Shown piece after piece: positions 1 to 45,628 of a stretch of DNA of 45,628 nt. Numbering within the stretch: position 1 is the stretch's first letter; each line of letters begins with the position of its first letter. A program made the translations under genes and the position numbers. Source of the DNA: an uncultured Prochlorococcus sp. (GTDB lineage: Bacteria; Cyanobacteriota; Cyanobacteriia; PCC-6307; Cyanobiaceae); contig CACNCF010000006.1 of NCBI GenBank assembly GCA_902618795.1, positions 1 through 45,628 on the forward strand, in the 5' to 3' direction. The notes under the pieces are model-generated. The model was not told where the DNA came from. It saw only the letters and a program-made list of their open reading frames with translations, and made no database searches.

Positions 1-1
1 A

Positions 2-646
2 TATGTTACTTTTTCCGTTGAAGAACCAGAGTTAAATTTATCTCAACTTAATAGGTTTTTGATATCAGCAGAATCAATGGGAGTTGAAGTCTCATTAGTT
101 TTGACAAAGTGTGATTTAATTTCTGATAAAAGAAGATTATATCTACTTGATAAATTTGAGAAATGGGGTTACCAAGTAATAACTTTAAATTTACAGAAAT
201 CTGATTGCTTTAAAAATTTATTAGTCGAGGTAAAGCAAAAAGAATGTTCAATTTTTATGGGTCCATCCGGAGTTGGCAAAACTACTTTGCTAAATATGAT
301 TATTCCAGGTCTTCAAAATAGTACTTCTCCAGTTTCTAATAAAATTAAGAGAGGAAAAAATACTACTCGAAACGTTGAGTTATTTTCTATGTCGAATCAA
401 AGTTACATTGTGGATACTCCTGGTTTTAATATGCAACCTCTAGAGGTTGATATTAAATTGTTACCAAATCTTTATTCAGAAATATATAAACAGGTAGTCG
501 AAGAAGGAATTAAGTGTAAATTTCGTAACTGCTTACATTTAAACGATGAGGGATGTAATTTAAATAAATCTTTCGAAAGATATTCTTTTTATAAAGAAAT
601 GATTGAGTCTTCTAAGAGTCACTATTATCAAAACCAGGAAGATTGA
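2..646 (+). CDS. rsgA: Ribosome small-subunit GTPase RsgA, 3' part
   Basis: Circularly permuted GTPase that helps mature the 30S ribosomal subunit. The frame is open to the left edge, so the N-terminus (OB domain) lies outside the window. The permuted motif order is visible: the G4 motif TKCD comes first, then the P-loop GPSGVGKTT, then G3 DTPGF, which is diagnostic for RsgA/YjeQ. A C-terminal zinc cluster follows ([14 protein letters not shown], Cys/His spacing typical of the family). The last 35 bases overlap the 3' end of the convergent ybaB gene. Identity is secure; only the start is missing. Confidence 0.95.
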
Positions 647-962
647 GATTTAATCCACCCGTCAAATCATTCATCCTTTCTTTCATAGTTGTAGTTGATA
701 ATTCATGAGCTTTTTGGATAGCTTGTAGAATATTTTGCTCTATTAGTTCTTTATTTGCATTTAAGATATTTTCTTGTACTTCTACCTTTAAAGGAAGTTG
801 GTTTCCACTAATCCAAACTTTTATCATCTCATCATCACTTTTGCCTTCAATCTCCATATTTTCAAGTTCATCTTGTAATTTTTGAGCATCTTGCTGAATT
901 TGTTTAGCTTTCTTAAAAGCTTCTGTTAGTTGTCCAAAGTTAGGAAGTCCAAAACCCGCCAT
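612..962 (-). CDS. YbaB/EbfC family nucleoid-associated protein
   Basis: Small (116 aa) DNA-binding nucleoid-associated protein of the YbaB/EbfC family. The start [12 protein letters not shown] is followed by a helix rich in K/Q/E (about residues 15-40), then the family's beta-rich core with a V-W-I-S-G-N-type strand, and a C-terminal helix ending in [10 protein letters not shown]. Length matches the family. It is the last gene of the leftward run murC-murB-ybaB, 17 bp downstream of murB, and its tail overlaps rsgA from the other strand. Family members usually neighbour dnaX/recR, so the murB neighbourhood is a cyanobacterial arrangement. Confidence 0.9.
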
Positions 963-979
963 TTTGTAAAAACGTTTCT

Positions 980-1873
980 TTAGTTAGGATAGTCAAAACC
1001 AATCATTCTTACTTCCGGTTGCAAAAAAATCCCCTTGTTTTGTAGTACTTTTTGTTGAATTACTGTTATTAATTCATAAATATCTTTTGAACTTGCTGAA
1101 GAAGTGTTAATTATAAAATTTGAATGCATTGTAGAAATTTCAGCACCGCCAATTTTAAATCCCTTTAAACCCATATCATCAATTAATTTTGCTGCATAAT
1201 TATTTTCAGGATTTTTAAAAACACTACCAAAACTTGGTTGATGATATGGTTGTGTTTCTGTTTTTAATTTAAGGTTATTTTTGGTTGTTTGAATTAATTT
1301 TTCTAGATTTCCATTAGGTTCAAAATGTAACCTTGCACTAATAATTGTTAAATCATTTCTTTGAAAAGAGCTAAATCTATACTCAAAATTGATATCTTTT
1401 TTTTCAATTTCAAGTTTTTCAAGAGTTTTATTATTAATAACTTTTACAGAAATAAGATTTTTTGCTAGCGATAAATTACCCGTGCCAGCATTCATATAAA
1501 TTGCTCCTCCTAATGTTCCTGGAATTCCGACAGCCCATTCCCCTCCTTGTAATCCATTTTTAGCAAGAGAATTAGATAATGTTGGGAGCATTACACCTGC
1601 TTCCGCTTCAATAATTCCTGAATATGGTTCTATTTTTAGTGATTTCAATTTTTTTGTACAAATAACTAAGCCTTTTATGAAAATATTATTTATTAAAAGA
1701 TTTGAACCTGCGCCAATTATTTGACATCTTTGTTTATTTAAATTAGCCCATTTTATAAGATATGAAAGCTCTTCAACGCTTCTTGGCTCAGCAAAATATT
1801 CAGCTACTCCTCCTACTTTTATAGTTGTATAACTACTTAAATTACAGTTTTCAGAAAAAATTTTTTTATTCAT
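980..1873 (-). CDS. murB: UDP-N-acetylenolpyruvoylglucosamine reductase MurB
   Basis: Cytoplasmic FAD enzyme that reduces UDP-GlcNAc-enolpyruvate to UDP-MurNAc with NADPH, the second committed step of peptidoglycan synthesis. The FAD-binding segments GAGSNLL and [15 protein letters not shown] are clear. The C-terminal substrate domain has the FGSVFKNP segment, containing the catalytic Ser region, and ends with QPEVRMIG carrying the catalytic Glu. At 297 aa it fits the family. It lies 16 bp downstream of murC on the same strand and is probably cotranscribed with it. Confidence 0.96.
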
Positions 1874-1889
1874 AAATTAGTTATTTATT

Positions 1890-3299
1890 TTAATTATTTT
1901 TTTCATTTAAAATTGACCAGAAATTATGACAATCACCAGCTCCCATATTCAAAATTAAATCCCCTTTTTGAGTTAATTCGTAAAAATTCTTCGTAATTTC
2001 ATAATAATTATCTATGTAACTAACATTTTTATTTTTTTTATAAATCAAATCAGTAATAATTTTTGAAGTAATTTTATCTTCGTTTCTTTCTCCTGCTCCA
2101 TAAATACTTGTTACATAAATAACATCTGCTTTTGATAATTCTTCAGCGAATTCTTTATTAAATTGCTTTACTCGAGAATATCTATGAGGTTGAAATAAAG
2201 CAATTAATCTATTTTTTTGAAATTCATTATTATTTTTTTGGTTAATAAATAATCTTCCTAATTTAATCGTCTCTTTTATTTCGTTTGGGTGATGTGCATA
2301 ATCATCATATAAACTTCTTTCATCTATTTGGCCTCTAAATTCAAATCTTTTTTTTGGCAGTTTCAAATATTTTAAATTTTTCTTAATTTCTATAAAATCT
2401 ACTCCTATCATTCTGGAAGCTGCTATTGCTGCGGTGATATTGGATAGATTGTGGAGTCCTGGAATTGGAATATTTAAATTACTGATAAAATTTCCATTTT
2501 CATAATATTTTCCAATTGTATACTTTGAATTAATTTCAGTCGGAATTATTGCATATGCTACGTTTTTAACCGTAGAGTTTGACCACTTAAAATTAGAATA
2601 AAAATTTTTTCTTGAGGTTTCACAATCAAAATTAAGTAATAATTTTTTAGAGTTTTTAGCGAAACTTTTAAATGAAGATATAACTTCACTTAAATTAGAA
2701 AAGTGATCGCAATGATCAAAATCAATGTTATTGATTATTCCAATATCAGATTTATATTTGTCAATAGTCCCATCAGATTCATCAACTTCAGCTACTAAGT
2801 ATTTTGTATTTTCTAAATGACAATTAGAGTTGTAAATAGGAATTATTCCTCCAGTTATTGAAGAAGAATTACGTGTACATAACTCAAGTATCGTAGAAAG
2901 AAATGTACTAGTTGATGTTTTTCCGTGGCTGCCTGCTATCGCCAATGCAGTATAAGTGCGCATTAGCATTGCAAGTATCTCTGAACGATGTTTTATTGAT
3001 AAATGTTTTTCTTTGCAATACGAAAATTCTTCATTTTTTGGCTTGATCGCAGAGCTTACAACAAAATTAATCAATCTGTTGGCAAATTTTGAAGTAACAA
3101 ATTCAATATTTTGTCGAACTTGAGAAGTAAAGATTACTGCACCTAGTTTCTCCAATTTATTAGTTTCATCGTTTTTAACTAAATCAGATCCTGAAACTGA
3201 ACAACCTTTTTTAAGTAAACCCATTGCTAATGCTGACATCCCAATACCTCCGATCCCAATAAAATGAAAATGACTTTTCAAAAGTAATTTTTTATCCAA
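1890..3299 (-). CDS. murC: UDP-N-acetylmuramate--L-alanine ligase MurC
   Basis: ATP-dependent ligase that adds L-Ala to UDP-MurNAc in the cytoplasm. The N-terminal Rossmann-like motif GIGGIGMSALA binds the UDP substrate, the P-loop reads GSHGKTSTST, and the C-terminal domain has the Mur-ligase signature YDDYAHHPNEIK. At 469 aa it is full length. It is the first gene of the leftward murC-murB-ybaB run; its start is separated from the divergent gap2 gene by 193 bp that must hold promoters for both. Confidence 0.96.
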   Translation of the reverse strand: MDKKLLLKSHFHFIGIGGIGMSALAMGLLKKGCSVSGSDLVKNDETNKLEKLGAVIFTSQVRQNIEFVTSKFANRLINFVVSSAIKPKNEEFSYCKEKHLSIKHRSEILAMLMRTYTALAIAGSHGKTSTSTFLSTILELCTRNSSSITGGIIPIYNSNCHLENTKYLVAEVDESDGTIDKYKSDIGIINNIDFDHCDHFSNLSEVISSFKSFAKNSKKLLLNFDCETSRKNFYSNFKWSNSTVKNVAYAIIPTEINSKYTIGKYYENGNFISNLNIPIPGLHNLSNITAAIAASRMIGVDFIEIKKNLKYLKLPKKRFEFRGQIDERSLYDDYAHHPNEIKETIKLGRLFINQKNNNEFQKNRLIALFQPHRYSRVKQFNKEFAEELSKADVIYVTSIYGAGERNEDKITSKIITDLIYKKNKNVSYIDNYYEITKNFYELTQKGDLILNMGAGDCHNFWSILNEKNN

Positions 3300-3427
3300 T
3301 GTTTATCTTTTACTTAAATCAAAATAACTTCTAGGTAAAATTTTGCTAATTTTTCTTAAAAAAAAATGTTTTTTTTTCTTGAATTAATACAAAACTAGAC
3401 TTATTTGCTTAATAAAGCAAAAAAACC

Positions 3428-3456
3428 TTACGTTATTGCACAAAATTCAGTATGAT
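3428..3456 (+). promoter_or_regulatory. Possible gap2 promoter
   Basis: A TATGAT box at 3451-3456 lies 37 bp before the gap2 ATG. There is no good -35 box at 17 bp; Prochlorococcus promoters often lack one. A perfect hairpin TTGCTT-AATA-AAGCAA sits just upstream at 3405-3420. It has no U-tract on either side to make a terminator and could be an operator. Weak, sequence-only call. Confidence 0.3.
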
Positions 3457-3492
3457 CAGCAACTTAGGTTAATCAATTAGAAATTATTAGTT

Positions 3493-4515
3493 ATGACTTT
3501 GCGTGTTGCAATTAACGGCTTTGGCAGAATTGGTCGAAACTTTATGCGTTGTTGGCTTAGTAGAGGGGCTTACACCAATATTGAAGTTGTCGGAATTAAC
3601 GTTACATCAGATCCTAAGACTAATGCTCATTTATTAAAATATGACTCAGTCCTTGGTCAACTTGATGGTGTTGATATTCAATATACTGATGATACTTTTG
3701 TAATTAATAACAAGACAATTAAATGTTTCTCGGATAGAAATCCACTAAATCTCCCTTGGAAAGAATGGGGTGTAGATTTGGTTATCGAATCTACTGGAGT
3801 ATTTAATACAGACGTAGGTGCAAGTAAGCACTTAGAGGTAGGAGCAAAAAAAGTTATCTTAACTGCTCCTGGTAAAGGCGATGGTGTTGGTACTTATGTA
3901 GTTGGAGTTAATGCTGATACATATAAACATAAAGATTTCGATATTTTGAGTAATGCTAGTTGTACAACCAACTGTTTAGCTCCAGTAGTCAAAGTTTTAG
4001 ATCAAACTTTTGGAATTAATAAAGGTTTGATGACAACAATTCATAGTTATACAGGTGATCAAAGAATTTTAGATAATAGTCATAGAGATCTAAGAAGGGC
4101 TAGAGCCGCGGCTACAAACATCGTTCCTACTTCTACAGGAGCTGCAAAAGCAGTTGCTCTTGTATACCCAGAAATGAAAGGCAAATTAACTGGAATTGCA
4201 ATGAGAGTTCCAACTCCTAACGTTTCAGCAGTAGATTTTGTTTTTGAATCTTCTAAATCTGTCACAGCTGAAGAAGTCAATAATGCTCTCAAGGAAGCTT
4301 CTATAAGTACAATGAAAGGCATTATTAAGTACGGAGATGAACCATTAGTATCAAGCGATTATGCTGGTACCAATGAATCATCAATTGTAGATAGTGATCT
4401 TACTATGTGTATCGGAGATAACCTTGTAAAGGTGCTTGCATGGTATGACAATGAATGGGGTTATAGTCAGAGAGTTGTAGATTTAGCAGAGATTGTTGCT
4501 AAAAATTGGGAGTAA
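3493..4515 (+). CDS. gap2: Glyceraldehyde-3-phosphate dehydrogenase, NADP-type (Gap2)
   Basis: Calvin-cycle and gluconeogenic GAPDH of cyanobacteria. The NAD(P)-binding start [10 protein letters not shown], the catalytic block [12 protein letters not shown] (Cys157) and the C-terminal WYDNEWGYS are all present; 340 aa is full length. After the second beta strand the sequence reads [11 protein letters not shown]. The Thr-Ser in place of the Asp found in NAD-only enzymes is typical of Gap2 proteins that accept NADP. It is a single-gene unit whose stop codon directly abuts the stop of convergent thiL, leaving no terminator spacer. Confidence 0.97.
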
Positions 4516-5502
4516 TTAAAAGTGTTTGAAAGGTGTGTTATTAAATAATTTGTTTTTTTTATTATCTTTCAATTCTATTGATGGTTCACCATCAGTAAAA
4601 AAACCAATTTCATTAATATCTTTATCAAGTTTAGATAAATTTTCTGCCCATTTTTTGGGCAATGAGAATATTAATTCATAATCTTCTCCTCCAAAAAAAT
4701 AGTATTCGTCCCATTTATCTCCTTCAGGCCAATCCTTATCTTTAGGTATTTTCTCATAGTTTATGATCGCTTTGCAGTTGCTAGCTATTGCTAAATCTTG
4801 TAAGGCTTGAAATAGGCCATCACTGCTATCAGTACATCCGATTCTCCTTATATTTTTATTAGAGCGAGTTTTGAGGAGATTATTTAGAAAATTTGGGTAA
4901 ACTCTAGGCCGACAAAAGTGTTCAATAGACTTAATGATTAATCTTTCATTAAGAGAAAATTCATTTTCGAAATTAATTTTATTTTGTATCAAAAATCCCA
5001 GTTTGCTAAGACCATGAATTCCTGTAGTTAAGATTATATCTCCTGGTTTACATGCGTTTCTTCTTAATTCAAGCTCACCTTGAATTCCAAAGGCCGTAAT
5101 TGAAATAATTTTTTCATTCCCCTTTGAGCAATCTCCCCCTAGAATCAATCCGCCATATTCTTTTAATGCTTTATTTATTCCTTTGTATACTTCTTCAACC
5201 CAAATCCACTCAGTTCTAACAGGTAGAACTAGGCTTATTGTAATACCAATAGTTTTCTTGCTTCCACTAGATAATAAGTCAGAGATGTTGCTTACAACTG
5301 CTTTCCACCCAAGGTCTTGAGGACAAATACTAATGTCATTGAAATGAACATTTTCTACTAAAGAATCAGTATTAACAAGTAAATTTTCATTTTTAGGTTT
5401 GATTAAAGCGCAATCATCTGAAACTTGATTTTTAGGCATAAATTTTCCTAGCCTATTTATTAATTCTTTTTCCCCTATATCTTCTAATATTTCTTTACGC
5501 AT
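4516..5502 (-). CDS. thiL: Thiamine-monophosphate kinase ThiL
   Basis: Phosphorylates thiamine monophosphate to the active diphosphate. PurM/ThiL-superfamily motifs are visible: DDCALI near the N-terminus, NTDSLVENVHF, GGDCSKGN, and TDSSDGL in the C-terminal half, which supply Mg-ATP ligands. At 328 aa it has the usual length. Its start overlaps the end of the upstream cyclophilin gene by 8 bp, so the two are probably translationally coupled. Stop-to-stop contact with gap2. Confidence 0.94.
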   Translation of the reverse strand: MRKEILEDIGEKELINRLGKFMPKNQVSDDCALIKPKNENLLVNTDSLVENVHFNDISICPQDLGWKAVVSNISDLLSSGSKKTIGITISLVLPVRTEWIWVEEVYKGINKALKEYGGLILGGDCSKGNEKIISITAFGIQGELELRRNACKPGDIILTTGIHGLSKLGFLIQNKINFENEFSLNERLIIKSIEHFCRPRVYPNFLNNLLKTRSNKNIRRIGCTDSSDGLFQALQDLAIASNCKAIINYEKIPKDKDWPEGDKWDEYYFFGGEDYELIFSLPKKWAENLSKLDKDINEIGFFTDGEPSIELKDNKKNKLFNNTPFKHF

Positions 5503-6586
5503 TTAATTTAAGGTTTTCAATCCCTTCTAAAACATTAATCGAAATTATTGTGTCATCTTTAGTAAGCTCTTCTAATACATCAAATCCATCTACAACATAA
5601 CCAAAGGCAGCATTCCTCCCGTCAATTAAATTACGACCCGCTGGATTTAATTCTGCTTCATATAAAAAGAAGAAAAATTGCGATGACCCATCATTAACTG
5701 CGGCATTCGAATGGGACCATCCTAGAGTTCCAAGTGTTGCAAAAGGTAATGTTGGCGTCTCTGTGTAAAGACCTAAATCTTCAAAAGTTTGATTGTAAAA
5801 AGTATCTTGTTCATCAGGAATTCTTATTTCTAAGGGAACGTGACGTTCTTCGTTTGTTTCAGGATCTATGTAACCAATATCATCACCAATCGGATCACCT
5901 GTTTGCAGTACAAAAAATTCTTCTGCTCTGTTAATGGGTAAATCTTTGTAGAAGTTTTTTGAAGATAAATCAATAAATGCTCCTGCTGTAAGTGGGGCGT
6001 TAAATCCATCCACAATTGCTTGCATATCTCCTTTGGAAGTTTTTATATTGACTTTTGCTCTGCCCAGTAATCTTGGTAAATTATCAAATTCCTGGGGAAT
6101 AGAGTATGGAAATTCTTTTGGCAGAAAATATTCTTCTAATCCTCCTATTTTATCTAAAGCATTTCTTCGAGTCGCTATAAACGAGTATTTATCCTTTGAT
6201 TTAGAGTAATCTTGAAGGCTATCAAAATTTTCTTTGAGTTCTAAAAATGTTTTTTCAGCAATCTTCTTTTTATCTTTTGGTAATTCTTGAATAATTTTAC
6301 TTTGGTATTTTTTTTGCAAAGATTGACATTTTGTAACAGTTTTCGTAAGAGCGGGCCATCTTCCCCCTCTTACAAGGTCACTAGTTTCTTCCAATTTGTG
6401 TTGAATTTCTTGTAACTCAACTTGCTTGATAGGGAGTGCGTTTCTGAGGATTGCATTAGGGTCTTTTACTGCATTTCCAGTAGGTAAATCAGCTAATACT
6501 TGAATAGGTTTTAAAAGAAAAACCTGTAAAATTACAATCGATAGAATTAAGAAAAGTTTGTTCTGATTTGATAAGAATTTTTGCAT
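5495..6586 (-). CDS. Lumenal cyclophilin-type peptidyl-prolyl isomerase, CYP38/TLP40-like
   Basis: 363-aa exported protein. An N-terminal signal segment (about residues 10-33, hydrophobic LFLILSIVILQVFLL, ending VLA-D) points to the thylakoid lumen or periplasm. Residues about 45-170 form a helical region like that of plant CYP38/TLP40, and residues about 175-360 are a cyclophilin-like domain containing the block SSQFFFFLYEAELNPAGRN and the ending FGYVVDGFDVLEEL. In plants CYP38 supports photosystem II assembly and its isomerase activity is doubtful; a similar role here is inference. It overlaps thiL by 8 bp. Only 44 bp separates its start from divergent efp. Confidence 0.88.
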   Translation of the reverse strand: MQKFLSNQNKLFLILSIVILQVFLLKPIQVLADLPTGNAVKDPNAILRNALPIKQVELQEIQHKLEETSDLVRGGRWPALTKTVTKCQSLQKKYQSKIIQELPKDKKKIAEKTFLELKENFDSLQDYSKSKDKYSFIATRRNALDKIGGLEEYFLPKEFPYSIPQEFDNLPRLLGRAKVNIKTSKGDMQAIVDGFNAPLTAGAFIDLSSKNFYKDLPINRAEEFFVLQTGDPIGDDIGYIDPETNEERHVPLEIRIPDEQDTFYNQTFEDLGLYTETPTLPFATLGTLGWSHSNAAVNDGSSQFFFFLYEAELNPAGRNLIDGRNAAFGYVVDGFDVLEELTKDDTIISINVLEGIENLKLNA

Positions 6587-6630
6587 AGCACTCTTGCAGG
6601 TTTATGATCCTTGGGGGATGTAATACAGGA

Positions 6631-7191
6631 ATGATTTCCAGTAACGATTTTCGCACAGGTACTACCATCGAATTGGATGGACAAGTTTGGCGTGTTGTAG
6701 AATTTCTACATGTCAAGCCTGGTAAGGGTTCTGCTTTTGTACGAACAAAATTAAAATCAGTTCAAAGCGGCAACGTTGTTGAAAAAACTTTTCGAGCCGG
6801 AGAATCAGTACAGCAGGCTATCCTTGAGAAGTCTAACCTGCAGCATACTTATGTGGAGTCTGGTGATTATGTTTTTATGGACATGACAAGTTTTGAAGAG
6901 ACAAGACTCACCTCTGAACAAATAGGTAAAGGCGCAAAGTATTTGAAAGAGGGAATGGAGGTTAATGTAATTTTCCATAATGGTAAAGTTTTAGAAGTAG
7001 AACTTCCAATATCTATTACTTTGAAAGTTACAGAAACTGATCCAGGAGTTAAAGGTGACACTGCTAGTGGGGGCACGAAACCAGCTATTCTGGAGACAGG
7101 TGCTCAAGTTATGGTTCCTTTATTTATTTCTGTGGGAGAAATGATTAAAGTTGATACTCGAAATGACACTTATCTTGGACGTGAAAATTAA
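6631..7191 (+). CDS. efp: Translation elongation factor P
   Basis: EF-P relieves ribosomes stalled on proline stretches. The product from ATG 6631 starts [10 protein letters not shown] and is 186 aa, the standard length. An in-frame ATG at 6604 would add nine unconserved residues and nearly touch the divergent cyclophilin start, so 6631 is preferred. The modified loop reads [10 protein letters not shown], with the family's Lys at its tip; the C-terminus has the EF-P signature around [17 protein letters not shown]. The stop overlaps the accB start (TAATG), indicating a two-gene unit. Confidence 0.97.
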
Positions 7192-7697
7192 TGGCTATGA
7201 AATTAGATCATGATGACTTAGATCGCTTAATAGAGAAGATCTCTACAAGTGATATACAAGAGTTCTCGCTAGAGGGAGAAGACTTTAAACTCGAAATAAA
7301 AAGGAATGTATTTGATCAGAATCAAGTTATTAATAATTTAGTTTCTAATACTTCATTTGATAAGCAGACAATTGCTAATCAAAAAACTATTAATGATAAT
7401 ATACCCGTTGTTAATGAGCCTGAAGCACCTCAGGTGGCACCCCCAGGACGTTCTGACCTAACTGAAATTACTTCTCCAATGGTTGGGACATTTTATAGGG
7501 CTGCAGCGCCTGGAGAGGAGCCATTTGTCGAAGTAGGAAATAACGTTAAGGTCGGTCAAACTATTTGTATTTTGGAAGCAATGAAGTTAATGAATGAAAT
7601 TGAATCTGAATTTAATGCTGAAATTGTAGAGATTCTCGTTGAAAATGGAACACCAGTTGAATTTGGTCAAGTTTTAATGCGTGTTAAGCAGTCTTGA
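7191..7697 (+). CDS. accB: Biotin carboxyl carrier protein of acetyl-CoA carboxylase
   Basis: Carries biotin for acetyl-CoA carboxylase, the first step of fatty-acid synthesis. The C-terminal biotinyl domain has the canonical EAMKLM with biotin-accepting Lys132. Residues about 1-40 form the N-terminal helix domain, followed by a flexible N/Q/P-rich linker (about 45-90). Length 168 aa is typical. Start is by TAATG overlap with efp; an alternative Met lies two codons later. The efp-accB pairing is common in bacteria. The last 24 bp overlap the convergent pdxA gene. Confidence 0.96.
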   Translation: MAMKLDHDDLDRLIEKISTSDIQEFSLEGEDFKLEIKRNVFDQNQVINNLVSNTSFDKQTIANQKTINDNIPVVNEPEAPQVAPPGRSDLTEITSPMVGTFYRAAAPGEEPFVEVGNNVKVGQTICILEAMKLMNEIESEFNAEIVEILVENGTPVEFGQVLMRVKQS

Positions 7698-8708
7698 ATT
7701 GTTAGTCATCTCTACGGCAGCCTTAATAGCCTCAATCATGCTTTGAGATTGAGCGATTCCTTTGCCAGCAATATCAAATCCCGTTCCATGATCTGGAGAT
7801 GTTCTTATAAAAGGTAAACCGATTGTGGTATTAACTGAGTAATTAAGAGCTATCACTTTCATTGGTATTAAACCTTGATCATGATACATAGCAAGAATGC
7901 CATCATGTTTTTCAGCATTTTTGTCATTCCATGCTTTTACCGAAGAATTCCAGCAACTATCTGGTGATAAAGGGCCAAATAATCTAATATTTTTATTCTT
8001 CTCATGCCACGTAATTAATGCATCATTGAGCCAATCCTTTTCTTCATGACCTAAAAGACCTTCTTCGCCGGCATGAGGGTTTAATCCTGCGACTTTTAAA
8101 GTAGGTTTATCAGTATAGGTATTACAAAAATCTTTGAAAAGATCCAATTTAGAGTGGATTAATTCTGTAGTTAATTTCTTGGGAACCTCAGAAAGGGATA
8201 TGTGGGTTGTAGCTAGTAAAGTATTAAATCTCCAACCTGTAATTGGTGATTTTGCTGTAAATAACATTCCAACCTTTTTTACTCCGCATTCTTTTGCTAA
8301 TACTTCAGTTTGACCAGAGAAGTAATGACCTGCTAGAGACCAAGATTTCTTGCAAATTGGTCCAGTTACAAGTGCTGATTTAGGATATTTTTTTACAATT
8401 TCTATTGCTTTCGTTAAATATTGGAAACTTGAATTACCGTAACTTGATTTAGGATCATTATCTGATGCAGAAATTTCGAGATCATGTATTTTGAAATTTT
8501 TTGGATTTGCAAGGTTTTCTAATCCTAATGATCTAAGATATTCGTATGTATTTTGTAGATTTTTTTTTGATCCAACTAATATAAAATCAATATTTTTTGG
8601 TATCTGATTAGAATAAAGTGCTTTTAAAATTATTTCAGGTCCAATGCCTGACTCATCTCCAACGCTTAATACTACCTTCAATATTTTGTTTGTATTTTGT
8701 AAGTTCAT
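7674..8708 (-). CDS. pdxA: 4-hydroxythreonine-4-phosphate dehydrogenase PdxA
   Basis: NAD-dependent enzyme of the DXP-dependent pyridoxal-phosphate pathway. Recognisable blocks are GDESGIGPEI at the N-terminus, AGLNPHAGEEGLLG (metal-binding His), GPLSPDSCW, YHDQGLIPMK and TSPDHGTGFDIAG near the C-terminus. 344 aa is normal. The 3' end overlaps accB by 24 bp on the opposite strand. The SDR gene upstream on the same strand is 19 bp away, so the two may be cotranscribed. Confidence 0.95.
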   Translation of the reverse strand: MNLQNTNKILKVVLSVGDESGIGPEIILKALYSNQIPKNIDFILVGSKKNLQNTYEYLRSLGLENLANPKNFKIHDLEISASDNDPKSSYGNSSFQYLTKAIEIVKKYPKSALVTGPICKKSWSLAGHYFSGQTEVLAKECGVKKVGMLFTAKSPITGWRFNTLLATTHISLSEVPKKLTTELIHSKLDLFKDFCNTYTDKPTLKVAGLNPHAGEEGLLGHEEKDWLNDALITWHEKNKNIRLFGPLSPDSCWNSSVKAWNDKNAEKHDGILAMYHDQGLIPMKVIALNYSVNTTIGLPFIRTSPDHGTGFDIAGKGIAQSQSMIEAIKAAVEMTNNSRLLNTH

Positions 8709-8727
8709 AAAAAGGTTTAATTTATTT

Positions 8728-9606
8728 TTAACTGTTTAGATAGCAATTTTTTAAGCCTAATTTATAGTTTTTATAAATTAGTTTATATCCGAGTGTTTCG
8801 CATAAAAGTTTGTTTGAAACTCTTCTATTTTCCATCCAAAAAGATTGAGCGATGGGAGATAATTCATCTTTTACATCTTCAAATAATATTGGCTTTGGCA
8901 TTTTTAAACCAAGTAAATCGTAGCAATATTGAATAACTTCTAACTGAGAACAGGGTTCATCATCTGCAATATTAATGATTTGGTGAAATTTTAAATAATC
9001 TTTATTTTGTAATAAAAAAATTATTGCATGTGTTATGTCAGCAACATGAACTCTTGAAAATACTTGAGCTTTTTTTAAAATTACTCGAATTTTTTGATTT
9101 TTGATTGCTTCAAAAGTGGATCTTCCAGGTCCATAGATACCAGGCAATCTAAAAATTTGCACGGGCAAACTAGATTCAATCCATTTTTTTTCGCAATTTA
9201 ATCTATTAAAACTTCTTTTTTGAAAGGGATTAGGCTGATCTATCTCAGAAACCCAACCACCCTCAGTATTTCCATATACGCCTGTGGTGGATAAATATCC
9301 AACCCATTCAAGTGGTAAATCTTGTAGTTTATTTTGAAGGCTTTCTAATACTGGATCATTGCCATTTTTGTCAGGAGGAATGCAACTAAGAATATGCGTT
9401 ACTCCATCAAAAATTCTTTCATCAGGAATAACACTGTTTTCACTATTGAAAATAAAACAATTTGGATCTTTGCTCGCAGATCTTGAGCTTGTTAAAACGG
9501 TGCAACCGAATTTTCGAATAGTTTTTGCAAAATAACTACCGCTGAAACCACATCCTAAGACTAAAAATTTATTTTTATTTCCGAGTAAACTTGCAGGTTT
9601 CTTCAT
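8728..9606 (-). CDS. NAD(P)-binding SDR/epimerase family protein
   Basis: 292-aa atypical SDR of the nucleoside-diphosphate-sugar epimerase superfamily (YeeZ-like). The Rossmann motif LGCGFSGSYFAK sits at residues about 18-29. A serine/threonine-containing segment YLSTTGVYG at about 105-115 supplies the usual catalytic Tyr region, followed by FRLPGIYGPGRS. The substrate is not evident. It precedes pdxA on the same strand with a 19-bp gap and diverges from the small gene at 9639. Confidence 0.8.
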   Translation of the reverse strand: MKKPASLLGNKNKFLVLGCGFSGSYFAKTIRKFGCTVLTSSRSASKDPNCFIFNSENSVIPDERIFDGVTHILSCIPPDKNGNDPVLESLQNKLQDLPLEWVGYLSTTGVYGNTEGGWVSEIDQPNPFQKRSFNRLNCEKKWIESSLPVQIFRLPGIYGPGRSTFEAIKNQKIRVILKKAQVFSRVHVADITHAIIFLLQNKDYLKFHQIINIADDEPCSQLEVIQYCYDLLGLKMPKPILFEDVKDELSPIAQSFWMENRRVSNKLLCETLGYKLIYKNYKLGLKNCYLNS

Positions 9607-9638
9607 GTTGGGTTAGAGTAGTACATATGTATTAATTA

Positions 9639-9869
9639 ATGATGAAGACAGCTCTTAAGCCAGATTTAAAATCAAAAACTATCTGTATAAGCAAAAGTTA
9701 CACCCGTCTTATAGAGAAAGAAGTAAGTTTAGTTAATTTTAAATTCTACCAAAAGTTATTTGTCTTTCTTATTTCATTTTCGACAATTTTAATATTCCCA
9801 GAATCGCCAAAACAATTGGAAAATATATGTGAGAGTTATAACTCTAGAAAAATATGTAATGTTTGGTAG
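9639..9869 (+). CDS. Small uncharacterised protein with one hydrophobic segment
   Basis: 76-aa ORF of unknown function. A basic N-terminal third is followed by one hydrophobic segment (FYQKLFVFLISFSTILIF, about residues 37-54) and a short tail ENICESYNSRKICNVW holding two cysteines. This looks like an uncleaved signal anchor or a late signal peptide with a small Cys-containing exported tail. The stop is immediately adjacent to the stop of the convergent HNH gene, which supports it being real in a tightly packed genome. Start uncertain; two ATGs in tandem at 9639 and 9642. Confidence 0.6.
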   Translation: MMKTALKPDLKSKTICISKSYTRLIEKEVSLVNFKFYQKLFVFLISFSTILIFPESPKQLENICESYNSRKICNVW

Positions 9870-10271
9870 TCAAGCTGCTTTATATTCTGATTCATTTTTT
9901 ATGTAATTTTTATTTTTTACCTTAAAATTAGGATTAGCCCATTGTAGTAATCTAATAGCTAATCTTAAATCTCCTTCTAACCAAGCTCTTATAGCCATTG
10001 CTCTTCGGGGATCATAAAATTTTTGCCTTCTATACCAATACAAAGCATTTTCATCTGATTTATCCCCATTACATGAAAGACATGCAGGAACGCAGTTTTC
10101 TGTCGTACTTAAGCCTCCTTGGCTTCTTGGTATTACATGATCAATAGATTCAGATGGTTTTCCGCAATATATACAACTTTTTCCAGTAAACTTATGAATA
10201 GATTTTCGCCATTGTCTAAATCTGAACTTAGGACATAAATCCTCTAAAAACACCGCATCATCTATATGCAT
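9870..10271 (-). CDS. HNH endonuclease family protein
   Basis: 133 aa. The core reads CIYCGKPSESIDHVIP, then N and H-type positions, then CLSCNGDKSD. This gives the two CxxC zinc knuckles and the DHVIP catalytic strand of the HNH fold. A C-terminal extension (YWYRRQKFYDPRRAMAIRAW and after) is conserved-looking and basic. Such stand-alone HNH proteins are common in cyanobacterial core genomes and are not evidence of an intron or homing element here: no split gene flanks it. The DNA target is unknown. Confidence 0.85.
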   Translation of the reverse strand: MHIDDAVFLEDLCPKFRFRQWRKSIHKFTGKSCIYCGKPSESIDHVIPRSQGGLSTTENCVPACLSCNGDKSDENALYWYRRQKFYDPRRAMAIRAWLEGDLRLAIRLLQWANPNFKVKNKNYIKNESEYKAA

Positions 10272-10435
10272 TCAGAATATTTAGTTAAATAAATAATCGC
10301 TCGAATATAATAAAAGTCAACATTTATTTTTGTTTTTTAGACTAAACTTTCCATTAAAAATATGATTTAGTGTGTTTAGATACAAAATAGTATTTATAAA
10401 ATTTAGAAAAAATTATTATCCTTTGGAAAACTTAA

Positions 10436-10888
10436 TTAATAAGTATATCTATCAAGTGTTTCATCAGAAAATTCTTCATTAGTTTCTTCTAATTCTTTTT
10501 CTAATTTTTTTCTTTTATTTGCTCTATCTTTTTCTTCTTTTTCTTTTCTTTGTTTTTCTTTTTCTAAATCTCTTATTAGTTGCCTATTAGGATGAAGTTT
10601 ATCTAGGTACTCAACACAATAGCTGAAGGTTTCTCTATCTCTAATAACTGATTCAGTAATTTGTGCTGCTGCTTGCTTAGGAGAAACTTTAAAAATTCCC
10701 CCTTTTTGCTTTTTAATATATGTATATGCTGCATCCCAACTACTTTCATGATCATTGCCTCCATCTCTCATCGTACAGAAAATTTCTGCTCCAAAGGATC
10801 CTGCATTTACTCTTGGCGTAGTAAAGGTTAGAGGAGCGAAAATTCCCAACGCTAATGGTATTAGTTTTTTCTTCGTTAATCTTTGCAT
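10436..10888 (-). CDS. Exported uncharacterised protein with charged coiled-coil tail
   Basis: 150 aa, unknown function. Basic N-terminus plus hydrophobic run LIPLALGIFAPLTFTT and an AxA-like site (VNA-G, about residue 29) form a signal peptide. The mature part has two cysteines (FCTMRDGG and FSYCVEYL) spaced about 53 residues apart that could form a disulphide, followed from about residue 107 by a highly charged K/E coiled-coil. The type resembles small exported cyanobacterial proteins, but I cannot name a family. 164 bp without a gene separates it from the HNH gene. Confidence 0.7.
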   Translation of the reverse strand: MQRLTKKKLIPLALGIFAPLTFTTPRVNAGSFGAEIFCTMRDGGNDHESSWDAAYTYIKKQKGGIFKVSPKQAAAQITESVIRDRETFSYCVEYLDKLHPNRQLIRDLEKEKQRKEKEEKDRANKRKKLEKELEETNEEFSDETLDRYTY

Positions 10889-10944
10889 TAGGCTTTTAAC
10901 TTCTATTTAAAAATATCTTTTATTGTGAATATGTCTATAGAAAT

Positions 10945-11466
10945 TTAAGATTTAATCACTCCAAATATATTTAATAATTTTACAACTAAAGGAAGAATTA
11001 AGAGTACAGTGATCAATCTGACAGCGTGCAAAGTTGCTACCGCAGGCCCCACTCCGTATTCAGAACCTACAAGACTCATTCCGCTAATTCCTCCTGGTGC
11101 AGCTCCTAGAATTGTTGTAATGATATCTATATTAAGTAATCTGCTTGTCCATAAACCAATTGCTAATCCAGTAATAACTAAAGTAAAAGTTATTAATATA
11201 GCTGGCCTCCATAAATTTTGAATATCAACTAATGAGTCTTTTGTTAATGATGTACCAATGACTGTTCCAATTCCGATCTCTAAAATTGTTCTTGTGCCAA
11301 TTGGCCACTCTGCAATGTCGACTTTGCCACTTATGCTAAGTATGCTTGCGCCTATTAAAGCACCTGCTAGAGGAGCTGCAGGAATGCCTGTTTTTAGAGC
11401 TAAAGCTCCAAAAATACAACCCGCAAAAATATAATAGATTAGATTAAGGTTAGGCATAAATTTCAA
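10945..11466 (-). CDS. AbrB-type membrane protein, half-length (Gneg_AbrB_dup)
   Basis: 173-aa integral membrane protein with about five hydrophobic segments and the family block TTILGAAPGGISGMSLVGSEYG. The PF05145 family (old name putative ammonia monooxygenase; unrelated to the AbrB transcription factor) usually has two tandem copies of this about 155-residue unit in a 350-aa protein. This gene encodes one copy only, so it presumably dimerises. Function is unproven; a transport role is inferred. It diverges from the 65-aa gene at 11591 across 124 bp. Confidence 0.8.
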   Translation of the reverse strand: MKFMPNLNLIYYIFAGCIFGALALKTGIPAAPLAGALIGASILSISGKVDIAEWPIGTRTILEIGIGTVIGTSLTKDSLVDIQNLWRPAILITFTLVITGLAIGLWTSRLLNIDIITTILGAAPGGISGMSLVGSEYGVGPAVATLHAVRLITVLLILPLVVKLLNIFGVIKS

Positions 11467-11590
11467 GGATTTTTGAACATAATATTAGAAAAAATTATTT
11501 TTATTTAAGTTTATAGTCAAATAATATTTTTAGTTTCCTCTCGTAATGTCCCCTTTTGTTGGCATAATATAAATTAAAGCATGAATTTTT

Positions 11591-11788
11591 ATGTCTTCAC
11601 AAGTTTCATACAAAGATAATAAAAACCGCATAAAGAAAAAATTATCTTTTTTTGAGGGTGGACACCAGCTCGAAAAATTAGAGTTTGCCCTTGCAATAGC
11701 TCAAACAAATGGTGATGAAAAAAAATCAATCGTTCTTAGAAAAAAGATAGTTGAATTAGGTGGAAATGTTGAAGAGCCAGGCACTTAA
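11591..11788 (+). CDS. Small uncharacterised soluble protein
   Basis: 65 aa, no recognised domain. Lysine/glutamate rich and probably two helices: FEGGHQLEKLEFALAIAQTNGD then EKKSIVLRKKIVELGG. No signal peptide or membrane segment. Upstream, ATAATATAAA at about 11564-11575 may hold a -10 box for this gene. The stop lies one base from the stop of the convergent aminotransferase gene, typical of real genes in this genome. Confidence 0.65.
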   Translation: MSSQVSYKDNKNRIKKKLSFFEGGHQLEKLEFALAIAQTNGDEKKSIVLRKKIVELGGNVEEPGT

Positions 11789-11789
11789 C

Positions 11790-12953
11790 TTAATTTCCCT
11801 CTAGATACCTTGATACCACAACTAATGCTTCACCAGCTTGTTGGGATGTAATTTTACCGAGGTCAAGAAGTGTATTACTTATCGCAGAAACTACCGTAAT
11901 AATATCTCTGTCATTAACATAACCTAAATGTCCGACTCTAAATATTTTCCCCTTTAGGTGATCTTGACCACCAGCGAGTAAGATATCGAAATTATTCTTT
12001 ATTTTTTTTCTAAATTCTTCAGCATCTATTCCTTCGGTTTTTATTGCAGTAATAGATGGACTTAAATATTTTTCATCAGCAAATAATTTTAGATTTAAAG
12101 CCTTTACAGCATTACTCATCGCTAATTTATGTTTATTGTGTCTGAGGAAAATTTTATCTAAGCCTTCTTCTCTCATCATTTTTAAAGCTTCATCTAAAGC
12201 AAAAACCAAATTAACTGCTGGAGTATATGGATTACTGTTACTTAAAAGACTTTTTCTGTAGGATTTCAAATTTAAATAAAATTTTGGTAAATTAGATTTT
12301 TCTGCAGCTTCCCATGCTTTTTGGCTCATTGCTATAAAACTAAGCCCTGGAGGTATCATATATCCCTTTTGTGATCCTGAAGCAACGATATCTAATTCCC
12401 ATTCATCTACTGGTACATTACAAGCTCCAAGACTTGTAACGCAGTCAACAATTGATAAAGCTGTCTTGTGCGCGCGAATATATGAACTAATAGTTTCTAG
12501 ATCATTAATTACACCTGTGGAGGTTTCAGAATGAGTCAAAATAACCGCCTTTATTTCTTTTTGTTCATCTTTCTCTAATACCTTTTTGAATGCTTCTGGA
12601 TCAAGCGGTGTTCCCCATTCGGAATCAATTTTTATTACTTCCAGTCCAAATTCTTTAGCAACTTTTACCCATCTTTCGCCAAATTTTCCATTTTCTCCAC
12701 AAATTACTTTATCTCCTTTACTTAAGGTATTTATTATTCCAGCTTCCATTGCTGCAGTTCCACTACCAGTAATTGTTAGGACATCATTTTGTGTTTGATG
12801 AAGCCACTGTAAATTTTTAGTAGTACTTTCTACGAGATCTTGGAATTCTTTACTGCGATGGCCTATTGGATGCTTACTTAATGCTTGTAAAACTTTTTCC
12901 GGAACTGGTGTGGGTCCAGGAATCATCAATGATAATTTTTGTTGTATGGCCAC
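11790..12953 (-). CDS. Class V aminotransferase (serine/alanine--glyoxylate type)
   Basis: 387-aa PLP enzyme. N-terminal MIPGPTPVPEKVL and GHRS are typical of serine- or alanine-glyoxylate aminotransferases. PLP contacts are visible in TGSGTAAMEA, Asp170 (SIVDCVTS) and Schiff-base Lys196 in SGSQKGYM. The likely role is handling photorespiratory glyoxylate, giving glycine. Cyanobacterial homologues are often misnamed soluble hydrogenase small subunit; nothing here suggests hydrogenase. The gene diverges from cbiD across 60 bp. Confidence 0.9.
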   Translation of the reverse strand: MAIQQKLSLMIPGPTPVPEKVLQALSKHPIGHRSKEFQDLVESTTKNLQWLHQTQNDVLTITGSGTAAMEAGIINTLSKGDKVICGENGKFGERWVKVAKEFGLEVIKIDSEWGTPLDPEAFKKVLEKDEQKEIKAVILTHSETSTGVINDLETISSYIRAHKTALSIVDCVTSLGACNVPVDEWELDIVASGSQKGYMIPPGLSFIAMSQKAWEAAEKSNLPKFYLNLKSYRKSLLSNSNPYTPAVNLVFALDEALKMMREEGLDKIFLRHNKHKLAMSNAVKALNLKLFADEKYLSPSITAIKTEGIDAEEFRKKIKNNFDILLAGGQDHLKGKIFRVGHLGYVNDRDIITVVSAISNTLLDLGKITSQQAGEALVVVSRYLEGN

Positions 12954-13013
12954 TTTTTGTTAAATAGGTCATTCTTAGATTAGTTCTCATTATATATTTT
13001 TCAATTACTTGAT

Positions 13014-14126
13014 TTGAAAAAAGGATTTTCTTTACCTTTGTGGGTTGCTGGAGCTGCTAGGTCAGCATTAAAAAAACTAGTAGGGTTGCCATTTGAGAAT
13101 TATGTACTAATAAAAATTCCGAATGAACAAAAAGAAATAAAAATTGAAATTCATTCTGTTGGCTTACTTAAACGTGGCACGCAAGCATTAGGAATTTCTT
13201 TTGCAAAGTCTGGCTTAGATCTTGACATTACACAAAACTTAGAAATATGGGCAATAGCCTCTTTAGAAAAAATTTCTTCTAATAATTTTGTTCAAAAAAA
13301 TCCAATAAATATTATTGCAGGATCTGGTGTAGGTATCAACGAGAATACTTCAGCGATATGCATTTCTGATTTTGCTAGAGAAGTTTTATATGCAAATTTA
13401 TTGGATATTATTCCGAACGGTTTTAATTTGAATTTAGAAATTGTTTTCCCAAATGGGGAGTTTTTAGCTGAAAGAACTAGTAATCAGTCATTTGGTATTG
13501 TTGATGGATTATCTATTATTGGAACTTCTGCAGAGACTTATTCGAGTGCTTCACCTGATCAATTAGAGGCAGCTAAAACAAAGCTAGCGAATTTGACTAA
13601 AAATGATTTTAAAGGGAAGGTTGTTTTTGTTATTGGTGAAAATGGTTTAAATTTGGCAGAAACTTATAATGTTGAGTTGCCAATTATAAAAGTTGGAAAT
13701 TGGATAGGACCTCTAATAGTGGATGCTGCAATTAAAAAAGTTAAAACTGTCATTCTTTTTGGTTATCACGGAAAATTAATTAAATTAGCAGGGGGTATTT
13801 TTCATACACATAATCATTTAGCTGATGGAAGAATAGAGACCCTTGTTTATTTAGCAGTTAAAGAAAAAGTACCATCTGAAATAATAGTTGAATTATCTCA
13901 GTTAGATAATCTTGAGAATGCTTTACTTTTCCTTGAAAGATTTAATAAATCTTTAGCTGATAAATTATTCAAGAGTTTATCAAATACGATCGAAGAGCGT
14001 TCTTTTACTTATGTTAATAGATATCTAAAAACTGATATGGAAATCGCATCAATCATTTTTGATAGAAAAAGGCAAACAAGGTGGGCTGGAAATAATGGCA
14101 ATAATTATATCTCTTATTTTCAATGA
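13014..14126 (+). CDS. cbiD: Cobalt-precorrin-5B C1-methyltransferase CbiD
   Basis: SAM-dependent methylase of anaerobic-type cobalamin (here pseudocobalamin) synthesis. The N-terminal family block reads GFSLPLWVAGAARSALKKL, and the C-terminal half has VIGENGLNLAE, ILFGYHGKLIKLAGGIFHTHNH and DGRIETL typical of CbiD. 370 aa is family length. TTG at 13014 is the most upstream start that keeps the conserved KKGFSLP beginning. No cobalamin riboswitch is visible in the 60-bp leader. It runs into guaA with a 54-bp gap. Confidence 0.92.
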   Translation: MKKGFSLPLWVAGAARSALKKLVGLPFENYVLIKIPNEQKEIKIEIHSVGLLKRGTQALGISFAKSGLDLDITQNLEIWAIASLEKISSNNFVQKNPINIIAGSGVGINENTSAICISDFAREVLYANLLDIIPNGFNLNLEIVFPNGEFLAERTSNQSFGIVDGLSIIGTSAETYSSASPDQLEAAKTKLANLTKNDFKGKVVFVIGENGLNLAETYNVELPIIKVGNWIGPLIVDAAIKKVKTVILFGYHGKLIKLAGGIFHTHNHLADGRIETLVYLAVKEKVPSEIIVELSQLDNLENALLFLERFNKSLADKLFKSLSNTIEERSFTYVNRYLKTDMEIASIIFDRKRQTRWAGNNGNNYISYFQ

Positions 14127-14180
14127 GATTAATTTGTAATTCATTATGCTTTTGTAAATAAATTGAGTTAACTTTTATAC

Positions 14181-15767
14181 ATGAGTCAAACATCTTTAAA
14201 AAAAGAACGAGATCCTTCAATATTAATATTGGATTTCGGATCTCAATATTCTGAATTGATTGCAAGAAGAATTAGAGAAACTAATGTTTTTTCTCTTGTA
14301 GTAAGTAATCACATTTCAATTGAAGAAATTAAAAATATTAATCCAAAAGGGATCATTTTGAGTGGAGGCCCAAATTCTGTATATGAACAAAATGCTCCTA
14401 ATTGTGATGAAAAAATTTTTAACTTAGGAATCCCTGTTCTTGGCATATGCTATGGAATGCAATTAATGGTTAAAGAACTTGGAGGTTCCGTTATTTCAGC
14501 TACCAAAAAAGCTGAATATGGTAGAGCACCAATAAATATAGATCAAGAATCTGACCTCCTTACTGATGTAAAAGATAAATCAATTATGTGGATGAGTCAT
14601 GGAGATTCTATTAATAGTTTGCCTGATGGATTTAATAAAATTGCTCATACCGAAAATACATTCCATGCAGCAATTTCAAATGATGCAAAGAAATTATTTG
14701 GCGTACAATTTCATCCTGAAGTTATTCATTCAGAATTTGGGATGAAGGTAATTAAAAATTTTGTTTATAAAATTTCTTGTTGTGCGGCTGATTGGACAAC
14801 CGAAACCTATATAGAGGAAACTATTCCCAGGATAAGAGAGCAAGTTGGCAATAAAAAAGTTTTACTTGCCTTGTCTGGAGGAGTTGATTCCTCAACTCTT
14901 GCTTTTCTTCTCAATAAAGCAATTGGAAATCAGCTTACATGTATGTTTATAGATCAAGGTTTCATGAGAAAAGGTGAACCAGAATTTTTAATGAATTTTT
15001 TTGATAAGAAATTTCACATAAAAGTTGAATATATTAATGCAAGGGAAAGGTTTATTGCCAAATTAAAAGGGATTACTGATCCAGAACAAAAAAGGAAAAT
15101 TATAGGTGAAGAATTTATTAGAGTATTTGAGGAGGAAAGCAATAGATTGGGACCTTTTCAGTATTTAGCTCAAGGTACTCTTTATCCTGATGTTATTGAA
15201 AGTGCTGGTACTAATATTGATCCAAAGACTGGGGAGAGAATAGCTGTAAAGATAAAGAGTCATCATAACGTGGGTGGATTGCCAAAAGATTTACAATTTA
15301 AATTAGTTGAGCCATTAAGAAAACTTTTTAAGGATGAAGTCCGAAAAGTTGGAGCTGCCTTAGGTTTGCCAGATGAAATTATAAAAAGGCATCCATTCCC
15401 AGGCCCTGGACTAGCTATAAGAATTTTGGGAGAGGTAAATAATGAAAAACTTGATTGTTTAAGAGATGCAGATTGGATAGTAAGAGACGAAATTAAAAAA
15501 GCAGGTCTTTACAATGATATTTGGCAAGCTTTTGCAGTATTGCTACCTGTAAAAACAGTAGGTGTTATGGGTGATAAGAGGACTTATGCGTGGCCAATAG
15601 TTTTACGTTGTGTATCCAGTGAGGATGGTATGACAGCCGATTGGTCAAAAATCCCTTTTCAGATTTTGGAGAGGATTGCAAATAGAATCGTAAACGAAGT
15701 AAGTTCAGTTAATAGAGTTGTTTATGATATTACTAGCAAACCTCCTGGAACTATAGAGTGGGAGTAG
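14181..15767 (+). CDS. guaA: GMP synthase (glutamine-hydrolysing)
   Basis: Converts XMP to GMP. The N-terminal class I glutamine amidotransferase domain begins [15 protein letters not shown], has nucleophile Cys90 in GICYGMQ and the His/Glu pair in FHPEV. The ATP-pyrophosphatase domain starts with the PP-loop [10 protein letters not shown], and the C-terminal dimerisation domain ends [14 protein letters not shown]. 528 aa is full length. Rightward, after cbiD and before the RecB-like nuclease (71-bp gap). Confidence 0.97.
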
Positions 15768-15838
15768 ATCTTCAAATTTTTAAGAAATTAAAGGTTTTTT
15801 ACTTAAAAAAGAAATTTTTAAATGAGATTTAAAACGTA

Positions 15839-16552
15839 ATGTCGGATATAATTAAATTAAGTCGATCTACAGTTGAAAAATATCTTAGTTGTCCAAGATG
15901 TTGTGTACTGGATAAAAAATATCAAATAAAACCGCCATCATTACCATTCACTCTAAATATCGCTGTAGATAATTTGTGTAAAAACGAATTTGATTATTAC
16001 AGAAAAATTCAGAAGCCGCATCCTCTATTTATTGAATATGGTATTGATGCTATTCCTTTTAAACACAAAGATATAGAACGTTGGAGAAGTAATTTTCAAG
16101 GGATAAGATATAAGTCAATTGAACATAACTATGATTTTGGTGGAGCTGTGGATGATATTTGGCAGAAAAAAAATGGTGAACTTATTATCGTTGATGTAAA
16201 AGCAACATCTAGAAATAATTTTGATTGGTCTGAGACGTTTGATAAATACGATTATGCAAAAGCTTATAAGAGACAATTAGAAATGTATCAGTGGTTATTT
16301 AAAAAAAACGGTTTTCAAGTGGCTAAAGAAGCTTATCTTTTATATTTCAATGGAAAGAAAAACGAAGAGTTATTTAATAACCAATTAAATTTTGACGTAC
16401 ATCTAATTAAATTAGATTGTTCTACTTCATGGGTAGAAAATAAGATAATTGATACGGTTAATTTATTACGTTCGGATAATTTCCCCAAACCTTCATTAAA
16501 GTGTGAATACTGTAATTATTTAAAGAAGCGTTGGCAGTTATCGATAACTTAA
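15839..16552 (+). CDS. PD-(D/E)XK (RecB-like) nuclease with possible Fe-S cysteines
   Basis: 237-aa stand-alone nuclease-fold protein. The core motifs are D in GGAVDDIW, then IIVDVKATS (D-x-K) and RQLEMYQW (QxxxY, motif of the RecB/Cas4 branch). Cys18, Cys21 and Cys22 lie near the N-terminus and Cys222 and Cys225 at the C-terminus. This bracketing of the nuclease fold resembles the four-cysteine Fe-S staple of Cas4 and AddB. No cas or addA genes are nearby, so this is a solitary nuclease of unknown pathway. The Fe-S cluster is inference. Confidence 0.8.
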   Translation: MSDIIKLSRSTVEKYLSCPRCCVLDKKYQIKPPSLPFTLNIAVDNLCKNEFDYYRKIQKPHPLFIEYGIDAIPFKHKDIERWRSNFQGIRYKSIEHNYDFGGAVDDIWQKKNGELIIVDVKATSRNNFDWSETFDKYDYAKAYKRQLEMYQWLFKKNGFQVAKEAYLLYFNGKKNEELFNNQLNFDVHLIKLDCSTSWVENKIIDTVNLLRSDNFPKPSLKCEYCNYLKKRWQLSIT

Positions 16553-16632
16553 TATTCATAGGATAATTTTTCATATTTCTGGAAAAATAGTGAATAAAAG
16601 ATAATCTTTAATTAGATTAATAATTTAGACTT

Positions 16633-17241
16633 TTGATAAATTCGAAAAATTCTGAAAGAAAGATAACTAATCATCTGCAACAAGATGTAGTCAAAGTATC
16701 TGGCAAAACAATTTTTATTAATCCTTTTTTATATTGGCGAAGATTTGACGAAAACACTAATAGATGGCTTAGAGAACCTGGTCAAATGTCAGAGGATCAA
16801 ATTGCACCAAACAGGAATCGTTTTTATCCAGAAATAGAGTGGGCTGATTTGAGTCATGAGCAAAAGCTCATAAAAGATGCAACTGTTGAGATGTTTTTAA
16901 AAACTCTTGAATTGATAAGTACATTTCATCCTTATCTTAGTTCTGGACAATTATTAGAAGTTGAGAGGAAGATGGCGATTACAAAAAAAACTCCTTTCGA
17001 AAAATGGGTAACAAAATCTTTCGCCAAAAAAACGAGATTATTAGAAAATGAAAAAAGAAAATTTCAAAGAGAAAGATTTTTTAATAGCTGGAGAGAATGG
17101 TTCAGTCTTACAAATACTCAACAAGCAATTTTGCCGTTAATAGTCACGATATTTATTTCTTCGTTTGTTGGGTGGTCTTTAGGGGTATCAAAGAATAGTT
17201 GTAATCCTTATTTTGAACAAAATATAAATAAAATTAATTAA
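16633..17241 (+). CDS. Uncharacterised protein with C-terminal membrane anchor
   Basis: 202 aa. No recognised domain. Residues 1-150 are soluble and rich in aromatic and charged residues (INPFLYWRRFDENTNRWLREPG; EIEWADLSHEQKL), then a basic helix (about 130-150), then a single hydrophobic segment at about 165-185 and a short tail with one Cys. That implies a tail-anchored or single-pass protein with its bulk in the cytoplasm. TTG 16633 is the longest start. It sits between the RecB-like nuclease and a small acidic gene, all on the same strand. Confidence 0.7.
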   Translation: MINSKNSERKITNHLQQDVVKVSGKTIFINPFLYWRRFDENTNRWLREPGQMSEDQIAPNRNRFYPEIEWADLSHEQKLIKDATVEMFLKTLELISTFHPYLSSGQLLEVERKMAITKKTPFEKWVTKSFAKKTRLLENEKRKFQRERFFNSWREWFSLTNTQQAILPLIVTIFISSFVGWSLGVSKNSCNPYFEQNINKIN

Positions 17242-17349
17242 TTTGTCTTTGATATTTTTTAAGTATCTAAGTAAAAATAATTTTGAAAAAATAAATTTAT
17301 TATTTAGAATTCCATTAATTGAAATAATTGCTTAAAAAGTATAAGTTTT

Positions 17350-17493
17350 ATGAGTGAAAATTTAAATTCAAATAATCTTGAAAATGACGCGTTCGATCTG
17401 AACAATGAAGATAGTGATTTTCAAGATTTAATCAATAGACTTAAAGAGATAAAATCAACCATTGCTTTATTGGAAAAAACAATATTTAAATAA
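17350..17493 (+). CDS. Small acidic protein, 47 aa
   Basis: ATG 17350 to TAA 17493 encodes a 47-residue acidic protein: an N-terminal part rich in Asn/Asp/Glu, then an amphipathic helix FQDLINRLKEIKSTIALLEKTIFK. The heptad-like leucine/isoleucine spacing suggests a coiled coil. It lies just before PBP2 on the same strand. The longest PBP2 frame (TTG 17462) would overlap it, whereas TTG 17504 leaves a 10-bp gap. Function unknown; could be an exodeoxyribonuclease-VII-small-subunit-like helical protein, but that is a weak resemblance. Confidence 0.55.
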   Translation: MSENLNSNNLENDAFDLNNEDSDFQDLINRLKEIKSTIALLEKTIFK

Positions 17494-17503
17494 ATTTATA
17501 TTT

Positions 17504-19294
17504 TTGATAAAAACAAGTCCTAATAAAAAACTTATTTCATTAAAAAGACAATCACTAGTCTTACTTATTTTTTCTTCTGTTTCCTTTTTATTGATTCTAT
17601 TTAGGTTAATTTTTTTACAACTTTTGAATTATGAATCTTTTAAGAAAATGTCAGATGAGAATAGGATTAGACTTATTGCTTCGCAGCCAATACGTGGAAG
17701 AATACTAGATAAAAATGGTAAAGTTCTAGCAAATAGTAGAGTGAAATATTCTTTAATAATAAAGCCTCAATATGTTAAAAAAAGCAATTGGGAACAAAAT
17801 AAATCAAGTATTTCTAATTTGTTAAATATTGATAGTAATGTAATTCAAAAAAAATACTCTGATGGTCTAAAAAATCAGAAACTCTCAGTAATTATTCGTG
17901 ATGATTTAAATGTAGATCAATTAATAAAATTTAAGGAGAATGAAGGTAATTTAATTAGTTTTGAAATAGCTACCAATTTAATTAGAAATTATCCTTATAA
18001 ATCCCTTGCTGCCCATGTAATTGGTTATACTCAGCCAGTTACTGAATTAGAATATAAATTTTTATCTAAGAAAGGTTATAAATTGAATGACTTAATCGGT
18101 AGGACGGGAATTGAATATGTTTACGAAGATTTTATAAGAGGTGAATGGGGCGGAGAAATGGTTGAAGTAAATTCATTAGGAAAATTTCAAAGATCATTGG
18201 GTATAAGACCTTCAGTACAAGGTAATGATATTCAACTAACAATCGATCTTAATCTGCAGTTAGTTGCTGAGGAGGTACTTAAAGATAAAAAAGCTGGAGC
18301 CATAATAGTAATGGATCCAAGAGATGGTGCAATAAGGGCAATGGCAAGTAAACCTACATTCGATTTAAATTTTTTCTCAAAGGATTTTAAACCTGAGAAA
18401 GAATACAATACACTTTTTAATTCTCCTGAAAAACCTTTATTTAATAGAGCATTAAATGCCTACGATCCAGGAAGCGTTTGGAAAATTGTAACGGCTTTAG
18501 CTGGCTTGGAAAGTGGAAAATTTCCTAGAGAAACAATGTTAGAAACGAAACCATGTATCACATATGGAAGCCAATGTTTCAGGGAACACAATGATTTAGG
18601 TTTTGGAGTAATAGGTTATGAAGATGCTTTAAGAGTTTCGAGTAATACATTTTTTTATCAAGTCGGATATGGTGCAGGAGTTGATGAAATTCATAAGGTT
18701 TCTAGAAAACTTGGTTTTAATTCTTTATCTGGAATTGAAATTTCTGAACAAGAAAATAAAGGATTAGTAGCAAGTAGTGAGTGGGCTAAAAAAGGCAGAG
18801 GATGGGGGCAACCAGGAAGAACTCCATGGGTCCCAGAAGATATTGCGAGTATGTCTATTGGACAATTTGTTGTTCAAGTTACTCCTATTCAAATAGCTAG
18901 AGCTTATGCTGCTATTGCAAATGGAGGTTATTTAGTTACTCCACATTTGACTAAAAAAGATGAAGAAAGTCTTTTAGATAAAAAACGTATTCCAATTGAT
19001 ATTGACCCACAAAATATTCAATTGATAAAAAGTGGTCTCCGGAAAGTAGTAGAGTCTGGCACAGGAGTATCAATTAATTATGGTGTTTCAAATTTACCTC
19101 CAGTATCAGGTAAAACAGGAACTGCTGAAGATGGTGAAGGTGGCTCAGATCATGCTTGGTTCGTATGCTTTACACCCTCTGAAAATAGCGAATTACTTGT
19201 AGTTGCTTTTGCACAGAATACTCCTGGTGGTGGATCTGTTCACGCCCTGCCAATGGCAAGAGAAATTTTAAAAGTTTGGAATGAGAAAAAATGA
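17504..19294 (+). CDS. mrdA: Penicillin-binding protein 2 (peptidoglycan transpeptidase)
   Basis: Class B PBP of the elongation machinery. An N-terminal transmembrane segment (SLVLLIFSSVSFLLILFRLIF) is followed by the dimerisation domain beginning NRIRLIASQPIRGRILDKNG. Transpeptidase motifs: SxxK in DPGSVWKIVTAL, SxN in SSNTFF, and KTG in SGKTGTAE. About 596 aa with the TTG 17504 start. The frame is open to TTG 17462, but that would overlap the 47-aa gene and adds a non-conserved-looking leader, so I prefer 17504. Convergent with the FMN reductase gene. Confidence 0.93.
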   Translation: MIKTSPNKKLISLKRQSLVLLIFSSVSFLLILFRLIFLQLLNYESFKKMSDENRIRLIASQPIRGRILDKNGKVLANSRVKYSLIIKPQYVKKSNWEQNKSSISNLLNIDSNVIQKKYSDGLKNQKLSVIIRDDLNVDQLIKFKENEGNLISFEIATNLIRNYPYKSLAAHVIGYTQPVTELEYKFLSKKGYKLNDLIGRTGIEYVYEDFIRGEWGGEMVEVNSLGKFQRSLGIRPSVQGNDIQLTIDLNLQLVAEEVLKDKKAGAIIVMDPRDGAIRAMASKPTFDLNFFSKDFKPEKEYNTLFNSPEKPLFNRALNAYDPGSVWKIVTALAGLESGKFPRETMLETKPCITYGSQCFREHNDLGFGVIGYEDALRVSSNTFFYQVGYGAGVDEIHKVSRKLGFNSLSGIEISEQENKGLVASSEWAKKGRGWGQPGRTPWVPEDIASMSIGQFVVQVTPIQIARAYAAIANGGYLVTPHLTKKDEESLLDKKRIPIDIDPQNIQLIKSGLRKVVESGTGVSINYGVSNLPPVSGKTGTAEDGEGGSDHAWFVCFTPSENSELLVVAFAQNTPGGGSVHALPMAREILKVWNEKK

Positions 19295-19318
19295 GATTAA
19301 TTTTTAGCTATTAAAAGT

Positions 19319-19843
19319 TTATGTTTTTAATTTTTTCATTTGTAAAAGTCTTTGAATAATATCTTCAATAGTTTTTGTATCTATAGGTTTACTATATGAG
19401 GACAAAAGTTGCCTTCCTAATACTTGACTTCCTAAATGAACTAATTGAATTCGTAATGAGGTCAGTAGTTCTAACCCTATGCCACCAGAAAATGTTGCAA
19501 TTGCAATAGGTTGACCATTAAATAAATTCCTAAAGTCATCTCCCGAAATAGATAGCCATGCTATGAAGTTGGAGAGAATAGGAGGTATAGATCCATTATA
19601 TTCAGGTGCACAAATCACCCACCTTTCAATCTCGAAAAGCTTTTTTTTTAATTCTTCTATTTCATTTGGAATATTTTCTTTGCTGTGAATTCTTGGATTA
19701 AATAATGGAATATCAAGAGTAGTAAGATCTAAAATTTCAGAACTTATTTTCAGTTCATTACTTTTTTCAAGAAATTTTTCAGAAAGTTCTAGATTTTTAC
19801 CACAACTAGCCGTAATGATTATTAGATCTTTTGTTTCAGTCAT
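19319..19843 (-). CDS. NADPH-dependent FMN reductase family flavoprotein
   Basis: 174-aa flavodoxin-fold protein of the NADPH-dependent FMN reductase family. It starts with the phosphate loop region IIITASCGKNLELSEK and has the family signature ICAPEYNGSIPPILSNFIAW and the later FSGGIGLELLTSLR. It lies 17 bp downstream of flv1 on the same strand, so it is probably cotranscribed and may supply reduced flavin or share the redox role. Partnership with the flavodiiron proteins is inferred from position only. Confidence 0.85.
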   Translation of the reverse strand: MTETKDLIIITASCGKNLELSEKFLEKSNELKISSEILDLTTLDIPLFNPRIHSKENIPNEIEELKKKLFEIERWVICAPEYNGSIPPILSNFIAWLSISGDDFRNLFNGQPIAIATFSGGIGLELLTSLRIQLVHLGSQVLGRQLLSSYSKPIDTKTIEDIIQRLLQMKKLKT

Positions 19844-19860
19844 AAATTAGATAAATAAAT

Positions 19861-21663
19861 TTAATAGTGAGCACCTGTTTTGCGGTGATGAACTGCCGTT
19901 AGACTATCGGATTTTAGTATATTACCGTGCAGTACTTCGGCGTAAATTACCCAATGATCTCCACATTCCATTCTCTCTTTTACAGAAGCATCTAACCATG
20001 CTAGCGATTCAGGAATTATTATCTGTTCATTAGGAGTTAATTCAATATTTATTCCTTCAAATCTATCTTCTCCAGGTGCAAAGGGCTTTGTAAATTTTTT
20101 CAAAGGTTCTTTAAAATCTTTTTCACTAAGAATATTTAATGCGAATGAATCTCCTACTTGTAGAAGAGACTCTACTGATCTATCTTTTGCTACTGCAATA
20201 CTTAACCCAGGCGGAGAAAAACTTGCTTGACTAACCCAAGATGCAAGCATGGCTCCTTTAATATTATTCTCATCTTTGCCTTTAGAGGCTGTCAGAACAC
20301 AAAGTGAACCAATAACTCTTCCAAGAGCTTGTAGCTTTGGATCCGTTTTGCTTGTAATCATTCCAGTATCAGATTTTCTGGGTTTTTTCTTTGCTTTTTT
20401 TATAATTTTTCTTCCAAAGTGAGTTCCTATTTCTTCTAATTCTTTAATCTTTGGTTTATTTGGACTGAATTTAATCCTAATAGGGTCAAAACTAAACTTA
20501 AAACCACCGTCTTTTAATTTGGTTTCAAGTAAATCTATAGCTTCGCCGCTCCAACCAAAACTACCAAAAATTCCCACTGGCTTATCTCTATTACCCTCTG
20601 ATAATAATGTTCCTAGTGCACTTACTATTGGAGTTGGAGCATGCCCACCTAGTGTTGGTGATCCTATTAAATATCCATCGGCGTTTTTGATAGATTTTAT
20701 AAGTACATCATTTGGTGTAAATTCACAATTTATACTTTCAACTTCGACTGAAGTTCTATTTATCCCTTTAGCCAATGCATCACCTATTGAGGCTGTATTT
20801 CCATATGCACTTGCATATATCAGAGCGATCTTAGGATTATTTGTTGAGAGATTTTCACCCCATCTAATGTAGTCATTTAAGAAGCTTTTTAAGCTATATT
20901 CGATAGCTGGACCATGTAATGGTGCAATAGTTTTAATATCGTAATCTGCAATTTTTTCAGTTATTGATATTACTTGATTAGACATTGGCGCCATTAAGCA
21001 ATCATAAAAATGTTTCCTATCAATTTCTGTACTAACTCGATTTGTTTCAGACCAATCTGAAGAAGCAATGTGAGCAGAAAAAATTTTTTCACTTAGAAGG
21101 ATCTCTTGATTACGTTCATAAATTATCAGACCTCCAGGCCAACGTGCCGTTGGAATAGGAATTAACTCTAGTGAAATGTTATCTAATTCTAAATTTTGCT
21201 CCTTTTTGACTATGTTTATTTTAGGTAATTGAATTTCAATGAAGTCTTTTAAGTTAGGATTTCTTTGAGTCCAAAGTTCGCTAATAAGTTTATAACCTGG
21301 ATTAGAGCAAGTAATAGTTGTGTTTTCAAATTGGGAACTTATATTCTTTATAGTTTCAATAATTTGGGGATTAATATGACCAGAAATGAAGTTGATTTTG
21401 CTTAAGTTAAATTGATCACAAAACCTAGAAATTACTTTATTAAACGAATCTAAATATTGTTTCTCAGGTGGATAAATAATAAAAAGTTCCTCATCACTTC
21501 TAATGAAAAAAGTGTTAAAAGAGGTTCCTTTTTCAAGGTTAAATTCAAGTTCAAATCTTTCTTTATTTTGGTCTAAGAATCTTACACAAGAAAAATTTTC
21601 GCTAATTTGGAATTCTAATAAGTTTTGATTTTCTGCAAGTAAGCTTATATTAATATCTGACAT
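19861..21663 (-). CDS. flv1: Flavodiiron protein Flv1-type (degenerate iron site)
   Basis: 600 aa with the class C cyanobacterial layout: metallo-beta-lactamase-like diiron domain (about 20-265), flavodoxin domain (IALIYASAYGNTASIG, about 278-420) and C-terminal flavin reductase domain (about 440-600; GSLCVLTASKGKD, SWVSQASFSPPGLS). The diiron ligands are largely missing: where Flv3 has HTEPDH this reads HINPQI (His96, Asn98, Gln100), ARWPGG replaces LHWPDT and SEKIF replaces CDAFG. This pattern marks Flv1, which works with Flv3 in NADPH-dependent O2 photoreduction to water. Followed at 17 bp by the FMN reductase. Confidence 0.92.
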   Translation of the reverse strand: MSDINISLLAENQNLLEFQISENFSCVRFLDQNKERFELEFNLEKGTSFNTFFIRSDEELFIIYPPEKQYLDSFNKVISRFCDQFNLSKINFISGHINPQIIETIKNISSQFENTTITCSNPGYKLISELWTQRNPNLKDFIEIQLPKINIVKKEQNLELDNISLELIPIPTARWPGGLIIYERNQEILLSEKIFSAHIASSDWSETNRVSTEIDRKHFYDCLMAPMSNQVISITEKIADYDIKTIAPLHGPAIEYSLKSFLNDYIRWGENLSTNNPKIALIYASAYGNTASIGDALAKGINRTSVEVESINCEFTPNDVLIKSIKNADGYLIGSPTLGGHAPTPIVSALGTLLSEGNRDKPVGIFGSFGWSGEAIDLLETKLKDGGFKFSFDPIRIKFSPNKPKIKELEEIGTHFGRKIIKKAKKKPRKSDTGMITSKTDPKLQALGRVIGSLCVLTASKGKDENNIKGAMLASWVSQASFSPPGLSIAVAKDRSVESLLQVGDSFALNILSEKDFKEPLKKFTKPFAPGEDRFEGINIELTPNEQIIIPESLAWLDASVKERMECGDHWVIYAEVLHGNILKSDSLTAVHHRKTGAHY

Positions 21664-21869
21664 TTTAAAGACTTATTTTCTAGTTTTAATTTGCGACTTA
21701 TTAGTCGTGGAGAAATGTCATATTGACTTTCAACGGATTTTCAACTATCGACCAGAACATTTAGTTCTTGTGAAACCGTTATTTATCAATCGATTATACC
21801 TATAACAGCACCACTAATGAGTTGTTAAATGTAGGGTTTTCAACTGGAACGTGATTTCTTCTTGGTTAT

Positions 21870-22016
21870 CTAAGCAAATTGATGATATTTATACATTTTC
21901 CTATAATTATCATGCAATCTTTCTTTTGTTAATTTTCTATTCTTCATTGCATCTCTAATCAAATCTATTTCATGGAAGTTTTGATTGAGAATAGTGAAAG
22001 GAGTAATGAGTTTCAT
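21870..22016 (-). CDS. Small basic protein, 48 aa, strong ribosome-binding site
   Basis: Leftward ORF from ATG at 22016 to TAG at 21870 in the gap between flv3 and flv1. The product has a mixed N-terminus (MKLITPFTILNQNFHEIDL) and a basic helical tail (RDAMKNRKLTKERLHDNYRKM). A strong Shine-Dalgarno AAAGGAGCTCTT ends directly at the ATG, with AGGAG five bases before it. That is unusual in this genome, where most starts lack SD sequences, and is good evidence of translation. Unknown function; same strand as flv1, so possibly cotranscribed. Confidence 0.6.
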   Translation of the reverse strand: MKLITPFTILNQNFHEIDLIRDAMKNRKLTKERLHDNYRKMYKYHQFA

Positions 22017-22090
22017 AAGAGCTCCTTTATCTATACCTATATTGTCCTCCTTCTTACTTGAAATTTATAGGGTATTTTACTCGAGTAATA

Positions 22091-22227
22091 GTGCTTTGTG
22101 GTTGTCACGACTATCATTTTCCATTCATTAGAAGAAGAAATAATTCAGGAGTAAAAAGCACTTCATCGACTTTGTGGACAGCGAGGTGTATACGACTCGA
22201 AGAGGGCAAATAAATGCCCTCTTATAA
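22091..22227 (+). pseudogene. Small gene remnant broken by a frameshift at an A5 run
   Basis: The frame from GTG 22091 reads LCGCHDYHFPFIRRRNNSGV and then an implausible tail to a stop at 22213. One extra A in the AAAAA run at 22153-22157 would join it to a second open frame reading KKHFIDFVDSEVYTTRRGQ INALL, ending at 22227. The base composition here is less A+T rich than in surrounding spacers, as expected for a real gene. I read this as a small gene with a one-base deletion, or a sequencing error or programmed slip. No function known. Confidence 0.4.
22200..22223. repeat. Perfect 8-bp inverted repeat in flv1-flv3 spacer
   Basis: AAGAGGGC, eight-base loop, GCCCTCTT. No U-tract follows on either strand, so a plain intrinsic terminator is unlikely. 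It lies about 77 bp past the flv3 stop on the flv3 transcript and could protect its 3' end. It also overlaps the end of the frameshifted small gene. Confidence 0.55.
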
Positions 22228-22299
22228 ATTAAAAAAATATATTTGCTATTTGAGTCTAGTGATATTAATTGGTCTCAAAACTCTATTTGAAAAGTCTAA

Positions 22300-24075
22300 T
22301 CAATAATGATTAGCAACTTTTCTGTGATGAACTGCTGTCTTACATGATAAGTCAGAAACATTACCATTTTCAACAACTCCGTAAATTATCCAATGATCTG
22401 GAGTCTCAAGTCTGGAACTAACTTTGCAATCTAAAAAGGCGAGTGAATCTGAGAGAACTGGTCCACCTTCCGCGATGTTGCTAATTACATCAACATCTGC
22501 AAATCTATCAGCTCCAGGAGCAAATCTTTTTAAAAAATGTCTGAACATTTTTTGATAGTTATCTTCTCTCAGAATATTCACAACAAAACCTTTCCCAACT
22601 TGCATATATGATTCAATAGCTCTGTCTTTAGCGACTGCAACTGTAATACCTGGGGGAGAAAAGCTTGCTTGACTAACCCAGCTTGCGACCATTGCACTTT
22701 GTCTAAATGTAGAACCTTCGCCTTGGCTCGCTGTAACTACATATAATCCTCCACTTAATCTCCCTAACGCTTTATCTAAATTTGAATCAAGGCTCTTCAT
22801 AGAGGCAATATTCTTCTTTTTGTTGATCAATTGACCCAAGTCAGTTCCAGCTTCTTCGAATTGTTGATAAACAATGGGATCTGGAATATTTTTAACTCTT
22901 AAGGGAGAGAAGGCTTCTTTTTGACCAAGTTCCCTTAATTTATTTGCTAAGGAATCTATTGGTTCATCATTTCCGCCAAATGCATCATAAACTGCAGTAA
23001 ATTGTCTCGGTTTTAGTGCTGCAAATAAAGTACCGAGAGATTCTTTTAATTCATTATCTGAGTCTACTGGCCACGTGGGAATGACTACTGCTTTTGATTC
23101 GGAAATTAAACTTGTTAATTCTTGCGGGTCAGAAGATCTTAAATCAATTAACTGAACCTGAGCATCTGCTTTGCTTATTCCATGAGATATGGCTTGACTT
23201 AGTCGATCACAATAACCATAGTCGCTTATGTAGCAGACTGACACAAAATCATTGCCTTTACTTTTATTACTACTCCATTCAAGATATTTTCCTTTCCAAA
23301 AATTGACCTGATTATGGAGCAAAGGCCCATGACCAACAGCTATTGTTTTTAATTCAGGTAGCTTATCTATTCTTTTAATTGCCTGCATAACGCTTCTAGC
23401 GTTTGGACCCATAAGGCAATCGTAATAAAAACGGAAATCATCGTATATTTCTTTTTGATCTGTGTCAAAAAATTCGTCAGAACAATAATGGAGTCCAAAT
23501 GCATCGCATGTATAAAGAACATTTGTGCTGTGATCATATGAAAATATGGTATCTGGCCAATGTAAATTTGGTGCACTTATAAATTCAATATTATGTTCTA
23601 AACCACTATTAGGATTCGTTCCGAGATTTAAAAACTCTCCACTCTTAACCTCTAGACGTCTAAAGGGAATATGTATTTGGTCTTCAATAAATTTAAGTGC
23701 TAATTTTGATCCAACTACTGTGATATTTTGGTTTAATTCTAAAAGATTACCTATTAAACCAGAATGATCAGGTTCTGTATGGCTAGTAATTAGATAATCA
23801 ACTTCTTGCGGATTTACCTTTTTCAGTAATTCTTCAAACCATAATTCTTCGAACTTTGCGTGACTAGTATCAATAATTGCAAGTTTCTCGCCCTTAATAA
23901 TAAAACTATTGTAAGTAGTTCCATTTCTTAAACCAAATTCAATATCAAATCTACTGCGATCCCAATCCAAAGATCTTATGGCACAAGAATCTTCAGCAAA
24001 GTTTTGAGATTGAACCGTCAACTTGTTATTAGTTTGTGCCAATTTAGAATTACTTGTCTGGGCAGAGGCTATCAT
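22300..24075 (-). CDS. flv3: Flavodiiron protein Flv3-type (canonical diiron site)
   Basis: 591 aa, same three-domain class C layout as flv1. The diiron site is complete: HTEPDH with His99, Glu101, Asp103 and His104, then LHWPDT, CDAFG and GHGPLLHN. The flavodoxin domain begins SVCYISDYGYCDRL and the flavin reductase domain contains GGLYVVTASQGEG and SWVSQASFSPPG. Flv3 pairs with Flv1 to reduce O2 with photosynthetic electrons without making reactive oxygen. It diverges from alaS; the 119-bp spacer has an imperfect operator-like inverted repeat (TTCGC...GCGAA, 24122-24143). Confidence 0.94.
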   Translation of the reverse strand: MIASAQTSNSKLAQTNNKLTVQSQNFAEDSCAIRSLDWDRSRFDIEFGLRNGTTYNSFIIKGEKLAIIDTSHAKFEELWFEELLKKVNPQEVDYLITSHTEPDHSGLIGNLLELNQNITVVGSKLALKFIEDQIHIPFRRLEVKSGEFLNLGTNPNSGLEHNIEFISAPNLHWPDTIFSYDHSTNVLYTCDAFGLHYCSDEFFDTDQKEIYDDFRFYYDCLMGPNARSVMQAIKRIDKLPELKTIAVGHGPLLHNQVNFWKGKYLEWSSNKSKGNDFVSVCYISDYGYCDRLSQAISHGISKADAQVQLIDLRSSDPQELTSLISESKAVVIPTWPVDSDNELKESLGTLFAALKPRQFTAVYDAFGGNDEPIDSLANKLRELGQKEAFSPLRVKNIPDPIVYQQFEEAGTDLGQLINKKKNIASMKSLDSNLDKALGRLSGGLYVVTASQGEGSTFRQSAMVASWVSQASFSPPGITVAVAKDRAIESYMQVGKGFVVNILREDNYQKMFRHFLKRFAPGADRFADVDVISNIAEGGPVLSDSLAFLDCKVSSRLETPDHWIIYGVVENGNVSDLSCKTAVHHRKVANHY

Positions 24076-24194
24076 AGAATAATTAGCTTTATAAATTAAC
24101 TTTAGTTATATAGAATATAAATTCGCGTGATTATTTTTGCGAAATAACCGAAATTACGCTTTTCTTTAATTTTTAATCTTCTTATTCTGGATAA

Positions 24195-26855
24195 ATGACA
24201 TCTCAACTAATTAAAAAAATAGTTACTGGAGATGAGATAAGAAATGCTTTTTTAAAATTTTATAGTGAAAAATTACATAAAATCATTCCAAGTGCATCTT
24301 TGATTCCAGATGACCCTACGGTTTTGCTCACGATTGCTGGAATGCTACCTTTTAAACCAGTTTTTTTAGGTTTAAAAGAAAGACCATCAAAAAGGGCTAC
24401 ATCTAGCCAAAAGTGCATCAGAACAAACGATATAGAAAACGTTGGAGTTACAGCTAGACACCACACTTTTTTTGAAATGCTTGGTAATTTTTCATTTGGA
24501 GATTATTTTAAACGAGAGGCTATACAATGGGCTTGGGAATTAGTTACTAACATTTATCAACTTTCTGTTGAAAATATAATTGTGAGTGTTTTTCACGAAG
24601 ACGTAGAGTCTGCAAAAATTTGGAGAGATGAAATTGGTATTCATCCAGATAGGATAGTGAAACTAGGTGAAGAAGATAATTTTTGGTCATCCGGCAAAAC
24701 AGGTCCATGTGGACCTTGTTCAGAACTTTATTATGATTTTCATCCTGAAAAAGGTCTTCAGAATATTGATTTAGAAGATGGAGATCGTTTTATTGAATTT
24801 TATAATCTTGTTTTTATGCAATATAATCGTGATCCTAATGGAAAATTGACAGATTTAAAATTTAAAAATATTGATACAGGAATGGGTCTTGAAAGGATGG
24901 CTCAAATACTACAAAAAAAGCAAAATAATTATGAGACAGATTTAATTTTTCCTATTATTCAAAAAATTTGTGAGATTGCAAATATTGATTATTTTTCTTC
25001 AGATGATAAAAACAAAATTTCTTTAAAAATTATTGGTGATCATACAAGAGCTGTTATTCATTTAATTTCTGATGGAGTAGCGGCAAGTAATCTCGGCAGG
25101 GGATATATATTAAGAAGGCTTATTAGAAGAATGGTCAGACATGGGAGATTATTAGGTATAACAAATGAATTTTTACCTCATATTGCTACTGTCGGGATCA
25201 ATTTAATGCAAAATAATTATCCTGATTTAAAAAATAATAATGATTTAATTTTGAATGAGATAAAAATTGAAGAAATAAGATTTAGGGAAACTCTTGAAAG
25301 AGGAGAGAAATTACTAGATGAGATTATTTCTTCAGGGCAGAAATTAATTTCCGGTTTTAAAGCTTTTGAACTTTATGATACTTATGGATTTCCTCTAGAA
25401 CTTACTGTAGAAATTGCAGAAGAAAATAGTATCAGTGTAGATGTAAAGGGGTTTGAAGAAGAAATGAATAGACAAAAAGAGAGAGCTAAAGCTGCTTCAA
25501 GTAATATTGATTTGACATTAGAGGGATCATTAGAGCGAGAAATAGATCTTTTTAACCAAACTGTTTTTAATGGTTATGATTCACTTCTTTCCGAAGCTGA
25601 AATAAAGGGTATATTCTTGGATTCAAAATTAGTGAAGCAAGCAAGTGAAGGTCAGAAAGTTTTAATTGTTCTTAATCAGACCACTTTTTATGGAGAATCT
25701 GGTGGGCAAGTTGGCGATATTGGAACGATATTTTCAAACGATGTAGAGGTCTTGGTTGATAATGTTATGCGAAAGAAAAATGTTTTTTTACATTATGGAA
25801 CGATTAAAAAAGGAATATTAACTATTGGACAAAAAGTTAATACTAATGTTAGCTCCTCTAATAGAGCTAAGGCTGCTGCAAATCATACAGCTACTCATTT
25901 ATTACAATCTGCACTTAAATCAGTTGTTGATGAAAGTGTTGGACAAAAAGGTTCATTAGTAGCCTTTAATAAATTACGATTTGACTTTAATTCCTCTTAT
26001 CCTATTTCTAAAGATCAAATTTCTAAGATTGAGACTTTAGTTAACTCTTGGATTATGGAAAATCATGTCCTAGAAATAAAAAATATGTCTAAGAGTGAGG
26101 CTCTTGAAAAGGGCGCAGTCGCCATGTTTGGAGAAAAATATGATGATGAGGTTCGTGTTGTTAATGTACCAGGAGTTTCAATGGAACTTTGTGGTGGCAC
26201 ACATGTTAAAACTACATCTGAATTAGGTTCTTTCAAAATAATTAGTGAGGAAGGTATCTCAGCCGGAGTGAGAAGAATTGAAGCATTATCAGGCCAATCA
26301 GCATTAGACTATTTCAGTGATAGAAATGCTTTAGTAAACCAACTAAGTGATTTGTTGAAAGCAAATCCTAATCAACTTTTTGAAAGGGTTAATAATTTGC
26401 AAGCAGAGCTTATTAATAAGAATAAAGAGATACAAAAAATGAAAGATGAAATTGCATATTTTAAATACTCTTCTATAAAATCGTCTTCACAAATAGTAAA
26501 TTCTTTTTCAATTTTAGTAAATCAGATTGATGGCTTAGATGGGAATTCTTTGCAATCTGCAGCACTTAATTTAACTTCTCATTTGGGAAATAAAGCAATA
26601 GTGATTCTTGGGGGAATACCAAATCCAGAAAATAGAAAGTTGTTATTTGCAATTTCTTTAGGTGATGATGCAGTAAAAAAAGGATTGCATGCAGGTAAAT
26701 TAATTAATGAGATTGCAAGAATTTGTTCAGGAGGTGGAGGAGGAAAGCCTAACTTTGCTCAAGCAGGTGCTAAAGATATTGATAAGTTAAGTGATGCTCT
26801 AGATTATGCTAAAAATTATTTGCAAGAAACATTAGATAGTCATTCTGATAAATAA
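24195..26855 (+). CDS. alaS: Alanyl-tRNA synthetase
   Basis: 886-aa class II synthetase. The catalytic domain starts with the family's [21 protein letters not shown] and [31 protein letters not shown]. The editing domain has HTATHLL and [13 protein letters not shown] zinc/editing ligands, and the C-terminal C-Ala domain ends with [15 protein letters not shown]. Full length. The last 16 bp overlap the 3' end of convergent speA. Confidence 0.97.
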
Positions 26856-28786
26856 CTACTTTTTCTGAGACTAATTTCGATTTGATCCATTAATTTCCTT
26901 GCTTCTTCAATAGTTAATTTTTTTTGATCAATTGCTGATTCAGTATTAATCCTTATAGATTCAACCAAAGAAGCTGAACTGTAATCTAATAATTGTAAAA
27001 TTTCAGATTTACTGTCCTCTTTAATAATATTTTTGACCTTGTATGAATCATCTTGATTTATGTCTATATGAACAACGTTTGTACTGCCAAATAAATTGTG
27101 TAAGTTTCCTAATGCTTCTTGATAGGCTCCAGTCATAAAAATTCCAATTAGATAATCTTTATCTTCCTCTGGCTTATGTAAATTTAGTAATGATTTAATT
27201 TTCCCATCATCAATAAAATTATTTAGTTTCCCATCTGAATCACAAGTTAAATCTGCAAAGTTGCCTTTGCAGAACGGCTCTTCTAAGTGCCTATGTATTG
27301 GTACTATTGGAAAAATCTGATTTATTGCCCAGCTATCGGGAATAGATTTAAAGATAGATAAATTTGCATAATAAGTTGATGCAAGAGTTTCTGTAATTTC
27401 AGATAGATCAGGGTGATTTATTTCATCATTTTTTAGGTTATTAGAAATTTCTTTTGCGCAAGCCCAAGTAAGTTCTTCGGCATAAGCTCTTTCTGCTAAA
27501 CTTAAAAATCCTAATCTAAAAGCGACTAAGCAATCTTCTTTAAACTTTTTTGCATCATTCCATAGTTCAATTATTTGAGATAAATTTATTTTTTTATTTT
27601 TAAGTTTTTTTAATGCATAGAAAGTTTCAAGTAAATTTGAAATTATTAATTGTTGATTTTTTTTATCAAAAATTTGTAGTTTGGAACTGACATGACTTGT
27701 TCCTAAGACATTAAAAATTAAAACTGAACAATGACTAATTATTGCTCTTCCACTTTCTGAGATTATGGTTGGATGCTTGATATTATTTAATTCACATGAA
27801 TCCTTAATAGTTGCAATTACATCGTTAGCATAATTTTGAAGAGAATAATTAGTAGAGGTGTTTGAGGAGGTTTTAGTTCCATCAAAATCTATTCCTAATC
27901 CTCCCCCAACGTCGATATATTGCATTGGGGCTCCTAGTTTGCATAGTTCAACATATATTTGACTCGCTTCTTGTAATGCGTCTTTGATCACAGCAATATC
28001 ACTTATTTGACTCCCTATATGAAAGTGGAGCAATTTCATTTCGTTGATAAGATTTGCTTCTTTTAGTTCTTTTATTGTCAACATAATTTCTGGGATTGAT
28101 AATCCAAATTTGGAATTATCTCCAATAGATTTACCCCACCTACCACTACTTTTACTTGATAACTTTGCTCTAATTCCTATCAATGGAGTCGCGTTAAGTT
28201 CTTGAACTGCTTGAATAATTCTTTTTACCTCATCTCGTTGTTCTATAACTATTATTGGATTTTTGCCGAGTTTTCTGGCCAAAGTAGCAATTTCAATATA
28301 TTTTTTATCTTTATATCCGTTGCATATTAATAATGAATTTTGGTTTTCAAGAAGTGCAAGGCCAATTAATAGCTCTGATTTACTTCCTACTTCTAAACCA
28401 AAATTCCATTGGCTACCAAACTCTATTATCTTTTCTAGGACATTTTTCTGTTGATTACATTTGACAGGAAAAACACCTTGATAAATGTTCTTATATTTAT
28501 AGGTTTTTATTGCTTTTGAAAAAGAGTCATGTAATGCATTTATTCGATCTTTCAAGATATCATTAAATCTTATGATTAATGGAGGATTTATTTCTCTACT
28601 CTTAAGTTCTTTGACAAGCTTAAAAAGATCAATCTCATTTTCAGATTTTATATCTTTAGTTACTGATATATTTCCTTTGGAATTTATAGAAAAATATTTA
28701 TCTCCCCATTTGTCTATGTTATAAGTCGAAATACTATCTTCAATAGTCCAAATATTCTTTAATTTTTTTGGCTCAAAATTGGTCAA
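26840..28786 (-). CDS. speA: Biosynthetic arginine decarboxylase SpeA
   Basis: 648-aa PLP enzyme making agmatine, the first step of polyamine synthesis from arginine. PLP lysine in FPVKCNQQK, followed by [41 protein letters not shown] and SESGRAI, all in the order of the fold III decarboxylases of the SpeA type. Length matches. It overlaps alaS tail-to-tail and diverges from ndk across 122 bp. Confidence 0.96.
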
Positions 28787-28908
28787 TTTATGTCTTAGTG
28801 ATTAATAAATGTTTTTGAAAATAACTTAAAACAATATCTTTTATTTTAATGATTACTTGCCAAGTTACCACCCAAAAGTTGAATATACATAGAGTGATTA
28901 TTAACTAA

Positions 28909-29367
28909 ATGACCAAAGAGAGAACCTTTATTGCAATTAAACCAGATGGAGTTCAAAGAGGATATATTTCTGAGATAATTGGCAGATTTGAAAAAAAAGG
29001 ATTTAAATTGGTGGGATTAAAGCAATTAATTCCTTCAAAAGAACTTGCTCAAAATCATTATGGAGTACATAGAGAAAGACCCTTTTTTGGTGATTTAGTA
29101 GAATTTATTTCAAGTGGTCCTGTTGTAGCGATGGTGTGGGAAGGCGAAGGAGTTATTTTGAGTGCTAGAAAACTAATAGGTGCAACAAAACCTCTGGAAG
29201 CAGAACCTGGAACAATTAGAGGTGATTTAGCTATTGATATTGGCAGGAATATTATTCATGGTTCTGATGGAGAAGACACAGCAAAATTTGAAATTGATCT
29301 ATGGTTTAACGAAGAGGAATTATGTGAGTGGGAAACTTCTGATTCGAAATGGCGATCTGAAAATTAA
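28909..29367 (+). CDS. ndk: Nucleoside-diphosphate kinase
   Basis: 152-aa enzyme balancing NTP pools. Starts [15 protein letters not shown] and has phospho-accepting His117 in the active-site block RNIIHGSDG. Normal length. Monocistronic; its stop lies three bases from the stop of convergent thiO. Confidence 0.98.
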
Positions 29368-29370
29368 AAT

Positions 29371-30480
29371 TTAAATCGCAAATCTATCTAAACTAAATTT
29401 TTCTAAAAAGCTTTTTTCTATTTCTTTGAGATTTTTATTTAGAACTATTTTCAAAAGAAGATCACTTGTTATTGCAGAAAATAAAACTCCATTTCTGTAA
29501 TGTCCTGTAGCTATAAAAAGATTTTCAATTTTTGATTTTCCAATTATTGGTTTTAGATCTGGTGTGCAAGGTCTGAATCCCCACCAATGTTCCATTTGTG
29601 GCCAATTAATAGCTTCTGGCAATAAGGAGCGAATGCCTTCTTGCAGTTGTTTTATTCCATTAGGAGTATTACCTTGATTAAATTTTGAATCTTTTTCAAC
29701 TGTCGCTCCAACTATAATAAGTCCATCATTACGGGGAACTAGATAAGTTTTTGGACCAAAAATAACCCTTTTCAAAAAATTTGTTGGACCTTGTATTGAT
29801 AGCATTTGTCCTTTTACAGGAAAGACTGGAATTTTATTAAAAATTTTTTTACTCCAAGCACCGCAGCATATAATTGCTTTTTCGCAGTTAATTTTTTTTA
29901 TTTCCCCAGTAGCACATAAAACTGTTGCACCCGTAATTTTGTTTTTTTCGAATGTCAAATCCTCTACTTCTGATCCCTCTTGAAATTCGACTCCATGCAA
30001 TGAGCATGCTCTTTCAAGAGCACGCATTAGTCTTCTTCGGTTATCTATTTGACCATCTTGTTCAAAAAGTAAACCATGTTTCCAAATAGAATTCATTCCA
30101 TTAATTTCTGTTTGAAGATCTTTGTGATTTAAATATTTTCCATATTCATAAGTGGGAAACTCTTCAAGATCTTCTTTGTTTTTAAAAGGAACTACTATGC
30201 CACATTTTTTTAAACCGCACTTAATATTACTATCTTGTTCAATACTTTCTATCCAATTTGGAATAAGATTTTGACTTTCTTGGCCAAATTTTAGTAATTC
30301 ATCTTCGAGCCCTTCGGCATGAGTAGCTAACATTCCTGCAGCAACAAATCCAGCTGATTCATTTCTGTTTTTGCTTAAAACTAAAACTTTGAAGTTATTT
30401 CTAGAAAATTCATAAGCAATAGATAAACCTAAAAGTCCACCGCCAATGATTAATATTGAATTTTTGGTTTCTTGTGCCAT
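29371..30480 (-). CDS. thiO: FAD-dependent glycine oxidase-like protein ThiO
   Basis: 369-aa DAO-family flavoprotein. FAD-binding ILIIGGGLLGLSIAYEF at the N-terminus; VKGQMLSIQGP and the C-terminal ATGHYRNGVLFSAITSDLL are typical of ThiO, which oxidises glycine to the imine used for the thiazole ring of thiamine. Cyanobacterial thiO may be fused to thiG; this one is separate. The pathway role is assigned by family; thiL also occurs in this window, but not adjacent. It diverges from gatB across 79 bp. Confidence 0.85.
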   Translation of the reverse strand: MAQETKNSILIIGGGLLGLSIAYEFSRNNFKVLVLSKNRNESAGFVAAGMLATHAEGLEDELLKFGQESQNLIPNWIESIEQDSNIKCGLKKCGIVVPFKNKEDLEEFPTYEYGKYLNHKDLQTEINGMNSIWKHGLLFEQDGQIDNRRRLMRALERACSLHGVEFQEGSEVEDLTFEKNKITGATVLCATGEIKKINCEKAIICCGAWSKKIFNKIPVFPVKGQMLSIQGPTNFLKRVIFGPKTYLVPRNDGLIIVGATVEKDSKFNQGNTPNGIKQLQEGIRSLLPEAINWPQMEHWWGFRPCTPDLKPIIGKSKIENLFIATGHYRNGVLFSAITSDLLLKIVLNKNLKEIEKSFLEKFSLDRFAI

Positions 30481-30559
30481 TTAAAAATTAATATTTTTAT
30501 TTGTGTTTTGGTCCTCTTTTCCTTTATATCCAATAATATTAATAAAGAGACTTTTAATA

Positions 30560-32032
30560 ATGAACAATTTGGAATCTTGGGAAGCTGTGATTGGTTTGGA
30601 AACTCATGTACAGCTTAATACGAAAAGTAAAATATTCACATCTTCGTCAACAGCTTTTGGTGATGCACCTAATACGCATATAGATCCTGTAGTTTGTGGG
30701 TTACCAGGAACTCTTCCAGTTCTGAATGAGACTGTTCTTGAGTATGCTGTAAAAACTTCGTTAGCATTAAATTTAAACGTTGCAGAACATTGTAAATTTG
30801 ATAGAAAACAATATTTTTATCCTGATCTGCCTAAAAATTATCAAATTTCACAATTTGATGAGCCACTAGCTGAAAATGGTTGGTTAGAGGTTGAAATAAT
30901 TGAAAAGGATAAAGAACCTTATATCAAAAAAATTGGTATAGAAAGGCTACATATGGAAGAAGACGCCGGAAAACTAGTCCATTCAGGAAGTGATAGATTA
31001 GCTGGCTCTAAGTATTCTTTAGTTGATTACAATCGTGCCGGAATAGCACTTTGTGAGATTGTAAGTAAACCAGATATTAGATCAGGTAAAGAGGCATCTG
31101 AATATGCTTCAGAGATTAGAAGAACAGTTAGATATCTAGGGGTATCAGACGGAAATATGCAAGAGGGTTCATTACGCTGTGATGTCAATATATCAGTTAG
31201 AAAAGGACCTAATGCTCCTTTTGGTACCAAAGTGGAAATAAAAAATATGAATTCATTTTCTGCAATTCAAAAGGCTTGTGATTATGAAATATCCAGACAA
31301 ATAGAAGTTTATGAAAATGGAGGAAAAATTTTTCAAGAAACAAGGTTATGGGATGAAGCTAAGCAATTAACGAAAAGTATGAGATTAAAAGAAGGTAGCA
31401 GTGACTATAGATATTTTCCTGATCCTGACTTAGGTCCAATTGAAATAACAAAAGCCCAACAAGAAATATGGTTTAAAGAACTACCAGAATTACCTTCAAA
31501 GAAAAGAAAAAAATACGTAAGTCAATTTGGGTTATCTGCATATGATGCAAGGGTAATTTCTGATGAAATAAGCATGGCAAACTTTTTTGAAGAAACAGTA
31601 GCAAATGGTGCCGAGGCCAAACTAGCTTCAAATTGGGTAACAAGTGATATTGTGGGCTTTTTAAAATCAAACAAACTAAGTTTTAGTGAATTAAAGCTTA
31701 GTCCTAAAAATCTTGCTGAAATGATTAACATGATTTCAAAAAATATAATTAGTGGAAAAATTGCAAAAGAAATTTTACCTGAACTTATTCAAAAAAATAT
31801 TTCTCCGAAAAAATTAGTTGAAGAAAAAGGGTTGGCAATGATATCTGATTCTTCAAGTATTTTACCAATAATTGATGAACTTATAATTGAACATCCAAAT
31901 GAAGTTCAAGCATTTAAAAATGGCAAAACTAAGTTACTTGGTTTTTTTGTTGGTCAACTTATGAAAAGAACAAAAGGTAAAGCTGACCCTAAACTTGCAA
32001 ATAAACTTCTTATGGAAAAATTAAATAGCTAA
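30560..32032 (+). CDS. gatB: Asp/Glu-tRNA(Asn/Gln) amidotransferase subunit B
   Basis: Subunit of GatCAB that amidates Glu-tRNA(Gln), binding ATP and the tRNA. From ATG 30560 the product begins NNLESWEAVIGLETHVQLNT and is 490 aa. An upstream in-frame start at 30503 would add 19 unconserved residues, so 30560 is chosen. Family blocks: KQYFYPDLPKNYQISQ, LHMEEDAGK, VDYNRAGIALCEIV, EIKNMNSF and the YRYFPDPDLGP segment; the YqeY/GatB tail ends at about residue 485. Confidence 0.96.
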   Translation: MNNLESWEAVIGLETHVQLNTKSKIFTSSSTAFGDAPNTHIDPVVCGLPGTLPVLNETVLEYAVKTSLALNLNVAEHCKFDRKQYFYPDLPKNYQISQFDEPLAENGWLEVEIIEKDKEPYIKKIGIERLHMEEDAGKLVHSGSDRLAGSKYSLVDYNRAGIALCEIVSKPDIRSGKEASEYASEIRRTVRYLGVSDGNMQEGSLRCDVNISVRKGPNAPFGTKVEIKNMNSFSAIQKACDYEISRQIEVYENGGKIFQETRLWDEAKQLTKSMRLKEGSSDYRYFPDPDLGPIEITKAQQEIWFKELPELPSKKRKKYVSQFGLSAYDARVISDEISMANFFEETVANGAEAKLASNWVTSDIVGFLKSNKLSFSELKLSPKNLAEMINMISKNIISGKIAKEILPELIQKNISPKKLVEEKGLAMISDSSSILPIIDELIIEHPNEVQAFKNGKTKLLGFFVGQLMKRTKGKADPKLANKLLMEKLNS

Positions 32033-32035
32033 AGC

Positions 32036-32653
32036 TTAAAGAAGCTCTTTTATCGTATTAATCCATTTATTTTGATCATCCGAATTCTCTAAAATAATAT
32101 CTGAGAATTTTCTTTTTTCTTCAAAACTTAATTGAAAATTTATCAATTTATATGCTTCTTTTTCGCTAATTTTATCTCTTGTGATAAGTCTGTTTTTTTG
32201 TAGTTCTTTAGGACATTTAACTAACCATATTTCAGTGCAAATATCTTCAAATTTTGCTTCAAACAATAATGGAATAACCAATACTATAGTTTGATTATTT
32301 CTGTATTGACTGCATTCTTCTATCATTCTTTCTTTAATTAATGGGTGAAGTAGTTTTTCAATCCACTCCTTGCTTGCTGAATGTTTAAAAATAATGTTCC
32401 TTAAAAGTTTTCTGTTTATTTCCCTTTCTGAATTGCTTTTATTATCAATAATTTTATTTCCAAAATAATCTAAAATTTTCTTATATCCATATGTATTTGG
32501 TTTGATTAATTCTCTTGAAAAATGATCTGCATCTAATATTGGTATGTTTTTATGTTTTCTAATGTAATTAGTTATGGTTGTCTTCCCACTTGCAATACCT
32601 CCTGTTAAACCAATCCTTCTTTGGTTGTTTTTTAATTTTTGAAGAATATCCAT
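32036..32653 (-). CDS. coaE: Dephospho-CoA kinase
   Basis: 205-aa P-loop kinase for the last step of coenzyme A synthesis. P-loop GLTGGIASGKTT at residues about 17-28; ILDADHFSRELI and VLVIPLLFEAKFE follow in the family order. Convergent with gatB with three bases between stops; diverges from argJ across 76 bp. Confidence 0.94.
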   Translation of the reverse strand: MDILQKLKNNQRRIGLTGGIASGKTTITNYIRKHKNIPILDADHFSRELIKPNTYGYKKILDYFGNKIIDNKSNSEREINRKLLRNIIFKHSASKEWIEKLLHPLIKERMIEECSQYRNNQTIVLVIPLLFEAKFEDICTEIWLVKCPKELQKNRLITRDKISEKEAYKLINFQLSFEEKRKFSDIILENSDDQNKWINTIKELL

Positions 32654-32729
32654 ATAATTAATAATAATCTAATTACTTAGTTTCTTTAGTATTAAAGAGT
32701 AGTTAGTATGAATTAAAATACCAAAAAGT

Positions 32730-33968
32730 TTGAGCCAGTTAGATTCCAATTGGTCGTTTGTTGATGACAGTAAGGTAACACCTAAGGGGTTTCTTTTTGC
32801 TGGGATATCTGCTGGTTTAAAAGCTTCTAATAAAAAAGATTTAGCACTAATACTCGCTCCAGAAGGAAGTATTTTTAGTGGGATGTTTACCCAATCAATA
32901 GTTCGAGCTTCTTGTGTGGATATTTGTGAGGAAAGGATTAAAACAACTTCAGGTTTTGTAAGAGCAATACTAATTAATTCTGGTCAAGCAAATGCCTGTA
33001 CAGGAAATCTTGGCATTCAACATTTTCTAATTGCTACAGGAAAGATTGCGGAGCTTTTAGGAATAAAAGAAGAAGAAGTTTTAATGTGCTCAACTGGTGT
33101 AATTGGTGTTCCAATAAAAATAAATGATTTAGTAAAAAATTTACCAAATTTAGTTAGTGATTTAAAGGGTAATAATTTTGAAAATGCAGCAGAAGCAATT
33201 TTAACTACTGATTTGACTTTGAAAAAAATGTCAATAGAGACGATTATTCAAGGTAGAAAAATAAAAATAGCAGGATTTGCAAAAGGTTCAGGAATGATTT
33301 ACCCCAACATGGCTACAATGCTTGCTTTTCTAACCTGTGATGCTGGTATTCAAAAAGAAGAATGGGACAAAATGATTGCTATTGCGGTTCAAAAATCTTT
33401 TAATGCAATATCAGTTGATGGAGAGACAAGCACAAATGATTCTTTTATTGGAATAAATGCAGGAGAAAAAATCGAAAAAAGGTTTTTCCCAATTATCCAA
33501 CAAGGGATTGATATTGTATGTCAGAACTTGGCAAAAAATATTGCAAGGGATGGAGAGGGAGCAAATTGTTTATTAGAAGTTTTGGTTCAAGGAGCACAAA
33601 ATACAAATGATGCAATTATGCTCGCGAAATCTATTTGTAATTCTTCTTTGGTAAAAACTGCGATACATGGTTGTGATCCGAATTGGGGACGAATCATTTC
33701 TGCTGCAGGTAATTCTGGAGTTAAATTTAATTTAAATGACGTTGACTTGTATATAGGAAACGCTCAGATTTTGGAAAACGGCAAGTTAAATAAATATGAT
33801 CCACAAAAAGTCACAGACTATATGAAGTCCAGAATGAAAGGTAGATATTTAGTAGATGATATTGTAAAAATTATGATTAATCTAAATTCTGGCGAATCGA
33901 AAGGCATAGCTTGGGGGTGCGATCTTTCTAAAAAATATGTTGAAATAAATAGCGAGTATACGACTTAG
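32730..33968 (+). CDS. argJ: Glutamate N-acetyltransferase / amino-acid N-acetyltransferase ArgJ
   Basis: 412-aa self-cleaving enzyme of arginine synthesis that recycles acetyl groups from N-acetylornithine to glutamate. The autocleavage site is GMIYPNMATMLAF with nucleophile Thr196. TTG 32730 gives the usual N-terminus; C-terminal GCDPNWGRI and WGCDLSKKYVEINSEYTT are standard. The last 21 bases (33948-33968) are repeated at 35591 and 37187, both readable as the same C-terminal peptide, so the gene's 3' end appears to be an integration site whose reading frame is restored by incoming DNA. Confidence 0.96.
   Translation: MSQLDSNWSFVDDSKVTPKGFLFAGISAGLKASNKKDLALILAPEGSIFSGMFTQSIVRASCVDICEERIKTTSGFVRAILINSGQANACTGNLGIQHFLIATGKIAELLGIKEEEVLMCSTGVIGVPIKINDLVKNLPNLVSDLKGNNFENAAEAILTTDLTLKKMSIETIIQGRKIKIAGFAKGSGMIYPNMATMLAFLTCDAGIQKEEWDKMIAIAVQKSFNAISVDGETSTNDSFIGINAGEKIEKRFFPIIQQGIDIVCQNLAKNIARDGEGANCLLEVLVQGAQNTNDAIMLAKSICNSSLVKTAIHGCDPNWGRIISAAGNSGVKFNLNDVDLYIGNAQILENGKLNKYDPQKVTDYMKSRMKGRYLVDDIVKIMINLNSGESKGIAWGCDLSKKYVEINSEYTT
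33948..33968 (+). repeat. argJ 3'-end repeat, copy 1 (intact gene end; att-like)
   Basis: Contains AATAGCGAGTATACGACT plus the TAG stop, encoding NSEYTT. Matches copy 2 at 19 of 21 positions and copy 3 at 16 of the first 20. Confidence 0.8.
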
Positions 33969-34012
33969 TTAAGATCCATTGCAGGGCAAGCGATCTCAGC
34001 GTTTCTAAACTT

Positions 34013-34034
34013 CATAAACCGGTAATAAACCAGT
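34013..34034 (+). repeat. Cassette 1 left arm: tandem 11-bp repeat
   Basis: CATAAACCGGT followed directly by AATAAACCAGT, 45 bp inside copy 1 of the argJ repeat. Preceded by AGCGTTTCTA (33998-34007), which also precedes one right-arm dimer at 35489-35498 as AGCGTTTTTA. Confidence 0.7.
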
Positions 34035-34041
34035 AAATTAA

Positions 34042-35385
34042 TTATTGGAGTTTATAAACTGCTAAATCTTTTGATTTAAGATCTCCAAGTGCTACTTTTT
34101 CTAATCTTTCTAATCTTGCCATAAGTGTTGAAACTGTATTTTGGAGAGTTTCATTTTTAGTAGTAAGAGTTTCTATTTTTGTTTCTAAATTCTTTTTACC
34201 TTTGGAACTTAATTTAATAGGTTCTTTTAGTTGACCCAATTTAAATACAAAACCTGCTTTTATAACCCCGTTATCTAATGTTCCCTCTCCATAAGATTTA
34301 GACCCACCGAAAACATATGAACCACCAGCATTAATATCAACTCTTTCGTTTACTTTAGATGCACAACCAAAACCAACTGCATATCTACTGCTGTAAGCAC
34401 CACTTCCTATTCCACAACTATGTTTAGATTCTTCTGATGTTTGAGGTAGAGCAGTTAATGCTGCTGTCAAAGCAGTTGAACCTGCTATGCCAGATCCTAA
34501 ATTTTTAATATTGGATTTGTTTGTATCTATTTGGCCTTGAACACTAACTCCATTTATTTGAAGATCTGATCCATAAATGTTGAGTGGAATCTTTGATCCA
34601 TTTTCATCTTCTGCCCAAATTGGATGAGCACCATTTAAAACTTCATTTCCAATAACAAATGAATTTTTACCAATGTGTATGTTTCCATCTGAATCTTTTT
34701 TTATTAGGTTTCCTCCAGATACAGAAATTCCTGATTGATTTATTGTTGTTGGGTTAGTTGTTGGACCGATTTCTAAAACATTTTTAGTTGAATCTCCTAT
34801 TCTTGCTGTTGTTGTTGAACCTGATTTAGTGCTAATTAAACTTTGAAGTCCGCTTATATCAGTATCGTTACTAGAGATATTGGAAGCGTTAGATGCTATA
34901 TCGTTATCGTTACTTGAAATATTGGAAGCGTTAGATGCTATATCGTTATCGTTACTAGAAATATTAGAAGAGTTAGTTGTTATATCTGCTGCCTTGCCCC
35001 AACCAGTAGAAGAAATCCTTTGAACAGTTAAGTCTGTACCATTTATTGTGCTGATCGATGAAAATGAATTGTTTGTTAAATCAAATGATATATATTTGTT
35101 TGATGCATCATAGATATAAATTTTATTTTCACTTACATTATGGTGATAAAAAACTTCGTTCTGTTGAGGTGCAAAATTATTGATTAATCCTGAAGTTGCA
35201 TCATTCCACTGGTACGCGCCTAATTCCGATATTGAATTAGAACTATTGCTAAATCTAAATATTTTCACAAAATCATCTCCACCTGTATCTCTGATGTTAA
35301 ACCCGTAATATGGATCTGATTTTACAGAATTGGTAAAACATACTAGAGGCAGAAAAAACAGTAAGTATCTCTCTTTATTTGACAT
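34042..35385 (-). CDS. Trimeric autotransporter-like surface protein (YadA-type anchor), cassette 1
   Basis: 447 aa. Signal peptide at 1-23 (YLLFFLPLVCFTNSVKS-D). A passenger of no known family (24-135) is followed by a stalk of three 14-residue repeats (SSNDNDIASNASNI type, 140-178), then a segment shared with the 35715 protein (GGNLIKKDSDGNIHIGKNS). The C-terminal 85-residue block at about 298-384 (ALTAALTALP...GIGSGAYSSRYAVGFG...GGSYVFGG...KAGFVFKLG) matches the YadA-anchor barrel pattern, with Cys324 and Cys341 inside it. Unusually, a coiled coil (about 395-430) follows the barrel. Predicted to sit in the outer membrane as a trimer with an adhesive or surface role; target unknown. Confidence 0.75.
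   Translation of the reverse strand: MSNKERYLLFFLPLVCFTNSVKSDPYYGFNIRDTGGDDFVKIFRFSNSSNSISELGAYQWNDATSGLINNFAPQQNEVFYHHNVSENKIYIYDASNKYISFDLTNNSFSSISTINGTDLTVQRISSTGWGKAADITTNSSNISSNDNDIASNASNISSNDNDIASNASNISSNDTDISGLQSLISTKSGSTTTARIGDSTKNVLEIGPTTNPTTINQSGISVSGGNLIKKDSDGNIHIGKNSFVIGNEVLNGAHPIWAEDENGSKIPLNIYGSDLQINGVSVQGQIDTNKSNIKNLGSGIAGSTALTAALTALPQTSEESKHSCGIGSGAYSSRYAVGFGCASKVNERVDINAGGSYVFGGSKSYGEGTLDNGVIKAGFVFKLGQLKEPIKLSSKGKKNLETKIETLTTKNETLQNTVSTLMARLERLEKVALGDLKSKDLAVYKLQ
34862..34975 (-). repeat. 42-bp tandem repeats within the stalk of the cassette 1 protein
   Basis: About 2.5 copies of a 42-bp unit, each containing ATATTGGAAGCGTTAGATGC on the + strand, encode the 14-residue stalk repeat. 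Copies are nearly identical and so could change number by slippage, altering stalk length in exact 14-residue steps without frameshift. Confidence 0.8.
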
Positions 35386-35451
35386 AGATTCTAGATTGGT
35401 AGATATCTATATTTTGAAAATTATAAAAAAAATTGTCAGTATTTCGTCTCT

Positions 35452-35473
35452 AATAAACCACTAATAAACCACC
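35452..35473 (+). repeat. Cassette 1 right arm, outer dimer of 11-bp repeats
   Basis: AATAAACCACT followed directly by AATAAACCACC, between the start of the cassette 1 gene and the second argJ repeat. Confidence 0.75.
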
Positions 35474-35512
35474 GCCCTAGTTATGCCAAGCGTTTTTAGA
35501 TATTAAAATTCA

Positions 35513-35534
35513 AATAAACCACCAATAAACCACT
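35513..35534 (+). repeat. Cassette 1 right arm, inner dimer of 11-bp repeats
   Basis: AATAAACCACC then AATAAACCACT, 61 bp after the outer dimer and 57 bp before argJ copy 2. The same strand orientation as the left-arm dimer. Confidence 0.75.
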
Positions 35535-35590
35535 AACTCAATCCGTGAGATCTATTGGTATGACTAATTTTTATACTATATGTCTTTATT

Positions 35591-35611
35591 AATAGCGAAT
35601 ATACGACGTAG
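35591..35611 (+). repeat. argJ 3'-end repeat, copy 2 (displaced remnant; att-like)
   Basis: Contains AATAGCGAATATACGACG plus TAG. The frame read with upstream bases from 35579 gives YVFINSEYTT-stop, against YVEINSEYTT-stop in ArgJ. Differences within the 21 bases are synonymous, so this is a relic of coding sequence, not a chance match. Confidence 0.75.
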
Positions 35612-35679
35612 TTTTTGTGATCTTTTGGATCAATTGATATGACTATATAGAATCCAAAAAAGAATACACACCTTTTGCG

Positions 35680-35701
35680 ACTGTGATAATACTGTGATAA
35701 T
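35680..35701 (+). repeat. Cassette 2 left arm: perfect tandem 11-bp repeat
   Basis: ACTGTGATAAT twice in direct contact, 69 bp inside argJ copy 2 and 13 bp from the stop of the cassette 2 gene. Different sequence but same 11-bp phasing as the cassette 1 arms. Confidence 0.75.
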
Positions 35702-35714
35702 TATTTCTATCTAA

Positions 35715-36815
35715 TTAAGGCAATTTTATAGTTGCTAAATCATTCGATTTTGATTTGCTAAGCGCTATTTTCTCTAGTCGCTCTAATCTTTCTAAAAGTG
35801 ATTTATTTTGAGCAAGAATATTTTCATTATTTTCTTTAAGATTACTAATCTCTTCTTTCAATTCTTTTTTCTCTTTTATGCTTATTAGATTAGTTTTATT
35901 TTCTTTGCCAAACTTAAAAAGAAATCCTGCTCTTGCTGAAAATGTATCTTCAAAATTTCCTTGATATTCTTGTCCAGGGACAAAAGAAGCAGCAGCATTG
36001 AATGCTATTTTTTCATTTACTTTTGAAGCACAACCTCCTGAAAATGCAATATTACCTCCATGTGTCCCTGTGCCTAAACCACATGCAATTTTAGAGTCTG
36101 TTGGAACTGTAGGTAATCCAGAAAGCGCAGCACTTAGTGCACCAACATTATTTATTGACTGCTCTACATCTCTTCCATTTATCAGTAATCTAGTTCCGTT
36201 TGTAATATCTATAGGAATGCTATTTCCATTAGCATCCGTAGCCCACATTTTTTGTAGTCCTCCACTTTCTTGCAATTTCAGTGAATTCTTACCAATACTT
36301 GTTACGCCATCAGAAGATTTTTTGATTATGTTTTCTCCCCCAATAGAAAGTCCCTCTGAAGATAGATCTATATCATTAGTATCTGAGCCAATTTGTATAC
36401 TTCCATCTGAATTTGTCTTCATAACTTGATCACTTCCTATTTTTATTGAGTCATCATCGATTGTAATGACTGAATCTCCTTTACCAAGATCCACAGATCC
36501 ATCACTATTCTCATCAAGAAAAAGACCTATGGCTGCAGTACACGCTTTATTCAGGGCATCACCTGCATTTCCTCCCATAGCACTACCATTTCCAAAAGGG
36601 TTTGAACAACTCGTATCATTATTGAATTTAAATGCTCCCCCATTTGCATTGGAGTAACTACGATCAAAGAGAAGATCTTCATCAACTGAACTTGTTTTAA
36701 CCGTGACGATAGTTCCTGCAGGAACTGTTACGTCCGCTTTAGCGTTATGAGAGGTGAAAATTGCCAAAATTACAGGAGTAAGTAATAGTTTCTTTGATAG
36801 TTTTTTCATATTCAT
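35715..36815 (-). CDS. Trimeric autotransporter-like surface protein (YadA-type anchor), cassette 2
   Basis: 366 aa, paralogue of the cassette 1 protein in its C-terminal half. Signal peptide 1-27 (LLLTPVILAIFTSHNAKA-D). The head includes a calcium-loop-like DENSDGSVDLGKGD (101-114) and two or three short SDGSIQIGSD-type repeats. The block from residue 159 (GGENIIKKSSDG...SIGKNS) to the barrel (about 225-303; ALSAALSGLP, GLGTGTHGG, ARAGFLFKFG) parallels cassette 1, including Cys245 and Cys262. The coiled coil (about 310-350) and ending LERLEKIAL..KSNDLATIKL also match. Heads are unrelated, so the pair differ in presumed binding specificity. Confidence 0.75.
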   Translation of the reverse strand: MNMKKLSKKLLLTPVILAIFTSHNAKADVTVPAGTIVTVKTSSVDEDLLFDRSYSNANGGAFKFNNDTSCSNPFGNGSAMGGNAGDALNKACTAAIGLFLDENSDGSVDLGKGDSVITIDDDSIKIGSDQVMKTNSDGSIQIGSDTNDIDLSSEGLSIGGENIIKKSSDGVTSIGKNSLKLQESGGLQKMWATDANGNSIPIDITNGTRLLINGRDVEQSINNVGALSAALSGLPTVPTDSKIACGLGTGTHGGNIAFSGGCASKVNEKIAFNAAASFVPGQEYQGNFEDTFSARAGFLFKFGKENKTNLISIKEKKELKEEISNLKENNENILAQNKSLLERLERLEKIALSKSKSNDLATIKLP

Positions 36816-36999
36816 TAAAAATTTTTCAAAAATATAAATGAAATTTATATTTAATGGGTATTTAAAATTACATTAAAATTTATCTCTTAATAAAAAGTTC
36901 AGATACTAGATTTCTATTATTTTTTCATTTCAAACTTAGTAGGAAATTCCCATCCCCCCTCTCATTAATGAATACTTTCCTTTGGTATTAATGTGTTTA

Positions 37000-37027
37000 T
37001 TCTGTGATTAATAATAAGATCACAGAA
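37000..37027. repeat. Inverted repeat TTCTGTGAT/ATCACAGAA
   Basis: Perfect 9-bp arms with a 10-base spacer. The arm contains the CTGTGAT core also found in the cassette 2 direct repeats, so it may be an inverted pair of the same protein's binding site. Confidence 0.65.
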
Positions 37028-37069
37028 ATTATCCTAATACTTTCAATGGTTTTTATTTAAAAATCTAAA

Positions 37070-37112
37070 ACTGTGATTATTATTTTGCCGACTGTGATTA
37101 TGGTGTGATTAT
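37070..37112 (+). repeat. Cassette 2 right arm: three phased 11-bp repeats
   Basis: ACTGTGATTAT at 37070-37080, again at 37091-37101, and GGTGTGATTAT at 37102-37112. Spacing is 21 then 11 bp, about two and one helical turns, so all lie on one face of the DNA. Confidence 0.75.
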
Positions 37113-37186
37113 TTTCTAAAAACTTGCTCTAGTGATACTAATCGATTACAGCAAGGTGTATATACTATTTGCTCAAGGTGGAAATT

Positions 37187-37207
37187 AATAACGAACATAC
37201 TACTTAA
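37187..37207 (+). repeat. argJ 3'-end repeat, copy 3 (oldest displaced remnant; att-like)
   Basis: AATAACGAACATACTACT plus TAA. With upstream bases from 37178 it reads KVEINNEHTT-stop, against YVEINSEYTT-stop in ArgJ. It overlaps the stop codon of the leftward 37200 gene, suggesting that argJ originally ended here, convergent with that gene. Confidence 0.7.
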
Positions 37208-37442
37208 GTTTTAGTAAATCTAATGGTAGATATTCATTCATATAAAGAAAAAGTATTGTTAAAGTTCCAATTACAGAGCCTATAAAACCTCCAAATAAAT
37301 TTACTAACAATCCAGATTGTCTAATTATTGCTTCTTCCTTTTTTTCTTCTTCAAAATTTGGAGAATCAACTACTTTTAAGCGCTGATTGGTTGTTGGTTG
37401 TTTAAGTTGTTGGTGTCGGATGAGGGCTTCGAAATCAGGCAT
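37200..37442 (-). CDS. Small single-pass membrane protein overlapping parA
   Basis: 80 aa from ATG 37442 (an 88-aa version starts at 37466). Basic/polar N-terminus (MPDFEALIRHQQLKQ), an acidic-lysine stretch, then one hydrophobic segment LLVNLFGGFIGSVIGTLTILFL (about 49-70) and a short tail. The first 67 bases overlap the 3' end of parA in another frame, an unusually long same-strand overlap suggesting coupled translation. Function unknown; being an anchor for the ParA ATPase is a positional guess. The stop lies inside the third argJ-end repeat. Confidence 0.55.
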   Translation of the reverse strand: MPDFEALIRHQQLKQPTTNQRLKVVDSPNFEEEKKEEAIIRQSGLLVNLFGGFIGSVIGTLTILFLYMNEYLPLDLLKLK

Positions 37443-38047
37443 GGAATTTGTGAGGCAATTGAACAATAAGCAGACCAGCCCGTCATTCGACGAGGATCTG
37501 ATCTACCTAAATCGTCTACAGCTTCAAATACAGCATTGCCTGAGGCTTCTGCTTTATCAAATGCTGAAAGTAAGGGTATAAATGTATCAAAAACATATAA
37601 ACCAAAATTTTTTAGAGCTGCTTTGGCTTGTTGCGCTGCTTTTTGCTGTCTAAAATCAACTTTTACTATTACTACAGCATGGTTAACTTTTAAGTTGCTT
37701 AATAAATTAGCTAGTTCAACAGTTAATTCTACTGATCTTGCTTTTGCAGTTGTAGGTAAGACAACTAAATCTGACCCATAAGCTAAGTGTTTAAGTTCTT
37801 CTTGATCACTGCTAGCCTGGCCATCAGTTATTACAATTTCTGATGATCTTGATGCTTTAGCAGCTGAACTGACGGGGAAAACTGGAAATGGAAGATTGCC
37901 TCTTGATGCGTATGCTAAAGCAGATCTATTCTTGTCGGCATCGACTATGCAAACTTTTTTACCTTCAGAATGCCAAACACTTGCAAGGTGAATACTTGTA
38001 CAGGTCTTGGCCACCCCCCCTTTTTGTCCGCAAACGGTAATGAACAA
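37376..38047 (-). CDS. Orphan ParA/MinD-family ATPase
   Basis: 223 aa. Deviant Walker A GQKGGVAKT with the signature first Lys, so ParA family. VCIVDADKNRSA is the ParA motif 2 region, and IVITDGQASSD stands where most ParAs have a D-x-P-P Walker B, so this is an atypical member. No ParB gene or parS-like centromere cluster is seen beside it. Plasmid-type ParAs of this size act in partition or protein positioning. It overlaps the small membrane gene at its 3' end and borders the cassette region. Role uncertain. Confidence 0.85.
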   Translation of the reverse strand: MFITVCGQKGGVAKTCTSIHLASVWHSEGKKVCIVDADKNRSALAYASRGNLPFPVFPVSSAAKASRSSEIVITDGQASSDQEELKHLAYGSDLVVLPTTAKARSVELTVELANLLSNLKVNHAVVIVKVDFRQQKAAQQAKAALKNFGLYVFDTFIPLLSAFDKAEASGNAVFEAVDDLGRSDPRRMTGWSAYCSIASQIPCLISKPSSDTNNLNNQQPISA

Positions 38048-38197
38048 TTTTTTATTTTTATTTCTCTTACTTTGGAGAATAATTTCCTAATGTCAAGAGA
38101 AATTGATTTTTAATGCTTTAAAACATATTTTTTGAAATATTTTAAAGAAGTTAATATTTTTAGATAACCTTATAAAGTTCCTTATTTAAATTGGCTA

Positions 38198-39160
38198 GTG
38201 AAGAAAAGAATTGGATTAGGTACGTGGTCTTGGGGGAATAAGCTTTTCTGGAATTACCAATCTACAAATGACGATGATTTACGTGAGACATATAATGAAG
38301 CCTTACGAAGAGGTTTCGATCTAATTGATACTGCAGATTCCTACGGTACTGGGAATCTTCAGGGTAGAAGTGAATTGTTGATAGGAAAATTTTTACTAAA
38401 TACTCCTTCAGCAAAGAAAAAAACAATTCAAGTAGCAACCAAACTTGCACCTTATCCCTGGAGAATAGGTAAAAGAGGTTTTAATAAACCTTTTTTGAAA
38501 AGTTTAGAAAGACTTAATAACAAATTAGATATAGTGCAATTACATTGGTCAACTGCAAAATACAATCCTTGGCAGGAATTAGAGCTGTTGAATAATCTTT
38601 GCGATTTAAAAGATGAAGGCTTTGATTTTCAAATAGGCTTATCAAATATAGGCCCTATAAGATTGATGAAATTAATTAATTTCTTGGCAAAAAGAGATCA
38701 GAGCCTAAAGAGTGTTCAGATACAGTTTTCTTTACTTGCTCCCGATTTAGGAAAACAATATCAGGTAAAAAAAATTTGCGAAGAAAATAATATTGATTTC
38801 TTTGCTTATAGTCCTTTGTCCTTTGGAATACTTTGTATTGATCCAGATAAAGAAGAAAAAAAAGAAAAAAGTTTTATTCGTAATGCATTATTTGAAAACT
38901 ATAAAAAACCAACATATGAATTGCGGAGGTGTTTAAAAACAATTGCAAATCAAAGATCAGTTTCCCAAGCTCAAGTAGCAATTAATTGGTGTTGTTATCA
39001 AGGAGTTATTCCACTCGTTGGAATGCGAAAAAAATCTCAAGTTATTGATGTATCAAATGTATTCAAGTGGAATTTAAATAAAAATGAATTTAAAGTGCTT
39101 CAGGAATTTTCAAAAAAATGTTTAAAAAAAATGCCTAAAAATCCTTTTTCAAGTATTTAA
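38198..39160 (+). CDS. Aldo/keto reductase family protein
   Basis: 320-aa TIM-barrel oxidoreductase. The catalytic tetrad can be seen: Asp and Tyr in LIDTADSYG, Lys in VATKLAPYP, His in VQLHW. NADPH-binding C-terminal block near VIPLVGMRKKSQV. GTG 38198 is the start that gives the conserved beginning KKRIGLGTWSWGNK. Substrate unknown. It diverges from parA across 150 bp. Confidence 0.9.
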   Translation: MKKRIGLGTWSWGNKLFWNYQSTNDDDLRETYNEALRRGFDLIDTADSYGTGNLQGRSELLIGKFLLNTPSAKKKTIQVATKLAPYPWRIGKRGFNKPFLKSLERLNNKLDIVQLHWSTAKYNPWQELELLNNLCDLKDEGFDFQIGLSNIGPIRLMKLINFLAKRDQSLKSVQIQFSLLAPDLGKQYQVKKICEENNIDFFAYSPLSFGILCIDPDKEEKKEKSFIRNALFENYKKPTYELRRCLKTIANQRSVSQAQVAINWCCYQGVIPLVGMRKKSQVIDVSNVFKWNLNKNEFKVLQEFSKKCLKKMPKNPFSSI

Positions 39161-39176
39161 TTAAATTTTTAGCTAG

Positions 39177-39305
39177 TTATCTTTTTATTTTTTTTATTTG
39201 ACAACTACTATTCCATAGTTCAGTAGGAAATTTTTCTCCAGTGAATCTAATAACTTTAGGTTTCAGATTTATTATCAAGTCATCTAGGTTTTTATTAGGT
39301 TCCAT
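39177..39305 (-). CDS. Possible small protein, 42 aa
   Basis: Leftward ORF from ATG 39305 to TAA 39177, reading MEPNKNLDDLIINLKPKVIR and then FTGEKFPTELWNSSCQIKKI. The composition is protein-like, with single Trp and Cys and a charged tail, and it fills part of a 625-bp gap whose other half is tmRNA. No clear ribosome-binding site. It lies downstream of the tmRNA on the same strand. Unknown function; could be spurious. Confidence 0.4.
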   Translation of the reverse strand: MEPNKNLDDLIINLKPKVIRFTGEKFPTELWNSSCQIKKIKR

Positions 39306-39462
39306 TATGCAGGATTTGGGTTTCTAATAAGATAAATTAATTTACAATCAATCTTCTCAGTATTTATACTCATAAAATTAAAAATTTTGTTTTTAATACA
39401 AGCAACTGCAGCAATATTTACACTCCAATAAATTATCCACTACAACTTTTTATTTATTTAAT

Positions 39463-39735
39463 AAAGTGGAGTCCTTCCAGACTCCGTGCATCATTTGGTT
39501 GATAAGGCTGATATGACCCCATCTCCTTAAGGATCAAGCAGCAACTGGTGCTGTTTGACGGGAGAAACTAACGATTTTGTTAGCATTTGTGTTTTTGCTC
39601 TAACCGAGCCGGCTTCAGTCACCTTCCTTATGCCCCGTCGAAACCATTACAACCCCAAATAGTGGAGTTGAGCGGAATCGAACCGCTGTCCGAAACATCG
39701 GTTGAGATCACCTAGTCCAATTGGACATTTATATT
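39463..39735 (-). ncRNA. ssrA: tmRNA, permuted two-piece form
   Basis: Rescues stalled ribosomes. On the minus strand the acceptor half comes first: a TPsiC arm with GGTTCGATTCC and 3' stem CAACTCC with discriminator A at 39663. Six bases later the coding half starts at 39656 with GGGGTTGTAATGGTTTCGACG, the universal tmRNA 5' signature; GGGGTTG pairs with CAACTCC. This order (3' half before 5' half) is the circular permutation known in marine picocyanobacteria. CCA is not encoded: the DNA reads CTA after the discriminator. A 6-bp hairpin (39468-39485) closes the coding half. Outer ends are approximate. Confidence 0.93.
39534..39584 (-). other. tmRNA tag peptide reading frame
   Basis: Resume codon GCT then AAC..., encoding ANKIVSFSRQTAPVAA and TGA stop. 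The hydrophobic Ala-Ala end is a typical degradation signal, and the tag is the one I recall for Prochlorococcus. Confidence 0.92.
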
Positions 39736-39785
39736 CTGACAGGCAAAATGAGTATTGAATAGTTTTTTTTAAGTTTTTATCGTAT

Positions 39786-40910
39786 ATGAATGTAGTGGCA
39801 TCAGCTCCAGAGGGACTAGAGAAATATTTAGCTAAAGAAATTTCAAATTTAGGTGGCTTTAATATTAATACTCATAAAAGATTCATTAATTTTGAATGTG
39901 ATTTAGAAACTTTTTATAGAGTTCATTTTTATTCCAGATTAGCTTTTCGTTTTTATAGAGAAATTGCAAGTTTTAATTGCTACGATAAGCAATCTTTATA
40001 TGAAGGGGTTAGAGATTCTTTTGATTGGTTAAATTGGTTGCACTATGAAAAAACGTTTAATGTTCAAGTAACTGGGAGAACATCTTCCTTAAGTCATACA
40101 CATTTCACCGCCCTTGAAGTTAAAAATTCTATAACTGATTTGCAAAAGTCAGTTTGGAATAAAAGATCAAATATTTCTTTAGAAAATCCTGATTTTATTA
40201 TTCATCTTCATTTAAATAATAATGAAGCAATTATCAGTCTTCAAAGCAGTCTGGAAAGCTTACACAAAAGAGGCTATAGACCCGCAGTTGGAAATGCCCC
40301 ATTAAAAGAAAATTTAGCTTCTGGATTGATAAATATGACTCATTGGAATGGTAAAGTCCCTTTAATTGATTTTATGTGCGGCTCAGGAACTTTTTTAATT
40401 GAGGCAGTTAACCAATTTCTTGAAGTTCCCATAAATATTGATCAAGTATACCTTTTTGAGAATTGGTTAGACTTTAGGAGAGATATTTATCTTAATGAAA
40501 AAAATAAGGCAAAAAATAAAATTATAAGTTATGAAAAATTACCAACAATAATAGGATGTGAAATTAATAAAAAGGTTTTTGAACAGGCGAAAGTAAATAT
40601 ATCATTGGCTGGACTCGAAAATTATATTGAACTTATAAATAATGATTTTCTAAAACTCCAATTAAAATATACACCTGGGATCATTCTGTGTAATCCTCCA
40701 TACGGCAAAAAATTAGGCGATGAAAATGAATTGATTTGTTTATATGAACAAATGGGAATCTTTCTAAAGAATAATTTTTCAGGTTGGGAATTTTGGCTGC
40801 TAAGTGGAAATCCAAAACTAACAAAATATTTGAAAATGAAATCTTCATTGAAAATTCCCGTTAGCAATGGGGGAATAGATTGTAGATGGATAAAGTACTT
40901 AATAAGGTAA
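39786..40910 (+). CDS. THUMP-domain RNA N2-guanine methyltransferase (RlmL N-half-like)
   Basis: 374 aa. An N-terminal ferredoxin-like plus THUMP region (about 1-155) is followed by a SAM methyltransferase domain with DFMCGSGTFLIEA (motif I) and NPPYGKKLG (motif IV). This is the layout of RlmL, which makes m2G2445 in 23S rRNA; the C-terminal RlmK half found in E. coli is absent. Cyanobacterial homologues are often listed as N6-adenine DNA methylases because of the NPPY motif, but the THUMP domain indicates an RNA target. It diverges from tmRNA. Confidence 0.9.
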   Translation: MNVVASAPEGLEKYLAKEISNLGGFNINTHKRFINFECDLETFYRVHFYSRLAFRFYREIASFNCYDKQSLYEGVRDSFDWLNWLHYEKTFNVQVTGRTSSLSHTHFTALEVKNSITDLQKSVWNKRSNISLENPDFIIHLHLNNNEAIISLQSSLESLHKRGYRPAVGNAPLKENLASGLINMTHWNGKVPLIDFMCGSGTFLIEAVNQFLEVPINIDQVYLFENWLDFRRDIYLNEKNKAKNKIISYEKLPTIIGCEINKKVFEQAKVNISLAGLENYIELINNDFLKLQLKYTPGIILCNPPYGKKLGDENELICLYEQMGIFLKNNFSGWEFWLLSGNPKLTKYLKMKSSLKIPVSNGGIDCRWIKYLIR

Positions 40911-40911
40911 T

Positions 40912-41313
40912 TTATTTTTTGCCTAAAACAGCCTTTGTTGTCTTGCCTAAACCCTCTAATGTTTGAGGAAGATAAGGTCCTTTGGCTAATTTTCCCCCAA
41001 GCTTCAAACTTAAGCCTGCAAGAAATAAATCGATAAATATTATTAGTAATAAATTATATTCAATATTCCAGTTATTAAATTTCGTTAGAAAAAGATAAAA
41101 AATAATATGGATGCAAATTAGGACTAATAATAATAATGTGCTGCCAATTGCCAAAAATATTCCACCACTAATTAATCTTCTTTTTTCTCTATCTACTTCT
41201 TGAAGAGCTATTCTTACATGCAAATCCATCACTGAACTTGCGATCGCTGAAATTCTGGAGGCGGTATTTGCAAAGTTTTTATTTTTTGGTTTTTCCATAT
41301 TATTTTCTGCCAC
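40912..41313 (-). CDS. Phage-holin-superfamily / YqjE-like membrane protein
   Basis: 133 aa. Soluble amphipathic N-terminal helix (SRISAIASSVMDLHVRIALQ) and two hydrophobic segments (about 50-72 and 83-105) match the DUF1469/PF07332 family represented by E. coli YqjE. Despite the family name it is not a lysis gene. It is the second gene after the DUF883-like protein. From the first ATG (41313) it overlaps that gene by 14 bp; an inner ATG at 41298 avoids the overlap and is equally plausible. Confidence 0.75.
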   Translation of the reverse strand: MAENNMEKPKNKNFANTASRISAIASSVMDLHVRIALQEVDREKRRLISGGIFLAIGSTLLLLVLICIHIIFYLFLTKFNNWNIEYNLLLIIFIDLFLAGLSLKLGGKLAKGPYLPQTLEGLGKTTKAVLGKK

Positions 41314-41761
41314 TGTTTAGGAGAGTTCCTATTAGTAAACCAATACCAGCCGCAATAGCAATAGATAATAGTGGTTTTTTTCTTATTGGATTTTCTATTT
41401 TTGGTCTAAGTGTATTGTTAAGTTCTTCTAATAATTCTTCTAATTGACTTTCGATAGGTTCAATTTTTTCTGATATTTCCCAATTGTTCTCTCTTATTGA
41501 ATCAATGATTTCAAATAGTTGGCTTTTTATTCCAATTGCTGAGGTCCCACTATGGCTAGATATTACTTCTACTAAATCATCAATACTTCCTTTTGTGGCT
41601 TCAAGAGTTTGTTGTGCAATATTAGGCCATTTTTCTTTTATTAACGGCAGTAAACTGTCAATTTTTTCAAGTAACCATTTATCCGAAATAACCTCTTTTT
41701 CAGGAAGATCAGAGTTATTTTCTTTTTCTTCTACTTCTTTGGGAGGATGGTAAGTCTCCAT
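41300..41761 (-). CDS. DUF883/YqjD-like membrane-anchored protein
   Basis: 153 aa. Long charged helical region (about 25-125) followed by a C-terminal anchor KKPLLSIAIAAGIGLLIGTLL ending NSGRK, the pattern of ElaB/YqjD proteins, in which a basic-tailed glycine-rich membrane segment anchors a helical domain. E. coli YqjD tethers ribosomes to the inner membrane. The pairing with a YqjE-like gene directly downstream reproduces the yqjD-yqjE order. Confidence 0.7.
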   Translation of the reverse strand: METYHPPKEVEEKENNSDLPEKEVISDKWLLEKIDSLLPLIKEKWPNIAQQTLEATKGSIDDLVEVISSHSGTSAIGIKSQLFEIIDSIRENNWEISEKIEPIESQLEELLEELNNTLRPKIENPIRKKPLLSIAIAAGIGLLIGTLLNSGRK

Positions 41762-41948
41762 TATTTAAACTTATTTATTTTAAGATTAGACCCTATTTCT
41801 TAATTTGAAACCCTTATCTAAAGAATTGTTCTATTTATATTGAATAAAAACATATAAAATTTTATTTACATTTTAATTATCTACTCAGTTCTGCGAGAAG
41901 GTTTTGTTAAGCTATTACTGAATTTATTAAATCAGTTTAAATTTCATC

Positions 41949-42086
41949 ATGGATATTACATTTGCATCATTAATTTTTGCTTCTCGCACAATCCCTACAG
42001 ATTTTGGATTAGTAGCTGCAGCTATCGCTGGAGCTGGAAGTTTGCTATTCATTGCATTAAGATTTGTTCCTGATGCAAGTAATTAA
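41949..42086 (+). CDS. Small single-span membrane protein, 45 aa
   Basis: ATG 41949 to TAA 42086. A short hydrophobic N-terminus (MDITFASLIFASRTIPTD) is followed by a glycine/alanine-rich transmembrane helix GLVAAAIAGAGSLLFIALRF and a short polar tail VPDASN. Size and composition resemble low-molecular-weight photosystem subunits, but I do not recognise it as any named one. Flanked by noncoding stretches of 187 and 83 bp, so probably its own transcription unit. Confidence 0.65.
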   Translation: MDITFASLIFASRTIPTDFGLVAAAIAGAGSLLFIALRFVPDASN

Positions 42087-42169
42087 CTAATAGTAACCAT
42101 CTCTCAGGAAATATATCTTTATCTCAACTTTGTTTTGAAAATAGATTCGATTTATTTATAAATTAGATA

Positions 42170-42532
42170 ATGAATAAATGGGTTTTGCTTGAACATAAAG
42201 TTTATTCTGCTAAATCTATAGATGTTCATTATGATTTTCTCGTTGAAAATGATATAGATTGTTTGACTTGGAAATTTTTAAAACTACCTCTATTAAATCA
42301 AGCTTCTATAGAAATTTTTAAGCAGCCAAATCATAGACTTGTATGGTTATCTAGAATAGAACATGAACTTTCTGATAATAGAGGGTTTGTAAAAAGAATT
42401 GATCATGGAATATTTAAAAGCGTTTCTGATAAATTGGACTCTGAATATTATCGATTCATTTTGGATGGTGAACTTCTTTGTGGTTTGTTTGAAATTTCGG
42501 GAAATTCTTGTAGATTGAGTAAAAATTATTAA
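42170..42532 (+). CDS. LigD 3'-phosphoesterase-domain-like protein
   Basis: 120 aa. The order WVLLEH..., VHYDFLVEN, TWKFLKLP, PNHRLVWLSRIEHELS, RGFVKRIDHG resembles the phosphoesterase (PE) domain of bacterial NHEJ ligase D (typical pattern H-x-D-x-R/F-x-E, then HP/HR and E-G-x-I-P-x-G-x-Y). Here it stands alone; no Ku or ligase gene is in the window. The first His of the catalytic set appears retained (EH or VHYD), but the match is by eye. Just upstream of smc on the same strand (82-bp gap). Confidence 0.6.
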   Translation: MNKWVLLEHKVYSAKSIDVHYDFLVENDIDCLTWKFLKLPLLNQASIEIFKQPNHRLVWLSRIEHELSDNRGFVKRIDHGIFKSVSDKLDSEYYRFILDGELLCGLFEISGNSCRLSKNY

Positions 42533-42614
42533 TATTCATTTATAAATAAACGTAATATTTCTATTGAGAATTTTTGCAAATTAGTTATTCTTATTTAGCT
42601 ATTGAGACTTGAGA

Positions 42615-45600
42615 TTGGTACATATCAATCAGGTCGAGTTTGAAAATTTTAAATCTTTTGGAGGAAATGTAAAGATTCCTCTTGAAGAAGGTTTTACAGT
42701 GGTTACAGGTCCTAACGGTTCCGGGAAAAGTAATATTTTAGATGGAATTTTATTCTGTTTAGGTCTAGCAAATAGTAGAGGAATGAGGGCAGAAAGATTA
42801 CCAGATCTAATAAATAACTCCAAAGTTAAAGAGGGTAAGTCATCAGAAACATCTGTATCGGTAAAATTTAATATTAAAGATTGGTCCCCCAGAGAGGACC
42901 TTCCGCCTTTGGAACTAGAAGAAGAAGAAATTGCCCTTAATAAAGGCCAAAAAGAATGGGTTGTTTCTAGAAAATTAAGGCTTATGCCAGGTGGTTCTTA
43001 TGCTTCTACTTATACTTCTGATGGAAAACAATGTACCTTGCAACAAATACAGAGAATATTAAGAGATATTAGTGTTGATCCTGAGGGCAGCAATGTTGTT
43101 ATGCAGGGTGATGTAACAAGAATAGTATCAATGAATAATAAGGAGAGGAGAAATCTTATTGATGAATTAGCAGGAGTCGCACTTTTTGATACAAGAATAG
43201 AACAAACTAATTCAAAATTAAATGACGTTTTCGAAAGACAAGAAAGATGTGAAATTTTAGAAAATGAATTGCAATCTAGTAAAAATAAGCTTGAAAAAGA
43301 ATGTGAAAAAGCAAAGCGATATAAAGAGTTAAAGGCAAAACTATTACAAATAATGGAATTAGAGAAAGTTCTTATTTTTGAAAAACAAGTTAAACATGTT
43401 GAATCTATAGAAAAAAAAGAAAGTGAAATTGAAACAAATAAAATTTTATTTAATAAACAAAAAGAATCTATTAGTAAAGAAATATCAGTCTTAGAGGATG
43501 CTTTGAAAATACTTGTTGATGAGCTTAAGGAGAAAGGCGAGGATCAATTGATTAAAGTGAATTCTGATATCGGAAGTATTAATTCTAGCTTGAGAGAACT
43601 TGATAGGATATCAAGTCTGAATAAAGAAGAAGGTATTAAATTACAAAAGCAGAGAGATGAAATTGAAATTTCTAAAAGAAATATTGAGTCAGAAAAGATG
43701 AGAAAAGAAAATTTCGATGATAATTTTTTAAATCAATTGAACTTGCAAATTGATGATCTCACTCTAAGACATAAGCTATCAAGAAAAAAACTTTCTGATG
43801 CGGCTGGAGAATCCGGAGAATTTTCAAAACAAAGTATCAAATTAAACGCTGACCTTGAAAGTATAAAAAATCAAATTAATCCTTTGGAAATAAAAAAAAG
43901 GAAAATTGAAGAAGAAACGATTCAAAATAATATACAAAAAGATGAGATATTGTCACAGATCGAATCCTTAGACTTAGAAAAGCAGAAACTTTTTCAGGTA
44001 AATCAAAGCAAAAAAGAGACATCCGATACTAAGAAAAAAAATTTGGCAAGTAACAGCGCAGAAATTAATTCTTTAAAAAATGAAATTGATGTATTAATTA
44101 AAACTAAATCAAGGCTAAATAACGAGCAATTAAGGCTTGAAAAGGATTTATCTAGATTCGAAAGCAGGAAGGAAACTTTAAACGAATCTAGAGGTTCATA
44201 TGCTCTTAGAATTCTCTTAGAGGCAGGGTTAGAGGGTATACATGGTTATGTAGCTCAACTTGGAGAGGTCAGCGAGAAAAATAGATATGCATTAGAAATT
44301 GCTGCTGGAAATAGGTTAGGACAAATTGTTGTTGATAATGATCATATTGCTGCTAAAGCAATTGAAATTCTTAAAAAGAAGAAAGCGGGAAGATTAACTT
44401 TTTTACCTTTAAATAGAATTAAAAGTCAAAAAAAGAATTATGCAATTTCAAGATTTGAAAATAACAGGGAGAATGGATTTATTGATAAAGCTATTAATCT
44501 AATTACTTTTGATGAAGTCTATTCAGATGTTTTTCGATATGTTTTTGGAGATACTTTGGTTTTTTCAGACTTATCCTCAGCTAGGTTATCTACGCAAAAA
44601 AATAGGTTGGTGACCTTAAGTGGTGAATTATTAGAAGTAAGTGGAGCTATTACAGGAGGTAGTAAGTTAAATAAAGATTTGGCTTATAAGTTTGGAATTA
44701 ATAATGATATTGATGACTCCAGTCCTATAAAAGAAAGATTATTAGTTATCGAAGAAGCTTTAAAAGAGTCAAATAATGATTTGATAATAAAAAATAATAG
44801 ACTTAGTAAATTAAATTCTAACCGCAGTCAAATTATTGAGGATTGTGCTTCATTTAATAAAGAAATTGAAGTAAATCAAGATTCTTTTAAAGTTGTCTCG
44901 CAAAGAATTGAGGATTGTAAATCTAGATTAATTAAACTTGATACTGCTAATAATTTATTAGTTAACGAGTTAGGTCATTTAAAAGATGAATTGAAACCTT
45001 ATCACGATAAGTTTAATCAATTACAAACTATTCAAAAGGCAAATTATGAAAAAAATCAAAAATCATCATTAATAGCTTTTAATGACGATTTTAATAATCT
45101 TGATAAAAAACTTGAATCACTTATTAAGGAGAGAAATACGTTACTAGATAAAAAGAATCAATTTGCTTTAGATAAAGAGCGTATCAATAATTCATTAAAA
45201 ATTACTTTATTAAAAGAAAAAAACTTGCAGGAATCTATTAAACAACTCGCAATTGCTCATAGTGAATGGATAGAAAAAAGAGATGAATTTAAAAAAGAGC
45301 TTTTAGATCTCGATAATCAAAAAAATTCTCTAGAGAGGGATTTAGGTTTACTGAGAAGGAAAAGAGATGAATTAAACTCTTCAATTTCAAATAAAAGGCA
45401 AGAATATAATAACTATCTCTTGAAGCTTGAATATCTTGAGAGGGATATGCATTCTCTTAAAGAAGAAATGAGGAGCGAAAAAATAAAATTAGAAAATTAT
45501 AAAAAAGATTTACCTAATCCATCCCCTCAGTTTGGAGCATATGAAGGGAAGAGTCTTGAATCTTTGCAATCAGAAATTTCGATCATAAACGCAAAACTAC

Positions 45601-45628
45601 AAAGCTTAGAACCTGTTAATATGTTGGC
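42615..45628 (+). CDS. smc: Chromosome segregation protein SMC, 5' part
   Basis: Condensin ATPase. Starts VHINQVEFENFKSFGGNV, with Walker A GPNGSGKSN at about residues 33-41, the QGDVTRI segment (about 163), long coiled coils (about 190-520 and from about 690), and a hinge region between (LEGIHGYVAQLGEV to GAITGG, about 540-690). The frame stays open to the window end, cut at EPVNML just before the C-terminal Walker B domain. Two TTG starts are possible (42609 and 42615); no ATG is available upstream because a TGA closes the frame at 42603. Confidence 0.96.
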   Translation, partial: MVHINQVEFENFKSFGGNVKIPLEEGFTVVTGPNGSGKSNILDGILFCLGLANSRGMRAERLPDLINNSKVKEGKSSETSVSVKFNIKDWSPREDLPPLELEEEEIALNKGQKEWVVSRKLRLMPGGSYASTYTSDGKQCTLQQIQRILRDISVDPEGSNVVMQGDVTRIVSMNNKERRNLIDELAGVALFDTRIEQTNSKLNDVFERQERCEILENELQSSKNKLEKECEKAKRYKELKAKLLQIMELEKVLIFEKQVKHVESIEKKESEIETNKILFNKQKESISKEISVLEDALKILVDELKEKGEDQLIKVNSDIGSINSSLRELDRISSLNKEEGIKLQKQRDEIEISKRNIESEKMRKENFDDNFLNQLNLQIDDLTLRHKLSRKKLSDAAGESGEFSKQSIKLNADLESIKNQINPLEIKKRKIEEETIQNNIQKDEILSQIESLDLEKQKLFQVNQSKKETSDTKKKNLASNSAEINSLKNEIDVLIKTKSRLNNEQLRLEKDLSRFESRKETLNESRGSYALRILLEAGLEGIHGYVAQLGEVSEKNRYALEIAAGNRLGQIVVDNDHIAAKAIEILKKKKAGRLTFLPLNRIKSQKKNYAISRFENNRENGFIDKAINLITFDEVYSDVFRYVFGDTLVFSDLSSARLSTQKNRLVTLSGELLEVSGAITGGSKLNKDLAYKFGINNDIDDSSPIKERLLVIEEALKESNNDLIIKNNRLSKLNSNRSQIIEDCASFNKEIEVNQDSFKVVSQRIEDCKSRLIKLDTANNLLVNELGHLKDELKPYHDKFNQLQTIQKANYEKNQKSSLIAFNDDFNNLDKKLESLIKERNTLLDKKNQFALDKERINNSLKITLLKEKNLQESIKQLAIAHSEWIEKRDEFKKELLDLDNQKNSLERDLGLLRRKRDELNSSISNKRQEYNNYLLKLEYLERDMHSLKEEMRSEKIKLENYKKDLPNPSPQFGAYEGKSLESLQSEISIINAKLQSLEPVNML

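Follow-up and report, generated by a model that had tools for sequence, protein, structure and literature searches.

We propose that, in picocyanobacteria, a family of tyrosine-recombinase integrative elements uses the 3′ end of argJ, an arginine-making gene, as its chromosomal attB and, judging from sequence comparison, it is likely that the integrases of these elements also move a large population of integrase-less cassettes in trans. Strand exchange would take place within a 14-bp core, AATAGCGAATATAC, which marks the cassette junctions. The element would supply the bases after the core, NACNTRR, that is, the variable bases of the last codons plus the stop, restoring ArgJ ...YTT; with these bases coming from the element, each insertion would rebuild the ArgJ C-terminus and push the old end downstream. 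Since each insertion would leave fresh cores, units could stack in tandem. The integrase-less cassettes would keep attP-like ends, consisting of a core and tandem repeats that resemble λ-type arm sites and may be bound by integrase. They are most likely mobilised in trans by integrases encoded in full elements, which are rarer, at this site, and they may spread between cells.

The window is a stretch of 45,628 nt from an uncultured Prochlorococcus sp. (GCA_902618795.1, contig CACNCF010000006.1, positions 1-45,628, forward strand). Its relevant features are as follows.

32730..33968, + strand: argJ (Pfam ArgJ, E 3.3e-129), the 3′ end of which is the proposed attachment site
33948..33968, + strand: copy 1, the live argJ end (attL), core AATAGCGAGTATAC plus element-supplied GACTTAG
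33969..35590: cassette 1, 1622 bp, class A ends
34014..34033: left arm-like tandem repeat of cassette 1, ATAAACCGGT AATAAACCAG
34042..35385, - strand: 447-aa YadA-anchor protein of cassette 1 (PF03895, E 1.5e-7, over the cut-off), 3′ end toward argJ
35452..35472: right arm-like tandem repeat of cassette 1, pair 1, repeat family D2
35513..35533: right arm-like tandem repeat of cassette 1, pair 2, repeat family D2
35591..35611, + strand: copy 2, the junction between both cassettes, core AATAGCGAATATAC plus GACGTAG
35612..37186: cassette 2, 1575 bp, class B ends
35616..35622, + strand: core-proximal arm-like site of cassette 2, TGTGATC (+4), at the same position in 6/7 clade I integrase elements
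35682..35698, + strand: left arm-like pair of cassette 2, TGTGAT, 11 bp apart (+70, +81), from the repeat search
35715..36815, - strand: 366-aa YadA-anchor protein of cassette 2 (PF03895, E 3.8e-7, over the cut-off), 3′ end toward argJ
37072..37109, + strand: right arm-like sites of cassette 2, TGTGAT at 37072, 37093 and 37104, from the repeat search
37187..37207, + strand: copy 3, the displaced original argJ end (attR), carrying TACTTAA
37200..37466, - strand: orf88, in the far flank; in empty sites it and argJ are convergent
37376..38047, - strand: parA-like gene (PF01656, E 9e-13), in the conserved far flank, outside the element

The three argJ-end copies that an earlier note placed at 33948, 35591 and 37187 are confirmed, all on the + strand. 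The consensus AATAGCGAATATACNACNTRR, with up to three mismatches, has exactly three matches in the window, which are copies 1-3, against 0.05 expected, and none of 100 shuffles yielded three. Copies 1 and 2 agree at 19/21 positions, and both changes fall at third codon positions. Copies 1 and 3 agree at 16/21 (the 16/20 given before counted the first 20 bases), and the translations INSEYTT*, INSEYTT* and INNEHTT* are correct. No tRNA gene lies at the junctions; the window holds only a tmRNA, at 39443-39752, away from them.

Across the genus, argJ is matched in 168/200 genomes, and 146 loci were used, with 22 left out, including fragments and contig ends. At 62 loci argJ runs straight into orf88-parA, and 84 are occupied, by inserts of 0.15-9.3 kb where measured, comprising 133 tandem units at 1-4 per locus. 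Four loci (L126, L143, L196 and L215) have no parA in reach and do not enter the size range; they are scored as occupied because the empty-site sequence is absent after argJ. The alignment with relatives, set beforehand as the test of site-specific integration, finds empty sites (62/146) as well as occupied ones (84/146); argJ ends of relatives can also be aligned with the extra copies. The integration claim is supported: the same argJ end is empty, carries one unit, several units or other cargo in relatives, and a direct-repeat att core at both borders and an empty attB in relatives are both present.

Comparison of empty with occupied junctions shows the attachment halves switching at the core. 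All 62 empty sites end in TACTTAA or TACTTGA, and the live end differs from this in 79 of the 84 occupied loci; the element-supplied end varies at third codon and stop positions. Because TACTTAA/TACTTGA typifies empty and not occupied ends, we take copies 1 and 2 as element-supplied and copy 3 as the original end. The order of the two insertions is not recoverable from the final arrangement. In one case of turnover, argJ is 99.3% identical, the inserts measure 1303 and 849 bp, and both loci are 99.26% identical to an empty relative. A set of 39 loci was hand-picked from a longer list, L273 and L274 being chosen for a hint of a second end; L274 is anchored by a 21-aa ArgJ-end match only, and L312 (same genus, empty) is excluded from the count of 39.

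When a weight matrix of the argJ end was run over 1,758,406 positions lying outside the inserts, in the first 117 loci that have parA in reach, no match exceeded 9 bits. In 25 genus genomes the end pattern, with at most one mismatch, occurs 40 times, against three for a reversed control pattern in the same genomes; 34 of the 40 are at, or a few kb from, a known argJ end, one (G007:C28) is away from argJ, and five (G011, G021, G022) are on contigs outside the argJ-position comparison.

The units are small, with a median of 1.6 kb: 87/133 measure 0.8-2 kb and 87/133 have a single large ORF. Pfam and PADLOC scans covered cargo representatives only, and among those scanned with Pfam no conjugation family was found. 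In several classes, attP-like repeats occur at both ends in a λ-type arm layout, making them putative arm sites. The two ends share a 9-mer in 97/124 units, versus a mean of 54.7 and a maximum of 69 in 500 permutations. Rule-based sorting by arms assigned 28 of the 133 units to group I and 70 to group II, left 31 unclassified and found 4 too short. A core-proximal TGTGA is always accompanied by a 10-13 bp pair (28/28 units), whereas 7/101 of the other units have such a pair. The arm classes A-H are a reading of the repeats by eye, with no formal clustering, and BLAST clustering of unit ends (E 1e-4) merged most of them. As regards the window, simple duplication of the YadA genes is rejected because the two cassettes have different ends and because L034 holds a lone cassette resembling cassette 1.

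It is conceivable, if unlikely, that the cassettes are immobile, CIME-like remnants left by the decay of integrase elements and that homologous recombination between the conserved flanks is all that moves them, a process that could in any case be an alternative mover of inserts. The L282 unit has, beside the core, a relic of a clade I integrase (its first ~85-100 codons only), the flanks are conserved, and in 25 of 41 usable pairs (51 compared, 10 without an argJ value) similarity between the cassettes does not exceed that between the argJ genes. Decay, however, fits poorly with compact cassettes and matched ends, with some cassettes being far more alike than argJ (92.6% versus 80.6%), and with the same cassette standing alone and within a different array (L120, L042, L150).

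What, then, would move the cassettes? The window's two cassettes encode no integrase, Pfam finding YadA-like proteins only; integrases occur at the same site in rarer relatives. An integrase is found in only 3/133 genus units, 130/133 having none detected, and the helper would be rarely present at the site because so few units carry one. In a family-wide search, the integrase adjoins the argJ-end core at 19/25 integrase loci, in two divergent tyrosine-integrase clades; L190, L191 and L060 have further integrases adjoining the core. (L190 and L191 also encode serine resolvase proteins, to which a sequence search found no relatives in other units.) Columns R268, K305, R394 and Y426 are invariant in 15/15 aligned integrases and are assigned as the presumptive conserved catalytic R-K-R-Y. 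One folded integrase matches 6en0 (E 1.6e-9) and λ 5j0n; Tn1549/λ head its list of matches, in which 2a3v, an integron integrase, comes eleventh.

Clade I integrases lie beside attL, with TGTGAT repeats, whereas those of clade II adjoin attR and have different repeats. The clade I TGTGA site is at +4 in 6/7 elements, and the 11-bp-spaced pair is at about +70/+82 in 5/7, the remaining two having it at +91/+102 and +132/+143. One group of cassettes, to which cassette 2 belongs, has an end layout resembling that of integrase-bearing argJ elements, and cassette 2 fits clade I. For cassette 1, clade II is the probable but weaker match, and similar repeats read by eye hint at a link of classes A and C-G to clade II. 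In the genus's three integrase-bearing units, the reading by eye found no class A or B repeats. The right end of L095, which has no integrase, matches that of the integrase element L190 at 56 of its final 60 bases and at 104 of its final 130, against a mean of 41/130 and a maximum of 83 for other units (L105, L202 and L207 aside); among the remaining class H cassettes, L202 (75/130) and L105 (86/130) come about level with the best other unit, at 83.

The window's genome (71.8% complete) has one PF00589 integrase, of 389 aa, and at that completeness no argJ-clade integrase was found. This conserved host tyrosine recombinase, whose gene adjoins what we take to be cobO, might act on the cassettes in the way that Xer moves IMEX elements. 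PF00589 is matched in 176/200 genus genomes, frames of ~389 aa recur among the matches listed, the window's copy is 90-96% identical to two others compared, and site-linked integrases are rare. We nevertheless hold this to be very improbable: several distinct arm classes are ill-suited to one recombinase, dedicated integrases of two clades are found at the argJ site across genera, and the 389-aa protein has no match to argJ-site integrases in the comparison made.

We give even less credence to an integron-like process in which cassettes recombine as folded, attC-type single strands. Tandem, mostly single-ORF, integrase-less cassettes with the longest ORF on the - strand in 84/127 units would suit it, but the modelled circle junctions of 129 units fold about as their shuffles do (mean z -0.16 and -0.56 on one strand, 0.47 and -0.45 on the other), and long direct repeats are found instead, with an integrase in 3/133 units. 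Folded attC-type recombination was rejected for want of a folding signal over shuffles at those 129 junctions.

A viral origin was likewise rejected, on scans of viral contigs and comparison with phage records. Viral contigs gave no relatives of one integrase, only 15 pattern stretches. A core scan of them gave three stretches, which show no similarity to argJ, orf88, parA, the reductase, the YadA proteins or four integrases and were taken as chance. Two integrases compared with phage records had no match at 1e-5.

If transfer in trans by argJ-site integrases is true, it would provide a concrete route for swapping surface-protein and restriction-/defence-like genes in streamlined ocean cyanobacteria, at one fixed address that is occupied in 84/146 loci. 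Since sites that are empty, single or stacked coexist, as do cassettes without an integrase and elements that bear one, mobility in trans is directly testable. The open PMC literature yielded nothing on argJ as an integrase attachment site, a prior mention in the original tycheposon study or in subscription journals being possible; in two Prochlorococcus-related papers, the mentions of argJ have to do with sRNA targets and protein levels.

The overall logic resembles that of SCC/orfX, CIME accretion and CALINs. The SCC elements of staphylococci use the rlmH/orfX site and serine Ccr recombinases. Like the argJ units, they integrate where a conserved coding gene ends (3′) and restore that end, form tandem composite islands and include recombinase-less members; the differences are the argJ site, tyrosine integrases and median 1.6-kb units here, in place of rlmH and serine Ccr. 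CIMEs, according to PMC5704250, are att-flanked units without an integrase, stacked in tandem with same-site ICEs/IMEs. The argJ units are also att-flanked and without a detected integrase, the window's YadA-like cassettes among them, but here such units are the great majority (130/133), are mostly 0.8-2 kb and, in several classes, have attP-like repeats at both ends. The tycheposons of Prochlorococcus, in the second-hand description of PMC10872708, are bordered by tRNA genes (7 described) and 4-200 kb. They too are cargo-carrying islands of this genus that a tyrosine recombinase inserts at specific sites; at argJ, the target is not a tRNA gene, the inserts span 0.15-9.3 kb where measured and most have no recombinase. 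Among λ/Tn916-like tyrosine-recombinase integrative elements, the three integrase-bearing units find a place by their integrase, and the window cassettes do not. CALINs are, according to PMC11389934, arrays of small cassettes dependent on an integrase in trans, a dependence that we propose for the argJ arrays as well; unlike them, argJ cassettes have no attC-like fold, carry a duplex core and arm-like repeats, and dock in the end of a protein-coding gene. We lean, with some reserve, towards a family-wide, integron-like cassette economy on duplex att sites, in which small, recombinase-less, mostly single-gene, attP-ended units would circulate as mobile entities in their own right, form arm-repeat compatibility groups, be served in trans by two clades of argJ integrases and rebuild the gene in which they dock. 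Relative to the open literature, the site, the cassettes, which mostly hold one gene between attP-like ends, and their prevalence appear to be new.

A search of 200 genomes of the genus detected argJ in 168, and 145 downstream regions were analysed together with the window (146 loci). The comparison with relatives that the earlier note had called for gave cassette-free, single-unit, multi-unit and different-cargo sites, a unit being one cassette or element between two argJ-end cores. Direct convergence of argJ with its conserved far flank, orf88-parA, occurs in 62 of the 146 loci; at these empty sites the orf88 alignment extends into the argJ stop in 39 and stops 23-29 bases short in 23. An insert is present at the other 84 loci, measuring 151 to 9342 bp in the 80 with both flanks (in 4 the far flank was out of reach), with one unit in 48 loci, two in 26, three in 7 and four in 3. 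The argJ ends of the empty sites read TACTTAA in 59 cases and TACTTGA in 3. The live end differs from these forms in 79 of the 84 occupied loci, where the empty-site-like end is found on the far side, adjoining orf88. At L191:10966-12205, the argJ of one genome (G068) consists of two overlapping ORFs (246 and 175 aa) owing to a frameshift, either genuine or an assembly error.

The window, a contig from a 71.8% complete genome, has the following arrangement:

33948-33968, argJ 3'-end repeat, copy 1
1.6-kb interval between copies 1 and 2, cassette 1: one large ORF, minus strand; ATAAACCAC repeats
35591-35611, argJ 3'-end repeat, copy 2
1.6-kb interval between copies 2 and 3, cassette 2: one large ORF, minus strand
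37187-37207, argJ 3'-end repeat, copy 3

The positions of the three copies, as first noticed, are confirmed, and their number is far above chance. The two ORFs encode 447 and 366 aa, each with a YadA membrane anchor. Because the empty-site-like form sits on the orf88 side and live ends so generally differ from it, copy 3 is, judging from these end forms, the original argJ end, displaced, and copies 1 and 2 were brought by elements. The earlier reading, insertions that supply new argJ ends, holds for copies 1 and 2, which have live-end rather than empty-site forms. A tmRNA gene lies close to the argJ site (39443-39752) and coincides with no cassette junction.

Across 133 units, the left and right junctions are 62-98% identical per position over the 14-bp core; outside it identity is mostly low, with some similar positions immediately preceding the core. 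The element-supplied part varies at third codon positions and the stop (positions 14, 17, 19 and 20 match in 34-77%), and positions 15, 16 and 18 agree in 89-99%, which fits a need for the element sequence to restore the ArgJ Thr-Thr-stop. Internal end copies were recovered by a weight-matrix scan of the inserts, in which one hit above 9 bits has the opposite orientation (L127, weak); the same scan of the flanks gave no argJ-end hit above 9 bits. Genome-wide, the end pattern is nearly unique to argJ: across 25 genomes of the genus it had 40 hits, 34 at argJ, 1 elsewhere and 5 unplaced. Units have a median length of 1615 bp (800-2000 bp in 87 of 133) and hold exactly one non-overlapping ORF of at least 100 aa in 87, none in 16 and two to seven in 30.

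What inserts at this site? A model built from nine integrases (three out of argJ inserts), run against 358 ORFs of at least 60 aa, found an integrase in only 3 of the 133 units, directly beside attL, the live argJ side, in L190 and L191 (clade I) and beside attR, the far side, in L060 (clade II). When the whole family was searched with the L190/L191 pair, 57 of 350 genomes matched. Among 25 returned loci, an argJ-end core adjoins the integrase in the 5 closest to L190/L191 and the 14 closest to L060, spanning 8 genera besides that of the window; 4 of those 5 directly follow argJ itself. The other 6, from another clade or a fragment, have no adjoining core. In this count a poor 2-mismatch hit (L322) was excluded, and L313 and L324 were included at 2 differences, those of L324 including unread bases. 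A scan of named genomes, partly overlapping the family-wide set, placed a core within ~0.5 kb in 11 of 14 integrase loci. All 15 aligned integrases share residues R268, K305, R394 and Y426 (L190 numbering), and a structure model (mean pLDDT 73.2) has among its matches Tn1549 integrase (E 1.6e-9) and lambda integrase (5.5e-8). No relative of the selected argJ integrases used as queries turned up in phage records or viral contigs. Besides its integrase, the L190 element (L190:6033-10120) has genes for a serine resolvase, for a protein combining ParB-N and DNA methylase domains, and for two proteins of 281 and 81 aa that have no clear family. A 389-aa tyrosine recombinase at L001:1426-2595 (minus strand) is apparently widespread in the genus, among the matches listed.

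Tandem repeats, most of them spaced 11-12 bp, occur at both cassette ends. A 9-mer is common to both ends in 97 of 124 units (permutation mean 54.7, maximum 69; mid-unit control 30); the two ends of one unit resemble each other more than the ends of other units. One group combines a core-proximal TGTGA with an inner pair: all 28 units that have the former have the latter too, versus 7 of the 101 that lack the former. Among seven clade I integrase elements (L313-L317, L231 from G174 and L230 from G068), TGTGA stands at +4 in six, and a TGTGA pair spaced 11 bp at about +70/+82 in five and further in for two; window cassette 2 has TGTGA-type sites at +4, +70 and +81. The end layout of the integrase-less cassette L095 is that of L190, with 104 of 130 right-end bases matching, 56 of the last 60. 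L207, L105 and L202 match at 90, 86 and 75 of 130; since the remaining units (average 41) reach 83 at most, in sequence the likeness to L190 is strong for L095 and modest for these three. By eye, the ATAAACCAC repeats of cassette 1 resemble repeats beside clade II integrases, a weak link.

We propose that the argJ 3' end acts like a tRNA-type attB moved to the end of a protein-coding gene: integrase elements insert there and share the site with cassettes, far more numerous, whose core is the same and whose ends are comparable. Mobilisation of cassettes in trans would be the simplest account. Probable further contributors are homologous recombination within the flanks and a slow decay of full elements. 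L282 retains no more than the beginning of a clade I integrase next to a core, so full elements can decay to integrase-less ones.

Turnover is seen between close relatives. The inserts of L049 (1303 bp) and L052 (849 bp) differ though their argJ genes are 99.3% identical, and the site of L063, whose argJ is 99.26% identical to both, is empty. One unit occurs both solo and arrayed: the unit that comes first in L042 resembles the only unit of L120 (96.3%) and a unit in L150 (91.8%), and the one that comes second is 98.2% like the second of L048, where the first-unit neighbour differs. Of 41 pairs that can be compared, 16 have cassettes more alike than their argJ genes (92.6% against 80.6% for L120 and L150), and 25 do not. 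Among 222 cargo ORFs of at least 50 aa from the first 67 occupied loci, a cluster of 45 includes both window YadA proteins. Domain scans, made on cluster representatives only, matched in other clusters TPR with PD-(D/E)XK and trypsin-like domains, Mrr-helicase proteins resembling type IIG restriction enzymes, SRA-HNH, C5 methylase, PEBP, thiamine-binding protein, outer membrane beta-barrel protein and others. Some cassettes encode a lone DnaB C-terminal helicase domain of ~297 aa (L150:2897-3793 and four related ORFs, one of these five having been scanned), possibly a decoy or defence gene. A multi-gene cassette recurring in L127, L136, L147 and others has ORFs of 55, 60, 62 and 97 aa, the last a thiamine-binding protein (PF01910).

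Outside the genus of the window, 12 of 39 chosen loci show the argJ end again downstream with at most 6 of 24 mismatches (shuffle control: 2 of 156 at 6 mismatches, none fewer), and five loci (L277, L278, L282, L288, L299) have three to five cores, live end counted. At L273:1296-3440, likewise outside that genus, the 24-nt end is copied exactly 2.1 kb downstream, with ArgJ C-terminus similarity over 22 residues, possibly a different kind of duplication. Related integrases directly follow a gene ~11 kb upstream of argJ, which we take to encode a flavodiiron protein (flv), in four genomes (L193:10545-16100, L195, L234, L238); in L193 the end of this gene is copied 5.5 kb beyond (5/24 mismatches), and a weaker copy occurs in L195 (7/24). 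This gene end may be a second coding-gene attachment site. In the window, a 636-bp gap (21664-22299) separates two flv genes where relatives carry flv-site elements; the 5.5-kb stretch searched there held no flv-end copy (best 9/24 mismatches).

No report of argJ as an integration site was found in the open PMC papers searched, a coverage outside which the original tycheposon paper falls. SCC at orfX is the known kind nearest in site type. Tycheposons, in a second-hand account (PMC10872708), are tRNA-bordered and larger than the argJ elements, and a tRNA-Met-related integration site was proposed for a Prochlorococcus siphovirus (PMC2784084). In logic, CIME accretion (PMC5704250) and integron arrays without integrase (PMC11389934) are the nearest known kinds.
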